The notes beneath the pieces are model-generated. The model saw nothing but the letters and a program-made list of their open reading frames with translations. It was not told where the DNA came from and ran no database searches. Made by a program: the position numbers and the translations under genes. From Rhodothermus bifroesti (GTDB lineage: Bacteria > Bacteroidota > Rhodothermia > Rhodothermales > Rhodothermaceae), in contig NZ_JAGKTL010000002.1 of NCBI RefSeq assembly GCF_017908595.1, forward strand, positions 558,001 to 622,000: a stretch of DNA of 64,000 bases. The letters run 5' to 3'. Below, in pieces: positions 1 to 64,000 of this stretch; within the stretch, counting starts at the first letter, position 1, and every line of letters begins with the position of its first letter.

Positions 1-1119
1 CAACTTGAGGCAGAGCTGCACCAGCTGGAAGCTGAAATCTACCGCCTTGCCGGCGTTGCGTTTACAATTGGCTCACCGCAGCAACTGGCCGAAGTACTCT
101 TTAAACGGTTGGGGCTCAAGCCGCGGGCACGCACCGGGACTGGGCGTCCCTCAACCAAAGAAAGCGTGCTCGAAGAGCTGGCTACGCAGCATCCTTTGCC
201 CGGGCTGGTGCTCGACTGGCGCCACCTGGCCAAGCTCAAAAGCACCTACGTTGAAGGCCTGGAGCCGCTCATTCATCCTGAAACAGGCCGTATCCACACC
301 ACCTTTAACCAGACCATCACCGCTACAGGGAGGCTTTCCTCGAGCAATCCCAACTTGCAAAACATTCCAGTACGTACCGAAGTAGGGCGGGAAATTCGCC
401 GTGCCTTTATCCCGCGTCCTGGATGGAAATTGCTTTCGGCCGATTACGTGCAGATCGAGCTACGTATTTTAGCGGCCATGAGTGGCGATGAAGCGTTGCA
501 GCGGGCCTTTGCTGAGGGACAGGATATTCACGCTGCCACGGCTGCACGCGTTTTTCATGTTCCGCTAGCGCAGGTAACTCCTGAGCAGCGGCGCAAGGCA
601 AAAATGGTAAACTACGGCATCCCTTACGGCATTTCTGCTTGGGGGTTGGCGCAACGGCTGCGGTGTCCAACGCGCGAAGCCCAAGCCCTCATCGAAGAGT
701 ATCAACGCGCTTTTCCTGGCGTAACGCGCTTTTTGCACCAGATGGTCGAAAAAGCGCGCCAGAAAGGCTATGTAGAAACGCTTTTGGGACGCCGTCGCTA
801 CGTGCCGAATATCAATTCCCCCAACCGTGCTGAGCGCTCTATGGCCGAGCGCATTGCGGTCAACATGCCGATTCAGGGCACGCAAGCCGACATGATTAAG
901 CTCGCTATGGTACATATCTACCATCGACTCCGTCGAGAAGGGTATCGGGCCAAGATGATCCTGCAAGTACACGATGAGCTGGTCTTTGAAATACCCCCAG
1001 AAGAACTGGATGCCGTAAGCCAGCTGGTTGTGGAAGAAATGAAACGTGCACTCCCGCTTGAAGGGGTTCCTATCGAAGTAGACATTGGGATTGGCGATAA
1101 CTGGCTTGATGCACACTAG
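1..1119 (+). CDS. polA: DNA polymerase I, C-terminal part (5' end outside window)
   Basis: The frame is open from base 1, so the gene is cut at the left edge and about 372 C-terminal residues are present. They form the family A polymerase domain used in repair and Okazaki-fragment processing. Motif A (DYVQIELR, from base 442), the O-helix motif B (RRKAK...NYG..YG, about bases 589-627) and motif C (VHDE, bases 967-978) are all visible. Two residues stand out. Motif A has Val where the family normally has Ser (DYSQIELR). The O-helix has Tyr (bases 613-615) at the position of Taq Phe667. The 5'-3' exonuclease and 3'-5' exonuclease regions lie outside the window and cannot be judged. An M16 peptidase gene follows after 5 bases. 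Confidence 0.97.
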   Translation, partial: QLEAELHQLEAEIYRLAGVAFTIGSPQQLAEVLFKRLGLKPRARTGTGRPSTKESVLEELATQHPLPGLVLDWRHLAKLKSTYVEGLEPLIHPETGRIHTTFNQTITATGRLSSSNPNLQNIPVRTEVGREIRRAFIPRPGWKLLSADYVQIELRILAAMSGDEALQRAFAEGQDIHAATAARVFHVPLAQVTPEQRRKAKMVNYGIPYGISAWGLAQRLRCPTREAQALIEEYQRAFPGVTRFLHQMVEKARQKGYVETLLGRRRYVPNINSPNRAERSMAERIAVNMPIQGTQADMIKLAMVHIYHRLRREGYRAKMILQVHDELVFEIPPEELDAVSQLVVEEMKRALPLEGVPIEVDIGIGDNWLDAH

Positions 1120-1124
1120 TCCTT

Positions 1125-2444
1125 ATGGAAAGAAACGATGCTGCTTTAGAAGTTTTGCCCGCTGTGGAGGGCTTTACTTTTGTGGAATCGGTGGGGGGCA
1201 TTGCGGCCTATCGCTTGGCGGCTAATGACCTTGACGTATTGCTGATGCCGCAAAATACGGTTCCCGTCGTGGTCTTTATGATCACCTACCATGTAGGGAG
1301 CCGCAATGAACCGACTGGACTAACCGGTGCGACGCACATGTTGGAGCACCTGATGTTTAAGGGCACGGCGCGCTTTCATAAGGCGCAGGGAACCTCGGTT
1401 TTTCAGGTGCTGCAGCGGGTAGGGGCTCAGGTCAATGCGACGACCTGGCTGGATCGCACAAACTACTACGCCCTGCTGCCACGTGAGCATTTGTCGTTGG
1501 CGGTAGAAATTGAAGCGGATCGCATGCGTGGGGCCCTGCTGCTACCGGAAGATGTCGAGGCAGAACGCACGGTGATCCTCAATGAGATGGACCGTAGTGA
1601 AAATGACCCCTTGCGCAACCTGTATCAAGCCGTCTGGAGCGTGGCCTTTGTCGCCCATCCTTACCGCCACCCAACGATCGGATGGCGTAGCGACGTGGAA
1701 AATATCACGGCCGAAGCGCTCCGCCATTTTTACGATACTTTTTACTGGCCCAATAATGCCACTGTCTCGATTATTGGAGATTTTGAGCTAGAAGAGGCGT
1801 TGAAGTTAGTGCAGCAGCATTTTGGCCCCATCGAGCGTTCGCCGCGCCCGATTCCAGCTGTGTGGACGCGTGAGCCGGTGCAGCGAGGAGAGCGGCGTTT
1901 GGTGTTGCACCAGGCCGGTGAGCTGGGTGTCGTTATGGTCGCTTTTAAATCGCCGGCTGGACTAGACCCCGATGCCGATGCTCTTGACGTGCTGGCCTGT
2001 ATTCTCTCACAAGGCCGTAACAGCCGTCTGTATCGGAAGCTGACCGACACTGGGCGAACCCTCTCGGTGACGGCGACTAACGAACGACATCGCGACCCTG
2101 GTTTGTTCTATGTGGTAGCCCGCCTGGCGCCTGGCGTTGCCCATGCCGAGGTGGAAGCGATCTTGCTGGAGGAACTGGCACAGGTAGCTGCCTGTGGGGT
2201 AAGTGAAGAAGAAGTGGCGCGTGCGCAAACGCAGCTTGCTGCGCTGGAGGTCTACGGCCGGGATGGCCCGTTTGCCATTGCGGCCCAACTGAACGAGGCT
2301 ATTGCTATTGGAGACTGGAAACTCTACGCTACCTATCTCGATCGGATCGCTTGCGTCACTGCAGTGGACATTCAACGGGTGGCGCAAACGTATCTGACCG
2401 AAGCAGCACGCACCGTAGGCTGGTACGTTCCCCAAGCAGCTTAG
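1125..2444 (+). CDS. M16 family zinc metallopeptidase, catalytic subunit
   Basis: A 439-residue peptidase of the pitrilysin/mitochondrial-processing-peptidase type (M16B). The inverted zinc motif HxxEH is seen as HMLEH at residues 71-75, followed by the third-ligand helix with the pattern ERTVILNEMDR. No clear signal peptide is seen, so a cytoplasmic site is possible. It is followed directly by a second M16-like gene that lacks the zinc motif. In this family such adjacent pairs commonly act as a heterodimer, with one catalytic and one substrate-binding subunit. The start ATG at 1125 follows the polA stop by five bases, suggesting co-transcription with polA. Confidence 0.93.
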   Translation: MERNDAALEVLPAVEGFTFVESVGGIAAYRLAANDLDVLLMPQNTVPVVVFMITYHVGSRNEPTGLTGATHMLEHLMFKGTARFHKAQGTSVFQVLQRVGAQVNATTWLDRTNYYALLPREHLSLAVEIEADRMRGALLLPEDVEAERTVILNEMDRSENDPLRNLYQAVWSVAFVAHPYRHPTIGWRSDVENITAEALRHFYDTFYWPNNATVSIIGDFELEEALKLVQQHFGPIERSPRPIPAVWTREPVQRGERRLVLHQAGELGVVMVAFKSPAGLDPDADALDVLACILSQGRNSRLYRKLTDTGRTLSVTATNERHRDPGLFYVVARLAPGVAHAEVEAILLEELAQVAACGVSEEEVARAQTQLAALEVYGRDGPFAIAAQLNEAIAIGDWKLYATYLDRIACVTAVDIQRVAQTYLTEAARTVGWYVPQAA

Positions 2445-2450
2445 TTGGCT

Positions 2451-3719
2451 ATGAGGCGCTCGTTTGCCGAACGTGTTGTTGAGGTGCACATCGGCACTTG
2501 TCGGCTTTACGTATTGCCTGTCCCCATAGAACAAGTCGTAACGCTCCGCGGGTCGTTTCTGACCTGGCCCGACGTGGCGGCTGGAGACCTACTGCGCCAG
2601 CGTTTAACCGTAGGTATGCTGGATCAGGGTACGGTGCAGCGGGACCGGTTTGAGCTGGCGCGCTTACTGGAAGATCGCGGGGCGCACGTAAGCTTTGGGA
2701 GCAGAGGGCTACGGGTAGAATTTGCTGGACGCATGCTTCGTCGGCATGTGCCTGAGGTGCTGCCGCTGATTGCTGAGCAACTCCGCATGCCACGCTTTGA
2801 GGCTGAAGCATTTGAAAAAGTCCGTCTCCAGTTAGAGGCGCAGCTTAAGCAAGCCTTGGAGCAGACAGCTGTGCGCGCCCGACTGGCCCTGAGCCGACGG
2901 CTCTACAGTCCAGCGCATCCAAACTATGGCACAGACCCCGTGGAAGCGTTGGCCCGGCTTGCCGAATTGACGCTTGAGGACGTTAAAGCCTACCACGCCA
3001 CCCACTTTGGTGCCAACGAACTCATTCTGGTTTTGGTAGGCCACCTGCAGCCCGAAACCGCAGTCCCGCTCGTAGAGCAGTTTTTTGCCGATTGGACGCC
3101 CCATGCGGCAGCCCCTTGTTTTGCCCCCACAGCTACGCCACAGCCGCCCGGACGCGAGCTGATCTACGTGCCTGATCGCCAAAACCTCGATGTGTGTTTG
3201 GGGCATGCCCTGCCGCTGCGACGGCAGGATCCCGACTACTTGCCCTTGTACGTTGGCACCTACATCCTAGGCGGTAATTTTTCGGCCCGTCTTATGACTA
3301 CGGTGCGAGATGAGCGGGGGCTAACCTATTGGATTCATGCTGGACTAGAGGGCCTCAATACGCTGCACGACGGGCACTTTCAGATTGAAATTACGCTTAG
3401 CCGGGATCAGCTTGAGGCAGGGTTGGCCGCAACGCTCCAAGAAGTGGAACGCTTTGTGGCCGATGGCGTGACGGAAGCCGAACTAGCCGAGAAAAAAGAC
3501 ACGCTGACGGGCCTGTTTCAGACCGGACTTAGTACAACAAGTGGCTTGGCGAGCGCATTGCTGGTCAACATCGAACGTGGTTTTGGTCCGGCCTATCTAG
3601 ATCGCTATCCTGAGGAGATACGAGCGCTTACGCGCACGCAGGTTAACGATGCCGTTGCTCGCTATCTAAAGCCAGAAATGTTGCACACCGTCATTGCTGG
3701 CAGCATGCAGGCGTCGTGA
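2451..3719 (+). CDS. M16-like protein, non-catalytic partner
   Basis: About 423 residues with the M16 fold but no HxxEH. The equivalent region reads GDLLRQRLTVGMLDQG, so zinc-dependent catalysis is not expected. The C-terminal half keeps the conserved R..GLTYW region, which in active/inactive M16B pairs lies in the subunit that contributes the Arg/Tyr substrate-binding residues. I chose ATG at 2451. A TTG at 2445, immediately after the upstream stop, is an alternative start. It is probably translated together with the catalytic gene upstream and works as its partner. Confidence 0.9.
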   Translation: MRRSFAERVVEVHIGTCRLYVLPVPIEQVVTLRGSFLTWPDVAAGDLLRQRLTVGMLDQGTVQRDRFELARLLEDRGAHVSFGSRGLRVEFAGRMLRRHVPEVLPLIAEQLRMPRFEAEAFEKVRLQLEAQLKQALEQTAVRARLALSRRLYSPAHPNYGTDPVEALARLAELTLEDVKAYHATHFGANELILVLVGHLQPETAVPLVEQFFADWTPHAAAPCFAPTATPQPPGRELIYVPDRQNLDVCLGHALPLRRQDPDYLPLYVGTYILGGNFSARLMTTVRDERGLTYWIHAGLEGLNTLHDGHFQIEITLSRDQLEAGLAATLQEVERFVADGVTEAELAEKKDTLTGLFQTGLSTTSGLASALLVNIERGFGPAYLDRYPEEIRALTRTQVNDAVARYLKPEMLHTVIAGSMQAS

Positions 3720-3734
3720 CGTCCAATCCAAAAA

Positions 3735-3771
3735 CGCAGCAGGCCCGCCCCAGAGGAGCGGACCTGCTGCG
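3735..3771 (-). terminator. intrinsic terminator between convergent genes
   Basis: CGCAGCAGG (3735-3743) pairs with CCTGCTGCG (3763-3771), and the stem is extended inside by CCGC/GCGG with one mismatch. Read on the - strand the stem is followed by a run of five T, so it best serves the AP2-like gene on the right. It may also stop transcription arriving from the M16 genes. Confidence 0.7.
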
Positions 3772-3859
3772 TCCCCATCCACGAGAACACGGGCCTTGCG
3801 TGTTCGGGAAGAAGTATCGGCTGCAGGTCCTAGAGACTTAAGCAGGCGTACGCGAAAAA

Positions 3860-4393
3860 TCATTGTAGCGCCTGTTGGTACAATCGCTGCAAGGCAGGAA
3901 GCGCACGGCGTACCATTTCTTCAACGCTGAGCTTCGGAGGACGCTGAACTTCGTACAGCTTGCGACAGACCAGTTCTAAAGCCCCTTCTAGACCATGGGC
4001 TTCAATGCTGCGGCTGGTAGAGTGACGACGGCCTTCTGCATCGGTCCAGTAACCTTGCACGTAAGGACGCCGCTGCCCTTGGCGCGTCATTTTCATGCTA
4101 AATCCGACGCCTACAATACCTGAGCGATTGATTGCCGCTAATGCTTTCTGACGGGCTTCTGGGGTACGCAGGCGCAGGGTGGGGTCAATGGGAGGGGGCA
4201 GTTCCTCCAACAGGCGGTCGCGGTAAGCTACTGCTGCCTCAAAAGCTTTTTCTGGAGATCCGTATTTGCTGTCAGAAAAAAACTGCGAGTAGGATCGGTT
4301 TTGACGTTGTATGCGGACCTGCCAGCCATGTGTTTCGCGCACATCAATGCGAAAAACATTGCGCGCTTTTCTACCGCCTTTAGTGTTCGACAT
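3860..4393 (-). CDS. protein with two AP2-like DNA-binding modules
   Basis: A 177-residue basic protein. Residues 12-64 have the pattern of an AP2/ERF-type module: three short strands containing GWQVRIQRQNRSYSQFF, then a helix with EKAFEAAVAYRDRL. Residues 90-148 look like a second, more diverged copy (SGIVGVGFS, PYVQGYWTDAEGRRHS, then a helix). The C-terminus is helical. No nuclease domain such as HNH is present, although bacterial AP2 modules often sit in homing endonucleases. A role as a stand-alone transcription factor or nucleoid protein is inference. A good Shine-Dalgarno (AAGGAGG) lies about 7 bases before the ATG. It is transcribed divergently from the GH18 gene. Confidence 0.7.
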   Translation of the reverse strand: MSNTKGGRKARNVFRIDVRETHGWQVRIQRQNRSYSQFFSDSKYGSPEKAFEAAVAYRDRLLEELPPPIDPTLRLRTPEARQKALAAINRSGIVGVGFSMKMTRQGQRRPYVQGYWTDAEGRRHSTSRSIEAHGLEGALELVCRKLYEVQRPPKLSVEEMVRRALPALQRLYQQALQ

Positions 4394-4609
4394 GGGAGCG
4401 CCTCCTTATGCTAACCATCTGGACGTAGGGTAGAGTGGAACAAGGAGATCGTGGCGGGGACTGACAAATTTACAGACAATATCGCTGAGGTTCAATGCTG
4501 CTACAAAAAAGTCCATCTGTAAAATGGAATCGATCCCAAGTTTACATGCACAGTAAGGACTTGCTTCTACAAGATTATCTTTAAAAAAGGCTAAATAATT
4601 TTAGGGCAA

Positions 4610-5722
4610 ATGCGTTTTTATTGGATTTTAGGGCTAAGCCTTTATGGTCTCGTAAGCGCCTGTCACTTGAATGAGCCTGCCTACCGGGTGGTGGGCTATC
4701 TTTACGGTCCGCGTATGGATAGTATAGAAGTGTTTAATTTTAATGGTCTTACGCACTTAAACTATGCTTTTGCCAATGTGCTTCCCGATGGTCGGGTGGT
4801 TTTAGAGAGCGCGGTTGACAGTCAGCGGCTTCGTCGCGTGTTGGCTGCTCGAGGGGCTTCTAAGGTGTTGCTTTCGATAGGGGGGTGGTCCTGGTCGGAT
4901 TACTTTTCGGATGCGGCGTTGACGGAACAGGCGCGGCGTCGCTTTGCCGAAAGTGCCGCTGCGTTGCTGGTGGCGTTTGGTCTAGATGGGTTGGACGTGG
5001 ACTGGGAGTATCCGGGACAGGTGGGTGAGGGTAATGTTTATCGACCAGAAGACCGGGAAAACTTTACGCTTTTGTTGGCTGCTGTGCGGGCTGAGCTAGC
5101 GGCATTGGCTGAGGTGCATCGCAGGCCATATCTGCTGACGATTGCAGCCGGCGTGGATTCGACCTATTTGGCTCATGTCGAGATGGAGCAGGTGCATCCG
5201 CTACTGGACTTTATAAATTTGATGACCTACGACTTTCATGGAAGCTGGACGCCGCATACGGGTCATCATGCGAATCTTTATCCTTCTGCTTTAGATCCTG
5301 AGCAGTTTTCAGTGGATGCTGTCGTTCGGCGCTATCTTCGGGCTGGTGTTCCGGCCGAAAAGTTGGTCATTGGGGTGCCGTTTTACGGGAGAGGTTGGCA
5401 GGGGGTATGGCCGGAGCATCATGGGCGCTATCAGTCCTATGAAGCTGTAGTGGAAGCGCCTTTGTCGTTTGGGGTGTTGCAAGCCCGTTATATTGGCCGG
5501 GAGGGTTTTGTGCGGTATTGGGATGCGGAAGCGCGTGCGCCGTATTTATGGAATGCAAAGCTCCGGGTGTTTATTTCTTATGAGGATGCCCAGTCCTTGC
5601 AGGAGAAAGTGGCCTATGTGCGTGCGAGGCGTCTAGGTGGGGTGATGTTTTGGGAATACAGTGCCGATACTTGGGGCACATTGCGTCGGGTACTGGTTGC
5701 AACAGAACCGTTATTGCAATAA
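4610..5722 (+). CDS. GH18 family chitinase-like lipoprotein
   Basis: A 370-residue glycoside hydrolase family 18 protein. The N-terminus has a hydrophobic stretch and a lipobox ending at Cys18 (LVSAC), so export and lipid anchoring are expected. The family signatures are present: SIGGW at residues 89-93 and DGLDVDWE at 126-133, with Glu133 as the catalytic acid. The substrate is probably chitin or another N-acetylglucosamine polymer, but peptidoglycan-type substrates cannot be excluded. An AT-rich region of about 216 bases upstream separates it from the AP2-like gene. There is no clear Shine-Dalgarno. The last codons and the stop lie within a copy of the CCGTTATTGCAA repeat. Confidence 0.92.
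   Translation: MRFYWILGLSLYGLVSACHLNEPAYRVVGYLYGPRMDSIEVFNFNGLTHLNYAFANVLPDGRVVLESAVDSQRLRRVLAARGASKVLLSIGGWSWSDYFSDAALTEQARRRFAESAAALLVAFGLDGLDVDWEYPGQVGEGNVYRPEDRENFTLLLAAVRAELAALAEVHRRPYLLTIAAGVDSTYLAHVEMEQVHPLLDFINLMTYDFHGSWTPHTGHHANLYPSALDPEQFSVDAVVRRYLRAGVPAEKLVIGVPFYGRGWQGVWPEHHGRYQSYEAVVEAPLSFGVLQARYIGREGFVRYWDAEARAPYLWNAKLRVFISYEDAQSLQEKVAYVRARRLGGVMFWEYSADTWGTLRRVLVATEPLLQ
5708..5719 (+). repeat. polar 12-mer CCGTTATTGCAA, copy 1 (left of dif)
   Basis: An exact copy that covers the last codons of the GH18 gene and adjoins its stop. With the following bases it forms 15 of the 18 positions of the full palindrome CCGTTATTGCAATAACGG. Read 5'-3' on the + strand it points toward the dif-like site at 21 kb. 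Confidence 0.75.
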
Positions 5723-5757
5723 AAACTCCCTATGGCTGTTATAGCCATAGGGAGTTT
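5723..5757. terminator. bidirectional intrinsic terminator, 15-bp perfect stem
   Basis: The arm 5723-5737 and its perfect reverse complement 5743-5757 flank a 5-base loop. The stem starts directly after the GH18 stop codon and lies 10 bases from the clpC stop. A-rich and T-rich bases border the stem, so it can terminate both convergent genes. Confidence 0.8.
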
Positions 5758-5767
5758 GAAGTTGAGT

Positions 5768-8308
5768 TTATTCTGGAGTCCCCTCGGGTGCAGCTTCGGG
5801 TTTTTCTGAAGGTGCCGACGCCTCGGTTGCTGGACGTGCTTCAAAGATCAGCTCGCCGGGCTTAACCGATTCGTCGTAATGGATCAAGACGCGGTCACCT
5901 TCTTTGATCGTATTGCTGAGGATGGCTTCTGCCAGGGGGTCTTCTACATACTTTTGGATAGCTCGGCGCAGGGGCCGTGCGCCAAACTGCGGATCGTAGC
6001 CTTTATCGACCAGAAAGTCTCGGGCAGCTTGAGAAAACTCAACCTGAATGCCTAAGTCGCCTGCCCGTTTGAGCAAATCGGCAACCATCAGGTCGATGAT
6101 CTGATAAATATGCTGTTTTTCCAGCGGTTGGAAGACGATCACGTCGTCGATGCGGTTGAGGAACTCGGGGTTGAAGACGCGCTTGAGGGCATCTTCAACG
6201 GTAGATTTCATGGCTTGGTAGTTAAAGGACTGCTCGCTTTGCGTAAAGCCGATGCCTTTGCCCAGGTTTTTGATTTCCCGAGCTCCAATATTTGAGGTCA
6301 TGATGATGATGGTATTCCGAAAATCAACGCGCCGGCCCAGGCCGTCGGTCAGAATGCCATCGTCGAGCACCTGCAGGAGGATGTTAAACACGTCAGGGTG
6401 GGCTTTTTCGATTTCATCGAGCAGCACGACCGAGTAGGGTTTCCGGCGCACTTTTTCGGTAAGTTGTCCACCTTCCTCATAGCCTACGTAGCCAGGTGGA
6501 GCTCCAATAAGGCGGCTGACGGAAAATTTCTCCATGTACTCGCTCATGTCGATACGAATGAGCGCGTCTTCGGAGTCGAACAGGTAAGCTGTCAGCGCCT
6601 TGGCCAGCTCTGTCTTCCCTACGCCCGTAGGTCCCAGGAAGATGAAAGAGCCGATTGGTCGCTTAGGGTCTTTTAGGCCGGCACGCGTGCGTCGGATGGC
6701 CCGCGACAGCTTGGAGATGGCCTCGTCTTGGCCGATAACCCGGCTTTTGAGCGCTTCTTCCATGCGCAGCAGCTTTTTCTGCTCGGGCTCGGTGATCTTG
6801 TCGACGGGGATGCCCGTCATCATGGCCACGACTTCGGCGATGTCTTGGGCTGTGACCTCGTGCACTTCGTGCTGAATGCGCTCTTCCCAGATCCGCTTGG
6901 CTTCTTCTAGCTCTTCCAGCAGCTTCTTTTCACGGTCGCGTAGCCGGGCTGCTTCTTCAAAGCGCTGGCTTTTGACCACGCGATTTTTTTCTTCGCGCAC
7001 GCGCTCAATTTCTTCTTCAAGTTCAACGATTTCCTTAGGTACGCGGATGTTTTTGAGGTGCACGCGGGCCCCGGCTTCGTCCATCACGTCGATGGCTTTG
7101 TCAGGCAAGAAACGATCGGTAATGTACCGCTCTGAGAGCTTAACGCACATTTCGATGGCTTCATCGGTGTAGCGGACGTTATGGTGCTCTTCGTAGCGGT
7201 CCTTGATTTTGCGTAGGATTTCGACCGTCTCTTCTGGCGTTGAAGGGTCGACCATGATTTTCTGGAAGCGGCGATCCAGCGCCCCGTCTTTTTCAATATA
7301 CTGTCGGTATTCGTCCAAGGTAGTGGCGCCGATGCACTGGATTTCCCCGCGGGCCAAGGCGGGCTTGAACATGTTGGAGGCGTCGAGCGAGCCTGAGGCC
7401 CCGCCAGCACCGACGATGGTATGCAGCTCGTCGATGAAGAGGATGACGTCAGGGTTTTTCTCAAGCTCGTTCATAACGGCCTTCATCCGCTCCTCGAATT
7501 GGCCGCGGTATTTGGTTCCAGCCACCAGGGCAGCCAAGTCGAGTGAGACGATGCGTTTGTCGTAGAGCACGCGGCTCACTTTACGCTGGACAATGCGCAT
7601 GGCTAGCCCTTCTACGATGGCCGTCTTGCCCACGCCGGGGTCGCCAATCAGCACGGGATTATTTTTCTTTCGGCGGCTAAGGACTTGGGCCACGCGCTCG
7701 ATCTCGCGTTCCCGTCCGATGACGGGATCCAGCTTGCCTTCTTCGGCCAGCTTGGTTAGATCGCGGCCGAAGTTGTCCAGCACGGGGGTTTTGCTCTTTT
7801 CCATTTTCGTATACTCCCGGCCATATCCAGAGGAAGAGCGACTACCGCTGGTGCGGGCAGAGGCCTTTCCGCTAAGAATCGCGTCCAGCTCGGCCCGCAC
7901 GGCGTCGTATGTTATGGAAAAACCCTGCTGCAGAATTTGGGCGGCAATGTTTTCCTCATCTCGGAGTAAGCTCAGCAGCAGGTGTTCGGTTCCGATAACG
8001 TCACTTTTGTAGAGTTTAGCTTCCAGGTAAGTAATTTTGAGCACCTTTTCGGCCTGCTTCGTCAGCGGCAAGTTGCCTACGACGGTAGCTGGACCGCTGG
8101 TGCTGCGCACCGCATCTTCAATAGCTTTTTTAAGTTTTAATAGGTCGCATCCGAGGTTGCGGAGGATCTGCACAGCGATCCCTTCGCCCTCGCGGATAAT
8201 GCCTAGCAATAGATGTTCCGTTCCGATGTAGTCGTGTCCTAGCCGGATGGCTTCCTCCCGGCTATAGGAGATTACGTCGCGAACTCGGTTGGAGAAGTTT
8301 CCTTCCAT
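5768..8308 (-). CDS. clpC: ATP-dependent Clp protease ATPase subunit ClpC
   Basis: An AAA+ unfoldase of about 846 residues that feeds proteins into ClpP. Order seen: two Clp-N repeats (including [12 protein letters not shown] and [11 protein letters not shown]), a first AAA+ domain with Walker A GDPGVGKT and Walker B FIDELH, a central coiled coil with a UVR-like motif ([15 protein letters not shown]), a second AAA+ domain with GPTGVGKT and LLDEIEKAH, then the C-terminal D2-small domain. The UVR motif and the length mark ClpC rather than ClpA or ClpB. The ATG at 8308 begins MEGNFSNR, the usual family start, with GGAAG upstream. A longer frame to 8368 exists but adds unrelated residues. Confidence 0.96.
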
Positions 8309-8439
8309 GCTAACTTCCGAATATGTGCTTGGTGGCAGCCCTATAAGCTTAGCTGCAGGCTGTCGCAAAGCTGGTCAGCTGTTTTAGCGCTGACCCAAAG
8401 CTGTTAACCGAAGCGATTTTCCCCAGTTCCAACGAAAAA

Positions 8440-8466
8440 CGCGGGGCGGCGCCTACCCACCCCGCG
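8440..8466 (-). terminator. intrinsic terminator after the Fe-S carrier gene
   Basis: On the - strand the stem CGCGGGG...CCCCGCG is followed by TTTTTCG. It lies 24 bases beyond the stop of the HesB/IscA-like gene and upstream of clpC, so the two genes are probably separate transcripts. Confidence 0.85.
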
Positions 8467-8489
8467 CCGGAAGCTGGTTGGGGGGCAGC

Positions 8490-8837
8490 TCAAACCGCAA
8501 AGCTGGAGCCGCAGCCGCAAGTTTGCGTCGCATTAGGGTTATTAAATACAAAACCGCGTGCATTAAGCCCGTCATGATAATCGATCGTCGTGCCCATAAG
8601 GTATAACCCATGGCGACGATCCATGTAAATGGTAATGCCCGCTACTTCGAACTCCAAGTCGTAGTCGCGCTTACGGTCAAACCCCAGTAGGTAGCTCATG
8701 CCAGAGCAACCCCCTCCGCGCACGCCAACCCGGAGCCCATAGCCCTCTGGGATTTGCTTTGTCTGCATAATTTTGCGAATCTCCTGCGCCGCACGCGCTG
8801 TAAGCTGCACCGGTGCTTGGAGCGTTGTGGTGCTCAT
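8490..8837 (-). CDS. A-type iron-sulfur cluster carrier (HesB/IscA/ErpA family)
   Basis: A 115-residue protein of the usual family length. The three conserved cysteines are present: Cys44 (in GGGCSGMSY) and Cys107/Cys109 (in TCGCGSSF). The family binds and delivers Fe-S clusters or iron to apo-proteins in the cytoplasm. I cannot tell IscA, SufA and ErpA apart from sequence alone, so no symbol is given. It stands as a single gene with its own terminator, not inside a visible suf or isc operon. Confidence 0.93.
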   Translation of the reverse strand: MSTTTLQAPVQLTARAAQEIRKIMQTKQIPEGYGLRVGVRGGGCSGMSYLLGFDRKRDYDLEFEVAGITIYMDRRHGLYLMGTTIDYHDGLNARGFVFNNPNATQTCGCGSSFAV

Positions 8838-8908
8838 AACTCCAGATTAGGATTTACGTGATTGCAACTGCTTTGTGAACGTGAAGGGGTGTCTGCTGTT
8901 CCGTTAGG

Positions 8909-11812
8909 CTAGTGGAGTGGGCGTGCTAAAACCACCGGTGCCTTACGCGTCAGCAAGCGGCCTCCACGAGCATCTAAAGCCTCAAAAAGCACAACGTATA
9001 AGCCTATAGGCAATTCGCGCCCTTCCTGGTCTCGTCCATCCCAAAGGAGCATGCCTTCGGCACCGGCCACAATAGGTCCTAAGGTGCGTACCCGTCGGCC
9101 ATAGCTATCAAAAATCTGCGCTTGCGCAACGGTTCCTGTTGCTGGTAGTCGAAAGTGCAAAATGGTTACATCGTCCGTGCCATCTCCGTCTGGAGAGAAG
9201 GGCGAAGGCGTAATCCAAAGCTCAGGTGTTTGCGTAGGCCACTGGGTGCGTTGCACCTGCGCTGCATTTGGCCGACCGGGCGTACCGCCTGAAGGATCTG
9301 GACTCGTGGTCCAGTTGGTTGGGTCATTAGAGGGACCATCGGGCAAGAGGCGTTCTAGGGCCAGGCCTGTAGCGTCTCGTATCCCTTTTTGATGCCAAGA
9401 GGGTGCATACGCTACAGCATCGAGTGTATGCGCTCGGTAGCGTAAGTGTACCACGTCGCCTTCATTACGCAGGCTTAAGCTGCTGCGGCGCATCGGTAGC
9501 CAGACCGTGCCGGGCTGCTGCGTTGTTCCGGGAAATGCTTCGTCTAGGAACACCAAAGGGTCGCTACTGGTGGGCACACTGAAAACAAGCGCCAAACTGT
9601 CTGGAGCTAAGGCCTGAAAGCGTGCGGGTAGGTAAAACGTGTCGGCACGCCCTAGTTCGTTAGGCCGATTGGTCCAGTAGAGGCCTTCAAGGTCAAGATA
9701 ATAAGCGGCGCGGTTGAGCAATTCGAGATATTCGGGTTGGTCCGGATAGCCATCATAGGGGTTGGCACGCGGAGCGTAGAGGATTTCGTTGATGATGAGG
9801 GAACCCGGAGCGGGGGGATAGGCCAAAGGACGTGTTGCTGTGGCCCTACATTGGTTCTTAAGGTCGCAAAGTTGGCGTGCAGTGAGGTGACGCTGACGCA
9901 GTTGCGCGGCAAAGCGTAGCACAATCTGCTGCTGTTCGGCTTGCCAGATAGCATCGACTGGGCGCGTGCCGTCGTCGAGCTCAAAAGCATCTGGATGCAC
10001 TGCGCTTGGATGGAGGGGTTCATCGACCGTAAGGACCACCGTTGTGCTATCTCGAACCGCGGCAAAAAGTAGTAAAGGAGCACGGAGGTCGGGTTCGTAG
10101 CGGCTGTTGACGCGACCGGGTGTAGCTCTTTCTGGAGCATCCGAAGGGGCCCAATTTTCAGGTATTGTAGCTGGAAGTCCGGGGTCGCGGCGTTCCAGTG
10201 AGTATCCAGGCTTACCCATAACCGCGGTATAGGCCATGCTATCGATAACTACCTTGTCGGCTCGGACCAATACCACAGCGTCACCGTCGTTATTCAGCGC
10301 GGACCAACTTGGGGGCTGAACCCTGTAGGCTATCGGGCCAAAAGCGCGCTCCAGCAGCGCAGTGTCTTGGGCAATAACCACGTAAGCTTCTGGACCAACA
10401 AGAAAAGGGCGCTGACTTAGTGGGATAGGCTGTCTCCGGGTGTCGTACCATTGCAGCTGCTGCAGGTCAATGGCATGGGGGGAACGGTTGTAGAGCTCGA
10501 AAAACTCTGTAGCGTCTTCAGTGGGGGCGTAAAGTACTTCGTTTAAGACCACATCACCTGGCGCGATGGGTTGGGCATCGCCAGGGAAGGTAAACGCGTA
10601 GGTAACGCCTGTAAGCAGATTGCCAACAGTATCGGCAATGTGCGTAAGTTGTAGGCGATAGGTTTCGCCGGCGGTTAGGGGGAAAGCGAGCTGCAGCGTG
10701 TAGTCGGGTCGGGGTGAGGAGGGACAATCTAGGATAGTAGCGATTGTTTGTGGGGGCGCAATCTGGTAGTGCGCAGGATCGCAGCCGTAAACCGGTTCGT
10801 CGAAATGGACGTTTAGCTGCTGGCTGTTTACGGGATAGGCTTCTCGCAGGCGGGGCGGTTGCGTGTCGGTGCGAGCAACCACAGTCAAGGAGGTGTCGCC
10901 TAGCGGGTTGCCTGCTAGATCATATAAGCTGCGCGCATAGAGGGTGTAGATCCCCGAGGGTGGAATGTCGGTAAAGATCAGCTGCACAACCTGGCCTAAA
11001 GGATCACCGCTCCAGCGTTGGGATTCAGGAAAGCCTAGGCGCTCGACGAAAAAGGCATCGTCCGCTAGGCGCGTGGTATCCATAGCTTCAGAGAAGTGGA
11101 GCACAAATGCGCGAAGTTGTTGCCGATACAGGGCTGAAAGGATACGGGGTGGGGTGCGGTCGGGGCGTTCGCGTTCGCCAGCCACAAGCAGGTCATCAAA
11201 GCCATAGTTTTGGGCCGTAGTGGCTGTATGCTTAACCCATAGGCCAAAAAAGCGGCTATGCCAATAGGTGGCATCTTGGGCTTCGAAAAGCACTTGGCCG
11301 TCTAAAGAGACTGTCCAGTGGCCAGTTTCGCTGCGAAGGATACGCAGCGTGTGCTTGCCTTGGGTTTCGGTTAAGAGGGGGTTGCTTCGGCCAAGCAAAA
11401 TGCGGCGTGTGGCAGGATCGCCGTCTTGGCGATACAGGCGTATTTCGTCGCTATTGTTGGTCCCCAGCTGTACAAAATAGCCTCGGAGGGGTGCGAGTAG
11501 ATCGGCGGTATCGGACATGAGGTAGATGCGGAATCCATTGAAATTGCTGAAGTTGACATTTTCGTAGTAAAAGGTGAGTTGCCAGACGCCCCAGCAAACC
11601 TGAGAGGGGGTGCTTAGAAACAAGGTATCAGCAGCTGAGGGGCCCTGGGTGCGGAGGAAGGGGTTGTTGTTTTGAAAGTCGATGGTCCAGTAAGCGGTTG
11701 TACCTTGCCAAGAAGGGTGGTTTAAGAAGTCCCCGTCATCAAAGCTTTCTATGAGCTGTGCGTGGAGGGATAAGGGATAGAGCCCTAAGAGCACACAGAG
11801 CGCACGGAGCAT
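8909..11812 (-). CDS. large secreted protein with two lamin-tail domains and FlgD-like C-terminus
   Basis: About 967 residues. A signal peptide is evident (MLRALCVLLGLYPLSLHA, then QLIESF). An N-terminal jelly-roll-like region is followed by Ig-like stretches with the pattern YPVNSQQLNVHFDEPV. Two lamin-tail domains follow (near VVLNEVLYAPTEDATEFFEL and LIINEILYAPR...PEYLELLNR). The last about 90 residues contain SPFSPDGDGTDD and LLWDGRDQEGRELPIGLYVV, a FlgD-like/gliding-motility-type domain often used for surface attachment in Bacteroidota relatives. Its substrate is unknown. An in-frame ATG at 11836 lies 24 bases further out. I prefer 11812, where the signal peptide begins. Confidence 0.85.
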   Translation of the reverse strand: MLRALCVLLGLYPLSLHAQLIESFDDGDFLNHPSWQGTTAYWTIDFQNNNPFLRTQGPSAADTLFLSTPSQVCWGVWQLTFYYENVNFSNFNGFRIYLMSDTADLLAPLRGYFVQLGTNNSDEIRLYRQDGDPATRRILLGRSNPLLTETQGKHTLRILRSETGHWTVSLDGQVLFEAQDATYWHSRFFGLWVKHTATTAQNYGFDDLLVAGERERPDRTPPRILSALYRQQLRAFVLHFSEAMDTTRLADDAFFVERLGFPESQRWSGDPLGQVVQLIFTDIPPSGIYTLYARSLYDLAGNPLGDTSLTVVARTDTQPPRLREAYPVNSQQLNVHFDEPVYGCDPAHYQIAPPQTIATILDCPSSPRPDYTLQLAFPLTAGETYRLQLTHIADTVGNLLTGVTYAFTFPGDAQPIAPGDVVLNEVLYAPTEDATEFFELYNRSPHAIDLQQLQWYDTRRQPIPLSQRPFLVGPEAYVVIAQDTALLERAFGPIAYRVQPPSWSALNNDGDAVVLVRADKVVIDSMAYTAVMGKPGYSLERRDPGLPATIPENWAPSDAPERATPGRVNSRYEPDLRAPLLLFAAVRDSTTVVLTVDEPLHPSAVHPDAFELDDGTRPVDAIWQAEQQQIVLRFAAQLRQRHLTARQLCDLKNQCRATATRPLAYPPAPGSLIINEILYAPRANPYDGYPDQPEYLELLNRAAYYLDLEGLYWTNRPNELGRADTFYLPARFQALAPDSLALVFSVPTSSDPLVFLDEAFPGTTQQPGTVWLPMRRSSLSLRNEGDVVHLRYRAHTLDAVAYAPSWHQKGIRDATGLALERLLPDGPSNDPTNWTTSPDPSGGTPGRPNAAQVQRTQWPTQTPELWITPSPFSPDGDGTDDVTILHFRLPATGTVAQAQIFDSYGRRVRTLGPIVAGAEGMLLWDGRDQEGRELPIGLYVVLFEALDARGGRLLTRKAPVVLARPLH

Positions 11813-11819
11813 TTTTATT

Positions 11820-11831
11820 CCGTTATTGCAA
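11820..11831 (+). repeat. polar 12-mer CCGTTATTGCAA, copy 2 (left of dif)
   Basis: An exact copy immediately upstream of the chosen start of the lamin-tail gene, which runs on the opposite strand. It points toward the dif-like site. Confidence 0.75.
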
Positions 11832-12009
11832 CGCAAAAAACCGCCTCACTTTAATAGAAACGCAACATTAAGCTTTATAAACTAGGGCAGGTTTTATTTG
11901 CCGACTCCATGCGGAAGGTACTATTGGCGTCCCATTGCGCTGGGATTGCAGGTACTTAGGTGATCCTGTGTGCTAAAGCAAAGATCGTCGCAATAGAGCT
12001 AAGGCGTGC

Positions 12010-14130
12010 TTAAACAACTCCGAATCGTTTACGCAGAACCCATTCTGCGGTAAGGAGCAGGATTAAAACAGCCAAAAAAGGCCATTGGGTACGGGGGCGC
12101 CAATCGGCCAGTTGGATGGTCTCGGTGGGTTGCAGCAGACCTGCTGCGTGCAACTGTTCGGCCAGCGTGGGTAGTGTTTGCAGCGTAAGCATTTGTCCGC
12201 CTGTGCGGCGAGCGAGTTGCCGTAGCAAATTGTGGTCGGCCCAGGGCGTTTGAAACTCTACTGTGGATAGGCCTATGGAAAAATGTCCTTGATCTCGGCC
12301 TAGCTCACGGTCTGTTCGGGTGGCAATAGCTTGATAAAAGTACAGGCCTTCGGGTAGGGTTAGGGTTTCTAGGCGGTAGCGGCCATTGCCGACGGCCTCC
12401 ATGCGGAAGGGATAACGGGTACTATCGGCATCCCATACGGTTACGTGCAGCTCGGCATCACTTACAGGCAGCAAGCGTTCGTCGTAGACCTCTCCGAGTA
12501 GGCGCACGGGTTCGCCTGCGCCGAAGGTTTCCCGTTCAGGCCAGACGCGCACCAGGCGGTCTTCAACGGGGGCTGTAAGCCACTCAATTGTGTTCAGGAG
12601 CAGCTCTTCCCAGAGGGTATGGAGGGGAGAAAGGTTTTCGGGCAGGTTACTCCAGCGCCAGGTGCCGCTGCCCAGCCACAGCGCAGCTCGTCGGCCGCTG
12701 CGTTCTTGGACAAGAAACAGCGGTTGCTCCTGGCCTTCAGGGGTTTGGCCAATGGCAAGTAATCGGGTATCGGGTTTAGGTTGCCAGGTAGCCCGAAGGG
12801 TTTGGAGTGGGGGGAGCTGATTTTGGCGTGCGAGCAGTACGTCAGGGAGTGTAAAGATAGGATGGTTTTGGGCTTCGCCGCGGAGTTTAAAGGTGATTTC
12901 CGTAAGACCAGGTACGGTTTGGGTAGGTTGTGCTGGTAACAGGTCCGCCCAGGCTTCCAAGCGCGACAGGTCGGTTTGGGGGCTTAGAAGTAGCAAGAAG
13001 GGGCGTTGCTCTATGGCCTGACGCAAGCGTGTTATGTGGCGGAGATCGGCGTTGCGTCCGGGGTAGCCAGCGAACAAGAGGAGGTCAAAGCGTTCTAGCG
13101 TATCCGGGAGAGGGCCACCGTAGAAACGTTGTCCATCGCGTTGAATACGGGTTGTGATGTTCAGGTCGGCATTGCCCCCAAGGATACGCTGCAGATTGGC
13201 CAGATCAGGTTCAGGGGCTGCAGCTAGAAGCAGGATTTGGCGTTTTCGGTCAAGGACGCGGATGAGCATACTATAGCTGTTATTGCGACTTGTAAACTCT
13301 CCTTCAAGTGCCTCGACGTGTACTTCAATGCGATGCCAGCCTGGGGTTTCTGGTGTATACTCAAAAGAAACCGAAGCCTGCTCTTGGGGTAGCGTCAGTG
13401 TGTGTTGGTGCTGGGCGACAAAGCGGCCGTTGGCTTGTAGCGTTATGGTAAGCGTAGTGCCTGCAAACCCATTGCTTTGGAGATAGGCGGTTATGGGTAA
13501 GGGCGTGTGTATATAGGTTAGCGTATTGGTTTCGACGCGATCGATGCGTACATCTCGGGGACGGGTGGTATCGCCGATGGCTATGGTGAAGATCGGTATG
13601 CTTTGTTGTGTAGCCCAATGGAGTGGAGAGGGACCTTCGTTGTACTGGCCATCGGTGAGTAAGATGATGGCGTTGAGTCGGGGATGGCGTTGAAATACCT
13701 CTTGAAGTGCTTGGGTGATGTTAGTGCGGGGCTGCTGAAAATCGAGCGAATCGGCAAGGTGTTCTGGATTGGCTGGCTTAAGGGTGCTGCCAAAGTAATA
13801 AAGATGGGTTTGGGCCTCTTTTAAAGCGGTCCAGGGAAACTGTCTTTGAAGGGTTTGAGCGATGGTGCTATCGCGGGCAGCAAGGGGGATGCTAGCGCTG
13901 TTGTCAAACAATATAGCCAGTGCAGGGGGTGTTTGTTGACGTTTTTGAAGTGGCCAGACTGGGTCGGTCAGCAAAGCAATAAGTAAGAGTAGGGTAGTAG
14001 CACGCAGCGTGGTGAGCAAGCGCTGTTGGTTGCGGGTAAGGCCTGGGGTTTGGCGATAGCTCCAGATGGCCCAGGCCAAAGCTGCTAGTCCTAATAGGAC
14101 CAGCCACAAAGGGGTTAAGGTTGATAGCAT
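12010..14130 (-). CDS. membrane protein with von Willebrand factor A domain
   Basis: 706 residues. Two transmembrane segments lie near the N-terminus (about residues 8-26 and 43-60), followed by a VWA domain with a MIDAS motif (LFDNSASI, later LLTDGQYNEG). A CARDB/Ig-like stretch and a glutamine-amidotransferase-like region (LLFAGYPGRN, FLLLLSPQTD) come next, with a final transmembrane helix at about 683-700. This layout matches the Bacteroidota-type VWA membrane proteins related to BatA/BatB, whose function is poorly defined. It starts 8 bases after the cytidine deaminase stop, so both are probably on one transcript. Confidence 0.85.
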   Translation of the reverse strand: MLSTLTPLWLVLLGLAALAWAIWSYRQTPGLTRNQQRLLTTLRATTLLLLIALLTDPVWPLQKRQQTPPALAILFDNSASIPLAARDSTIAQTLQRQFPWTALKEAQTHLYYFGSTLKPANPEHLADSLDFQQPRTNITQALQEVFQRHPRLNAIILLTDGQYNEGPSPLHWATQQSIPIFTIAIGDTTRPRDVRIDRVETNTLTYIHTPLPITAYLQSNGFAGTTLTITLQANGRFVAQHQHTLTLPQEQASVSFEYTPETPGWHRIEVHVEALEGEFTSRNNSYSMLIRVLDRKRQILLLAAAPEPDLANLQRILGGNADLNITTRIQRDGQRFYGGPLPDTLERFDLLLFAGYPGRNADLRHITRLRQAIEQRPFLLLLSPQTDLSRLEAWADLLPAQPTQTVPGLTEITFKLRGEAQNHPIFTLPDVLLARQNQLPPLQTLRATWQPKPDTRLLAIGQTPEGQEQPLFLVQERSGRRAALWLGSGTWRWSNLPENLSPLHTLWEELLLNTIEWLTAPVEDRLVRVWPERETFGAGEPVRLLGEVYDERLLPVSDAELHVTVWDADSTRYPFRMEAVGNGRYRLETLTLPEGLYFYQAIATRTDRELGRDQGHFSIGLSTVEFQTPWADHNLLRQLARRTGGQMLTLQTLPTLAEQLHAAGLLQPTETIQLADWRPRTQWPFLAVLILLLTAEWVLRKRFGVV

Positions 14131-14135
14131 AATTT

Positions 14136-14147
14136 CTGTTATTGCAA
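14136..14147 (+). repeat. polar 12-mer variant CTGTTATTGCAA, copy 3 (left of dif)
   Basis: Matches 11 of 12 bases of CCGTTATTGCAA. It overlaps the stop of the cytidine deaminase gene and the ribosome-binding region of the VWA gene. It has the same orientation as copies 1 and 2, toward the dif-like site. Confidence 0.65.
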
Positions 14148-14915
14148 CACAAAAAAACCAGGAAGCAAAGAAGCCGCAGAAAGCATCTCAGGCACCAATT
14201 GTCGGTCCTGCCATATCTGTAATTCGGGACTGTGCTCTACAAGAACCTGCCGACAAGCTCCACAGGGTGTAGTACGTGCAACATCCCGCACGCAGGAAAG
14301 GTAGAGCGCACGCCATTGATCAGAGTTATACCCATAGCTTAAAGCCGTACCAATAGCATTTCGTTCAGCACATAGCGTGCGTGTCCAATCTGGATGCTCT
14401 ACATTAACCCCTGGAATACACCAACCTGCCTCAAGCTGCAATAGACAACCCACAGGGAACAAAGACACTGGCGCGTGGGCACGTGCAGCTACCTGGCGTG
14501 CCTCTTGAATGCCTGCGGTAGCATCGCTAATCTGCTTCGCCCAAAACGGCGAAAGTTCACCTTGAGGCGTCGGCAGCTTGGAACAGGAGGTGGCCATCAA
14601 AAACTGGTCGTTTTCCATGCTAAAACGGGAAGAAAACAGTCCATCTTGAAATCCTTCAAGCAAGGCTTGCATGCTTAAGTCTAAGGGCTCAGAAAGCAGA
14701 ACCGCCACCACATCTCGGCGTCCTAGTGCCACTGCTGTAGTAAGTGCGTTCTGCAATGCCGGAATTGTCAAAGAAAACGACGCATTTTCTACGCGTACGC
14801 CGGGGATCCAATAACCGTCTGACAGCAACACCAACGCCGCCTCAGGATGATGCGAATAAGGCACATAGGCCCGTTTCAGGTAACGCGACAGTTGTGCTTT
14901 AAGCGTCGATACCAC
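14139..14915 (-). CDS. cdd: cytidine deaminase with tandem domains, first degenerate
   Basis: 258 residues that hydrolyse cytidine/deoxycytidine to uridine in pyrimidine salvage. The C-terminal half carries the zinc site: Cys182 and Glu184 (LCAERNAIG), then Cys218 and Cys221 (PCGACRQ). The N-terminal half repeats the frame of the fold (IPGVRVENASF, then LQNALTTAVALG) but lacks the CAE and PCxxC residues, so it is a catalytically dead copy. This resembles the two-domain enterobacterial Cdd layout. The catalytic copy has EHPD where the dead copy keeps ENAS. It is divergent from the LolC/E-like gene and upstream of the VWA gene. Confidence 0.9.
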   Translation of the reverse strand: MVSTLKAQLSRYLKRAYVPYSHHPEAALVLLSDGYWIPGVRVENASFSLTIPALQNALTTAVALGRRDVVAVLLSEPLDLSMQALLEGFQDGLFSSRFSMENDQFLMATSCSKLPTPQGELSPFWAKQISDATAGIQEARQVAARAHAPVSLFPVGCLLQLEAGWCIPGVNVEHPDWTRTLCAERNAIGTALSYGYNSDQWRALYLSCVRDVARTTPCGACRQVLVEHSPELQIWQDRQLVPEMLSAASLLPGFFVLQ

Positions 14916-15036
14916 ACCGAACCGTCGGAATGTTTCTCTGGAGGGAGAGACTTATCCAAGAGGCTTTAGGAAGTTTCCCTCAGCGTGATCCCTAGGGCTT
15001 AGCTAAGCGTTCTATCTTACCAAGCCATTGCAGGCT

Positions 15037-16278
15037 ATGAACCGTATGCTTTCTTTTGAATTGTTTGTCGCGCTACGCTACCTCCGGGGAGCACAGGGAC
15101 GGGAGGAAGGACGCCGCTTTTTACGGTTTATTACCTACGTCGCTGTAGGCGGCGTTGCTGTAGGGGTAGCGGCTTTGCTTCTAGCCTTGTCCATTGCGCA
15201 TGGTTTCAGTCAGGCCATCGAAGAAAAAATCACAGGCTTTGGCGCGCACGTCCAAGTCGAAAACCTACGGGATGCTCCGCTAAGCGATGCTGCTTGGATG
15301 GCCGCAGCGCTTACTCGTCTGCCCGGTGTGGTCTCCGTTAGACCCGTAGTGCAGGAATTCGTTCTGCTACGCTCCAGCGCGCGCGCCATTGATGGGGTAG
15401 CGCTTTGGGGTAGCCCATCGTTACCGGAATATCTAGAGCGCCATCTAATTGCTGGCAGCGCAACATTTACGCCCGACGCAGCAGGTCGCTACGGACTTGT
15501 ATTAGGACGCGCGTTGGCCGAACAGCTTGGCGTGCAGGTTGGTGATCTGGTAACTTTGTTTTCGCTGCGTCAGTTTTCTGGCTTACGGCCTATCCCTAGG
15601 CTACGCCAATTTTATGTAGCTGGCTTATACGAAACACTACTAACCGACTTTGACCGTCTTTATGTATTCACTTCTATAGAAGCTGCACGCCTGCTTCTGG
15701 CCTATGGCACTGATGAAGTTACCCGCTTTGACCTGACGCTTACTGACGTACGACAAGCCCGAAGCATTGCCGATGCTATCGAGACTGAATTTGGACTACC
15801 GGTTATTGCGCGCACGATCTATGAGGTTTTTCGCAACCTTTTTGCCTGGGTGCACTTGCAGGAAAGCATTATCCCTCTCGTAATCAGCATCATCGTGATT
15901 GTGGCTGCTTTTAACATGCTGGCCGTTCTACTCATGGTCATCCTAGAAAAAAGCCAAGAAATTGGCATTATGGCCAGCATGGGCGCTTCTGCCACAATGC
16001 TACAACGCCTCTTTTTATGCTTAGGAGTACTTATTGGCCTTAGCGGAACCCTCCTAGGCGAGGTGCTGGCTTTAAGCATAGCCGTTTTACAACAACATTT
16101 TGGCTTGATTCCACTTCCCGCGGAAGCCTACTACATGGCTACGGCTCCTGTAGCACCACGCGCATGGGATTTTCTAATGGTAGGGGTGCTAACGGTGCTT
16201 CTTTGCGGTTTGGCTGCGTATATTCCAGCACGAATCGCTGCCCGAATTGATCCCGTACGCGTGATTCGCTTTCGTTAA
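15037..16278 (+). CDS. LolC/LolE-like ABC transporter permease (FtsX family)
   Basis: About 413 residues. A first transmembrane helix lies at about residues 30-54 (VAVGGVAVGVAALLLALSI). A large periplasmic domain of the MacB-core type follows, then three C-terminal helices with the FtsX-like pattern (VISIIVIVAAFNMLAVLLMVI; GVLIGLSGTLLGEV; VGVLTVLLCGLAAYIPA). The order fits LolC/LolE, which pass lipoproteins toward the outer membrane with the ATPase LolD. No lolD gene lies alongside here. The start may be ATG 15037 (AGG 2 bases upstream) or ATG 15046. Confidence 0.85.
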   Translation: MNRMLSFELFVALRYLRGAQGREEGRRFLRFITYVAVGGVAVGVAALLLALSIAHGFSQAIEEKITGFGAHVQVENLRDAPLSDAAWMAAALTRLPGVVSVRPVVQEFVLLRSSARAIDGVALWGSPSLPEYLERHLIAGSATFTPDAAGRYGLVLGRALAEQLGVQVGDLVTLFSLRQFSGLRPIPRLRQFYVAGLYETLLTDFDRLYVFTSIEAARLLLAYGTDEVTRFDLTLTDVRQARSIADAIETEFGLPVIARTIYEVFRNLFAWVHLQESIIPLVISIIVIVAAFNMLAVLLMVILEKSQEIGIMASMGASATMLQRLFLCLGVLIGLSGTLLGEVLALSIAVLQQHFGLIPLPAEAYYMATAPVAPRAWDFLMVGVLTVLLCGLAAYIPARIAARIDPVRVIRFR

Positions 16279-16288
16279 CATCGGGCCT

Positions 16289-16549
16289 ATGCAAAAAGCT
16301 TTTCTACACCTTCGCGTTTACCTTTTTAGCGTACTTAAAGAGCGCTTAGGGCAAGATATGCTAGAAATTGCACTCCCAGCACCAGCTACGGGTGGGCATT
16401 TGCTGGATTACCTGACGTCTCGATTTCCGGAAGTTGCTGCTTACCGGTCTGTCATCCGCCTTGCCGTAAATCATACGTATGTCCCTGAGTCGACCTTCTT
16501 GGCTGAAGGCGACGAAATAGCTCTCATCACTCCTGTTAGTGGAGGTTAA
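16289..16549 (+). CDS. moaD: MoaD/ThiS family sulfur carrier (molybdopterin synthase small subunit)
   Basis: An 86-residue beta-grasp protein ending in Gly-Gly (TPVSGG), the C-terminus that is adenylated and thiocarboxylated for sulfur transfer into molybdopterin. It starts 10 bases after the permease gene. A moaE gene lies downstream beyond one inserted gene, which supports MoaD over ThiS. Confidence 0.87.
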   Translation: MQKAFLHLRVYLFSVLKERLGQDMLEIALPAPATGGHLLDYLTSRFPEVAAYRSVIRLAVNHTYVPESTFLAEGDEIALITPVSGG

Positions 16550-16557
16550 TCGCGCCT

Positions 16558-17577
16558 ATGGTTCGATTACTGCTTTTGGCCTTACTGGTACTCTTTAGTG
16601 CCTGCAACCAGCCGGCCAGTTCACCGACCTTACGTCGTGCAACAGCTTCCATAGAACGCATGGACGACCGGTTGGACGCGCTGCTGGATCCTCAGGTATT
16701 GGTTGAAGTCTTGGCCGAAGGGTTTCTTTGGGCAGAGGGTCCAGTCTGGGTAGCTCAAGATAGCGCGCTGCTTTTTTCCGATATTCCCCGGAATACCGTC
16801 TATCGCTGGAAAGAGCAGCACGGACTTGCGGTTTACCTTCGACCTGCCGGTTATGCTGCTGGCGACCAGCCTCCAGGACGCGAGCTTGGTGTTAATGGGC
16901 TAGCCTTAGATCCAAAAGGAACATTGGTTATGGCCGATCATGGCCTGCGGCAAATCAGCCGGCTCAACCCAGAGCAGTTCACCAAAACAGCATTGGCACA
17001 TCAGTATCAAGGTCGACGTCTTAACAGTCCCAATGATCTGGTCTTCCGCCATGACGGCGTGCTGTTTTTTACGGATCCGCCTTATGGTCTGGATGGATTA
17101 GACCATTCTCCACGGAAAGAATTGCCGTTCCATGGCGTTTACCGTTTAGATCCCAATGGTACTCTAACGCTACTAATCGACTCCTTGCACTTCCCTAACG
17201 GCATTGCCTTGTCGCCAGATGAACGCACTTTGTACGTTTCGCGTTCAGATCCGGAAGCGCCACGCTGGTACGCTTACCAGCTTGATGCAGCCGGAAACGT
17301 CATAAGCGGACGCATGTTATTTGATGCGCGGCCGCTTATGAAGGAAAACCGTCCTGGACTTCCCGATGGGATGGCCATCGATGCACAGGGAAATCTTTTT
17401 GCTACCGGACCAGGGGGCATTTTAATCCTAACGCCCAACGGTGAGCATCTGGGAACGATCCGCCTAGATCGGGCTGCAGCCAACTGTGCTTTTGGAGACG
17501 ACGGCCATAGCCTCTATATTACGGCTACCGATCAGCTTTTACGGATGCGCACGCGAACAAAGGGAAAAGGGTTTTAG
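16558..17577 (+). CDS. SMP-30/gluconolactonase-like lipoprotein
   Basis: 339 residues. A short hydrophobic leader with lipobox (LFSAC, Cys16) indicates a lipoprotein. The body is a six-bladed propeller of the SMP-30/gluconolactonase/LRE type. Repeats such as LAEGFLWAEGPVW, NSPNDLVFRHDG.LFFTDPPYGL, FPNGIALSPDERTLYVS and GLPDGMAIDAQGNLFATGPGG carry the metal-binding Glu, Asn and Asp positions. It is probably a sugar lactonase or related hydrolase outside the cytoplasm; the substrate is unknown. It sits between moaD and moaE, 8 bases after the first and abutting the second, although it has no known role in molybdopterin synthesis. Confidence 0.88.
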   Translation: MVRLLLLALLVLFSACNQPASSPTLRRATASIERMDDRLDALLDPQVLVEVLAEGFLWAEGPVWVAQDSALLFSDIPRNTVYRWKEQHGLAVYLRPAGYAAGDQPPGRELGVNGLALDPKGTLVMADHGLRQISRLNPEQFTKTALAHQYQGRRLNSPNDLVFRHDGVLFFTDPPYGLDGLDHSPRKELPFHGVYRLDPNGTLTLLIDSLHFPNGIALSPDERTLYVSRSDPEAPRWYAYQLDAAGNVISGRMLFDARPLMKENRPGLPDGMAIDAQGNLFATGPGGILILTPNGEHLGTIRLDRAAANCAFGDDGHSLYITATDQLLRMRTRTKGKGF

Positions 17578-18030
17578 ATGGAACGGTTAACTGAAACGAT
17601 TTGGATACGACTTTTAAGTGCTCCGCTCCCGGTTACTGATGCTGTGTCGTTTTTACAAACGCCTGAAGCAGGGGGATTGGCGCTGTTTTTAGGGACAACG
17701 CGGCGGTGGACCGAAGACCGGGAAACGCTTGCCCTGCACTACGAGGCCTATGAACCGATGGCTTTGGCTGAAATGGGGCGCTTGTCGGACGAAGCCTTTC
17801 GTCGTTGGCCAGTACGTCGGCTATGCCTTTGGCATCGACTAGGCGAAGTGCCTCCCGCCGAGATAAGCGTCCTTGTCGGCGTAGCTACGCCACACCGCGC
17901 AGAAGCTTTTGAGGCCTGCCGCTATCTTATTGATGCGCTAAAACGTCAAGTGCCGATTTGGAAACGTGAGACCCTCTCCAACGGCCATCAGGTTTGGGTT
18001 GAAGAGGGAATCCCAGAATCTAAGTCCTAG
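17578..18030 (+). CDS. moaE: molybdopterin synthase catalytic subunit
   Basis: A 150-residue MoaE that converts precursor Z (cPMP) to molybdopterin using MoaD-thiocarboxylate. Family features: GGLALFLGTTR near residue 32, LHYEAYEPMA near 57, HRLGEVPPAEISVLVGV near 86, and the catalytic lysine region LKRQVPIWKRE near 121. Its ATG follows the SMP-30 stop codon with no gap, suggesting translational coupling. Confidence 0.93.
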   Translation: MERLTETIWIRLLSAPLPVTDAVSFLQTPEAGGLALFLGTTRRWTEDRETLALHYEAYEPMALAEMGRLSDEAFRRWPVRRLCLWHRLGEVPPAEISVLVGVATPHRAEAFEACRYLIDALKRQVPIWKRETLSNGHQVWVEEGIPESKS

Positions 18031-18039
18031 AAGCCTCGT

Positions 18040-18846
18040 ATGCGCGTCGGCTTTGTGCAGTACTGCCCAGCCTTTTTGCAGATGGAAACCAATCGCCAAG
18101 TGCTTGCTGCACTTCTTGAAGGTATCGAGGCGGATTTGCTCGTGCTTCCTGAGCTGTGTCTTACTGGATACTTTTTTACTTCCTCTGAAGAGGCCCATGC
18201 CGCGGCAGAATCCATCCCCGACGGTCCTACAACCGCTTGGCTTACTACACTTAGCCAACGCACGGGGGCTATTCTGGTTGCTGGACTCCCAGAGCGCGAT
18301 GGGGCGCAGTACTACAACAGTGCCGTTGTGGTAGGCCCTAGAGGTTATATCGGCCATTATCGCAAGGTGCACCTCTTCTATGAGGAAAAACTTCACTTTC
18401 AGGCAGGTAATTTGGGCTTTCCGGTCTTTACCGTAACCGACCGCAGTGGAGAGACTTATAAATTAGGGGTTATGATCTGCTTTGACTGGTACTTTCCAGA
18501 AGCTGCGCGGACGTTGGCCTTACAAGGCGCGGATGTTATTGCCCATCCTGCCAACCTGGTCCGCCCGGATTGCCCGCGAGCGATGCCCATTCGTGCGCTT
18601 GAAAACCATGTTTTTACAATTACAGCCAATCGCTATGGTAGCGAATCTAACGGCAGAGAAACCCTGAGCTTCATTGGCCAAAGCCTTATTTGTGATCCCA
18701 TGGGCAGGATTTTAGCTCAGGCACCTAAGGTAGGCGACGCCGTAGAGGTGGTCGAGATTCATCCTGCCGAAGCCCGCAACCGGCGTATTACGCAGCACAA
18801 CGACTTGTTTGCTGACCGGCGCCCTGAACATTACCAGCTAAGCTGA
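18040..18846 (+). CDS. nitrilase-superfamily carbon-nitrogen hydrolase
   Basis: 268 residues. The Glu-Lys-Cys triad is visible in LPELCLTGYFF, YRKVHLF and ICFDWYFPE. This cytoplasmic family hydrolyses amides or nitriles. The short, single-domain form with this spacing resembles omega-amidases and carbamoylputrescine amidases, but the substrate cannot be decided. It starts 9 bases after moaE, so it ends the + strand run, and its 3' end overlaps the convergent purC gene by 16 bases. Confidence 0.9.
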   Translation: MRVGFVQYCPAFLQMETNRQVLAALLEGIEADLLVLPELCLTGYFFTSSEEAHAAAESIPDGPTTAWLTTLSQRTGAILVAGLPERDGAQYYNSAVVVGPRGYIGHYRKVHLFYEEKLHFQAGNLGFPVFTVTDRSGETYKLGVMICFDWYFPEAARTLALQGADVIAHPANLVRPDCPRAMPIRALENHVFTITANRYGSESNGRETLSFIGQSLICDPMGRILAQAPKVGDAVEVVEIHPAEARNRRITQHNDLFADRRPEHYQLS

Positions 18847-19811
18847 AGCCCTTCAAGTTGCTTGAGATTTTCTTCAATACGGGCTTCAGGGTCAGGATGG
18901 AGGTCGGGCACAAACGTTTCTCCTGTGAGCTCTTCGTAGAGCAAAATGTAGCGTTGTGCAATTTCAAGGCGAACCTCATCGGGAAGGTCTGGGAGCACCT
19001 GTCCTGGCTTTCCCATAAACCCTTGGGCCATCAGCCACTCCCGTACAAATTCTTTAGAAAGCTGCCGTTGCGGCAATCCTTTACGTAGCCGCTCTTCGTA
19101 TTCCTCTGCATAAAAGTAGCGGGAGGAGTCTGGCGTATGCACCTCATCGATAAGCCGTAGCGTTCCTTCCTCATCCACTCCAAACTCGTACTTGGTATCC
19201 ACCAGAATCAGGCCGCGGCGTGCGGCCATCTCTGTACCCCGCTGAAACAACTTCAGCGCCAATTGTTCGAGCTGGTCGAAGGTCTCTGCGTCTAACCAGC
19301 CGCGCGCCAGGATCTCCTCTCGACTGATGTCTTCGTCATGGCCTTCAGAGGCCTTGGTGGTTGGCGTTAGGATCGGCTGAGGGAGGCGTTCGTTTTGCAC
19401 CAGGCCTTCCGGCAAGCGCTTGCCGCAAAGTTGCCGGAGACCACTCTGATACAAACGCCAAGCATGGCCCGCCAAATAGCCGCGTACGACAAACTCAACA
19501 GGAATAGGCCGGCACCGACGGGCTACCGTTACGTTCGGGTCAGGTACAGCGACGACGTGGTTGGGGACCACGTCGGCTGTATGTCGGAAAAAATAGGCAG
19601 CCAACTGGTTGAGCACCTGCCCCTTAAAGGGTATGGTTTGCCGTAGCACATGATCGAAGGCCGAGATCCGGTCTGTAGTGATCAGTACCAGTAGGCCATC
19701 GATGGTGTACACGTCACGCACTTTACCCCGATAGGGCGGGCCCAAGGCCTTGAGGTGGGTCTGTCGCAGCGTACGTCCAAGCTGTGCTTTGAGCAGCGCG
19801 TTGTCGATCAT
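18831..19811 (-). CDS. purC: phosphoribosylaminoimidazole-succinocarboxamide synthase
   Basis: A 326-residue SAICAR synthase that joins aspartate to CAIR with ATP in purine synthesis. Recognised by the N-terminal PYRGKVRDVY, the TTDRISAFD motif, PVEFVVRGYLAGHAW, TKASEGHDEDIS and LVDTKYEFG. The length fits the long (yeast-like) form rather than the about 237-residue E. coli form. Its ATG overlaps the stop of the upstream lacI-type gene (ATGA), so both genes are co-transcribed and translationally coupled. Confidence 0.95.
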   Translation of the reverse strand: MIDNALLKAQLGRTLRQTHLKALGPPYRGKVRDVYTIDGLLVLITTDRISAFDHVLRQTIPFKGQVLNQLAAYFFRHTADVVPNHVVAVPDPNVTVARRCRPIPVEFVVRGYLAGHAWRLYQSGLRQLCGKRLPEGLVQNERLPQPILTPTTKASEGHDEDISREEILARGWLDAETFDQLEQLALKLFQRGTEMAARRGLILVDTKYEFGVDEEGTLRLIDEVHTPDSSRYFYAEEYEERLRKGLPQRQLSKEFVREWLMAQGFMGKPGQVLPDLPDEVRLEIAQRYILLYEELTGETFVPDLHPDPEARIEENLKQLEGLQLSW

Positions 19812-20854
19812 GTGCGTTGGCTGCAGTCGCTGGTGTAGCGGATTTTGAGTTGTGGAACAATCAAGACTTCCAGAGGGGGGTCTTGACGAATGCCTTCTAC
19901 GCGTTCAACCAGCAGCCGGGCAGATTCTTTGCCGACCGTGTGCATGTTCTGCGAAACGCTTGAAAGGCCGATGTACTCGCTAATTTTAATATCGTCGTAG
20001 CCTACCAAAGCTACGTCTTCGCCTACACGCAAACCGGCTTCACGCAGGGCTTTCCAAGCGCCGAGCGCTTGCACATCACTGCTGGCAAAGACGGCAGTAA
20101 CACGGGGCGTAATGGCCAGTAACTCCTGCATAGCCTCGTAGCCTGCTTCTTCACTAAAGCCCGCGTGTTTTTCGGTCTTACCTGCACGAACCAGTTCTGG
20201 TTCATAGGGAATACCAGCTGCTTCAAGGGCCTCACGGTAGCCTGCAATGCGATCAAGCTGCAGGCTCCCTTCGGTATGCGAACGAATCATGCCAATCCGG
20301 CGATGACCACAGGCAATAAGGTGCTGCACCGCAATTCGGGCACCGGTGCGGTCGTCCCAGTAAAAACAATCAAAGTCGGTATGATGATAGCCTACCATGA
20401 CCACAGGGGCATGCAAGGCGCGCAGCTCTAGCGTAAGCTTTTCATCGGCAGGTAGGCCGATCAGCAGCAAACCGTCGACAGCGCCGCGCCGCAGGAAGTT
20501 CAATAATTTCTGTTGTGGGTGTTTAGAGCCCAGGTCGCTGAGCAGCAGATCTGCATCGACGTTTTCTAAGGCAGTACGGACGCCTTTCAGGATTTCGTTA
20601 TGAAAGGGCGTGGTAAATGAGGTAACCGCAACGGCCAACACGCGGGTTTTCTTTTGCGCCAGCGTACGGGCCGTTCGGTCTGGGCGAAACTGCAGCTTCT
20701 CGATGGCACGCAGCACGCGCTGGCGCGTTTCGTCAGACACATCGCTGGAGTTGTTGAGTACGCGTGAGACGGTTGAGATTGCCACGCCGGCTTCGCGAGC
20801 CACGTCGTAGATAGTGACTTTGTCTTTTTTCTCTCGTCGAATGCGCTGGGCCAT
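19808..20854 (-). CDS. LacI/GalR family transcriptional regulator
   Basis: 348 residues. The N-terminal helix-turn-helix (VTIYDVAREAGVAISTVSRVLN, residues 13-34) and hinge helix (RTARTLAQKK) are followed by a periplasmic-binding-protein-like effector domain. The start has GGAGG 8 bases upstream. Because it overlaps purC, control of purine genes (as by PurR, also a LacI member) is one possibility. An operator-like site with the core GNAANCGNTTNC lies about 20 bases upstream, so autoregulation is likely. The effector is unknown. Confidence 0.92.
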   Translation of the reverse strand: MAQRIRREKKDKVTIYDVAREAGVAISTVSRVLNNSSDVSDETRQRVLRAIEKLQFRPDRTARTLAQKKTRVLAVAVTSFTTPFHNEILKGVRTALENVDADLLLSDLGSKHPQQKLLNFLRRGAVDGLLLIGLPADEKLTLELRALHAPVVMVGYHHTDFDCFYWDDRTGARIAVQHLIACGHRRIGMIRSHTEGSLQLDRIAGYREALEAAGIPYEPELVRAGKTEKHAGFSEEAGYEAMQELLAITPRVTAVFASSDVQALGAWKALREAGLRVGEDVALVGYDDIKISEYIGLSSVSQNMHTVGKESARLLVERVEGIRQDPPLEVLIVPQLKIRYTSDCSQRT

Positions 20855-20874
20855 AGCCGAAGCCTCCGATTGCC

Positions 20875-20886
20875 GTAAACGGTTGC
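20875..20886. promoter_or_regulatory. LacI-type operator-like site ahead of lacI-purC
   Basis: GTAAACGGTTGC matches the core GNAANCGNTTNC shared by LacI-family operators (PurR and CcpA types). It lies 20 bases upstream of the lacI start, a position suited to autorepression. Symmetry is imperfect at the inner and outer positions. Confidence 0.4.
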
Positions 20887-20977
20887 TAAGGTGATTCCCT
20901 AGATAGGCAATAAAAGTTCCCCAAAGTAGGGCTTAAGAAGTGTAAAAGATTTGGGGCATTTTTTTGTGAAAGATTGC

Positions 20978-21013
20978 TTTTATGTTTGATAAGTATTATT
21001 ATCAAACATAAAA
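20978..21013. other. dif: dif-like Xer recombination site (probable replication terminus)
   Basis: Perfect 15-base inverted arms (20978-20992 and 20999-21013) flank a 6-base centre GTATTA. The inner 28 bases have dif architecture: an 11-base arm ATGTTTGATAA ending in ATAA, the 6-base centre, then an 11-base arm TTATCAAACAT starting with TTAT. Known dif sites have the same ATAA-N6-TTAT layout. It lies 23 bases upstream of a tyrosine recombinase gene, and strand composition switches near here. The arms are identical, unlike the two different arms bound by XerC and XerD. A terminator is unlikely because no gene ends here. Confidence 0.65.
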
Positions 21014-21036
21014 AATAACCTACCTAACCTGTACAC

Positions 21037-21990
21037 ATGACCCGATCGCTTGAACCCTTACCAGCGCCACTACCCCAAACACCTTCCGGCAACGTGAATC
21101 TATTGGCGCTCTACCTAGAGCGTTTCGATCGCCCACATACGCGACGTGCTTATCGAAACGACCTGGTCGATTTCTTTGGTACGCCTCAGATCACGCTTGA
21201 GCTAGCCGCACGCACCACGTTCGTAGAGGTTAACCGCTACTTACAAGCCCTCGAGGCCCAAGGCCATAAGCCGGCCACGCTGCACCGACGGCTGGCCGCC
21301 TTACGGGGCTTTTTCGACTGGCTGGTCGCTCTGGGCGCCTTATCGCACAATCCCGCACACCGCCAGCTGGTACGCCGCCTGCGGCCGATTCATACAACCA
21401 GTCGCAGTGTCCTTTACCTGACAACTGACGAAGCTGCACGGCTCCTGGAAGCAGCTAGCCTAGATCCCCAAACCGGACTGCGTGATTATGCACTCATCCT
21501 AACATTGATCTTTTGCACGTTGCGTCGCAGCGAAGCCGCTGCTATGGATGTAGAGCATCTGCGACGCTTAGGCGCTTACTGGGTACTAGAGTTGCCGCAA
21601 ACCAAAGGTGGTGCACACCAGTTCGTCAAAGTGCCTGATGCCGTTATTGACGCCATTGAAACCATGAAAAGCCACTACGGCATTACGCAAGGACCGCTGT
21701 GGCGTAGTCTAAGCCGCCGTAACTATGGTCAACGTCTAACACCACATTCTATTTATCGCATCGTTGCACAAGCAGCCCTGCAGGCTGGCCTGCCACGTAT
21801 TGGCGCCCACACGCTACGGCACACAGGATGCACGTTAGCGCTAGAAGCTGGGGCTTCACTAGAACAGGTGCAGGCCCATGCCCGCCACCGGCATATTGCC
21901 ACAACGTTGCGCTATATCCATCAACGGGACCGACTGGCTTCAAGTGCTGCTGATTTTATCCGGATTGAATTGCCCACCCATAGACCATAG
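21037..21990 (+). CDS. Xer-type tyrosine recombinase
   Basis: 317 residues. The N-terminal SAM-like DNA-binding domain (about 22-105) is followed by the catalytic domain with the full set of residues: Arg in CTLRRSEAAAMD, Lys in QTKGGAHQFVKV, HTLRH, a following His in ARHRHIATTLRY, and the nucleophile Tyr in that same motif. The motif order is that of XerC/XerD/XerS rather than phage integrases with an arm-binding domain. Its position 23 bases from a dif-like palindrome suggests a single-recombinase system for chromosome dimer resolution. Whether a second Xer exists elsewhere is unknown, so no symbol is given. Confidence 0.9.
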   Translation: MTRSLEPLPAPLPQTPSGNVNLLALYLERFDRPHTRRAYRNDLVDFFGTPQITLELAARTTFVEVNRYLQALEAQGHKPATLHRRLAALRGFFDWLVALGALSHNPAHRQLVRRLRPIHTTSRSVLYLTTDEAARLLEAASLDPQTGLRDYALILTLIFCTLRRSEAAAMDVEHLRRLGAYWVLELPQTKGGAHQFVKVPDAVIDAIETMKSHYGITQGPLWRSLSRRNYGQRLTPHSIYRIVAQAALQAGLPRIGAHTLRHTGCTLALEAGASLEQVQAHARHRHIATTLRYIHQRDRLASSAADFIRIELPTHRP

Positions 21991-21991
21991 G

Positions 21992-22237
21992 CTAGGGTTG
22001 CCGTCGTGCCAAAATATGCGGCGGTGTTGGGTCTAAAGAACGGGGTCGCGGTCCACGATCTCCCTGAAAACGTGGTGAAGGCGGTACAGGCCGCCGCCAC
22101 GGATCTCCTCCCGAGGGCGGATCTTGCGACGAGCCAGAATCATTATTGTTTTTCCAGAAAAAACGCCACAGCAGTGTGCCCAAGACCATCGGCATTAGGG
22201 CCAGAAAAATCCCTATGGCCTGATATACCCATTCCAT
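21992..22237 (-). CDS. small hypothetical membrane protein
   Basis: About 81 residues from ATG 22237, which has a G-rich GGTGGGA 5 bases upstream. One transmembrane helix is visible (residues about 7-25, GIFLALMPMVLGTLLW), followed by a basic, Pro/Gly/Arg-rich tail (NNNDSGSSQDPPSGGDPWRRP). I do not recognise a family. The frame extends to 22333 with an AT-rich, less convincing N-terminus. It converges with the recombinase gene, with one base between the stops. Confidence 0.5.
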   Translation of the reverse strand: MEWVYQAIGIFLALMPMVLGTLLWRFFWKNNNDSGSSQDPPSGGDPWRRPVPPSPRFQGDRGPRPRSLDPTPPHILARRQP

Positions 22238-22355
22238 GGCATCCCACCAGCCAGTCCCATGCAATCGCTTCCAAACGTCTATGCTTTTTAAGTAATTATA
22301 AAAAATATGCACCGGAATGCAAGTCAATTCCAAAGAAAAAAATCCCCTAAGGACT

Positions 22356-23279
22356 ATGCCTGTGGTGCACGAGCTGGTTCAAACCCTTGCCTGTTGGCAG
22401 GCAGAACATGCAGCGGAAGGCACGTTTTTGATTCTGGCGGGACCCACCGCCGTGGGTAAAACCGCCCTTAGCTTGGCGTTGGCTGAAACGCTTGGGGCCG
22501 AAATTATCTCTGCCGACAGCCGGCAGGTTTACCGCCAGCTGAACATCGGCACAGCCAAGCCAGACCCAGAGGCACTAGCCCGCGTGCCACACCACTTTAT
22601 TAACGAGCGCGATTTAGGCGAGCCGTTTTCTGCAGGGCACTTTGCCTTTGAAGCTTGGGCCCGCATGGCTGCAATCCTTGAACGGGGACGCATTCCCTTG
22701 GTTGTAGGGGGCTCAACCCTGTATCTTGAAGCCTTACAGTTTGGATTGGCTGAAATTCCCGATATAGACCCATCCGTACGTCAGTGGCTTCAAGAGCGGC
22801 TTGCCCGGGAAGGGCCTGAACGGCTTTATCGTGAGCTGGTTCAGGTCGATCCACAAGCAGCGCAGCGGCTGGATCCCTCCAAAACGCAGCGGGTGCTACG
22901 GGCCTTAGAAGTGTACCACGGCACAGGCCGTCCTATTACAGCCTATTATCAAAACCACCGACGCCCGCCGTACGCTTTTCGGACAATTGTGCTCTACCGC
23001 GAACGATCTGTGCTTTACGAGCGCATTAACCGTCGGGTGGATGCCATGCTTGAAGCTGGCCTGGTCCAAGAAGTGGAGTCCCTGCTTCAGGCTGGGTATG
23101 ATCCCACGCTAGAAGCGCTACGCACGATTGGCTATGCGGAAGTGATACCCTATCTCAAAGGAGTCTATCCATATGCAACCATGCGTGCGCTGATTCAGCG
23201 CAATACGCGACGTTATGCTAAGCGCCAGCTTGCTTGGTTTCGGCGTTTTTCGTTTGAGTGGATCTTGCTTGAAGATTAG
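22356..23279 (+). CDS. miaA: tRNA dimethylallyltransferase
   Basis: About 307 residues. It transfers dimethylallyl to A37 of tRNAs reading UNN codons. The P-loop GPTAVGKTAL is followed by the family signatures ISADSRQVYR, NIGTAKP and VVGGSTLYLEAL, and by YAKRQLAWFRR near the C-terminus. I chose ATG 22356, after AAGGA. An ATG at 22317 would add 13 residues without family similarity. The 3' end overlaps the convergent RsbW-like gene by 4 bases. Confidence 0.95.
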   Translation: MPVVHELVQTLACWQAEHAAEGTFLILAGPTAVGKTALSLALAETLGAEIISADSRQVYRQLNIGTAKPDPEALARVPHHFINERDLGEPFSAGHFAFEAWARMAAILERGRIPLVVGGSTLYLEALQFGLAEIPDIDPSVRQWLQERLAREGPERLYRELVQVDPQAAQRLDPSKTQRVLRALEVYHGTGRPITAYYQNHRRPPYAFRTIVLYRERSVLYERINRRVDAMLEAGLVQEVESLLQAGYDPTLEALRTIGYAEVIPYLKGVYPYATMRALIQRNTRRYAKRQLAWFRRFSFEWILLED

Positions 23280-23686
23280 CCCGTGCGCCAAAATCGCATG
23301 CGCACGCGCCGACCGCTGGCTTCATAGATAACTTGATCTGCCAACTTTTCCATTAGAAAAAGGCCCCGCCCTCCGGGTTGAAGAAGCATTTCTTTATCCT
23401 CTGGATTATAGGAGGGTACGCGCGATCGGTCAAACCCATCCCCTTCGTCTTCTACGCAAAGTTCAAGCACATGAGGATCTAAAGCATCTAGTACAATATG
23501 AACTTGCTTTGTGGGATCCATACGGTTCCCGTGACGCATTGCATTGGTGATAGCTTCGCTGGCTGCCAGTACCAAGCGGTTCACCAAAGCGGCGTCGTTT
23601 GTCCATCGATAGGCGGCCTGCTCTAGCGTTTCCAGTATGCAGGCCATTGCCTTTAAATCACTCGGAATGTGCCACTGAAGCTGCAT
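23276..23686 (-). CDS. RsbW-like anti-sigma factor / serine kinase (HATPase)
   Basis: A 136-residue GHKL ATPase domain with N-box EAITNAMRHGN, G1 box VEDEGDGFD and G2 box GGRGLFLM, and no histidine-kinase domain. This is the form of anti-sigma factors and switch kinases such as RsbW and SpoIIAB. No anti-anti-sigma factor or sigma factor lies next to it. Its 5' end overlaps the end of the glycosyltransferase gene by 29 bases. Confidence 0.87.
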   Translation of the reverse strand: MQLQWHIPSDLKAMACILETLEQAAYRWTNDAALVNRLVLAASEAITNAMRHGNRMDPTKQVHIVLDALDPHVLELCVEDEGDGFDRSRVPSYNPEDKEMLLQPGGRGLFLMEKLADQVIYEASGRRVRMRFWRTG

Positions 23687-24977
23687 GGCGCGTTGCGTTG
23701 CGCTGGCATACCATTGTCAATACCTCAGCCAGTTGGCCAGCCAGCAGACGCCGATCGTAGCGGCGAACCACTTCGGCTTTGCCTTGAGGCAGGCGTTGGG
23801 TCTTCCAGTCAGCATAGATGCGCGCGAGTGCCTGCGCAATTGCCGACACGTCGTGTGGGGAGGTTAGGTAGGCCGCCCCGTAGGCTTCAAGAACTGTTCG
23901 CGCCTCGCCCTCTGGTACCAAAGCTAAAATGGGTTTTCGGGTACCGATATACTCAAACAGTTTGCTAGTCGAAATGCTGGCAGCCCCGGGCTGCTCCCCT
24001 ACCGTCATCCAAAGCACATCGGCTGTTTTGAGGGCTGCGATGGTTTCTGGGTGCGAACGGTATCCTTCTAGCCGTACAACGTCACCTAAGCCGAGCTGCG
24101 TAATGCACTGCGGCACATGGGGAGGAAACAGACCAACAAAAATGGCTTCAACATGCCTGCGCGCTTCGGGCTGATGGTGTAGCCATTGGGCTAGTCCCCG
24201 AAGAAAGTCGTCCGGCTGCTGTGCATCGTAAAAGACCCCCGCATAGAGCAGCCGTAAGCGCTCCTTGCTGTTGGATGAGGAGGCGGGGTGGTTTTCAAAA
24301 TCTTCCGGGTCAAAGCCATGTGGAATAACAATAGGCGTACGTTTACCTCTGGGAAGCCGTGCGCCAAGCTGCTGGGCAAGGGTTGCATTGATGGTGATAA
24401 CGCAGCTAGCTCGGTGCAGGACGTAGCGTTCCAGCTTAGCGTGAAGTCGTCGATGCCAGCCCGTAGGGAAGAACTGGCGTGGATTGCCTAGCCAGTCGTC
24501 TCGGTAGTCCACCACAAGCGGTAGATGGCTTTTCTGTTGTAAACGTGCCCCAATGAGCAAGGCTGTAGGCGGAGGGCTAGAAGCAAAAATAGCGTCAAAC
24601 GGACGCATCCGAAGGAGCTTCTCACCAGCTCGTAGCGCTGGCAGGAGCCAGCCAATTTTGTTGTCGGGTACAAACAGCCAACCACTCAAGCGCATCCAAT
24701 AGCGGCGTAGCACCTCGGAGGGCATCTCGAGCCGTGTAGGACGTCGGGCAAGCAAGCGTAGCGGATCTAGCGAAGAGGTACGCACGATTTCTACACCGGC
24801 CGTTTCGACCTCGTGTAGCAGCGCCTCATCGTAGGCAAAGTATTTCCCAGGCCAAACTGTTAAAACCGTAGGCTGCCAACCGTAGTGCGGTAGGTATTTG
24901 ACAAATTTGGCAACGCGCTGCACGCCGCTAAGCCCCATAGGTGGAAAATAGTAGGCAATGACAAGCACCCGAGGCAT
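23658..24977 (-). CDS. glycosyltransferase, GT4-like
   Basis: 439 residues with two Rossmann-like halves of the GT-B fold. The N-terminus VLVIAYYFPPMGLSGVQR is typical of GT4 enzymes of surface polysaccharide synthesis. The C-terminal half has LLYAGVFYDAQQPDDFLRGL and STSKLFEYIGTRKPILALVPEGE, the sugar-nucleotide binding region. Donor and acceptor are unknown. It lies between an RsbW-like gene and an M24 peptidase, not in a larger glycan cluster, though an epimerase gene lies about 5 kb away. Confidence 0.87.
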   Translation of the reverse strand: MPRVLVIAYYFPPMGLSGVQRVAKFVKYLPHYGWQPTVLTVWPGKYFAYDEALLHEVETAGVEIVRTSSLDPLRLLARRPTRLEMPSEVLRRYWMRLSGWLFVPDNKIGWLLPALRAGEKLLRMRPFDAIFASSPPPTALLIGARLQQKSHLPLVVDYRDDWLGNPRQFFPTGWHRRLHAKLERYVLHRASCVITINATLAQQLGARLPRGKRTPIVIPHGFDPEDFENHPASSSNSKERLRLLYAGVFYDAQQPDDFLRGLAQWLHHQPEARRHVEAIFVGLFPPHVPQCITQLGLGDVVRLEGYRSHPETIAALKTADVLWMTVGEQPGAASISTSKLFEYIGTRKPILALVPEGEARTVLEAYGAAYLTSPHDVSAIAQALARIYADWKTQRLPQGKAEVVRRYDRRLLAGQLAEVLTMVCQRNATRHAASVAHSE

Positions 24978-24979
24978 GG

Positions 24980-26049
24980 TTACAGCACATAGAGGGTTTT
25001 AGGAACATGTGTGAGGTTCAGGTAGCCTTCTGGTGTAAGCACGATAAGATCCTCAAGGCGCACGCCAAAACGTTCTGGAAGATAAACGCCAGGCTCGATT
25101 GTAATTACGACACCAGAAGGGAGTGCGGCTTCATTTTGTGCAGCAATGCGCGGCCATTCGTGTACCTCTAGGCCTACGCCGTGCCCAAGGCTATGCGTAA
25201 AATACTTCTCCAAGCCAGCGGCTTTAAGCGCAGCCCGGGCAGCTTGGTCTAGTTCAGCCGCCGAAATGCCTGCACGAGCCTTCGCTAACGCAGCTTCTTG
25301 GGCCGCAGCAACGCACTGGTAGACGTGCGCAACCTCATCTTGCACAGGACCTAAAACGACCGTACGCGTCATGTCGGAGGCATAGCCATCGACATAGCAG
25401 CCAAAGTCCAGCACAACAACATCTCCTCGGCGTAAGCGTCGCTTTGTTGGCCGGGCATGCGGAAGAGCACTGTTGGGTCCAGAGGCAACAATAGGCTCGA
25501 AAGCCATGCGTTCAGCACCACGGCGCAAGTGCCGATAGACGATCTCCGCGGCCAGCTCTTGCTCCGAAATGCCAGGGGTGATGAGTGCGAGTACTTCCTC
25601 AAATACAGTTTCTGAGATTGCTTGGGCTTGTCGGATGGCTTTTAGTGCTGCAGCATCTTTAACGGCCTTGAGTTCATTAAGCCATCCAGAGCGTGGGATC
25701 CAGGCCACATGCGGTAGTTTCTCTTGGAAGCTTTGCAGTGCGGCAAAGCTTAGATGGTCGGCTTGAAAAATCACCCGGTGCACGTTGTCAAACAGCCCAG
25801 TGGCTGTAGCATGCCCGATCAGATCGGGGCCTGAGATGTGGCAATGTGCCCCTTGGACCTCAGCATGGGCTTGGGTTGCGTAGCGACCATCAGTAAGAAA
25901 ATGAGCATCTTGAAGACGTACAAGGAGCATTCCATTAGAACCAGTAAATCCGCATGCCCAGCGGATATCAGGCAGGTGGGAAAGAAGCACAGCGTCTCCC
26001 CCTTCAAAGGCCAGACGGGCTTGTAGCGAGGCGATGCGAGCGTGGTACA

Positions 26050-26050
<1 letters not shown>
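24980..26050 (-). CDS. Xaa-Pro peptidase, M24 family
   Basis: 356 residues. An N-terminal creatinase-like domain is followed by a pita-bread M24B domain with the five metal ligands: Asp in VVLDFG, Asp in ASDMTRT, His in GHGVGLEVHE, Glu in TIEPGVY and Glu in VRLEDL. It cleaves X-Pro bonds in the cytoplasm; aminopeptidase P and prolidase cannot be told apart here. The ATG at 26050 overlaps the guaB stop (TGATG), indicating coupling. Confidence 0.92.
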
Positions 26051-28342
<2,292 letters not shown>

Positions 28343-28383
28343 GGCGCATATGGATGGATTTGCCGCAATAAACGACTGGCATC

Positions 28384-29010
28384 TTAGAGAGTGCCCGAGT
28401 GTTCACCATCTAGGCTGTCTAAAAGTGCGCGGAGTTGTTCTTGGCGTATTTGTGGATCCGCGCTTAAAGCTTCAATGCTGGGCAAAGGAGGTAGTTGTTG
28501 CAGACTAGGCAGGCCGAAGTGCTCCAGAAAGCGCTGGGTGGTGCCATAAAGTAAGGGTCTACCGATGGTATCACTTCGGCCTACTACTTGGATCAGTTCT
28601 AGCTCTTGGAGTCGATTCAGGGCGTGCTCTGCATCTACGCCTCGCAGATGGTCGATTTCGGGTTTTGTGATGGGTTGGCGATAAGCAATGATGGCTAGGG
28701 TTTCTAGGAGAGGTTGGGTAAGTTTGACTTTTTCTGGTTTTTTGTAAAGTTGCAATAACGGAGTTATTGACGGAATGGTAGCCAACCGATAACCTCCAGC
28801 CCACGTGTAAATGCGAAACACCCGCCCCGTTGCCTCATAAGTCGCATTGAGCGCGGCAATGGCCGCTTCAACGTCTGCTTCCGTTATCGATACATCAAAA
28901 GCCTCTCTCCAGAGAGCAACAAGTTGAGAAGCGGAAAGCGGTTCATCGGCTACAAACAGCACCGCTTCTACCGCTTGCATGAGTGCCTGATTTTCCTCAT
29001 GAAAGGACAT
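28384..29010 (-). CDS. scpB: segregation and condensation protein B
   Basis: 208 residues with two winged-helix domains (ALMQAVEAVLFVADEPLSA; LLETLAIIAYRQPITKPEI; GRPLLYGTTQRFLEHFGL). ScpB joins ScpA and SMC in the condensin that organises and separates chromosomes. Its start overlaps the end of scpA by 14 bases. A copy of the CCGTTATTGCAA repeat lies inside this gene, the only copy well away from a gene boundary. Confidence 0.94.
   Translation of the reverse strand: MSFHEENQALMQAVEAVLFVADEPLSASQLVALWREAFDVSITEADVEAAIAALNATYEATGRVFRIYTWAGGYRLATIPSITPLLQLYKKPEKVKLTQPLLETLAIIAYRQPITKPEIDHLRGVDAEHALNRLQELELIQVVGRSDTIGRPLLYGTTQRFLEHFGLPSLQQLPPLPSIEALSADPQIRQEQLRALLDSLDGEHSGTL
28750..28761 (-). 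repeat. polar 12-mer CCGTTATTGCAA, copy 4 (right of dif)
   Basis: An exact copy on the - strand (TTGCAATAACGG on the + strand), within scpB. The orientation is reversed relative to copies 1-3, so it again points toward the dif-like site. Confidence 0.75.
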
Positions 29011-29731
29011 CTTCCCTCACCGATTTGACTGTAAAGTCCTCTACGTGCTCTCCCATTTCAATGCGGAGTTTGCCTAAACGCGCTAGCTCCAGCACAGCCA
29101 AAAACGTAGCAATCACCCATCCTCGAGGATGCCCTTTAGCCAACTCCCAAAAGGACCACCGATCGGCTTCACGCAAACGCGCCATTAGGTAACGCTGCTG
29201 CAGCTCTACGCTGTAAACCTCACGCCGCACCGCATGCATCGGTACGATGGTGCGGCGCGCCAATAAGGCCTTAACGGCTTCTAATAAAGCCGTAACAGAG
29301 ACGGGTGCCAGTGGCACTGGCGATAAGCTCATGAGTTCAGTAGGTGCAGCCGCTTGCCCACGCGTATAGTGGCGTGCCCGCTCCTCAGCATAAGTCGCAA
29401 GCCGTTCAGCAGCAGCTTTGTATTGCAAATAACGCAGCAGGCGATCGACCAATTCCTGCCTTGGATCCTCCTGTACATCAGGAGAGGCTGCTTCCTCAGG
29501 CACTGGGCGAGGCAACAGCCAGCGGGCTTTGATTTCAAGCAGTACGGCAGCCATGTACAAAAAATCACTCACCCCGTCCAAGTCCAGCTCTTCCATAAGC
29601 CGCACGTACGCCAAAAATTCATCTGCAATCTGGGCTATGGGAATATCAAATAAATCCAGCTCATCCCGCCGGATGAAATACAGCAAGAGGTCCAGTGGCC
29701 CTTCAAACGCAGCAAGGCGGACGCGAAACAT
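28997..29731 (-). CDS. scpA: segregation and condensation protein A
   Basis: A 244-residue kleisin subunit of the SMC-ScpAB complex. The N-terminus FEGPLDLLLYFIRRDELDLFDIPI is the family hallmark that contacts the SMC neck. The C-terminal winged helix has VIATFLAVLELARLGKLRIE, which binds the SMC head. It is followed by scpB (overlap) and rluB, the common order, and lies about 8 kb from the dif-like site. Confidence 0.95.
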   Translation of the reverse strand: MFRVRLAAFEGPLDLLLYFIRRDELDLFDIPIAQIADEFLAYVRLMEELDLDGVSDFLYMAAVLLEIKARWLLPRPVPEEAASPDVQEDPRQELVDRLLRYLQYKAAAERLATYAEERARHYTRGQAAAPTELMSLSPVPLAPVSVTALLEAVKALLARRTIVPMHAVRREVYSVELQQRYLMARLREADRWSFWELAKGHPRGWVIATFLAVLELARLGKLRIEMGEHVEDFTVKSVREDVLS

Positions 29732-29743
29732 TCTCCAATAACC

Positions 29744-30673
29744 CTAGACAGCCACGCGTGCCTGAAACCACGCTACAGTGCGCTGCAGCCCTTCGCGCAA
29801 AGATACCTGAGGACGCCATCCCAAAACCGCTTGTGCGCGTGCGTAGCCCAGCACGCTTCGCTGCTGTTCCCCAGGCTTTGCCTCACCATGCACCTCTGGT
29901 ACAGCAGGATCAATAAGGTCTCGAATCAGACGGAAAAGTTCATTGATGCTGGTTTCAATACCGGTACCGATATTAAACACTCCCGAACCCTCATAAGCCA
30001 AGGCAGCCAAATTGGCTGCAACCACATCGCCTACATACACAAAATCCCGCGTTTGCTCTCCAGAACCGTTAATGACGGGCTGCCGCCCCTCCAGCATACG
30101 CTGCGTAAAGATGGCTACCACGCCGGCCTCACCATGCGGGTTCTGCCGCGGTCCATACACATTTGCATAGCGCAGCGCCACATAAGAAACGCCGTACTGC
30201 TGCTCATAAAAGTAAAGGTATTTCTCTGAAGCAAGCTTGGTAATACCGTAAGGTGAAAGCGGCCGTACGGGATGATCTTCGTCTTGGGGTACGTAATCTG
30301 GTTCGCCGTAGATCGCTCCCCCTGTCGAGGCAAAAATGACCTTACGCAGGCCGTTTTGACGCCCAGCCTCCATCAGGTTGAGTAAACCCATGATGTTCAC
30401 ATCGGCATCAAACTTAGGATCAGCAACCGATCGCCGCACGTCCATCTGAGCTGCATGATGCACCAAAACCGTATAGCGCTCCTGAGCAAATAAGGTAAAA
30501 ACTGCAGCATCGCGCACGTCCAAGCGATGCAAGACAGCTCCCTCTGGGACGTTTTCTTCCCTCCCTGAAGAAAGGTTGTCTAAAATGTGCACAATATGGC
30601 CTTGTTTTAAAAGTGCTTCCGCGACATGGGAGCCAATAAAACCAGCTCCCCCAGTGACTAAAATTTTTTCCAT
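29744..30673 (-). CDS. NAD-dependent epimerase/dehydratase (UDP-glucose 4-epimerase-like)
   Basis: A 309-residue extended SDR. The NAD motif GGAGFIGSH is at residues 8-16. The catalytic Ser/Thr is in FASTGGAIYG, and the Tyr/Lys pair in SPYGITKLASEKY. PRQNPHGEAGVVAIF and the final domain fit UDP-sugar epimerases such as GalE-like enzymes, but the exact sugar is unknown. It ends 12 bases before the scpA start. The ATG is embedded in a copy of the CCGTTATTGCAA repeat. Confidence 0.9.
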   Translation of the reverse strand: MEKILVTGGAGFIGSHVAEALLKQGHIVHILDNLSSGREENVPEGAVLHRLDVRDAAVFTLFAQERYTVLVHHAAQMDVRRSVADPKFDADVNIMGLLNLMEAGRQNGLRKVIFASTGGAIYGEPDYVPQDEDHPVRPLSPYGITKLASEKYLYFYEQQYGVSYVALRYANVYGPRQNPHGEAGVVAIFTQRMLEGRQPVINGSGEQTRDFVYVGDVVAANLAALAYEGSGVFNIGTGIETSINELFRLIRDLIDPAVPEVHGEAKPGEQQRSVLGYARAQAVLGWRPQVSLREGLQRTVAWFQARVAV

Positions 30674-30684
30674 TGCAATAACGG
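30673..30684 (-). repeat. polar 12-mer CCGTTATTGCAA, copy 5 (right of dif)
   Basis: An exact copy on the - strand that overlaps the first base of the epimerase start codon and points toward the dif-like site. Confidence 0.75.
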
Positions 30685-30722
30685 ATTAAGTGACAAGTTG
30701 TGATTAAAAAACGTACCACGGC

Positions 30723-31979
30723 CTACTTAGGCAACAACACTACCCGCGAAAACAACGGCGCAGCAAAAAGTGCCTTTGCCACTTCCTGCACCAACGCCGC
30801 GTTTACCGCATCTACCTCGGCCAAAGCCTCATCTAAACTATAATAGCGCCCAAAATACAGCTCTTGCCGCCCTAGACGCATCATCCGGTTACTCATGTTC
30901 TCCTGCCCTAACATCAGCGACCCCTTGACCTGATTCTTCGCCTGCGTCAGCACACGCTGTCCTACAGGCTCTCGCACCAGACGATCCAACTCCCGCTCAA
31001 CCAACGCTACCACCCGCTCTACGCGACCAGGATCTGTGGCCATATACACACCCCAGTCTCCCGTGTCAGAGTGCAAGTTGACAAACGAATAAATGTTGTA
31101 GCAATACCCGTATCGCTCCCGGATGTTTTGGTTGAGCCGGCTGGACATACCCCCACCCAGCAACGTGTTAAGTACCATTAAGGCAGCCCGCCAGGGGTGA
31201 TGCATATCATAGCCGCGACCACCCAGCACAACATGTGCCTGCTGCACCGCACGCTGCTCTAGGCGCTTTGCAGGTTGATACGCCGGTACTGGAAGGCGCA
31301 CGCGCTGATCACCTGCCGGAAGCGCCACATCCCGCAACAAGCGCGCCGCCAACGTCACCACCCGTTCATGAACGACATTTCCTGCTGCTGCAAGCACCAT
31401 CCGAAATGGCGTGTACTGACGCATCATAAAATCCACCAGCATCGCCCGATTAAAGGCCCGCACCGTCTCAGCCCGCCCCACAATTGGCCGCCCTAGCGGA
31501 TGCTCCCCATAGATGACCGCTTCAAAAAGGTCGAAGATATACTCGTCAGGCGTATCTTCGTACATTTTCATCTCTTCCAAAATCACTTCTTTTTCCTTCT
31601 CAATCTCGCGATCTGGGAAGCGCGGACGAAACACCAGGTCGATCAGGGTATCCAATGCCCGTGCCAGATGCTCATCAAGCACGCGTACGTAATAACAAGT
31701 GTGCTCTTTCGTCGTAAAGGCATTTAGATAGCCCCCTACATACTCGATGCGTTGTGCAATCTGATGCGTGCGACGACGCTCGGTCCCTTTAAAGACCATG
31801 TGCTCAATAAAATGCGAAATGCCCGCCTCTTCGTCACGCTCATCTCGACTCCCTACATCAATCCAGAGCCCCACGGCTACCGACCGAACCGAAGGAATCG
31901 TCTCCGTCACAATACGTAGACCGCAAGGCAATTCGGTTTTTTGGAATGCAGTCGCTACGGGAAAAGGATGCATGCGCAT
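30723..31979 (-). CDS. M16 family zinc metallopeptidase (downstream of pnp)
   Basis: About 418 residues with HFIEH at residues 56-60 and the following Glu ligand in KEKEVILEEMKMYED. It keeps the C-terminal R..YGYCYNIYSF substrate-binding region in the same chain, so unlike the pair at 1-4 kb it may act alone. ATG 31979 has GGAGG 8 bases upstream. The frame reaches 32036 but overlaps the pnp tail with poor residues. The order pnp then M16 peptidase also occurs near B. subtilis pnpA (mlpA). Confidence 0.92.
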   Translation of the reverse strand: MRMHPFPVATAFQKTELPCGLRIVTETIPSVRSVAVGLWIDVGSRDERDEEAGISHFIEHMVFKGTERRRTHQIAQRIEYVGGYLNAFTTKEHTCYYVRVLDEHLARALDTLIDLVFRPRFPDREIEKEKEVILEEMKMYEDTPDEYIFDLFEAVIYGEHPLGRPIVGRAETVRAFNRAMLVDFMMRQYTPFRMVLAAAGNVVHERVVTLAARLLRDVALPAGDQRVRLPVPAYQPAKRLEQRAVQQAHVVLGGRGYDMHHPWRAALMVLNTLLGGGMSSRLNQNIRERYGYCYNIYSFVNLHSDTGDWGVYMATDPGRVERVVALVERELDRLVREPVGQRVLTQAKNQVKGSLMLGQENMSNRMMRLGRQELYFGRYYSLDEALAEVDAVNAALVQEVAKALFAAPLFSRVVLLPK

Positions 31980-32053
31980 AGCTCGAACCTCCAAACATAA
32001 AAAAGGCGAGAGCATTGCCCCCGCCCCACCAAACAACTTCTTGCAACACGTCT

Positions 32054-34351
32054 TTAGCGCCGGTGACCTCCACGACCCCGACCTGGGCCACGGCCGTGCA
32101 CACCGCCGCTGCGCCCGCCACCACGGGTCGCTCCACCTGAGGCAGGTTCCTTACGTGCTGCCGCAGCAGTTTTTTCCGGCTCTCCATTTTTGGCTTCAGC
32201 CGTTGCCTCCGGTGGAGGCAAAAACGCCTTTCGACTCAGGCGCAGCTTACCATCGTCGCGGATTTCGATGAGTTTGACGCGGACCTTGTCCCCCACTTTC
32301 AGATAGTCGTGCACATCCTTCACATAGCCGTAATCCAACTCAGAAATGTGCAGCAGCCCCTCCTTACCAGGCATGATCTCTACAATAGCCCCAAAGCTTT
32401 GAATGCTCCGCACAATGCCTTCATATTCGGCGCCCACTTCAGGCACAGCTACAATCTGCTTGATGCGCTCAATGGCGCGCTGCGCATTTTCCTGATTGGT
32501 GGCTGCAATGGTAACCACGCCCACGCCATCGCGCTCTTCGATCTCGATAGTTGTATTCGTCTCCCGCTGGATCCCTTGCACCACGCGTCCACCAGGGCCG
32601 ATAACCGCACCAATAAACCCCGCGTCGATGGTGATCTGCGTTAACCGTGGCGCATACGGAGACAAATCCGGCCGTGGGGCTTCAATGGTCTGTTCCATCA
32701 GGTCCAAAATGTAGAGTCGCCCACGCCGGGCTTGCTCCAGGGCCTGCTGGAGAATTTCGCGCGTTAGGCCGCTGATTTTGATGTCCATCTGGCAAGCGGT
32801 AATGCCATCGCGCGTGCCCGCCACCTTAAAGTCCATATCGCCCAGGTGATCCTCCGTGCCCAGGATATCGGTCAGCACAGCCACCTGGTCCCCTTCTTTG
32901 ATGAGCCCCATCGCCACGCCAGCCACATGCTTCTTAACCGGCACACCAGCGTCCATGAGCGCTAGTGAACCAGCACATACACTGGCCATCGACGAGGAGC
33001 CGTTCGATTCAAGCACATCGGCACTGATGCGGATCGTATATGGGAAGCTCGCTTCGTCAGGCAAAACAGCAGCAAGTGCGCGCTCGGCCAGATAGCCATG
33101 ACCTACTTCACGCCGGCCTGGACCTCGCAGGGGGCGAACCTCCCCTGTGCAGAATGGAGGAAATTCGTAGTGCAAAAAGAATCGCTTATCGCCCGTGACA
33201 AAGATTTGATCAATAAGCTGCACGTCTTTTGACGTACCCAGCGTAACCGAAGCCAGTACTTGCGTCTCTCCCCGCGTAAAGATCGCCGAGCCATGCACGC
33301 GTGGCAAGTAGCCCACCTCCATCCAAATTGGCCGAATCTCTTCCAGACCGCGCCCATCGATACGTCGGCCTTCGCGCAGGATCAGCTGTCGCATCACCTC
33401 ACGCGTAACCTGAACAACCGCCTTGCGAATCTGATCGGCGGTCCACCCCTCTGGCGTAGCCTCAGCCAGTACAGGTTGCCCTTCGGCATCAACCGTACCT
33501 AAAAGCGCCGTGAGCGTTTCTTCACCAATGCGCTCGAGGCCTTCATAAAACTCTTGTTTTTCGTAGGGAGCGCGCAGGTGTGCTTCCAACCGAGGTGCCG
33601 CTAGCTCCCGAACGCGTTCTAGGAGCGCCTCTGGCAGTACAACAGGCGTGTAGGCAAACGGCTCCACGTGGCCGTAGGCCTCCACGAAAGCACGCTGCCC
33701 CTGGCAAAGCTTACGAATGGCCTCGTGCGCTACTTCAAGAGCTTCGAGCACATCCGCCTCGCTAACCTCTTTCAGCTCCCCCTCGACCATCACGATAGCG
33801 TCTTCCTTCCCAGCCACCACCAAGTTCATGTCGCTTTGCTCGAGCTCCTTGAGCGTTGGGTTGACCACAAATTGGCCGTCAATGCGCCCAACCCGCACCT
33901 CGGCAATGGGTCCATCAAACGGTGCACCCGCCAGCAGCAGTGCCGCCGAAGCACCAGTACCCGCCAGCACGTCGGCATCGTAACGGTCATCAGCCGAAAT
34001 CACGTAGCAAATGATCTGCACCTCATGCAAAAAGCCTTCAGGGAAAAGCGGACGGATGGCTCGGTCGATTAAGCGAGAGGAGAGAATCTCCTTGTCAGAA
34101 GGTCGCCCTTCACGCTTAATAAACCCTCCAGGGATCTTCCCTCCAGCAGCAAATTTCTCGCGATATTCTACAGTGAGCGGGAAAAAATCCACCCCTGGCC
34201 GCGGCTCCGAAGCCAACACCGCGGTACACAGCACCATGGTGTCGCCTTGGCGCACCACCACGGCCCCATTAGCCTGCTTCGCTAACCGGCCGGTCTCCAA
34301 GCGCAACGTTTTACCCGGCGCAAACTCAATCTCATGAAAGGTTGCCTGCAT
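32054..34351 (-). CDS. pnp: polyribonucleotide nucleotidyltransferase (PNPase)
   Basis: About 765 residues. A phosphorolytic 3'-5' exoribonuclease of the RNA degradosome. Two RNase PH domains flank a helical domain (FFPLTVEYREKFAAGGKIPGG; EVGHGYLAERAL). A KH domain (FIGAVIGPGGRVVQGI) and an S1 domain (VRSIQSFGAIVEIMPGKEGLLHISEL) follow. The C-terminus is a Gly/Arg-rich tail (GRGPGRGRGGHRR) likely to bind RNA. Several ATGs cluster at the start; ATG 34351 has GGAG 6 bases upstream and gives the usual MQATFHE start. It follows rpsO, the conserved rpsO-pnp order. Confidence 0.95.
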   Translation of the reverse strand: MQATFHEIEFAPGKTLRLETGRLAKQANGAVVVRQGDTMVLCTAVLASEPRPGVDFFPLTVEYREKFAAGGKIPGGFIKREGRPSDKEILSSRLIDRAIRPLFPEGFLHEVQIICYVISADDRYDADVLAGTGASAALLLAGAPFDGPIAEVRVGRIDGQFVVNPTLKELEQSDMNLVVAGKEDAIVMVEGELKEVSEADVLEALEVAHEAIRKLCQGQRAFVEAYGHVEPFAYTPVVLPEALLERVRELAAPRLEAHLRAPYEKQEFYEGLERIGEETLTALLGTVDAEGQPVLAEATPEGWTADQIRKAVVQVTREVMRQLILREGRRIDGRGLEEIRPIWMEVGYLPRVHGSAIFTRGETQVLASVTLGTSKDVQLIDQIFVTGDKRFFLHYEFPPFCTGEVRPLRGPGRREVGHGYLAERALAAVLPDEASFPYTIRISADVLESNGSSSMASVCAGSLALMDAGVPVKKHVAGVAMGLIKEGDQVAVLTDILGTEDHLGDMDFKVAGTRDGITACQMDIKISGLTREILQQALEQARRGRLYILDLMEQTIEAPRPDLSPYAPRLTQITIDAGFIGAVIGPGGRVVQGIQRETNTTIEIEERDGVGVVTIAATNQENAQRAIERIKQIVAVPEVGAEYEGIVRSIQSFGAIVEIMPGKEGLLHISELDYGYVKDVHDYLKVGDKVRVKLIEIRDDGKLRLSRKAFLPPPEATAEAKNGEPEKTAAAARKEPASGGATRGGGRSGGVHGRGPGRGRGGHRR

Positions 34352-34395
34352 CATCATCTCCATTCCGTTTTCGGGGCATCGTCGGCCCATAAGCA

Positions 34396-34423
34396 TGGCG
34401 GCATCCCCTAGGGGATGCCGCCA
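34396..34423. promoter_or_regulatory. 28-base perfect palindrome between rpsO and pnp
   Basis: TGGCGGCATCCCC and its exact reverse complement meet at a central TA, forming a strong hairpin 7 bases after the rpsO stop and in front of pnp. No T-run follows on the - strand, so it is not a standard terminator. In E. coli the hairpin at this place is the RNase III site through which PNPase controls its own mRNA; the same role here is inference. Confidence 0.6.
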
Positions 34424-34430
34424 CGTAGTG

Positions 34431-34697
34431 CTATTTGCGAATGCCCAATTCCTCGACGATTGCACGGTAGCGTGCAATGTCCTCTCGCATCAAATAATCA
34501 AGCAAACGACGCCGCTTACCTACCAGCTTGAGCAATCCGCGACGCGTAGAAAAATCCTTTGGATGGCGCTGCAAATGCTCCGTAAGGGCATTGATGCGAT
34601 GCGTAAAAAGTGCAATTTGCACTTCTGCTCGGCCTGTGTCGTTTTCGTGCGTACCGTACTTGCGAATCAGCTCGCGTTTGTGTTCTGAACTAATCAT
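34431..34697 (-). CDS. rpsO: 30S ribosomal protein S15
   Basis: 88 residues, the standard length. Features: [56 protein letters not shown] and a typical end. It binds the central domain of 16S rRNA early in small-subunit assembly. A GAGGGG ribosome-binding site and an extended -10 promoter are seen upstream, so rpsO-pnp can be transcribed independently of ribF. Confidence 0.97.
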
Positions 34698-34716
34698 GTG
34701 GTGGTCCCCTCTTTAG

Positions 34717-34725
34717 ATTATACCA
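34717..34725 (-). promoter_or_regulatory. extended -10 promoter for rpsO
   Basis: On the - strand TGGTATAAT gives a perfect TATAAT with an extended TGn, 20 bases before the rpsO start. No good -35 box is seen 17 bases upstream, as is common with extended -10 promoters. Confidence 0.5.
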
Positions 34726-34766
34726 TGCTAAAGAAGCAGACCTACATCCCTAAAAAAACCACGCCT

Positions 34767-35720
34767 TCAGAGACGCAGATCTCCAGGTGAGGTCTGAAGC
34801 ACTTCAATACAACGCTGCCGATCCTGGAAAAGTTGCGCGCGCAAGGCCTCTATGGAGGCAAAGCGCTGCTCATCGCGCAGCCGAGCAATAAAATCAATAC
34901 GCAAGAGCTTCCCGTAAAGATCGCCTTCAAACTCCAAGATATGAACTTCAAGCATGCGACGATCGCCCTCAAAAGTAGGACGCATACCGATATTCATCAT
35001 GCCATATAACCAAGAAGGCCTCTCAGAAAGCCAAACGCGCACGGCATAGACGCCATTGCGTGGTATAATCTTACGGGGATGGGCAACGTGCAGGTTAGCC
35101 GTCGGGAACCCCAACAACCGCCCTCGACCATCCCCATGTACCACTATGGCCTGCAAGCTATAGGGCCGCCCTAACAGAAGCGCCGCCTGTTCAACTGCTC
35201 CATCACGTAGCAAAAGCTGACGAATCAGGGTAGACGACACAGTACGGTCACCCACGACCTGAGGTGGAATCACATCCACCGCAAAACCGTAACGTGGCCC
35301 AAGGGTCTCCAGCAGTGCTACATTCCCTTCACGGTTACGGCCAAACGTATGGTCATAGCCAACGCAAATGGCTTGCAATCCAATGTGCTCAACGAGCACT
35401 TGGGCGACAAAATCTTCTGCCGACATGGCCGCTAGCGCTGGCGTAAACGGGAGCACGATAAAGCGATCGATCCCAAGCGCTTCAAGCAACGCTACGCGCT
35501 CTTCGATTGTAGTCAGTAGCGGCACTGGCTCCCCACGCAACACTTCCCGAGGGTGTGGATCAAAGCTAAGCACAGTGCTTTTCCCTCCTCGTTGCTGCGC
35601 CTGCGCACGCACGTAGCCCAAAACAGCTTGATGGCCGCGATGCACGCCATCGAACGTCCCCACCGTCACTACGGAGTGGGGATCTCGCACAACTTGCTCC
35701 AGTCCGCGTTCAAACTTCAT
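34767..35720 (-). CDS. ribF: bifunctional riboflavin kinase/FAD synthetase
   Basis: About 317 residues. It makes FMN and then FAD. The N-terminal adenylyltransferase domain has TVGTFDGVHRGHQAV and LSFDPHPREVL. The C-terminal kinase domain has GRGRLLGFPTANL and GVYAVRVW. The ATG at 35720 is 8 bases after the truB stop. The frame extends to 35756 inside truB without family residues. The order truB-ribF-rpsO-pnp is widespread. Confidence 0.95.
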   Translation of the reverse strand: MKFERGLEQVVRDPHSVVTVGTFDGVHRGHQAVLGYVRAQAQQRGGKSTVLSFDPHPREVLRGEPVPLLTTIEERVALLEALGIDRFIVLPFTPALAAMSAEDFVAQVLVEHIGLQAICVGYDHTFGRNREGNVALLETLGPRYGFAVDVIPPQVVGDRTVSSTLIRQLLLRDGAVEQAALLLGRPYSLQAIVVHGDGRGRLLGFPTANLHVAHPRKIIPRNGVYAVRVWLSERPSWLYGMMNIGMRPTFEGDRRMLEVHILEFEGDLYGKLLRIDFIARLRDEQRFASIEALRAQLFQDRQRCIEVLQTSPGDLRL

Positions 35721-35728
35721 GGTCACGC

Positions 35729-36463
35729 TCAAACAGAAAGGCTCCGCTGCCGCCACGCTGCCTCAAAGGCCGAAAGCGGCCAAGCTTCTTCTACACGGTA
35801 AGGGCCAGAACGCAAACGCCGCAGGGACACAAGGTGGGCACCGCATCCCAAGGCCTGTCCAAAGTCGTGCACCAAACTGCGAATATAGGTACCCTTACTA
35901 CAATGCACCTGAAAGGTCACATCAGCACCGGCGCGCGCAAGCAAGGTGAACGCGTAAATATGCACCTGTCGTACGGGGGGTTCAGCGACCTGCCCTGCCC
36001 GCACCTGCGCATGCAGTCGTTTCCCTTTCACCTTGACCGCCGAATAAGCGGGCACTTGCTGCAAGATCGTCCCTATGAATTGTTGCCGCGCTTGCTCTAA
36101 GTCTGCCTCGGTTAGATGTGCCCATGGGCGACGCTCCACCACTTCGGTTTCTGCATCGTAAGAAGGCGTTATTTCTCCCAGCCGCATCACTCCTTCGTAA
36201 AGCTTATCTTGCGCCATAAAATAGGTCATCCAGCGCGTAGCCTTACCTATAAGGCAAATCAAAAGTCCTGTAGCCAGTGGATCCAACGTGCCTGCATGGC
36301 CAACTTTACGCACGCCTAAAAGCCGCCGCAGGTGGTGCACTACGTCAAAGGAAGTCCATCGTTGCGGCTTATCGATGAGCAGCACAGCAGCCTCTAGGTC
36401 TTCGGGGAGATGGGGATAACGATAAACCCGCTCCTCGAGCATTTCCGGAGTTAACGTGCGCAT
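35729..36463 (-). CDS. truB: tRNA pseudouridine(55) synthase
   Basis: 244 residues. It makes pseudouridine 55 in the T-loop of tRNAs. The motif VGHAGTLDPLATGLL contains the catalytic Asp, and the N-terminal IDKPQRWTSFDVV is typical. CSKGTYIRSLVHDFGQALG closes the catalytic domain. It is a short form with little of the C-terminal PUA domain. It starts 4 bases after rbfA. Confidence 0.95.
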   Translation of the reverse strand: MRTLTPEMLEERVYRYPHLPEDLEAAVLLIDKPQRWTSFDVVHHLRRLLGVRKVGHAGTLDPLATGLLICLIGKATRWMTYFMAQDKLYEGVMRLGEITPSYDAETEVVERRPWAHLTEADLEQARQQFIGTILQQVPAYSAVKVKGKRLHAQVRAGQVAEPPVRQVHIYAFTLLARAGADVTFQVHCSKGTYIRSLVHDFGQALGCGAHLVSLRRLRSGPYRVEEAWPLSAFEAAWRQRSLSV

Positions 36464-36467
36464 AGGC

Positions 36468-36845
36468 TCAAGAGGCCGATCCCTCGCGGCGCGCGCGTTC
36501 TTCTTGGATGCGGCTTAGCAGTTCCTCGACGCGTTGTGCCCGTTCGATGGTCTCGTCCAAAACAAACCGCAACTCTGGCATAAAACGCATTTGATGCCGA
36601 ATGCGGCGCGCCAATGCAGCGCGTATCTGGGGTGTAAGTTCTTCTAAGCGTCGGAAAGCCATCCGACGCTGCTCCGGCGCTCCATAAATGCTTACGTAAA
36701 CTCGGGCTATCGACAAATCCCGTGTGGGATCAACGCCCGTAACCGTGATCATAGGTGGCAGCTGATCACCAAACTCTCGTTGCAGCACGTCAGCCAGTTC
36801 ACGTTGCAATAGGCTCGCCACGCGCTGCACCCGCAGACTGCTCAT
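36468..36845 (-). CDS. rbfA: ribosome-binding factor A
   Basis: A 125-residue KH-like protein that matures the 5' end of 16S rRNA. Features: [43 protein letters not shown] and [25 protein letters not shown]. Its start overlaps the infB stop (ATGA type), so both are translated together. Confidence 0.94.
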
Positions 36846-39532
36846 TGGGTTTCCAGTTTGCGCCGTTGCTCAACGACTTCAAAGGCCTCGATTTGATCGC
36901 CTACCTTGAGATCATTGAAGTTTTCAATCCCAACACCGCACTCGTAGCCACTCTGGACTTCACGCACATCCTCTTTAAAGCGTTTGAGCGAAGCAATGGC
37001 CCCTTCATAGATCACCACACCATCGCGAATGAGCCGTATGCGATCGCTACGCCGCAAGCGACCTTCGACGACGCGGCATCCAGCCACAGTACCTACTTTG
37101 GGAATCTTGAAGACCTCGCGTACTTCGGCTAGTCCGACCACACGCTCGGTGCGCTCCGGCGAAAGCAGTCCTTCCAGCGCATCGCGCACCTCTTCGATGG
37201 CCTGGTAGATGATGGAGTAGAGCCGAATGTCCACCTGTTCACGCTCGGCTAGCTGACGAGCGCTGCTTGTCGGCCGCACCTGAAAACCGATGATAATGGC
37301 TTCTGAGGCTGCAGCCAACATCACATCGCTTTCGGTAATCGGACCCACCCCGCTGTGGACAATCTGCACAGCCACTTCATCGGTCGAAAGCTTCAACAAG
37401 GCATCGCTCAGCGCCTCGACCGACCCAGCTACATCGGCCTTGATAATGAGCTTAAGCTCCTTCACCTGCGAGCCCATGGCCATCCGGCGACTGATTTCAT
37501 CAAGCGAAACGCGCTGCAGCTTGCGCAGCTGCTGCTCACGCCGGATTTGCTGACGCTTGAGTGCAATCGCCCGGGCCTCTTTTTCGTCTGGCAGAACCAC
37601 AAACTGGTCGCCGACTTCGGGGAGCTCATCAAAACCCAGCACAAGCACTGGAATGGAAGGCCCAGCCGCCTCTACGCGCCGGCCACGCTCATCAAACATA
37701 GCACGCACACGCCCGCTAACCGTACCAGCAACAAATGGATCACCTACGCGCAACGTACCATTTTGCACCAGCACGGTCGCCACGTTGCCCCGACCTTTCT
37801 CTAAACGACTTTCGATAATGGTGCCCACAGCTGGACGATTGGGGTTCGCCTTCAGCTCACGCAGTTCAGCTTCAAGCAACACCTTTTCAAGCAGGTCATC
37901 AATACCTTGACCTGTCTTGGCAGATACCAGCGCACACTGGGCTTGCCCACCATACTGCTCTACCAACACGCCGTGTTCTGCAAGCTGCTGCATCACACGC
38001 GCGGGATTGGCTTCCGGCTTGTCAATTTTGTTAATGGCTACAACAATCGGTACACCGGCTGCCTTCGCATGGTTAATGGCCTCTACGGTCTGGGGCATTA
38101 CAGCGTCATCCGCTGCAACAACTAAAATGACAATATCGGTTACCTTTGCGCCACGGGCCCGCATGGCTGTAAACGCCTCGTGGCCTGGGGTGTCAAGAAA
38201 CGTGATATGCCGCCCATCGGCTAGCTCCACATGATACGCCCCAATGTGCTGCGTAATGCCTCCAGCCTCACCAGCCACGACGTTCGTTTTTCGGATGTAG
38301 TCCAGAAGCGATGTTTTACCGTGGTCGACATGCCCCATGACGGTCACAATGGGCGCCCGCGGCTTCAAATCTTCAGGTCTGTCTTCTGGCAGTTCAATTT
38401 CTAATTCGTTGTAGTCTGTGATAAACTCAACCTCATAGCCGAACTCATCCGCGACAAACTGAATGGTATCTGCATCAAGGCGTTGGTTGATCGATACAAT
38501 CATACCTGCGCTAAAAAGCGTTGAGATCACTTCACTCACCTCAACGCCCATGAGCTCGGCCAGCTCACCTGTCGAAATGAACTCGGTTACGCGCAGCTTA
38601 CGGGCTTGCTGTGCTTCCTGCAGGGCTTCACGCTCGCGCTCTTGGGCATGGCGCTCCCGCCGCTCCCGTCGCCGCCGCTGACGCACGCGGCTGACGCCAT
38701 GTTCTAGCTCTCGAAGCGTCTCATGCAACGCCTGTTCAATCTCTTCTTCATCAATGCGACGAATACGCTTGCGCTTGCGTTTACGCTTGGTTGCCTTAGA
38801 CTCCTCTTCCTCTAAAGCAATCTTTTTGATCTCTTCCGTAGGTACTGGCTTCGCTTTACGTTTACGCTTACGCTTGACACTATAGGTATCTTCCTCTTCG
38901 AGTTGCGAAAGGTCAATTTTGCCAATCACTTTGGCACCTTGCAGCTTATAACGGCTCGCAGAGATAACCTCTGGTTCCTCTTCCTCCTCCTGGATTTCTT
39001 CTTGGGTTTCTTCTTCCTGGATTTCCTCTACTATAGGTTCAGACGTCTCTTCGATATCTTCTTCCAAGGCTTCTTCTATGGGTTCCTCTTCTTCCTCCAC
39101 TTCAGCTTCAGCAAAAGCTTCAGAAGATACTTCCGATACAGCTTCCGCTTCGACAGTCTGCTCCTCAGGGGCTTCAGCTAGAGGTGCTGCTTCCAACTCA
39201 GGTGCTTCCAGAGGTACACTGGGCACTTGCCCTGGTTCTTCTTCAGCCTCCAGTTCCTCGATGGCAGCTTCTGTTTCTGGACGGCTTCGGGGCGATTCAG
39301 CCCGTGCAGCACGCAGCTCTTTTAGGCGCTCGGCAGCCTTACGATCTTGCTTAAAAGCCTCCAGTAGGGCCTCATAGGCAGCCTCATCTTCAATAACTGC
39401 GTTGGCACCATGGCCCACCAAGGCATGTGCGTAGCCCAGGGCCTTGAGCTGTTGTTCGATCGTCTCGATCGTAACGTTTAGCTCACGGGCTACTTTAAAT
39501 AAGCGTACTTTTTTAAATGAGCTTTGCGACAT
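36842..39532 (-). CDS. infB: translation initiation factor IF-2
   Basis: 896 residues. The N-terminal IF2 subdomain ([18 protein letters not shown]) is followed by a long acidic, Glu/Ala-rich stretch (about 95-195). Lys/Arg clusters ([22 protein letters not shown]) and a charged helix come next. The GTPase domain carries G1 [12 protein letters not shown]3 DTPGHEAF and G4 NKID, and the C-terminal domains bind fMet-tRNA. The low-complexity N-terminal region is usual for IF2 and varies in length. Confidence 0.97.
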
Positions 39533-39559
39533 AGCGCGCGTTGCGTCCTCGCAGCAGCG

Positions 39560-40825
39560 TTATTCTTCTAGTTCTTCTTCTTCGTCTTCAAACTCGGCCC
39601 GAATGACAGCCATGACGTGTCGGGCTGTGGCTTCATCTAAGCCTGAACGGCGCATGAGCTCCTCTACCGAGAGATCGAGTACAGCCCGGGCTGTGTCGCA
39701 GCCAATTTCACGCAGACGAGCAATGGTAGATTCATCTAGCTCGTCTGCAAACTCTTCGATTTCAATATCTTCCTCATCAGGTAGAATTTCACGGTAAACA
39801 TCAAGCTCATAGCCAGTAAGGCGCGAGGCTAGCCGAATGTTGATTCCTCCACGCCCAATAGCCTGGCTTACCTCTTCAGCCCGCACGACTACTTTAGCCC
39901 GTGGTGGCCGAGCGTCGTTGTTGAGCACTACCGAAAGCGGTCGCGCCGGAGCAAGCGCCCGTTTGATGAGCTCATGAGGGTCATCAGACCACTCAATGAC
40001 GTCGATGTTTTCGTTTGAGAGCTCTCGCACAATGGCATGAATGCGGTTACCCCGTAAGCCAACGCAGGCGCCTACCGGGTCTACCCGTTCGTCGTGGCTA
40101 ACTACGGCCACCTTAGCCCGCTCGCCAGGCTCCCGTACGATCTTTTTGATCTCAACGATGCCTTCCTCAATTTCAGGCACCTCCAGCTCAAACAATCGCT
40201 CCAGGAAAACGGGATCCGCCCGGCTGATAATTATCTGTGGTGTACCCCCACTATCCCGACGCACCTCCTTTACTACCCCCCGCAGCGTTTCTCCCTTACG
40301 GTAACGGTCGCGCGGGATCTGTTCCTCACGAGGCAAAATCAGCTCAGTGCGGTTGTGCAACACCAGTACTTCCCGTCGGCGGATCTGGTAAACTTCGCCG
40401 ACCACAATTTCCCCAATCAGCTCGGTATACTCCCGAAAGATATTCTCTTTTTCTAAATCCCGAATGCGCTGACTGAAAGTCTGGCGGGCAGTCATAACGG
40501 CCCGGCGGCCGAACTCAGAGATGTCGAGCTCGCTAGCCACCTCATCGCCCACCTCAAAGTCAGGATCAATCTTTCGCGCCTCGCTGAGCTCAATTTGCGT
40601 AACCGGGTCCTCCAGCTCCCAGTCTGGCACTACAGTGCGAATGTGCAGAATTTGGATATCTCCGTGGTCGGGATTAAAAATGATCTCAAAGGCTTCGTCG
40701 GAACCATACCGTTTCCGGATCATGGTTCGGAAGACATCCTCGACGATTAGCTGGAGCGTATCCCGGTCAATGCCCTTCGAATGGGCAATCTCAGCAAAAG
40801 AAGAAACCAGCTCAGTGTTCTGCAT
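39560..40825 (-). CDS. nusA: transcription termination/antitermination protein NusA
   Basis: About 421 residues. An N-terminal RNA polymerase-binding domain is followed by S1 (IGEIVVGEVYQIRRREVLVLHN), then two KH domains (DPVGACVGLRGNRIHAIV; SQAIGRGGINIRLASRLTGYELDV). One helix-hairpin-helix-like repeat lies near the acidic C-terminus. I chose ATG 40825 (MQNTELVSSF), which has AGGGGAG just upstream. ATG 40840 is possible. It lies in the rimP-nusA-infB operon. Confidence 0.95.
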   Translation of the reverse strand: MQNTELVSSFAEIAHSKGIDRDTLQLIVEDVFRTMIRKRYGSDEAFEIIFNPDHGDIQILHIRTVVPDWELEDPVTQIELSEARKIDPDFEVGDEVASELDISEFGRRAVMTARQTFSQRIRDLEKENIFREYTELIGEIVVGEVYQIRRREVLVLHNRTELILPREEQIPRDRYRKGETLRGVVKEVRRDSGGTPQIIISRADPVFLERLFELEVPEIEEGIVEIKKIVREPGERAKVAVVSHDERVDPVGACVGLRGNRIHAIVRELSNENIDVIEWSDDPHELIKRALAPARPLSVVLNNDARPPRAKVVVRAEEVSQAIGRGGINIRLASRLTGYELDVYREILPDEEDIEIEEFADELDESTIARLREIGCDTARAVLDLSVEELMRRSGLDEATARHVMAVIRAEFEDEEEELEE

Positions 40826-40855
40826 AGTCTCCCCTAGCAACGTTAGGTGCCCGCG

Positions 40856-41338
40856 TTACCATGGTAGGCAGACACGGGCAGTTTGAATTTCTTCGTAGCG
40901 CAGCCGTCGGTGCGTCCCGTCGGGCAGCACAAGCTCTATGCTTTCTGTATTGGCTGCATGTAGGGTCCCCCGCAACCGCTGGGCTTGCCCCTCCTCCTGC
41001 GTTGGAGCCAGCTGCACCTCTAACTGACGCCCAACATGCTTAGGATACTGCCTAGGCAACACCAGCGGTCGCTCAACCCCTGGCGACGATACGTTGAGCA
41101 AGTAGCGCCCTGGAATGAGGTCGTCACTATCGAGTACAAACGCTATTTCTCGGCTCAGCTGCTCCAGGTCACGCACCGAAGGTCCTCGGTCGCCGTCAAT
41201 AAAAATCTCGACAACGTGTGCGCCGCTTCGACCGCGCACAACGACGTCGATGAGAAAGAACGAAGTTCCCTCAAGCAACGCTTCAACGCGAGCGCGGATC
41301 TGCGCGACCAGCGCCGCGGCACGTACCTCTGAAGGCAT
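40856..41338 (-). CDS. rimP: ribosome maturation factor RimP
   Basis: 160 residues of the usual two-domain form. Recognisable parts: FFLIDVVVRGRSGAHVVEIFIDGDRG, DLEQLSREIAFVLDSDDLIPGRYLLNVSSPGVERPL, then the C-terminal SH3-like domain (RLRGTLHAANTESIELVLPDGT). It is needed for 30S assembly. It is the first gene of the operon, and two hairpins followed by T-runs lie within 95 bases upstream of the ATG. Confidence 0.94.
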   Translation of the reverse strand: MPSEVRAAALVAQIRARVEALLEGTSFFLIDVVVRGRSGAHVVEIFIDGDRGPSVRDLEQLSREIAFVLDSDDLIPGRYLLNVSSPGVERPLVLPRQYPKHVGRQLEVQLAPTQEEGQAQRLRGTLHAANTESIELVLPDGTHRRLRYEEIQTARVCLPW

Positions 41339-41357
41339 AATCCCTATTTGTAAAAAA

Positions 41358-41382
41358 CGCCCGTACCACGGACGGCCGGGCG
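41358..41382 (-). terminator. terminator or attenuator just before rimP
   Basis: On the - strand CGCCCG...CGGGCG is followed by six T, and the T-run ends 13 bases before the rimP start. It can end the nadB transcript or act as an attenuator in the rimP-nusA leader. Its loop carries CCGTGG on the - strand, complementary to CCACGG further upstream (bases 41452-41457). Confidence 0.65.
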
Positions 41383-41410
41383 CATTTTCCCCAACGGGTG
41401 GGAACGAAAA

Positions 41411-41430
41411 AAGGGCGGCTTTGGCCCCCC
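41411..41430 (-). terminator. second terminator-like hairpin before rimP
   Basis: On the - strand GGGGGGCC, a three-A loop and GCCGCCC form a stem with one mismatch, followed by TTTTTT. It lies 28 bases upstream of the hairpin at 41358-41382, giving two tandem terminators between nadB and rimP. Confidence 0.55.
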
Positions 41431-41526
41431 TTTTCCTCTACCGACTCCGTACCGTGGAGGCAACACAACCCACCCGCTCGTCACCTGCAGCGGTATAACG
41501 ATGGCTTTTTAGGTCGGTTCCGGTCT

Positions 41527-43119
41527 TTAGACCAGCGTTGGGCGACGTTCGCTTTCAACAGGCTCCGGGTAGTCAAGCATGTAATGCAGGCCGCGACTTT
41601 CCCGACGCATCTGTGCACTACGAATAATGAGATAGGCCACCATGATCATGTTACGCAGTTCACACAACCCAGGTGACAATCGCGCCCGACGGTAGAAGTC
41701 TTCGGTTTCTTCATAGAGCAGCCGCGTGCGGCGAAAGGCCCGCTCTAGGCGGAGCTGCGAACGCACAATGCCTACGTAATCCCACATGACGCGCTGGAGC
41801 TCTTCGCGGTTGTGCGAAACCAGCACCCACTCTTGGGGGCGCTCCGTGCCCCGGTCGTCCCAGTCGGGCACTTCAACGCGCCAACGTTGCGTCTGAACGT
41901 AAGCCATGGCATCTTCAGCGGCCCGTCGCGCAAAGACCAACGCCTCCAGCAGCGAGTTACTGGCCAAGCGATTCGCTCCATGCAGTCCAGTACAGGCCAC
42001 TTCGCCGGCAGCATAAAGCCCCTGGATGGTGGTGCGGCCGTGCAAGTCGGTCAGCACCCCTCCACACTGGTAATGCGCTGCAGGGACGACAGGAATAGGC
42101 TGCTGCGTCATGTCGATCCCGTAGCCCAGCAGCGTCTGATAGATGTTAGGGAAACGCTGCTTAACCTGTTCAGCTGGTAAGTGAGAAATGTCCAGCCATA
42201 CGTAGGGTTCACCTCGACGCTTGAGCTGATCGTCAATAGCCCGCGCTACAATGTCGCGCGGTGCAAGCTCAGCGCGAGGGTCATACTGGGGCATAAAGCG
42301 CTCACCCGCTAGATTGTACAGCCGAGCTCCTTCACCCCGCACCGCCTCGCTAATTAAAAACGAACGCCCTTCTGGATGAAAAAGCGTTGTCGGGTGAAAC
42401 TGAATGAACTCCATATTCGCAATGCGTGCCTTGGCCCGATAGGCCATAGCTACACCATCACCCGTAGCAATTGGCGGATTGGTGGTGTGCAAGTAAACCT
42501 GCCCAGAGCCACCGGTAGCTAGGAGCGTAGCTTTTGCTAGAAAGGTATGGACCACGCCCGCCTGTTCGTCGAGCACGTAAGCCCCAAAACAGTGGATATC
42601 GGGCCGGAGGCGCGATACATACTGCCCCAGGTGATGCTCGGTAATTAGATCAACAGCATAGTGGTATTCGAAGATATGAATGTTCGGATGGGCCCGAACG
42701 CGTGCCAGGAGCGCCCGTTCAATCTCGCGACCCGTAGCATCCGCTGCATGCACAATGCGGTTGCGTGAATGTCCTCCTTCACGACCAAGATGTAGCCTAC
42801 CATTTTCTTGGGTGAACTGGACACCTAATGCCATTAGCTCCCGCACCCGATCCGGCCCCTCCCGCACCACCACTTCGACGACCTCCCGGTCGCACAAGCC
42901 AGCACCTGCCTCGAGCGTATCCTGCACATGCTGCGCAAACGAATCCGTCTCATCAATTACAGCGGCAATACCGCCCTGCGCATAGTTTGTGTTTGACTCC
43001 ACACTGGCCTTTTTGGTCACAATCGCTACAGTACCATGATCGGCCACGTGCAGCGCAAACGTTAACCCCGCAATGCCGCTTCCCAGAACCAGAAAATCAA
43101 ACTGATAACGCTCGGGCAT
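41527..43119 (-). CDS. nadB: L-aspartate oxidase
   Basis: A 530-residue flavoenzyme that oxidises aspartate to iminoaspartate, the first step of NAD synthesis, working with NadA. FAD-binding [12 protein letters not shown] is at residues 13-24. [34 protein letters not shown] and [26 protein letters not shown] match the succinate dehydrogenase/NadB family, and the last two favour NadB. nadA and nadC are not nearby. It starts 3 bases after the prfB stop. Confidence 0.95.
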
Positions 43120-43122
43120 GGC

Positions 43123-44239
43123 TTACGCAGTGGTTTTTGCCTGAGATAGCAGATAAGCCCGAATAAAGGGTTCCAAATAACCATCCATTACTGCCTGCAC
43201 ATCCGTAAGCTTAGTTTCTGTGCGATGGTCGTTAACCATGGTATAGGGCTGAAAAACGTAGGATCGGATCTGGCTACCCCACTCGATTTTTTTCTTTTGG
43301 GCCTCCAGCTTGTTTTTTTCTGCCTCTTGGATTTCCCGTTCCAACTGGTAGATTCGGCTTTTGAGCAAGGTAAGGGCCCGTTGCCGGTTTTGCAGCTGGC
43401 TGCGCTCCTCGGTGCATTCAGCAACCACTTTGACTTCTTCCCCATTAGAAAGCTTACCCTGCCAAATAAGCCGCACACCGGTTTCTACCTTGTTGACATT
43501 TTGCCCACCTTTTCCCCCGCTACGAAACGTCTGGATCTCGAGCTGCTCTGGACGAATGTCGATCTCGATTGTGTCGTCAACCTCAGGATAAACAAACACA
43601 CTGGCAAACGAAGTATGCCGGCGACCACTGGCATCAAAAGGCGAAATACGCACTAAGCGATGCACTCCTGATTCGCCTTTCAGATAGCCATAAGCGTAAG
43701 GCCCCGCAATGCGGAGCGAGGCGCTCTTAATACCAGCGACCTCTCCTGCCTGATATTCTAAGAGTTCTACTTCATAGCCCTGCTGCTCACCCCAACGCGT
43801 GTACATGCGCAGCAACATCTCAGCCCAGTCCTGACTCTCAGTACCACCAGCCCCTGGATGAATCGTTAAAATGGCATTGCGGTGATCATCAGGACCGGTA
43901 AGCAAGCTGCGTAATTCAAGTTCTTCAAGCTGCTTTTCGAGGCGCTCTGTTTCTGCTTGCAGCTCCGCTTGCAGGTCCTCTTCGCCAGTTTCTGTGATCA
44001 ACTCCCAGAGGGCTTTTAAGTCCTCAAGCTGGCGATACAACCGTTCCCAGGCCGAAACCCAGGTCTCCTCGGCAACCAGTTGCTTTTCGACGGCTTTGGC
44101 ACGCTCGGGATTTTCCCAAAACGTAGGTGCCAAACGCTCGGCGTTTAATGCTTCAATACGCTGCTTACGCCCAGCGATGTCAAAGAAACCTCCCGAGCGC
44201 TGCTATGCGCTCTGCGAGATTTTGCAATCGTTCTTGCAT
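43123..44239 (-). CDS. prfB: peptide chain release factor 2, with +1 programmed frameshift
   Basis: RF2 recognises UAA and UGA. The first 19 codons run from ATG 44239 to CTT 44183-44185. An in-frame TGA (44180-44182) follows, and reading resumes in the +1 frame at GAC (44181-44179), giving about 371 residues in all. The classic signal is present: a Shine-Dalgarno-like GGGAGG (44189-44194), 3 bases, then CTTTGAC. The protein has the tripeptide anticodon SPF (RISPFDASG) and GGQ (SGGKGGQNVN). Low RF2 would increase frameshifting, so the gene controls its own level. The start overlaps a CCGTTATTGCAA repeat. Confidence 0.95.
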
Positions 44240-44250
44240 TGCAATAACGG
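44239..44250 (-). repeat. polar 12-mer CCGTTATTGCAA, copy 6 (right of dif)
   Basis: An exact copy on the - strand that overlaps the first base of the prfB start codon and points toward the dif-like site. Confidence 0.75.
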
Positions 44251-44290
44251 TTTTACTCCTTAGCGGATGCTGGCAACGAACATACCGACT

Positions 44291-45514
44291 TTAGGTTTCC
44301 ACGCCACGCGCTGCCCGAACCCGCTCCACAAACCGCCCAATCCGTCGTACCGCCTCCTGTAGCTTCTCCATTGAAGTCGCATACGAACAACGCACGTACC
44401 CTGCCCCACTCGGTCCAAACGCATCCCCCGGCACCACCGCCACATGCTCCTCCCGAAGCAACCGCTGGGCAAACTCTTCTGAAGTTAATCCGGTCGACCG
44501 CACGTCAGGAAAACAATAAAAAGCCCCTTCTGGCTCAAACGTTGGCAACCCCACGGCCCGCAAACCGTCTACAATCACCCGTCGCCGCGCATCATAAGCC
44601 TGGCGCATACGCTCTACATCGTCCTGCGCCTGACGAAGGGCTGCCAACGCCGCTACCTGCCCCATCGTTGGGGCACTCATCACAATGTACTGGTGCAGCT
44701 TATAGAGGGCCTTCAAGATAGGCTCCGGCGCACAAGCATAGCCAATACGCCAGCCTGTCATGGCATAATCCTTGGAAAACCCCCCCAGCAACACTGTCCG
44801 CTCCCAAAGCCCTGGAATTGAAGGCACACACACATGTCCCTCTTCATAAGCCCGACCGTAAATGAGCCGATCATAGATCTCATCAGAAATCACCAGCAGA
44901 TCATGCTTGATCACCAGCTCTCCAATTTCCTCCAAGGTATGCCGCCGCAAAACTGCACCCGTGGGGTTGTTTGGATACCCAATCATCAACACCTTCGTGC
45001 GTGAGGTAAGGTAAGGCTCCAGATCTGCTGCCGTCACCTGAAAGTCGTTTTCAACCGAAGTGGGCACATACACCACGCGCCCCCCAGCAAACGTGGCCGC
45101 TGGAGCATAGGATACAAAGCATGGCTCCGGGATCAACACCTCATCGCCGGGATCCACAAGCGCCAGCATGGCCAGTTGCAACGCCTCGCTTACACCAACA
45201 GTAATGAGCACCTCTCGCGCCGGATCATAGTGCACGCCATAGCGCCGAGCCAGCTCTTCCGCCACCGCCTCACGGAGCTCGATAAGCCCAGCATTGGCCG
45301 TGTATCCCGTCTTTCCCGCCCTAAGCGAGGCTATAGCCGCTTCAATCGCTACCGGCGGCGACACAAAATCGGGCTCACCAATCCCTAAGGAAATCACATC
45401 ATCCATCGTGGCGGCAATCTCAAAAAAGCGCCGAATTCCACTAGGCGCCACCTGGCGCACCCGCGCTGCAAGCCGCGCTTCCAACCCAGACAGTGTTGCC
45501 AAACGTTCTTGCAT
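44291..45514 (-). CDS. class I/II pyridoxal-phosphate aminotransferase
   Basis: About 407 residues. A fold-type I aminotransferase with GIGEPDF near the N-terminus, GYPNNPTGAV, SDEIYDRL and the PLP lysine in LLGGFSKDYAMTGWRIGY. This subfamily (PatA/AspC-like, Igamma) includes aspartate and aromatic aminotransferases; the substrate cannot be chosen. ATG 45514 follows GGAAAGA by 13 bases. A TTG at 45547 is an alternative. It is divergent from the aldehyde dehydrogenase gene. Confidence 0.91.
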   Translation of the reverse strand: MQERLATLSGLEARLAARVRQVAPSGIRRFFEIAATMDDVISLGIGEPDFVSPPVAIEAAIASLRAGKTGYTANAGLIELREAVAEELARRYGVHYDPAREVLITVGVSEALQLAMLALVDPGDEVLIPEPCFVSYAPAATFAGGRVVYVPTSVENDFQVTAADLEPYLTSRTKVLMIGYPNNPTGAVLRRHTLEEIGELVIKHDLLVISDEIYDRLIYGRAYEEGHVCVPSIPGLWERTVLLGGFSKDYAMTGWRIGYACAPEPILKALYKLHQYIVMSAPTMGQVAALAALRQAQDDVERMRQAYDARRRVIVDGLRAVGLPTFEPEGAFYCFPDVRSTGLTSEEFAQRLLREEHVAVVPGDAFGPSGAGYVRCSYATSMEKLQEAVRRIGRFVERVRAARGVET

Positions 45515-45573
45515 GGTTACATCGTCTTTCCGTAGGATAAGCTTCAAATATACGGTCTTTTAAGCAGACTACC

Positions 45574-45593
45574 GCCAACCTTGAACGGTTGGC
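45574..45593. promoter_or_regulatory. inverted repeat between aminotransferase and aldehyde dehydrogenase
   Basis: GCCAACC (45574-45580) and GGTTGGC (45587-45593) flank TTGAAC. It lies in the divergent promoter region. It could bind a regulator or form a hairpin in either leader. No T-run suits a terminator. Confidence 0.35.
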
Positions 45594-45632
45594 AAGCAAG
45601 TGCACTTTGCGCTATTTTACGCATAGACAATC

Positions 45633-45646
45633 TGGAAACGCTTCCA
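45633..45646. promoter_or_regulatory. LacI-type (cre-like) operator ahead of aldehyde dehydrogenase
   Basis: TGGAAACGCTTCCA contains the LacI-family core GNAANCGNTTNC around a central CG, with fully complementary outer bases. It ends 20 bases before the aldehyde dehydrogenase ATG, where a bound repressor would block initiation. It shares this core with the site ahead of the lacI gene in this window. Confidence 0.5.
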
Positions 45647-45666
45647 AACAAACTGTAGGTTTCCTC

Positions 45667-47157
45667 ATGGCAACAATTTTTCACAACTACATCGGCGGGA
45701 CATGGCTTCCCTCAAGCTCCGGACGCACCTTCGAGGACCGAAATCCGGCACGCTGGTCGGAGCTAATCGGGCACTTTCCGCAGTCTTCAGCCGAAGATAT
45801 TAACCAAGCCGTTGAAGCTGCCCAAAAGGCACTGCCCGCCTGGCGCCGCCTACCCGCACCCCAACGCGGCGAAATTCTGCGCCGCGCCGGCGACCTATTG
45901 CGCGCCCGCAAAAATGAAATTGCCCGCGCTATGACCCGCGAAATGGGCAAACCCTTCTTCGAAACGCGCGGCGATGTGCAAGAAGCCATCGATACGGCCT
46001 ATTACGCTGCCAGCGAAACGCGCCGCCTGTTTGGCTATACCGTCCCTAGTGAGCTGCCCAATAAGTTCAATATGACCATCCGGCAGCCCGTTGGGGTGGT
46101 AGGCGTCATCACCGCTTGGAACTTTCCAGTGGCCGTGCCTAGCTGGAAAATCTTCCCTGCCCTAGCCTGTGGCAACACAGTGGTCTTCAAGCCCAGCGAA
46201 GATGCACCACACAGCGGAATGCTTTTGGTACAGGCCCTGCTCGATGCAGGCCTACCCCCAGGGGTCCTCAACCTGGTGCACGGCAATGCTGAAGCCGGTG
46301 CCGCGCTCGTAGAACATCCCGGCGTCAATGCCATTTCGTTTACCGGCTCAAGCGAGGTCGGTGCACGCATCGGCGGCATCTGCGGCCGACTCCACAAGCG
46401 CTGCTCCCTAGAAATGGGGGGCAAAAATCCCCTCATCGTACTCGAAGATGCCGATCTGGATCTGGTCCTTGAAGGCGTACTCTGGGGCGCTTTTGGCACA
46501 ACTGGCCAGCGCTGCACCGCTACCAGCCGCCTCATTTTGCACCAAGCCGTACACGACGAAGTTGTCGAACGCCTCTGCGCAGCAGCCCGCCAGCTACGCC
46601 TAGGCGACGGAAACCAGGAAGACACCAACATCGGACCATTAATTAATCCAGCTGCCCTAGAAAAAGTGCAGCGCTACGTCGAACTCGGCCTCAAAGAAGG
46701 CGCACGCCTTGTGCTGGGCGGCCAGCGGGCAACAGATCCAGGTCTAGAAGACGGCTTTTTCTTTAAGCCTACGATTTTTGTCGACGTCACGCCCGAAATG
46801 CGTATCGCACAGGAAGAAATCTTTGGTCCTGTGCTTTCAGTCCTAAAGGTTAGCTCCCTCGAAGAAGCCATCAAAGTGGCCAACAGCGTACGCTATGGCC
46901 TTTCTGCATCGATTTACACCCGTGACCTCACCAAAGCCTTCCAGGCTATCCAGGAGTTGGAATCTGGAATCGTATACGTCAACGCCCCTACCATTGGGGC
47001 TGAAGCCCATCTGCCGTTCGGGGGCGTCAAACAAACCGGAAATGGCCACCGCGAAGGCGGCTGGGAAGTGTTTGATTTCTATACCGAAACCAAAACCGTC
47101 TACATCGACTATAGTGGCCGCCTGCAACGCGCGCAAATCGACACCGCCCAAGACTAA
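45667..47157 (+). CDS. NAD(P)-dependent aldehyde dehydrogenase
   Basis: About 496 residues. The ALDH core is complete: GVITAWNFPVAVPSWK with the catalytic-site Asn, SFTGSSEVGARIG, LEMGGKNPLIVLEDAD with the general-base Glu, FGTTGQRCTATSRL with the nucleophile Cys, and EEIFGPVLSVLK. The end matches the alpha-aminoadipic-semialdehyde/ALDH7-like or related group (GVKQTGNGHREGG), but the substrate is uncertain. ATG 45667 gives the normal start; upstream residues are non-homologous. A LacI-type operator-like site overlaps its leader. Confidence 0.94.
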   Translation: MATIFHNYIGGTWLPSSSGRTFEDRNPARWSELIGHFPQSSAEDINQAVEAAQKALPAWRRLPAPQRGEILRRAGDLLRARKNEIARAMTREMGKPFFETRGDVQEAIDTAYYAASETRRLFGYTVPSELPNKFNMTIRQPVGVVGVITAWNFPVAVPSWKIFPALACGNTVVFKPSEDAPHSGMLLVQALLDAGLPPGVLNLVHGNAEAGAALVEHPGVNAISFTGSSEVGARIGGICGRLHKRCSLEMGGKNPLIVLEDADLDLVLEGVLWGAFGTTGQRCTATSRLILHQAVHDEVVERLCAAARQLRLGDGNQEDTNIGPLINPAALEKVQRYVELGLKEGARLVLGGQRATDPGLEDGFFFKPTIFVDVTPEMRIAQEEIFGPVLSVLKVSSLEEAIKVANSVRYGLSASIYTRDLTKAFQAIQELESGIVYVNAPTIGAEAHLPFGGVKQTGNGHREGGWEVFDFYTETKTVYIDYSGRLQRAQIDTAQD

Positions 47158-47239
47158 CCCACACGCCCGGATTTGAAGCCACGGGGGATTAAACTAAGCG
47201 GGGTTAACAACATACTGCTCGGCACCAGCCCCCAAACCC

Positions 47240-47959
47240 CTAACCGTTCCAATATTCCCAATAGCGCCGGTCAGGAACGCCATAGTAGCGGAAAGGTACC
47301 CGCCGGCGCCGCGGGCGGAATAACCCTATCAAAAATAGTCCGGCCACAAACCCACCAATATGCGCCCAGTAAGCAACCCCACCCCCTACCTGGGTAAAGG
47401 CTGCCGAGGTCAACCCTCCAACAAGCTGCAACGCAAACCACCAGGTGAGCACAAAAGCTGCGGGCAAAGCCACAATGGGGAAAAAAAGCAGCAACGGGAC
47501 AACCAGAAAGACCGTGGCTCGGGGAAACATCACGAGATAGGCCCCTAGCACACCTGAAATTGCACCACTGGCACCAATAGCCGGAACCGTGCTCTCCGGA
47601 TTCATCAGCACGTGCGCCACACCCCCTGCTAAACCACTAAGCATATAAAACAGCAAGAAGCGTCCCGAACCTATCGTCCCTTCGAGTGACTTGCCGTAGA
47701 CGTTCAAGTACAGCATATTGCCAATTAAATGCGCAAAGCCGCCGTGCAGAAACATAGACGTAAAGAGCGTCAAAAGCACCTCGGGTTGCGCGCGCCAGTT
47801 AAGCACCCAAGCCGGCACCGTCCCCCATCGGTAAAGAAAGGCCTCCAAGCGCGGCCCTTGAAGAAGCTCTACAAAGAAAAAAAAGACATTAAATCCAATG
47901 AGCGCATAGGTCACAAACGGATAGTGCCGCTCTGGAATGTTGTCGCCTATGGGAATCAT
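47240..47959 (-). CDS. rhomboid family intramembrane serine protease
   Basis: 239 residues with about six hydrophobic segments. The catalytic pair is visible: Ser in GASGAISGVLGAYLV and His in YWAHIGGFVAGLFL. HGGFAHLIGNMLYLNVYG is the conserved TM2 motif. It cleaves transmembrane substrates inside the inner membrane; the substrates are unknown. Its ATG overlaps the stop of the ClpP-like protease gene (ATGA), so the two proteases are probably made together. Confidence 0.93.
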   Translation of the reverse strand: MIPIGDNIPERHYPFVTYALIGFNVFFFFVELLQGPRLEAFLYRWGTVPAWVLNWRAQPEVLLTLFTSMFLHGGFAHLIGNMLYLNVYGKSLEGTIGSGRFLLFYMLSGLAGGVAHVLMNPESTVPAIGASGAISGVLGAYLVMFPRATVFLVVPLLLFFPIVALPAAFVLTWWFALQLVGGLTSAAFTQVGGGVAYWAHIGGFVAGLFLIGLFRPRRRRVPFRYYGVPDRRYWEYWNG

Positions 47960-48792
47960 GCTTGTCGTACTTGGCCAGCGGGACTATCGGAACGATACGG
48001 TAGGGGAACATATTCAACAGAAGGCCGCAGCCGCGTCGGTTGCGGATAGAGCGCCATGAGCGCGTAGATTTCAGGAGGCATATGGGTTGAAACGGGCAAT
48101 CCAAGAGCACGAACATCCTCCACCCGCAGCGGATGATCGTGCGTCCACACGCCACGCGTCAGTAAGTGCGCCACTCGGGCAGCCTCTGCAGCCGACATTT
48201 TTCGCTCAAGCAACCGCTGCACACTGTGGGTAACCTGCGCCAAGGCCTTCTCGGCAACGTCAGCCAACATCAACGTCTCATCGCTTACATTTCCAACCCC
48301 TTTGCGGCGTACAGCAGCCACAATTGAAGCCGCGGCATACTGACCAATCTGCGGATCAACCGGCCCCAGCACAGCAAACGGATCCATCACAATTTCATCG
48401 GCAGCTAAGGCCAACAACGTCCCCCCACTCATGGCATAATGGGGCACAAAAACGGTTACTTTGGCCGGATGTTGGGCCAATGCCCAAGCAATCTGCTCCG
48501 CTGCCAGCACTAGCCCACCCGGAGTATGGACAATCAAGTCAATAGGACGATCAGGAGCCGTAAGGCGAATCGCACGAAGCACTTCCTCAGCATCCTCAAT
48601 CGAAATAAAGCGATGAATTCCCACACCTAAAAACGATACCGTCTCCTGCCGATGGATTAGCGTAATGACCCGCGAGCCCCGCTTTTGCTCCAAACGACGC
48701 ATCACCTGCGCACGCCTTGCCTCTAGGATTTGCTGGCGCAAAGCAGGTGTTAGGCTTGCCAGAATAAGAAACAGGAAAAAAAGATCATTCAT
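47956..48792 (-). CDS. membrane-anchored ClpP/SDH-type serine protease
   Basis: About 278 residues from ATG 48792. One N-terminal transmembrane helix (LFFLFLILASL) is followed by a ClpP/crotonase-fold domain with IDLIVHTPGGLVLAAEQIA and the serine motif in YAMSGGTLLALAADEIVMDP. This matches the SDH_sah/serine dehydrogenase proteinase family, related to SppA and ClpP. It is probably a cytoplasm-facing protease or peptidase at the membrane. The longer frame to 48876 adds unlikely residues. It is coupled to the rhomboid gene. Confidence 0.88.
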   Translation of the reverse strand: MNDLFFLFLILASLTPALRQQILEARRAQVMRRLEQKRGSRVITLIHRQETVSFLGVGIHRFISIEDAEEVLRAIRLTAPDRPIDLIVHTPGGLVLAAEQIAWALAQHPAKVTVFVPHYAMSGGTLLALAADEIVMDPFAVLGPVDPQIGQYAAASIVAAVRRKGVGNVSDETLMLADVAEKALAQVTHSVQRLLERKMSAAEAARVAHLLTRGVWTHDHPLRVEDVRALGLPVSTHMPPEIYALMALYPQPTRLRPSVEYVPLPYRSDSPAGQVRQA

Positions 48793-49096
48793 AAGTTTAG
48801 CTACAACAAAAGGTTTTAAATGCCTGTTTCCCGCGTAAAGAAAACCGTACAGCAGCGCTTTCGACGCACTAGCCACACCAGCTGAGCAATGGGGCTATAT
48901 TAAACGAGCTTCATAAGCTTTGCAAGCCATAGACGCGCGCGTGATCCTACAAGCGCTGGTGGTGTGCGCCACCTTGCCTTGCGATGCGAAATAAACCGGC
49001 AAAGGATGCTTTCTGCTTCGGGGAGCACATTGTCGAGGGCGGAAACAACCCTGCACAATGCTCCGGAGCTTTATAAAGCAGACAGGGCTTGTTTGC
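48793..49096. other. 304-base intergenic stretch with an imperfect hairpin
   Basis: No gene is seen. GAGCACATTGT (49023-49033) and ACAATGCTC (49055-49063) form a stem with a two-base bulge, continued by AGGG/CCCT (49036-49039 and 49049-49052). It lies after the stop of the large - strand gene and may protect or end its mRNA, although no T-run follows. A small hairpin GGTGG/CCACC lies at 48958-48973. Confidence 0.4.
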
Positions 49097-52000
49097 TTAA
49101 CGCACTTTCACCATGGTCTTGGTGGTGCGAAAGCCTTCACCCTCAAGCACGAGCAAATACAATCCACTGGCCAGTTGGGAAACATCCCAAGCTTGATTAT
49201 GCCAGCCTGCCGCTTGCTCACCTTCGTAGAGACAAAGTACTTCACGCCCCAGCACGTCGTACAAGGTTAACCGCACAGGACCTGGCCGCGGAACACCCAT
49301 GCGAATCTGCATCCTAGCACCAAAGGGATTCGGATAAGCCTCTAGCACCACCTGCTCAGGCAATTCAGTTTTTTCGACCGGCACAACCTGTTCCTGACGG
49401 GCTAGCAAAATCACGCCACCAGCACTTTCCAGCGTGGCTTCCCAAGATCCAGAGACGGGCTCGACTTCTAACACTTCCCAGCTGGGGCCATTCCAGTAAA
49501 AGGCTACCGGAGTGCCTTGATAGGCGCCGCTCCACAACTGCAAACGATAGGCAGCAGAAGGCGCCACGGCTGTACCCTGGGCCTGATCCCAGAAGCTCCA
49601 GCCAATCACGGGTCCAATAGCCACAAAACCTGGGGGTAGCGGTGCCGGCAGCGAATCTTCAACCGCAAGCAATATTTCAGGCTGCAGCGCTCCAGCTAGG
49701 AGCGTCCGTGCCACCCGAAGACGCGCCACCACAGCACCGTCTTGCACAGCTTCGGCTTCTAGCACTTCAGGTACCTCGGTAGCTGTTGCCAGCACAAACG
49801 TTGCCCATGCAAGGCTGACCGTATCGCTCGCAGTTACTCCAATAAGCTCCATCAACCCAGGACCGCTCCGACCGGCCAAGCTGTCGGGCACGTGCCAACG
49901 CACCGTGGCCCGACCTAAGTCGTCTAGCAATACGGGCATTTGGTAGCGTCCCGCAGGGGTAAATACCCTCAAAGCCAATTGTTCGGGCAGCGCAACCCCA
50001 TGGGCATCTACCTGCACTTGAACCGACGCGGTATCTGGCGCTGAAAGTATCCTACGCCCAAGCGTAATTGCTGCCTTTAGTCCAATAACCTCTAATACGA
50101 CTTGACGCGTGAGCGCGCCAGACTGTACGGTAAGCGTCGTGCTGCCTGGATATAGGCCGATGACCGACGCTTGAGAAGGCTGTGCTGTCGTTTCAATAGC
50201 GGCGAGCGTGTCACTTACCGCCCACTGAACAGCCGTAGCAGGTAACGTCAGCGTTGTATCGTACTGAAAAACGGCCTCTAGCGGTACACTGACCGTTAAA
50301 GGAACCAGAATCGTATCTCGAGACTGGCCATTCTGCTGGACAAACAGGGCTGTTGGCGCTGGTAGGCTTTGGAGCGTTCCGGTAGCAACAGCCTGCTCAG
50401 GGGTTGCTACAACCAGTTGCCAACGGTCCTGCGGTGTAGCTTGACCTTCCCAGCGACGAAGTAGCGTTTCGTTGCCCAGCGTGTCTAGCTGCACTAGGTC
50501 TAGTGCAAAGGCTCCACTCCCAGTGCCGTGCAGAATCGTTTGGAACGGACCAATATCGGCAGGCAGCACAACGGTTTCCTGAAGAGAATCACTGGCAGGC
50601 CAGTAGCCAGCACCAGGAATTTCATTATAGATTTGACCCGTTGCGTCAGCACCTACGCGACGACCTAAAGCATCTACCACCATAAGCCGCACTGGAGAGT
50701 GAACACGCATTGCGAGGACCGGCACTTTCAGTGAAAAGGCCTTCCGCATGGCCGCGATGCCTAAGCGTCCGTAGCTACCTTCTGGCTGAATAGCCGTCAT
50801 GACCTCAATACCTGTGCGAACCATGGCGGCATTCAAAGCCAGCCCAACCACTTTCGAAACCGCATCTGTAGCCACAACCCAGGCGGCCAAGGCGCCCGAA
50901 GTGGCCACAGCCAGCCCAACCATAGCCACATTCAACGCTTCTAAAGCTGCATCGACCTGCTCCTTAAAGCCAAGCAGTCCTTCACAGAACCCCAAGCGGC
51001 GGCTACGCTCTTCTCGCATCAGCTTCAGCCAGCCATTACTAGCATGTCGCGCATGGTAGAAACTAAGGGGATAGGCGGGGAACTGCCGCTGCTGCGCTAG
51101 TCCAATCTCTTGATGAAGCGTTGTGGCTACCGTTGCCCGCAGATCATCTAATTGTCCTCTTTTAAGCAAATCTTTAATGGTGTCGTTCAGTGAAGCCAAC
51201 AGACGGTTTATGCCGGTCTGCTCTAATGTTTGAGAAAAGGCAAGATCTTTGGTCAGATCATCTAGCTTTGTCTTCTCGGCTAGATTAGCCACATAACTGG
51301 TCAATTGACTAAGAGGATCAAAAGCTTTTTCTACCAAGAAATTCATAGTAAATAATGTCTTGATCTCTCCTTTCACTGCTGCGGTTTTCATCCCTTCTTT
51401 TAGGTCTAGAGACATTTTTTTAGACCAGCTTTCAATATTCTTTAGCAGATGGGCAAACTTTGTCTTGATGTCTTCAAGTGCTTCTAGCGTGCGTCCTAGT
51501 TGTCGGATTTTAGGATCTGGGGATTGCTTCCAATCGACAGGCAGTTTGCTTCGAATGTTGCGGCTAATGTTTTCGAGCAGCTTTGTTTTTTCTATTACGG
51601 TTTTAACGATTTCAAGGATAATCCCTAGGGAGCCATCCCAAATGGCTGTCGTGCCACAGGTAGCCAGGTCATGTGCGCCTTGAAATAGATCGTATGCAGC
51701 AAAAACAGCCTGTTGCAAGCGGCGCACGGCCTCCTCATCGAGTGCTCCGGTACTATCTTGCTCTGCAATCTGCCAAAGAAAAGCCTGAAGTTCAGGTATA
51801 ATGCGCAGGTGCTGCAGCGTGTCCCGCACGGATTCCATGTCGAAAGCGATCGCTGGAATCCATCTTTGACGCATGGCGCCTACCGGCAGCTCGGCTAAGA
51901 TAAGGCGAAGTGTATCGGGCACAGGCCCACTTTCAGTAATGCGAACGCGGCCCTGGGTGCGGCTCCACTTTGGAAAGTTGTCGGGCCATAATTCTTGGCG

Positions 52001-54334
52001 CCGAGCGTAGACCGTGTAGCTCCCTGGTTCCGATACCCCAAGCTCAAAGCGGCCATTGAGGTCTGTACGTACGCTACGTTCAGCCGGAAAGTCGGGCTCC
52101 AAACTAACCTCCACGTTGGCAACAGGAAGCAACCCGTCCCGGTCGGGATCCTGCTGCAGCTTGGCACCGGCATGGCGCTGCAAGACTTGGCCTTGAATGA
52201 TGAGGTTAGAGACCTGCACCGTTACGTCTTCCCACCTATCCCCAACGTGCACGCGGAATCGGAAACGATAGGGCAGCGACTTGCCTTCAAACCAAGCCCT
52301 GGAGGGGGGAATCCAATAAAAACTGTAGAAGCCTAAAGCATCTGTCTGCTGCGGATTATTTAGGAAAAGCAGGGCTTCACTGGAAGGGATCTCATCAGCA
52401 GCAAACGGTCCCTCAACACTTACCGGTGCACCGGCCAGTGGCTGACCCTCTTGCTCCGCTTGTACAAGAAACTCAAAAGGCCGCCGCTGAGCCATAGGCA
52501 CCTCTAAGTCCTGAAGCCGCTGTGCTGAAGGATTGGCTAACAAGCGAATCGTAATAACAGGCTCCGACAGCGTGTCTTCAGGGGGCGGATTGTTCAGATC
52601 AGGAGGCAAATTAAAAATTTCTCTAGAATAAAAAATATCGTAGAAATAGTCATCTACAAATATTAAATTTTTCTTTTGCTTATAAGAATACGCTATGTTA
52701 ACAGGCTGAAGATCATAAGTCTTTACAAGATGACAACCAACTCCTGTAGAATCATGCACACAATTGATTTCGTATCCTGGACTTCCAGTAGGCAAAGAAG
52801 AATAATTTAATTGACCTAAAAAATCAGATTTTGATATATAAATAGCTCTCGGGTTATAAGGGTAAAACCCCAAGTCAAATATAATATCTGAATTTTGCCT
52901 AAAAACAGAATAAAAATGTTCTCTTTGCTCGTTTGAATTAATTAGTTCCGGAACATATATTGAGTAAAATACTTTATTAGCAATAGTATCTCGGTAAGAA
53001 TAACAATAAGGAAAATAACACCTATACCAACCTTGTTCAATACTAGACTCAATAGATTCCTTTACTTCTTCGAAAGACCTTGAAGGATACCTATATTCAT
53101 TTTTGACAAGAGAAAGAAATTTCCTATCATATGTAAAACTAGAAAAAATTTTTGCATCTATAAATCCGTATGAATTGTATTCGTAATTTATAGATAAATA
53201 TCCACTATTTAAATATGAATAATAATAGTCTATAATAGGATCAGGAGATAAACCCAACCTACAAATTTCGCTTATTCTACTATATCCATAACACCAGTTG
53301 AGAGGATCAAAATTTGAAATATCAAAAGAAGTTGAAATGTTATTAAAAATGGGTGTCAAATTAATATTATTTTTAAGTAAGTCTCCATATACATAAAAAT
53401 AGAGCTCTCTTCTAAAAAGCTCAACGCCTTCTTGATAAAAAGCAGCAACAACCTTTCCACGACTTCCGTTTTGAGCTTCAGGTTTAGGAATAACAAACAA
53501 ACGCCATGTATTCTCAATAAAGTTGGGATTATCTGAAGGCCAGTAATAAGGTATAATATCAGTTTTAAAAGTGTCTGATATAGATGTAAATTTGAGATAT
53601 TCTTTTTCATAAAAAAATGAAAAGTTTGGTCCTGCATAAAAATCTGTTGAATCCGAAGAGGGATTAATACGATATAGAAAGAAAGGACCTTCAATCCAAA
53701 CTTTAAAAATCCCATTCCTCCAATACAACAAAGCCATATTTACAAGATCCGTTGATAACCCGACAATGATATATCCCGACCCTCGCGCAATAGGCAATGT
53801 CGTATTATCTCTTATACTTCCATGAACATTCGCTAAATACCAAGATCCAACAGGACGATCATCGTATACGAAGCCTGACCCATCGGGAGAGGTAAAGTGA
53901 ATATGTCTTGTTCGCACAACTACGGAAAATAACCAATCTATCTCCTCTCTTTCCTCACCATTACGCAAGCGCCACCGAAGTGGCGGCTGCTTACGGATAC
54001 TCGTGCTCCAGTCATTAGGCGTGGTGGTATATCCCTCAGGTACCCGCAAGATAACCTGAAGGGATCGGCTACCGTCTTCTACCGCACGTATGTACCGGTA
54101 GCCAACGAGCTCAAACGGTGACCAATCAAAGTCTGCGGGAATGTAGACTGTGTCTACAGCAGAACCCGCATGGTAGTCGACGCGAAAGGCAAAAGTCTCT
54201 CCAGGAAGGACAACTGTGGGGAAAAACCCTATACGCACGGGGCGAACCGCAGTTGTCGTGTCGTATTCTTGTGCCCAAAGGGATTGGCTGCTTACAGTCC
54301 AAAGAAGCAGCGCAGCGAGCAAGCCACGTATCAT
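49097..54334 (-). CDS. very large secreted protein with T9SS-type C-terminal domain and AT-rich insert
   Basis: 1745 residues. The signal peptide (MIRGLLAALLLWTVSSQSLWA) is followed by a beta-rich start. Residues about 138-578 are encoded by strikingly AT-rich DNA and are rich in Tyr, Asn, Phe and Ile. A Gly/Asp-bearing carboxypeptidase-regulatory-like domain lies near residues 715-780 (VANVEVSLEP, DLNGRFELGV). A helical region (about 900-1190) has coiled-coil and hydrophobic parts. Ig-like domains then lead to a final about 80 residues, YPNPFGARMQIRM ... SGLYLLVLEGEG, that resemble a type IX secretion/sorting domain. I do not recognise the whole protein. It is probably surface-exposed. Confidence 0.8.
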   Translation of the reverse strand: MIRGLLAALLLWTVSSQSLWAQEYDTTTAVRPVRIGFFPTVVLPGETFAFRVDYHAGSAVDTVYIPADFDWSPFELVGYRYIRAVEDGSRSLQVILRVPEGYTTTPNDWSTSIRKQPPLRWRLRNGEEREEIDWLFSVVVRTRHIHFTSPDGSGFVYDDRPVGSWYLANVHGSIRDNTTLPIARGSGYIIVGLSTDLVNMALLYWRNGIFKVWIEGPFFLYRINPSSDSTDFYAGPNFSFFYEKEYLKFTSISDTFKTDIIPYYWPSDNPNFIENTWRLFVIPKPEAQNGSRGKVVAAFYQEGVELFRRELYFYVYGDLLKNNINLTPIFNNISTSFDISNFDPLNWCYGYSRISEICRLGLSPDPIIDYYYSYLNSGYLSINYEYNSYGFIDAKIFSSFTYDRKFLSLVKNEYRYPSRSFEEVKESIESSIEQGWYRCYFPYCYSYRDTIANKVFYSIYVPELINSNEQREHFYSVFRQNSDIIFDLGFYPYNPRAIYISKSDFLGQLNYSSLPTGSPGYEINCVHDSTGVGCHLVKTYDLQPVNIAYSYKQKKNLIFVDDYFYDIFYSREIFNLPPDLNNPPPEDTLSEPVITIRLLANPSAQRLQDLEVPMAQRRPFEFLVQAEQEGQPLAGAPVSVEGPFAADEIPSSEALLFLNNPQQTDALGFYSFYWIPPSRAWFEGKSLPYRFRFRVHVGDRWEDVTVQVSNLIIQGQVLQRHAGAKLQQDPDRDGLLPVANVEVSLEPDFPAERSVRTDLNGRFELGVSEPGSYTVYARRQELWPDNFPKWSRTQGRVRITESGPVPDTLRLILAELPVGAMRQRWIPAIAFDMESVRDTLQHLRIIPELQAFLWQIAEQDSTGALDEEAVRRLQQAVFAAYDLFQGAHDLATCGTTAIWDGSLGIILEIVKTVIEKTKLLENISRNIRSKLPVDWKQSPDPKIRQLGRTLEALEDIKTKFAHLLKNIESWSKKMSLDLKEGMKTAAVKGEIKTLFTMNFLVEKAFDPLSQLTSYVANLAEKTKLDDLTKDLAFSQTLEQTGINRLLASLNDTIKDLLKRGQLDDLRATVATTLHQEIGLAQQRQFPAYPLSFYHARHASNGWLKLMREERSRRLGFCEGLLGFKEQVDAALEALNVAMVGLAVATSGALAAWVVATDAVSKVVGLALNAAMVRTGIEVMTAIQPEGSYGRLGIAAMRKAFSLKVPVLAMRVHSPVRLMVVDALGRRVGADATGQIYNEIPGAGYWPASDSLQETVVLPADIGPFQTILHGTGSGAFALDLVQLDTLGNETLLRRWEGQATPQDRWQLVVATPEQAVATGTLQSLPAPTALFVQQNGQSRDTILVPLTVSVPLEAVFQYDTTLTLPATAVQWAVSDTLAAIETTAQPSQASVIGLYPGSTTLTVQSGALTRQVVLEVIGLKAAITLGRRILSAPDTASVQVQVDAHGVALPEQLALRVFTPAGRYQMPVLLDDLGRATVRWHVPDSLAGRSGPGLMELIGVTASDTVSLAWATFVLATATEVPEVLEAEAVQDGAVVARLRVARTLLAGALQPEILLAVEDSLPAPLPPGFVAIGPVIGWSFWDQAQGTAVAPSAAYRLQLWSGAYQGTPVAFYWNGPSWEVLEVEPVSGSWEATLESAGGVILLARQEQVVPVEKTELPEQVVLEAYPNPFGARMQIRMGVPRPGPVRLTLYDVLGREVLCLYEGEQAAGWHNQAWDVSQLASGLYLLVLEGEGFRTTKTMVKVR

Positions 54335-54378
54335 TACCCCAAAAGGAGACTACTTTAGGTATCCACTTTGGGTGACAA

Positions 54379-54407
54379 GGAATAAGATCTTCTGAAAGGT
54401 CTGTCAA
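54379..54407 (-). promoter_or_regulatory. sigma70-like promoter for the large secreted protein
   Basis: On the - strand TTGACA (54402-54407), a 17-base spacer and TATTCC (54379-54384) lie 45 bases upstream of the ATG. The -35 box is perfect; the -10 box is weak. The -35 box overlaps the hairpin arm at 54406-54413. Confidence 0.4.
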
Positions 54408-54425
54408 TCACCCAAACGGGTGATT
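54406..54425 (+). other. hairpin AATCACCC/GGGTGATT with T-run on + strand
   Basis: Perfect 8-base arms flank AAAC and are followed by TTTTAG on the + strand, which looks like a terminator for transcripts from the left. No + gene is present there, so it may block antisense transcripts toward trpB2 or form an operator over the promoter. Confidence 0.35.
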
Positions 54426-54446
54426 TTTAGTGCCCCTAGAAAAAAG

Positions 54447-54476
54447 TTGGGGCTTTCGCCTAGGCGAAAGCCCCAA
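54447..54476 (-). terminator. intrinsic terminator after trpB2, 15-bp perfect stem
   Basis: TTGGGGCTTTCGCC and its complement meet at a central TA (a perfect 30-base palindrome). On the - strand the stem is followed by CTTTTTTC. It lies 17 bases after the trpB2 stop and insulates it from the large secreted-protein gene. Confidence 0.88.
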
Positions 54477-54493
54477 GGTGATTTATGGAGGAA

Positions 54494-55864
54494 CTATATC
54501 TGAGGGAGGGCTTCGAGGCTTTTGCGTACAGCTTCTTCGGGATACTCGAAGTCTTCCAGCTTACCAGACAAGAAAGCCTCGTAGGCGCTTAGGTCAAAGT
54601 GTCCATGACCACAGAGATTGAACACAATTGTACGTGCCTCTCCTGCCTCCCGAGCAGCTAAGGCTTCTTGCATAGCGCCCCAGACGGCGTGACCGGCTTC
54701 TGGTGCGGGCACGATTCCTTCACTGCGCGCAAAGCTTAGTGCTGCGGCAAATACAGGATTCTGCGGCACGCTACGGGCTTCGATGAGTCCAGCCGCATAC
54801 AATGCGCTCACTTGTGGGCTCATGCCGTGGTAGCGCAGTCCGCCTGCATGAATGGGCGCTGGGATAAAGTCGTGGCCAAGCGTGTACATCTTCACTAGGG
54901 GCGTCAACCGGGCTGTGTCGCCAAAGTCATAGGTATAGACACCTTTGGTGAGAGAAGGGGCGGCCGCTGGCTCGATAGCCACAATACGGGTTTTTCGTCC
55001 AGTACGCACGCGCTCGGCCAAAAACGGAAAGGCAAATCCGGCAAAGTTGCTTCCCCCTCCTACACAACCGACAATAACGTCGGGCCAGTCAGCCCCTGCC
55101 CGTTCTAGCTGGCGAATGACTTCCTGACCGATAACGGTCTGGTGCAAGAGCACATGGTTTAACACGCTTCCTAAGGCATACTTCGTATCGCTTCGTGACG
55201 CAGCTTCTTCGACAGCTTCGCTAATTGCAATGCCCAGGCTACCAGTGCTGTTCGGATGTTCAGCCAGCACGCGGCGTCCAGCTTCGGTTTCGTTGCTGGG
55301 ACTGGGCACCACCACAGCACCCCAGGCCTGCATAAGCACACGACGATAGGGCTTCTGCTCGTAACTCACCCGCACCATGTATACTTTGCACTCCAGTCCA
55401 AAGGCCTGGCAGGCAAAACTGAGCGCACTACCCCACTGGCCGGCGCCCGTTTCCGTTGTAAGCCGTCGCACCCCCTCCTGAGCGTTGTAGTACGCTTGCG
55501 CAACGGCCGTATTAGGCTTGTGGCTACCTGTAGGACTGACCCCTTCGTACTTGTAGTAAATCCGCGCAGGCGTATCCAGCGCTTTTTCCCAACGGCGCGC
55601 ACGAAACAGAGGCGTTGGGCGCCACAAACGATAAATAGCTTGCACCGGCTCAGGGATTTCGATATAGCGTTCGGTACTGACTTCTTGTGCGATAAGTGCT
55701 TCTGGGAAAAGCGGTGCCAGATCAGCAGGCCCAACAGGTTGTTTCGTTCCTGGGTGCAGTACAGGCGGCAACTCTACGCCCAGCAGCGGCAAATCAGCAT
55801 TGAGGTTATACCAGTGCGTAGGTGCTTCTGTCTCGGGAAGCAACACTTTGATGGTGTCGGCCAT
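54494..55864 (-). CDS. trpB2: tryptophan synthase beta-like protein, TrpB2 type
   Basis: 456 residues. A PLP enzyme that condenses indole (or an activated precursor) with serine. The PLP lysine lies in [31 protein letters not shown] binds the phosphate, and the long N-terminus ([21 protein letters not shown]) and RPTPLFRAR mark the TrpB2 branch, common in thermophiles, rather than TrpB1. No trpA or other trp gene is adjacent, so it may act as a salvage indole-using enzyme. Confidence 0.93.
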
Positions 55865-55937
55865 AGAGCATGGGGGTTAGACTACCAAAAACGGCAAGAA
55901 GATAGCGGAACGGCACGTCTTGCACAAGCCTGCGTTT

Positions 55938-56807
55938 TTAGCGCAGATAAAAACGGGGCGGGTCGCTGCCTACGTAAGCGCAAATTTCCAAGTGTTGCAT
56001 GATAGGTGAGGCTTTAACCTTATGCATGAGCACCTCCTCGACCTGGAACAGTCCCGTCACATGTTCCATGTAGGCAGCGATACGCACCGGCTTGCGCTCA
56101 CCTGGGCCGATGTGCACGCGCGTGATGGCACTCGCCGAGTAGCGGTGAATGTCGCCGATCATGGGGTCGCGGTTGATCATCTGTGGGATTCGCGAGCGGC
56201 CGTGGCTCATATCCGTGCCATCGGCCACCAGCACAACGCCCGCTTCTACTGAGTGGATGCGAACATTGCCCATATGACCTACGATGCATTCGTGCACCAG
56301 CGCCCGCAAAACAGCCCGCATTGGATCGCCATCGGCATATACTTGAGCCAAGTAGTGCTGTACAAAGGGATCGATTAAGGCCAACCCCCACTGCTCATGG
56401 CCTTCGCGGGTAATGCCCATACCTGCGTCGTGCAGAAAAGCAGCCAAGGCCACGGCCACCTGGGCATCTTCAAATGTGCCAATCTCTTCGGCCTCAAGCG
56501 AGGTGAGAATGCCCCCTTCGTGCAACAAGCGCACAATCTTCAGGGCATTGTAGGTGACAATGCGGGCATGCACCGGGCCGTGATCGTTATAACCCAGCCG
56601 TCGCACTGAAACGGCGTTGGCATAGCTCAGGTAGTGGTGCAGCGTACGGTCGACCAAAAGCTGCGTCAGCAGGGCATGCACACGACCCTCACTGCGCTCT
56701 AGCAGTGCACGATCCAGCTCAATCTGTTTAGCACTCACGTTTTTCCAGTCCGGAAAGCGCGATGCCTGAGCAGCTTCGCTCTGAGTGGGTGCAGGAGAAG
56801 TTTCCAT
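55938..56807 (-). CDS. HD-domain phosphohydrolase
   Basis: 289 residues. HD-superfamily residues are seen as NDHGPVHARIV and AAFLHDAGM, with further His/Asp in LVHECIVGHMGN and ADGTDMSHGRSR. This gives a metal site for phosphate-ester hydrolysis; the substrate is unknown. It resembles the conserved HD proteins of archaea and thermophilic bacteria. It stands between trpB2 and rpsA, with a terminator separating it from rpsA. Confidence 0.85.
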   Translation of the reverse strand: METSPAPTQSEAAQASRFPDWKNVSAKQIELDRALLERSEGRVHALLTQLLVDRTLHHYLSYANAVSVRRLGYNDHGPVHARIVTYNALKIVRLLHEGGILTSLEAEEIGTFEDAQVAVALAAFLHDAGMGITREGHEQWGLALIDPFVQHYLAQVYADGDPMRAVLRALVHECIVGHMGNVRIHSVEAGVVLVADGTDMSHGRSRIPQMINRDPMIGDIHRYSASAITRVHIGPGERKPVRIAAYMEHVTGLFQVEEVLMHKVKASPIMQHLEICAYVGSDPPRFYLR

Positions 56808-56840
56808 AGGTACGTTTTAGACAAACGGCCACAAAATAAA

Positions 56841-56872
56841 ACAGGGCGGCCGCCGTTAGGTTGCCGCCCTGT
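56841..56872 (-). terminator. intrinsic terminator after rpsA
   Basis: On the - strand ACAGGGCGGC pairs with GCCGCCCTGT around a 12-base loop and is followed by TTTATTTT. It lies 21 bases after the rpsA stop. Confidence 0.8.
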
Positions 56873-56893
56873 GCAAGGTTTTACGTTGCCGTT

Positions 56894-58930
56894 TCAGGTC
56901 TCCGTTTTCTTATCGTTCTCTGCGTGCTCCTCAGGGGTTTCCGCAGCGTCTGGCTTTACTTCCTGCGCTGCTTTTTCGGCAGCTTCAAGTTGCGCCTTCA
57001 GGTCCTCCAGGCCGCTTAATTCAGCCAGGGTTGTTGGCCCTGTCGTGGCTTTACGTTGATACTCCCGCACAGCCTGCTCTTGCTGTTTGCGTTCCTCGCG
57101 TCGCCGCTGTTCTTCTTCGGCACGGCGTGCTTCTTCTTCGGCCCGTTGTTTAGCCAGTTCGCTCAGCACAATTTCTTTTTGCGACGCGTCGAAGCGAATC
57201 ACCCGGAGAGCAAGTTCTTGACCAGGCTTGTAGAATTCCTGAAAGTTTTTGCTTTGCTTAAGCTCGCTGGCGGGCACAAACGCTTCAACCCCCAAGGGCA
57301 ACTCGACAACCAGTCCGCCTTCCTCATGACGCACAACTTTCGCCGTGTGGTCAGTGCCTTCCGCATAGACCAAAGCAAAGTCGTTCCACGGGTTGGTTTG
57401 GATCTGCTTGTGGCCCAGCGAGATGCGTTGATTCGCTTCGTCAATCTCCAGCACCACTACGTCCAGTTCTTGGCCCTTTTTCACCACCTCGTTGGGGTGC
57501 TGGATGCGCCGCGTCCAGGATAGGTCGCTGATGTGCACCAAGCCATCAATACCCGGCTCGATTTCGACAAAGACGCCAAAGTTGGTAATGTTGCGCACTT
57601 TGCCGCGGAGGATCGTACCTGGTGGATACCGCTTGGCAATCCCTTCCCACGGATTGGGCTCCAGCTGCTTCATGCCCAGCGAAATCTTGCGGTTCTCACG
57701 GTCGATGTTGAGGATTTTTACTTTAACCAGCTGTCCTAGCGATACCTTCTGGCCTGGATGGCGGACGTGGTCGGTCCAGCTCATCTCAGAAATATGCACC
57801 AAGCCCTCAATCCCCTTTTCCAGCTCCACAAAGGCACCGTATTCTGTGATCGAAACCACTTTGCCTTCGACCACATCGCCTTCCTTGTACTTCTCGTCGA
57901 TATTCTCCCAAGGATGCGGCAGGAGCTGCTTCAGGCCCAAGGAAATGCGCTGGCGTTCTTTGTCGTAGTCGAGCACGACCACATTGAGTTTTTGGCCAAG
58001 CTGCACCAGTTCTGAGGGATGCGACACCCGTCCCCATGACAGGTCTGTGATGTGCAGCAGGCCATCCACCCCTCCTAGATCAATAAAGACGCCAAAGTCA
58101 GTGATGTTCTTGACAGTGCCTTCGAGCACCTGGCCAGGCTCCATCTTAGAGAGGATCTCCTCCCGCTGCTTTTGCAGTTCTTTTTCGACAAGCGCCTTGT
58201 GCGAAATAACCACGTTTTCGTTGGCTGGATTGATTTTGACAATCTTGAATTCCATGCGCTTGCCGACGTAGGCATCAAAGTCGCGCACCGGGCGCACGTC
58301 GACTTGTGAGCCAGGCAGAAAGGCCTCTAAGCCATCGAAGATTTCCGCAATCATGCCGCCCTTAATGCGGCGCAAGATGGTGCCTTCGATGATCTCTTCG
58401 TTATAATAGGCCTGCTCAACACGCTGCCAGCGGCGAAGTCGATCGGCTTTCGTCTTCGAGAGCAAGAGCTGCCCCTGTGCATCTTCTAATTTTTCGATGT
58501 AGACCTCAACCTCGTCACCTGGCTTAATTTCAGCCGTGCCGAACTCGTTAAGGGGCACAATGCCCGAACTTTTAAAGCCGATGTCGATGATCACTTCTTT
58601 CTCGCCCACCGAAAGGATACGTCCTTTAACGATTTGCCCTTCCTGAACAGCCGAGAAGCTTTGCTCGATCTGCTGGCGCAGTTGTTCATGGAAGGGATCT
58701 ACTTCACGGCCCTGCTGCAGCTGTTGCAGCTCCTCTAGCTTTACCACCCGACCTTTTACCTCACCCCGGTAGCCCGTCACTGCAGGAGCTGTAGCAGCTG
58801 CCTGAACTTCAGCTTGAGGAGCTTCGGGGGTTGCTTCTTCGGACGCCTCGGCGGCTGCGTGAACGGGTTCTGTCGTCTCGGGCACGCTGGTCTCAGAGAC
58901 CTCGGTTGCTTGCTTCTGCTCTTCTGCCAT
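56894..58930 (-). CDS. rpsA: 30S ribosomal protein S1
   Basis: About 678 residues. An acidic N-terminal extension (about 75 residues, Glu/Ala/Thr-rich) precedes six S1 RNA-binding domains. Domains 3-5 are most conserved (TDFGVFIDLGGVDGLLHITDLSW; TEYGAFVELEKGIEGLVHISEMSW; TNFGVFVEIEPGIDGLVHISDLSW). A charged coiled-coil tail follows (EEEARRAEEEQRRREERKQQ). It brings mRNA to the ribosome. ATG 58930 lies after GGAG, and cmk is upstream, as in E. coli cmk-rpsA. Confidence 0.95.
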   Translation of the reverse strand: MAEEQKQATEVSETSVPETTEPVHAAAEASEEATPEAPQAEVQAAATAPAVTGYRGEVKGRVVKLEELQQLQQGREVDPFHEQLRQQIEQSFSAVQEGQIVKGRILSVGEKEVIIDIGFKSSGIVPLNEFGTAEIKPGDEVEVYIEKLEDAQGQLLLSKTKADRLRRWQRVEQAYYNEEIIEGTILRRIKGGMIAEIFDGLEAFLPGSQVDVRPVRDFDAYVGKRMEFKIVKINPANENVVISHKALVEKELQKQREEILSKMEPGQVLEGTVKNITDFGVFIDLGGVDGLLHITDLSWGRVSHPSELVQLGQKLNVVVLDYDKERQRISLGLKQLLPHPWENIDEKYKEGDVVEGKVVSITEYGAFVELEKGIEGLVHISEMSWTDHVRHPGQKVSLGQLVKVKILNIDRENRKISLGMKQLEPNPWEGIAKRYPPGTILRGKVRNITNFGVFVEIEPGIDGLVHISDLSWTRRIQHPNEVVKKGQELDVVVLEIDEANQRISLGHKQIQTNPWNDFALVYAEGTDHTAKVVRHEEGGLVVELPLGVEAFVPASELKQSKNFQEFYKPGQELALRVIRFDASQKEIVLSELAKQRAEEEARRAEEEQRRREERKQQEQAVREYQRKATTGPTTLAELSGLEDLKAQLEAAEKAAQEVKPDAAETPEEHAENDKKTET

Positions 58931-59063
58931 AGGTTTCTCCGGAGGCAAGACTCGGGCCTTTATGGAGAAGCGAGCCTCACTTCCTGTTAGGGTTTAGTGT
59001 ACCCGCTCGGGCTTCTCCGCCACACCGAACGGGCCGGTTTACGGGTTTTAAGGTTAACGACGC

Positions 59064-59105
59064 GCGGGCTTTTAAATCAACAACCAGAGGCCCGCAGCTC
59101 TGGTT
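59064..59105 (-). promoter_or_regulatory. mutually exclusive hairpins ahead of rpsA
   Basis: AACCAGAG (59082-59089) pairs with CTCTGGTT (59098-59105). Alternatively GCGGGC (59064-59069) pairs with GCCCGC (59090-59095). The second pair uses the loop of the first, so only one can form. The region lies between the cmk stop and rpsA. It may be a cmk terminator/antiterminator or an S1 autoregulation site. Confidence 0.4.
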
Positions 59106-59128
59106 TCTACGTCGAAGATCAGACGCTG

Positions 59129-59815
59129 CTAAACGTGCAAGCGGCGCTGGCGTTCCCGTACGAGTTCATAAACGCGCTGCACTTGCTCTTCAATTGTTAG
59201 TGCCGTGGTATCCAGCTCGACGGCATCTTCAGCTTTGCGCAGCGGAGCCAGTGCCCGTTCCTGGTCGCGTGCATCTCGCTCTAGTACCTCGCGGAGCACG
59301 ACCTCAAGCGGTAAGCGCTGGCCACGCGCGGCCAGCTCTTGTTGGCGTCGCCGCGCTCGCTCGTGGGGATCAGCTACCAAAAAAACTTTCACTTCTGCTT
59401 CAGGGAACACCACCGTGCCAATATCCCTTCCGTCCAGCACCACGCCGCCGTAACGCTGCGCCCAAGTGCGGCCAATGCGTCGCTGCTCTTCAAGCAGACG
59501 CGCGCGCACCTCAGGCCAGGCGCTAATTAGGCTAGCTGCACGGCTGACTTCAGGAGCACGAATGGCTTCCGTCACTTCCTCACCGTTTAGCCAAAGGCGT
59601 ACCTGCGTACCGTCCCATACCACCTCGAGTTGGATTGTCGTGAGCACCTCAGACGCGCGCGCTCTATTCAGCGTTGGATCCTGGCGCAGCAAGGCCAGGG
59701 CTAGGGCCCGGTACAAGGCCCCGGTATCCAAATAGGGATAACCCAAACGCGCTGCCAGCCGACGGGCGGTTGTGGTTTTACCAGCGCCCGCCGGCCCATC
59801 GATGGCCACAATCAC
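59129..59815 (-). CDS. cmk: cytidylate kinase
   Basis: A 228-residue CMP/dCMP kinase. The P-loop GPAGAGKTTTARRLA is at residues 7-21. YLDTGALYRALALALL, LDGRDIGTVVFPEAEVKVFLVADPHERARRR and the C-terminal DAVELDTTALTIEEQV follow. It supplies CDP in the cytoplasm. It is divergent from the TrmH-like gene by 56 bases and upstream of rpsA. Confidence 0.95.
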   Translation of the reverse strand: MIVAIDGPAGAGKTTTARRLAARLGYPYLDTGALYRALALALLRQDPTLNRARASEVLTTIQLEVVWDGTQVRLWLNGEEVTEAIRAPEVSRAASLISAWPEVRARLLEEQRRIGRTWAQRYGGVVLDGRDIGTVVFPEAEVKVFLVADPHERARRRQQELAARGQRLPLEVVLREVLERDARDQERALAPLRKAEDAVELDTTALTIEEQVQRVYELVRERQRRLHV

Positions 59816-59871
59816 GCGGAACCTCCAAAGCTTGCGTTAATTCTTGGTCTGCGGTTTACACGCACGGTCCT

Positions 59872-60474
59872 ATGCGTAAGTTGTTGCACCATGAAATCCC
59901 GCGTCCAGATCCGGACGCGCTGCGTCAGCTGCCTCGACATCCCATTGTAGTTGTACTGGACAACATTCGCTCCATATACAACGTCGGAGCTATTTTTCGC
60001 ACAGCCGACGCGGCCCGCATTGCCCACGTATACCTCACCGGAATTACGGGCACGCCTGAGCATCGGCAACTGCACAAGACAGCCCTGGGAGCGGAATACA
60101 CTGTACCGTGGACGTACGTGCACGACCCCACCGTGTTGGTGGAAAACCTGCGCCAGCAAGGCTACTGCATTGCCGTTTTGGAGCTAACGGATTCCCCCAC
60201 CTACACGCATCAAGTGCCCGACGATGTGTTTCCACTGGCGCTCATCGTAGGGCATGAGCTTTACGGCGTCCAGCCGGCCTTGGTGGAAAAAGCGGACTTA
60301 GCTCTAGAAATACCCCAATTTGGCAGTAAGCAGTCACTCAATGTGGCCGTAGCTTTTGGCATTGCTGTTTTTGACTTGGTGCGTCATTATCGTCGCCTAC
60401 AAGGGGATCCGCTCTTTAACCCAGCACCTCGGCTGCCCGACGGAGCCGCCGCACGCACGCCTCCTTCCCAATGA
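59872..60474 (+). CDS. TrmH/SpoU family RNA methyltransferase
   Basis: 200 residues from ATG 59872. SPOUT-fold 2'-O-methyltransferase with [24 protein letters not shown] (motif 1), [14 protein letters not shown] (motif 2) and [22 protein letters not shown] (motif 3), the knot that binds AdoMet. No N-terminal RNA-binding extension is present, so it may be a short TrmL- or TrmH-like enzyme; the target is unknown. Its 3' end overlaps the convergent gltX by 59 bases. Confidence 0.92.
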
Positions 60475-61912
60475 CGTCCATCATAGCAAACAGACTCGGT
60501 CCAAACGATAACCCACTAATCGCTAGTCGGGTCGGATGAATGATTTCGGCCGCTTTCATGCCCCGCTCCTCGGCCAGCGTTCGCAGCGCCTCTTCAGCGG
60601 TTTCGGCATTAAAATCGTTCAGCTGCTCCAATCGCTCTGCGTAGACCCGGACCAATTCGGCGGTGTGTGGCTTCCAGTACTTTTGCACCCCCTGCGGCTC
60701 GTAGCTCATCGGATCTTCATAGAAAAAGCGACAAAACGTGGCTAGCTCTTCGACAAACGTAATGCGCTCTTGCATGAGCGCTGCCACCCGCTGCACATAT
60801 GCTTCTTCAGCTTTTATGCCGTGCTTTTCCAAGTACGGAAGGGCCTTGCGGGCCAATTCTTCAACCGACAAACGGCGAATAAACTGCTGGTTATACCACT
60901 GGAGTTTGTCTAAGCTAAACTGAACCCCAGAAGGCCGCACGCGGTCAAGCGAAAAAGCTTCAATCAACTCCTCCAGCGTAAAGACTTCCTGCTCGGTGCC
61001 AGGATTCCAGCCCAGAAAAGCCAAGTAATTCACTAGTGCAGCGGGTTCATAGCCCAACTCCCGGTATTGCCGCACCAGCACCGGAATACCCAAGGCATCG
61101 GCACTGCGCTTAGAAAGTTTACCGCCTTTAGGACTTAAAATGAGGGGCAAGTGGGCCATCTGGGGCATTTCCCACCCTAAGTACTGGTACAGCAAGACAT
61201 GCTTAGGCGTCGACGAAAGCCACTCTTCACCTCGAATAACATGCGTAATACCCATCAGATGGTCATCGACAACATTTGCCAAGTGGTAGGTAGGCATGCC
61301 GTCCGACTTGAGCAGGACTTGGTCGTCAATCTCAGCGCTTTCGAAAGCGACCCAACCGCGAATCAGGTCATAAAAGCGAATCGTCTCACGGCGCGGTACC
61401 TTAAGCCGAATGACGTAAGGTGTGCCCTCAGCCAACAGGCGCTCCACTTCCTGCGCTGGCAGCGTGAGCGAATTACGCATACTCATGCGCGTAATCGCAT
61501 CATACTTAGGGGATGGGTTGCCGCTTTTTTGAAGCCGCTGCCGCATTTCCTCAAGCTCTTCGGGCGTGTCGAACGCATAATAGGCATGGCCAGAGGCGAC
61601 AAGCTGCTCGGCGTACTGGCGATAAAGGGCTTTGCGCTCTGACTGCCGATACGGAGCACACGGACCGCCTACGTTCGGGCCTTCGTCATAGGTTAGGCCA
61701 GCCCACTGAAGCGAAGCGATGATGTCTTCTTCGGCACCAGGCACATAGCGCTCCTGGTCGGTATCCTCAATGCGCAGAATGAATTGCCCCCCATGCTTGC
61801 GCGCAAACAGAAAGTTATATAGGGCTGTACGCAAGCCGCCAATATGCAAAAACCCCGTAGGGCTGGGGGCAAACCGCACGCGCACAGAACCGCTCGGCAC
61901 AGCTGTTTCCAT
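60416..61912 (-). CDS. gltX: glutamyl-tRNA synthetase
   Basis: A 498-residue class I aminoacyl-tRNA synthetase. The HIGH-type motif [13 protein letters not shown] is at residues 21-33 and the KMSKS-type motif is [10 protein letters not shown] near 260. It attaches glutamate to tRNA-Glu, and may also charge tRNA-Gln if no GlnRS exists. The anticodon-binding helical C-terminus is complete. It is convergent with and overlaps the TrmH-like gene, and divergent from the isomerase gene. Confidence 0.96.
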
Positions 61913-62081
61913 ACGAAATCCAAAGGCTTTTTCGTTGGGATACTGTCGCTTCGCAAAATACGCAGGAGCTAAAACGTTCCATAGGGAAAATTACGCAAAC
62001 GTGCACTACCAAAGGCGTTGCACCTGCAGCGCGCGTTCCCTAAGTTTGAGGGTTCTTTTAGTTCTGAGGGTAGCGTTTCCT

Positions 62082-64000
62082 ATGAAAAATCTTTGGGGAA
62101 AATTGGCTATGCGTACGCTTGGCTTTGTCGCAAGCCTCTTTGGATTGCTTTGGGCAGGCTGTGGCCTGCTGCGCAGTAGCTCGACGCCAGAGACCGTGGT
62201 AGCCATAGCTGGCACAGAAACCATCGACCTAACGCGTTTTGAAACCCAGTATGCGCGCACGGTAGGCGACCGCATGGCCGCTGCAGACGACTCCCTAGAA
62301 GCCTATCGGGATTTCCTAGAGCGTTATATCAACTACCGCCTACGCGTACAAGAAGCCCGCGCTCGAGGCTATAACCAGGATTCTGCCGTCGTAGCCGAAG
62401 TGCAAGCCTATCGGCTGGACTTAGCCCGTAATCACTTTCTGCGCCAAGAGGTCATTGAACCCTTGCTGCGCGAAATGTACCGGCGCATGCCCGACATGGT
62501 GGACATTAGCCACCTTTTCGTACGCATCCCTCCTGACGCTACTCCAGAAGACACCCTGGCCGCTTACCAACGCATTGCAGCCTTGGTCGACTCTATCCGC
62601 CAAGGGGCTGACTTTAATGAAATCGCCTTTCGTCACTCTGATGACCCTTCGGCCCAGTCCCCCCGCACCGCTCCAGGAGGCTGGGGTCACATTGGCTGGA
62701 TCAAGATGGGGCGCATGATTGAACCCATGGAAACCTACGCTTATAACACGCCCGTAGGCAGCATTTCGCCTATTTTCCGGACGCGTTACGGCTACCACGT
62801 GCTCAAAGTGCACGATCGCAAACCTGCGCCCGACGACGTGCGTGCTGCGCACATTATGCTTACGGTCGCCCCTTCGGCCGAAGACTCGGCCCGTGCGCGA
62901 CGCACGCTTGACAGCTTACGTCAGCTGGTGCAAAACGGACAGGCCGACTTTGCCGAACTGGCCCGCCAGCACTCTGCCGACTGGCGTACCAAAAGCGCTG
63001 GTGGCGACCTAGGCTACTTGAGTTTTGCTCAACCCATGCCCATTGCCGTGCGTGACGCCATCTTTGGGCTCCGCAACGTAGGCGACCTCTCCGATATCGT
63101 GGTTACGCCCTTTGGGTTACACCTCTTTCAGCTTACCGGCCGCAGGCCCATGCCTCCTACCTACGAAGCTGCGTACGACACGCTACTCAACGTTGCCGAA
63201 CAGCTCGGTCGGCTGGAAGAAGCCCGCACGCGCCTGGCCGAACGCCTACGGCGGGAGTTGAACGTGCGGCTCGATACCACCCAGCTTTTCTCGCTACTTG
63301 CACTGGGTCCTCACCCCGATTCTATAGCAAACCGACTGGCCCGGCAGGACTGGGCAAACATTGACCGCTCCCGTTCCGTGGCCCGCATAGGCGACTCAAC
63401 GTTAACATTGCATGCCTTTGTCGCATACGCCAATGCGCGTAACCTGCTGCACCGCACCTCGCGCCGCGATACCCTGGCCGAAGCGCGCCTATTGCGCGCA
63501 GCCGACCAGTTTTTAAACGATCAAACCATTACCTACGCGGCCCTTAAGCGCGCCCAGCAAAGCCCAGACTTCCAACAACTCATGCAAGACTTTGTCGATG
63601 GCCTCTTGGCCTTTAAGTTTATGGAGGAGGCTGTCTGGAAAGTAGCTGAACGCGATACAGCAGGCCTGCGTGCCTATTGGGAAGCCCATGCCGCAGAATT
63701 TACCTTCCCAGAGCGCACACGCCTGATTGGATTTCACAGTGCCAGCGATTCGCTCCTAAGGATCCGCGTCTACGAACCGCTTCAGGCTGGAAGCCCAGTG
63801 GCACAGCTGATTGCCACGCTGCAAGCCGACACCAACGCCAGTATCCGTATCGATACGGTTTACATCGAGCGTCCCACCGGCTCGTTTTACGACCGGGCCT
63901 TATCGCTCCAGGCCGGACAGGCAACCGAACCATTCCGTTACTGGAACGGTACCCTGGTGCTCTATAACGACGGTAAAGAACCACCGCGGCCCAAAACCTT
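62082..64000 (+). CDS. lipoprotein peptidyl-prolyl isomerase, SurA/PpiC-like (3' end outside window)
   Basis: The frame stays open to the right edge, giving at least 639 residues. The N-terminus has a lipobox (LLWAGC), so a periplasmic lipoprotein is expected. A SurA-type N-terminal chaperone region is followed by two parvulin-like domains: DISHLFVRIPPDATPEDTLAA ... GGWGHIGWIKMG ... YGYHVLKVHDR, then RAAHIMLTVAPSAEDSA ... GGDLGYLSF ... FGLHLFQLTGR. It probably folds outer-membrane or surface proteins. ATG 62082 is chosen; ATG 62109 is an alternative. It is divergent from gltX. Confidence 0.9.
   Translation, partial: MKNLWGKLAMRTLGFVASLFGLLWAGCGLLRSSSTPETVVAIAGTETIDLTRFETQYARTVGDRMAAADDSLEAYRDFLERYINYRLRVQEARARGYNQDSAVVAEVQAYRLDLARNHFLRQEVIEPLLREMYRRMPDMVDISHLFVRIPPDATPEDTLAAYQRIAALVDSIRQGADFNEIAFRHSDDPSAQSPRTAPGGWGHIGWIKMGRMIEPMETYAYNTPVGSISPIFRTRYGYHVLKVHDRKPAPDDVRAAHIMLTVAPSAEDSARARRTLDSLRQLVQNGQADFAELARQHSADWRTKSAGGDLGYLSFAQPMPIAVRDAIFGLRNVGDLSDIVVTPFGLHLFQLTGRRPMPPTYEAAYDTLLNVAEQLGRLEEARTRLAERLRRELNVRLDTTQLFSLLALGPHPDSIANRLARQDWANIDRSRSVARIGDSTLTLHAFVAYANARNLLHRTSRRDTLAEARLLRAADQFLNDQTITYAALKRAQQSPDFQQLMQDFVDGLLAFKFMEEAVWKVAERDTAGLRAYWEAHAAEFTFPERTRLIGFHSASDSLLRIRVYEPLQAGSPVAQLIATLQADTNASIRIDTVYIERPTGSFYDRALSLQAGQATEPFRYWNGTLVLYNDGKEPPRPKT

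Follow-up and report, generated by a model that had tools for sequence, protein, structure and literature searches.

A Chromosomal Tandem AP2 Protein of Rhodothermus, Probably a Regulator, with a Candidate Sigma-28-Dependent Small RNA Downstream

The AP2 Gene and Its Locus

The gene under study lies in a stretch of 64,000 nucleotides of the Rhodothermus bifroesti genome, hereafter the window, and codes for a small basic protein (177 residues, pI 10.5) that carries two modules of the AP2 type, a fold used by gene regulators of plants and malaria parasites. The limits that a preliminary description had assigned to this open reading frame, 3860-4393, are exact, and we add that the frame is on the minus strand, with its ATG at 4393. 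The ribosome-binding site claimed for it was found as well (AAGGAGG, 7 nt from the ATG), together with the gap of 216 bases (4394-4609) that separates the gene from a divergent GH18 gene (4610-5722), identified as such by Pfam. A terminator of its own had also been attributed to the gene: a hairpin followed by a T run is indeed present at 3730-3771, 88 bases after the AP2 stop, but it belongs to a separate conserved non-coding element having its own sigma-28-type promoter. Neither this hairpin terminator nor a sigma-70-type promoter for the AP2 gene was listed by a simple scan for promoters and terminators. The features of the locus are collected in table 1.

Table 1. Features of the AP2 locus, in coordinates of the window, with the evidence for each
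Feature	Position	Strand	Evidence and remarks
Candidate small RNA, near-invariant in the genus	3730..3809	-	Seven-genome alignment and fold; 5' end deduced from the promoter
Terminator-like long hairpin, then T5 at 3734-3730	3735..3771	-	Sequence and fold; would also end read-through transcripts of the AP2 gene
Hairpin 1, GAACACG-loop-CGTGTTC	3785..3805	-	Consensus structure and sequence
Sigma-28-type promoter, TTAAGT-N14-GCCGATA	3815..3841	-	Pattern search; kept in the genus
CDS of the 177-residue tandem AP2 protein	3860..4393	-	List of open reading frames and translation; homologues in 7/7 genomes of the genus
C-terminal helix, residues 157-176	3866..3925	-	AlphaFold2 model; missing from the shorter members of Verrucomicrobia
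AP2 module 2, residues 96-150	3944..4108	-	AlphaFold2 model; no Pfam match here, several relatives matching in module 2
AP2 module 1, residues 13-64	4202..4357	-	AlphaFold2 model; Pfam AP2 at residues 24-61, E 0.0011, under the cut-off
Shine-Dalgarno sequence, AAGGAGG	4401..4407	-	7 nt ahead of the ATG

At E<=0.001 the 2.88-Mb genome has a single copy of the gene, the next place scoring only 0.26. Its surroundings were followed in the rest of the genus, six genomes, by tblastn. The order polA, M16, M16, AP2, GH18, ClpC is complete in the window genome and in three others (G001, G002, and G004), and in G005 it is kept as far as the stretch extends. In G003 and G006 the GH18 gene is gone from the locus, and a gene of the asparaginase family (by Pfam) directly follows the AP2 gene, which is retained; the stretch of G003 shows no M16 genes, that of G006 ends before ClpC. 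The same asparaginase-family gene lies behind GH18 in G001, G002, G004, and G005, and was not found in the first 12 kb of the window. Hence GH18 adjoins the AP2 gene in five of the seven genomes, which weakens the earlier suggestion that its promoter is the target of the protein: because GH18 is not adjacent in G003 and G006, a dedicated GH18 regulator is unlikely. An autoregulatory operator was among the ideas set aside; the 5' region of the AP2 gene has 57 invariant columns out of 386 in the seven-genome alignment.

The protein evolves under purifying selection. Of 21 species pairs, 16 have a finite dS, and their dN/dS ranges from 0.035 to 0.133; in the remaining five, each including the window genome (five of its six pairs), synonymous sites are saturated. 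Since the gene is single-copy, present at one syntenic place in 7/7 genomes and under purifying selection, it is a normal host gene and not a mobile one, as had been presumed. Across genera the neighbourhoods of AP2 genes recur mainly within lineages, and we rejected the idea of a functional neighbour common to all genera, as these neighbourhoods differ mostly by lineage; the exception is a more distant locus, L048, where an M16-like gene lies some 5 kb from the AP2 gene. At three other loci of the order (L101, L103, and L104, in G014, G026, and G042), a gene that we take to be flotillin-like is found no more than a few kb from the AP2 gene.

Fold and Profile Evidence for Tandem AP2 Modules

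The two regions of three strands plus a helix that had been recognized in the sequence are both present in the structure predicted by AlphaFold2 from an alignment of 32 rows (mean pLDDT 88, pTM 0.56). Module 1 is formed by strands 13-17, 22-30, and 33-40 with the helix 47-64, and module 2 by strands 96-102, 108-117, and 123-129 with the helix 130-150. In profile searches the protein taken alone scores 19.7 bits with PF00847, below the cut-off of 33.3 bits. Nothing in Pfam matches its second half, and when the genome that encodes it was searched with PF00847 it was not among the matches. Pfam gives AP2 only, in accord with the reported lack of an HNH nuclease, and searching the PDB by sequence returned nothing relevant. 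A role in a defence system was considered and dropped, with no defence-system match in PADLOC, nothing in NCBIfam, and only matches of E 0.2 and 0.33 in PHROGs.

Among the relatives of the protein, Pfam AP2 was matched at E<=1 by 11 of 19 family members, the best value being 9.9e-10, and in a second scan by eight of ten queries, three of which exceed the 33.3-bit cut-off with two stretches each (39.0 bits for L043, 37.7 for L079, and 36.0 for L052) and five of which remain under it; L022, from the same genus, had no AP2 match in that scan. When the model was compared with the PDB by Foldseek, the top matches were the chains 9g6k, 9i05, and 9hqv of the Toxoplasma mitoribosome and the AP2 tandem repeat of Plasmodium SIP2, 6sy0, the latter with modest scores (Foldseek E 2.4e-3, VIA Z 6.1). 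The VIA Z values of the mitoribosome and SIP2 chains, 5.9-8.2, lie in the middling range, values below 8 possibly reflecting a mere common arrangement, and unrelated LOV proteins reach 5.2; superposed over both modules together, the structures give a high rmsd (15 A versus 6sy0). Domains binding double-stranded RNA and ribosome-associated factors also figure in the structure match lists, with lower scores. With relatives above the Pfam cut-off and a tandem AP2 structure among the best matches, the AP2 similarity proposed in the preliminary description holds, and the evidence together makes it most likely that the 177-residue protein is a true, divergent tandem AP2 protein. It shares with the tandem form of PF00847 in Plasmodium SIP2 (6sy0) the presence of two three-strand-plus-helix modules in one chain, whereas it is bacterial and small, and its module 2 falls under Pfam detection. 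Bacterial AP2 domains have been described before as many and diverse in the available text of one survey (PMC4501334).

Distribution and Architecture of the Family

Homologues of the protein occur in 30 of the 60 genomes searched, its own included: in all seven genomes of Rhodothermus, where the six others are 77-80% identical, and in 23 further genomes of the order, at 31-48% identity. In the phylum, 394 genomes were searched with a profile built from 19 members, and 42 of them had a match. The named relatives belong, among others, to Salinibacter, Salinivenus, Longimonas, Roseithermus, and Rubrivirga, to Verrucomicrobia such as Haloferula, and to one metagenome-assembled genome labelled Deltaproteobacteria. 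Alignment A1 comprises 19 of 20 extracted family proteins, one near-identical copy having been dropped. Alignment A2 comprises 31 of 40 named loci, the other nine being near-duplicate, truncated, or frame-broken; one of its rows is the AP2 part only of an HNH fusion and another begins inside its frame.

In terms of architecture, 60 of 61 distinct family proteins appear stand-alone as judged by length, 148-234 residues with start codons that we chose, in agreement with the stand-alone form first noted for the Rhodothermus protein. The 61 proteins derive from 68 open reading frames, a short fragment of L059 having been dropped and the frame-broken L059 and the contig-end-cut L087 being included. 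Because longer frames open upstream of some of the chosen starts, ten such stop-to-stop frames were scanned with Pfam, which found AP2 in three of them and other domains in none at E<=0.001. The single exception is a protein of 337 residues that joins the tandem AP2 pair to a terminal HNH_2 domain and is identical in two metagenome-assembled genomes (L055:4381-5391 and L056:4451-5461; Pfam on L055, E 5.8e-12).

Outside chromosomes, weak relatives were found on plasmids by tblastn, in 44 records at E<=10, the best among the matches listed having an E of about 2e-6. On viral contigs the search patterns fit 25 stretches, not one of which could be confirmed as a relative; phage records gave only matches of E 6-7, in four records. 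On these grounds a phage origin was rejected, yet the best viral structure match is a protein of similar size, with 183 residues and uncharacterised, from the Pseudomonas phage PaBG (E 1.7e-6), below which come several homing and HNH endonucleases. A literature search of limited reach, through titles and the openings of abstracts, returned no account of this tandem AP2 family or of a small RNA in Rhodothermus.

A Conserved Non-coding Block behind a Sigma-28-Type Promoter

About 200 bases past the AP2 stop were aligned in the seven genomes of the genus. They contain a non-coding block, situated between the convergent AP2 and M16 genes, in which 68 of 75 columns are invariant in 7/7 genomes when its limits are set, as here, after viewing the alignment; in the flanks the invariant columns are 20 of 57 upstream and 7 of 100 downstream, and the 57 of 386 in the AP2 5' region are likewise far fewer in proportion. 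The block is laid out as a hairpin, an open linker of 13 nt and a long terminator-like hairpin, the stem of the last being no more invariant than hairpin 1 and the linker. Its fold has a z-score of -7.05 against shuffles, to which the long 3' hairpin contributes most. In the minimum-energy fold of the window genome's own strand the outer bases of hairpin 1 are paired differently, and the T run of the terminator is merely 3-4 long in five of the six other species. It may be added that the block and its promoter together (3730-3841 of the window, minus strand) are kept better than the AP2 gene itself.

Just ahead of the block, all seven genomes have the sequence TTAAGT-N13/14-GCCGATA, which we take to fit the sigma-28 consensus. 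FliA is detected above its cut-off in every one of them. The slightly wider pattern TWAAGT-N13/14-GCCGATA has two matches in the window genome and none in a reversed control, the second exact match preceding a gene with Flagellin_N and Flagellin_C domains (Pfam); the six other genomes together have 19 matches versus two in the control. Of all 21 matches, seven belong to the candidate small RNA, six to the flagellin leader (a flagellin start being detected by script in five of these), five to a second RNA-like block described below, and three lie elsewhere. We regard the block as a strong candidate: a small RNA of Rhodothermus dependent on sigma-28, which would be transcribed from the 3' region of the AP2 gene and would have a flagellar role.

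Small RNAs behind a sigma-28 promoter, a trait common to the Rhodothermus candidate, are known from Escherichia coli (UhpU, MotR, and FliX, in the accessible part of PMC10578931) and Campylobacter (CjNC1/CjNC4, in that of PMC4626219). The layout is comparable to that described there for UhpU, which is situated within another gene's 3' UTR and driven by a promoter of its own (PMC10578931). In contrast to all of these, the candidate is predicted from its sequence, has no Rfam match and is found convincingly only in Rhodothermus. Specifically, Rfam returned nothing in 3600-4650 at E<=1 and nothing in the window at gathering scores. With blastn the element was matched at E<=1 in 50 of the 60 relatives searched, those matches outside the genus being short and with E 0.002 or worse. 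The RNA model, run under stricter filters when searching more than 40 genomes, matched 17 of 114 genomes of the order at E<=1, seven of them being the genus itself and the ten others having E 0.0019 or worse; the six of these ten that were inspected turned out to be unrelated terminators or unrelated sequence. Given these short or weak blastn matches and the unrelated sequence at the six inspected model matches, an occurrence of the small RNA outside the genus was set aside as unconvincing. Within it, the element occurs twice in G005, where the extra copy stands at the end of a contig and may have been duplicated in assembly.

Two possible modes of action were tried and abandoned. The GGA motifs in the linker could have made the RNA a sponge for CsrA, which we rejected because none of the seven genomes encodes CsrA, a protein that was detected in three of 14 control genomes. 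Pairing of the linker with the flagellin leader is not significant, equally good pairing arising in 887 of 1000 shuffles.

Function of the Tandem AP2 Protein and of Its Locus

What, then, does this locus do? The idea that the gene codes for a bacterial AP2-type regulator has held as far as the AP2 fold, the stand-alone form and the host-gene status are concerned, while for its role a DNA-binding regulator is what we infer as the likeliest. Overall, we judge it rather probable that the locus combines a chromosomal tandem AP2 regulator with a downstream sigma-28-dependent small RNA sharing its terminator. The open reading frame would give rise to a chromosomal nucleic-acid-binding protein made of two AP2 modules, a linker, and a short C-terminal helix. 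The three-stranded sheet of each module would probably be placed on DNA, so that the pair would read two adjacent half-sites, as do tandem AP2 proteins, with transcriptional regulation as its most likely action. Directly downstream, on the same strand, a second unit would produce the sigma-28-dependent small RNA, with a terminator common to the AP2 gene.

In most discussions bacterial AP2 domains figure as components of mobile endonucleases, enzymes from which the regulators of plants and parasites arose. A tenable, if not our preferred, explanation is that the Rhodothermus protein derives by domestication from the DNA-binding half of a mobile AP2-HNH endonuclease, and would have kept its binding while having no regulatory circuit to itself. 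Such enzymes of bacteria and phages resemble the family through L055 (and the identical L056), in which the same tandem pair is fused to HNH_2, and through the viral structure matches, headed by the PaBG protein and including homing and HNH endonucleases; the weak plasmid relatives point in the same direction. However, the Rhodothermus protein has no nuclease domain and sits at a stable host locus, in a family that is almost entirely stand-alone. The kept order of the locus, the low dN/dS and the mostly lineage-bound neighbourhoods lead us to prefer a chromosomal regulator to a remnant of a mobile element. A regulator acting on DNA has, in turn, to be set against an AP2 protein that would bind mRNA, small RNA, or the ribosome instead of being a transcription factor. 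Chains of the Toxoplasma mitoribosome have the highest scores among the structural matches, and the available part of a study of that mitoribosome names four AP2 proteins, mtAP2-1 to 4, as RNA binders and raises in its discussion an ancestral RNA-binding role of AP2 (PMC11652630). Given that these mitoribosomal proteins bind RNA, DNA binding is not implied by the fold. We assume that they are the reason for the structure match, the identity of the matched chains being taken on trust; they bind rRNA within the mitoribosome according to that text (PMC11652630), whereas the Rhodothermus protein is linked to them by its predicted fold. The double-stranded RNA-binding domains and ribosome-associated factors in the match lists would also suit this explanation, as would the structured RNA-like block following the AP2 gene in 7/7 genomes. 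Yet SIP2, which is likewise a clear match of the AP2 type, is in complex with DNA, and the family is present outside the genus, where no copy returned by the RNA model in the order was convincing. Hence we hold binding to RNA to be unlikely. A stand-alone tandem AP2 family with a fixed place across a bacterial genus offers a protein for testing directly the choice between DNA and RNA that the available text of the mitoribosome study raises (PMC11652630).

As for the block downstream, its long hairpin followed by T5 between two convergent genes is what one would see if no small RNA existed and the AP2 gene simply had a long intrinsic terminator here, either for itself or working in both directions and shared with the M16 gene. 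This we consider quite unlikely, since a terminator needs neither an invariant hairpin 1 and 13-nt linker, which are conserved here like the terminator stem, nor the promoter kept in 7/7 genomes. To accept the small RNA is not to tie it to the protein: the two need not be functionally linked because the protein is found outside the genus and the RNA, convincingly, is not.

A Second RNA-Like Block and a Wider Reading

A second conserved RNA-like block, of about 135-150 nt, was matched by blastn in seven of 30 genomes, six of them of the genus, the one match outside it covering 38 bases on the terminator side. In the window genome it lies at G000:C2:378306-378439 (L187), the others being L162, L165, L167, L169, and L170; blastn did not find it in G005, a genome 92% complete, and Rfam had no match for L165 or L170, nor for the locus L136. 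Its sigma-28-type promoter is exact in five genomes of the genus and drifted in the window genome. A GUGGAUG motif common to both candidate small RNAs was dismissed as not significant, being equalled in 1146 of 2000 shuffles.

One could go further and see in the AP2 gene and the sigma-28-dependent small RNA a single regulatory locus, the protein binding RNA, or DNA near flagellar genes, and the second block forming another post-transcriptional arm. We find this very doubtful. If it were true, a flagellar small RNA made from the AP2 gene's own 3' region would couple AP2 expression with the late flagellar programme; no post-transcriptional control of flagella is known to us in this phylum. Lastly, at L173 and L174 (in G001 and G004) the sequence TAAAGTTTT...GCCGATA stands 26 bases before an open reading frame whose start we read as signal-peptide-like, possibly a further gene of the sigma-28 type.

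Follow-up and report, generated by a model that had tools for sequence, protein, structure and literature searches.

A putative dif site with perfectly symmetric arms beside the only catalytically complete Xer recombinase gene of Rhodothermus bifroesti

An Xer-type tyrosine recombinase of 317 amino acids, termed type A here, is encoded on the forward strand at 21037-21990 of the analysed window, a 64,000-nucleotide stretch of the Rhodothermus bifroesti genome. Its divergent neighbour is a LacI-family regulator (19808-20854, reverse strand) located beside a purC-like gene, and miaA lies downstream (22317-23279, forward strand). Between the two divergent genes we found a perfect palindrome at 20978-21013, TTTTATGTTTGATAA-GTATTA-TTATCAAACATAAAA, with 15-nt arms that are 100% complementary around a 6-nt centre, and with a gap of 23 bases to the xer ATG (21037). 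Its 28-bp core, ATGTTTGATAA-GTATTA-TTATCAAACAT (20982-21009), is dif-like. On the forward strand it consists of a left 11-bp half-site with the inner motif GATAA (20982-20992), a 6-bp central region (20993-20998), which is the sole asymmetric part, and a right 11-bp half-site (20999-21009). A sequence-only reading of this DNA had described the 15-base inverted arms with their 6-base centre, the inner 28-base dif layout with ATAA and TTAT ending its 11-base arms around N6, and the 23 bases separating the palindrome from a complete Xer-type recombinase. All of these were confirmed, the ORF having six catalytic positions.

The GC content of the 36-mer is 14%, compared with 54% in the window. Across 20 first-order Markov simulations of the window, the longest palindrome arm with a spacer of 6 was 9. 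GC-rich, terminator-like palindromes with comparable arm length are present elsewhere in the genome, so arm length by itself is not unique; what sets this one apart is an AT-rich core, ATAA-N6-TTAT, located between divergent genes. A search of the 2.88-Mb genome that tolerated three mismatches gave a single copy of the 28-bp site (the reversed control had no matches), which disposes of the possibility of many copies raised in the earlier reading. The palindrome was also considered as a terminator, and this was rejected given its AT-rich arms, its location between divergent genes and a scan that gave no terminator at the site. No sigma-70 promoter was found around the palindrome by scan. Other near-perfect palindromes in the window, at 5723-5757 (AAACTCCCTATGGCT-N5-AGCCATAGGGAGTTT) and at 54447-54476 (TTGGGGCTTTCGCCTAGGCGAAAGCCCCAA), are probably transcription terminators.

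The type A protein possesses an N-terminal SAM-like domain (Phage_int_SAM_1) and a catalytic Phage_integrase domain. When aligned to XerD (1a0p) and to its relatives, it retains all six catalytic positions (R163, K190, H258, R261, H284 and Y293), the R-K-H-R-H-Y set of the tyrosine recombinase superfamily (Phage_integrase). Two Phage_integrase (PF00589) proteins were detected in the genome, which is 98.7% complete: type A, and a paralogue on contig C3 that we term type B (L002:1120-2079; see also L028-L033). Genomes G001, G002, G029 and G038 also have two such proteins apiece. Aligned to XerD (1a0p), type B has Ser and Thr at both catalytic Arg positions, has the motifs GLSEVE and HSLTH, and is unchanged at the Lys, His and Tyr positions. 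It was found in nearly every Rhodothermales genome examined. The members of the order that were read share the identical Arg replacements, and type B is thus an old, conserved and presumably non-catalytic paralogue. The earlier claim of a single Xer gene therefore stands for catalytically complete chromosomal Xer proteins, of which this genome has exactly one, and fails in so far as a second Xer-like protein exists on contig C3, without both catalytic arginines. A separate XerC/XerD pair, which that reading had named as a possible objection, was absent among the Phage_integrase proteins of the genome, as was any second intact Xer.

Type B could instead be the second, non-catalytic partner of a two-recombinase system acting at dif. 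Its near ubiquity in Rhodothermales and its retained Lys, His and Tyr positions would suit such a role. However, it has lost both catalytic arginines, the half-sites in the window are identical, as expected for one protein, and it is present alike in genomes with type A and in those with another recombinase, type C, described below. Type B thus does not track the site, and we consider its participation improbable.

The window includes the zone in which GC skew switches from positive on the left to negative on the right (16001-28000), a cumulative-skew maximum marking the replication terminus. All 16 stretches of contig C2 to the left of the site had positive skew and all seven to its right had negative skew. 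The sequence-only reading had expected the terminus at a skew minimum, and this expectation was wrong. In relatives, where skew was sampled in 20-kb stretches covering 8-15% of each genome, the switch was found at the site in Roseithermus sacchariphilus (G012) and near it in one complete genome (G029). In R. marinus AA3-38 (G001) xer maps to 1604 kb and the site to 1678.6 kb. Skew remains positive over the interval and is negative from the site on, so that the site, 75 kb from xer, marks the terminus rather than the gene. The locus thus presents a unique palindromic site, within the range of about 28-31 bp, at a GC-skew switch. Since the change of skew coincides with the site here, in R. marinus AA3-38, in Roseithermus and in another complete genome, the proposal that the palindrome is the chromosomal dif receives strong support, and recombination would be expected to take place there.

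Of 114 Rhodothermales genomes, in part fragmented draft MAGs, 62 have a type A orthologue; a sample of 394 genomes from across the phylum gave none outside the order. A GATAA-N6-TTATC sequence is conserved upstream of the orthologues, generally at 30-900 bp, though the inner ATAA and TTAT letters were a search requirement. The G and C next to them hardly vary; the outer arms and the centre differ between species. Conservation of the palindrome in relatives, on which the sequence-only reading had made its case depend, thus holds across the order for this core and not for the outer arms. When types A and C were pooled and loci with enough flank were considered, a palindromic ATAA-N6-TTAT site was found within 1 kb upstream of 43 out of 73 Xer loci and within 1 kb downstream of 2 out of 75. 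A stricter site pattern matched in 39 of the 114 genomes, mostly once each, and the reversed control gave fewer, scattered matches. The RKHRHY active site is intact in 50 of 63 type A rows. The 13 broken ones are all beside another recombinase gene, which is of type C in 11 cases and unrelated in two (G074 and G075). Extra type A-like recombinases with no palindromic site nearby were found at L261 (G111) and L263 (G060), with more in G112 and G113, and are possibly carried by mobile elements. A viral contig (L266:5001-5870) encodes a relative with 39% identity to the window Xer, with no matching palindrome nearby.

Most genomes without type A have type C, which was recovered from 42 of the 114 Rhodothermales genomes and formed its own clade on a long branch apart from type A. 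Its palindrome is typically AACATAA-N6-TTATGTT, just upstream of the gene and often at 16-90 bp, and no searched genome has more than one exact copy. For type C, one complete genome was sampled (G051), and its site was found at 3136 kb, near the skew switch. The letter flanking ATAA followed the recombinase type: GATAA (G...C) accompanied type A in 24 cases and CATAA (C...G) accompanied type C in 18, with no exchanges, and one weak type A site read C...T. Because the rows are related and the split between the types is one deep event, the Fisher test (p = 3e-12) describes a strong association and is not an independent test.

These distributions also bear on a rival reading in which the palindrome, instead of a recombination site, would be an operator through which the recombinase regulates its own gene or the divergent LacI-family protein acts. 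The location between divergent promoters does suit an operator, as does the distance of 16-70 bp from the start codon seen for many sites of types A and C. Against this, the motif remains at the terminus of R. marinus AA3-38, at the skew flip, with the gene 75 kb away, and it is 17-32 kb from the gene in several type C genomes. Its 11+6+11 dif layout is preserved, its form follows the Xer type, and a genome has about one copy. We regard an operator as very unlikely. The narrower candidate of a LacI operator was rejected in view of the conservation of the motif and its displacement from the gene.

The flanks of the locus are syntenic with Roseithermus on both sides (purC and lacI on the left, both of them just left of the site there too; miaA, a glycosyltransferase, a peptidase and IMPDH on the right) and with Rhodothermus on the right, and miaA adjoins xer in both. 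An integrase with its att site, belonging to an integrated mobile element or to an IMEX remnant, is the least credible reading and has hardly any probability left: a tyrosine recombinase beside a palindrome, the site-less extra type A copies in a few genomes and the homologue on the viral contig would fit it, but the single copy of the site means that there is no attL/attR pair, the flanks are syntenic, and type A is a single group throughout the order, with none outside in the 394 genomes sampled over the phylum.

The window Xer is only 45% identical to that of Rhodothermus, compared with 72% for miaA and about 90% for IMPDH, and the Rhodothermus Xer clustered outside the main type A clade. 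This low identity beside conserved flanks, together with the separate branch, suggests that the Rhodothermus xer was probably replaced or evolved fast, and the window genome probably retains an arrangement common to other families. In congeneric Rhodothermus species the site is 5-75 kb from xer, and no convincing site was found in G003 and G006; adjacency is thus not obligatory.

Candidate sites were found on both replicons of R. marinus DSM 4252, AGTTGCGATAA-CTCCCA-TTATCATAAGT on the chromosome (L191:18769-18796) and AGTTGCGATAA-ATCCAC-TTATCATAAGT on plasmid pRMAR01 (NC_013502.1; L189:14636-14663). The 11-bp arms are identical and the 6-bp centres differ, as would be expected if one enzyme resolves both replicons without fusing them, and the pair fits a role for the centre. 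The plasmid-free R. marinus AA3-38 (L187 and L129) has a plasmid-type site and pRMAR01-like DNA (compare L189 and L190) at its chromosomal terminus, which suggests a past exchange or fusion between chromosome and plasmid near dif.

The palindrome is very probably the chromosome dimer-resolution site (dif) of this bacterium, and the adjacent gene its only catalytically complete Xer. The observations behind this are the site itself, its symmetry, its uniqueness, its position at the skew switch, the intact active site, the lack of another intact Xer, the conserved linkage and the tracking of the half-site with the recombinase type. From these sequence features we would predict binding and cleavage of the site, recombination, control by or dependence on FtsK, and the corresponding role of enzyme and site in the cell. 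Tyrosine recombinases bind one monomer per half-site, and two sites synapse and undergo two sequential strand exchanges, which are set apart by the 6-bp centre. Here, each of the two identical half-sites would be occupied by a copy of the single Xer, and the two sites of a dimeric chromosome would then synapse. Strand exchange by the enzyme across GTATTA, the 6-bp centre, would turn the dimer back into two monomers. One protein is enough when the half-sites are identical, and the two ends of the site can be told apart by GTATTA alone. Orientation must therefore come from the asymmetric centre, from FtsK or from both, and we infer that the centre sets the orientation of the site and the homology for strand exchange. 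The genome encodes an FtsK with a gamma domain, which makes FtsK control plausible. A search for KOPS (strand-biased 8-mers) gave generic G-rich words and high-copy repeats, with no clear FtsK-orienting motif. The k-mer skew also revealed, in samples L157-L176 of contig C2, a repeat made of words like ATAATCGCACCTTTGTGGTATTGAAAT, with about 80 copies, nearly all in one orientation, which is probably a CRISPR array.

To our knowledge, dif systems with a single recombinase have been described in few groups, namely XerS, XerH, XerA and XerL. In XerS/difSL of streptococci and lactococci, the gene of the single recombinase is directly beside the site, at the terminus (PMC5357621, PMC2731167), and the system in the window is similar in all three respects. 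The 31 bp of difSL comprise an 11-bp centre between unequal arms (PMC5357621), in contrast to the 11+6+11 layout and identical arms of the window site. The protein scored 39 bits against the XerS model (cut-off 267), and it thus has neither the XerS equivalog match nor the 31-bp site. XerH/difH of Helicobacter and Campylobacter is likewise a single recombinase, often genetically linked to its site, which lies near the skew peak (PMC2731167). The hosts of XerH belong to another bacterial phylum, and the match of the window Xer to XerH (5jjv; E = 7e-4, 22 bits) does not indicate a close relation. In Archaea, XerA works alone on a terminus-located dif of 28 bp (PMC2958812, PMC5357621), a description that would also suit the window system; XerA is reported to be FtsK-independent (PMC5357621), unlike the present case in which FtsK gamma is encoded, and the score against the XerA model was 89 bits (cut-off 220), below equivalog level. 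XerL of Legionellales is a single recombinase with a palindromic site near the cumulative GC-skew maximum; the plasmid site adjoins xerL in Coxiella, and the dif of Legionella has varying gene neighbourhoods (PMC9765430). The window site resembles it in being palindromic and at the skew maximum, XerL having been compared by its published description.

The site shares with XerCD/dif of the E. coli type its 28-bp length, the 11+6+11 layout, the inner ATAA...TTAT and the presence of FtsK with a gamma domain. It differs in that the gene adjoins the site, and in that two recombinases on unlike half-sites were not found, since the genome has no second catalytic Xer and the arms are identical. Scores against the XerC and XerD models were 110.8 bits (cut-off 335) and 102 bits (cut-off 330), both below equivalog level. 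Kono et al. used XerCD-type profiles to predict dif in 19 Bacteroidetes; the main text names neither Salinibacter nor Rhodothermus (PMC3025954). We found no description of a dif site or Xer system of Rhodothermus or Salinibacter in the open-licence literature. Judged by these comparisons, the window system is best classified as a new Xer/dif lineage of the single-recombinase kind.

Among the 77 good-quality genomes, type A was present in 46, type C in 34 and both in 10, and at least one type in 70. Both types were matched in 13 genomes, with the genes adjacent in 12. The catalytic residues of type A are usually lost in these two-gene genomes (for example RGDRFV in the Salinibacter-type G018). 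There were two exceptions with type A intact despite type C, G057 and G086, the genes being on separate contigs in G086. In G082 the A and C genes each have their own site 15-16 bp upstream. No hybrid sites combining a GATAA half with a CATAA half were found in the two-gene genomes. At the Salinibacter-type loci L215, L216, L217 and L232-L236, a type A gene lacking catalytic residues adjoins an intact type C gene, and GATAA-type sites are often kept upstream, in some cases as a tandem pair with a distance of 34 bp.

The simplest reading of the two-gene genomes is that one gene-plus-site cassette may have been replaced by another at the terminus, with the old enzyme decaying, and we infer that the direction was from A to C. 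We lean towards the wider view that dimer resolution in Rhodothermales is an exchangeable cassette: types A and C, each with its own upstream palindromic dif and half-site code (GATAA or CATAA), would replace one another at the terminus, and a type A that has lost its active site, its site often persisting, would be a decaying relic or a DNA-binding partner.

The alternation of A and C, with its tandem intermediates, would illustrate concretely how one important system of chromosome maintenance may give way to another, gene and site moving as a unit, and the G or C beside ATAA offers a ready test of half-site specificity. As a further single-recombinase lineage with a perfectly symmetric site, the system would also make directly testable where a symmetric dif obtains its direction, whether from the centre, from FtsK or from neither.
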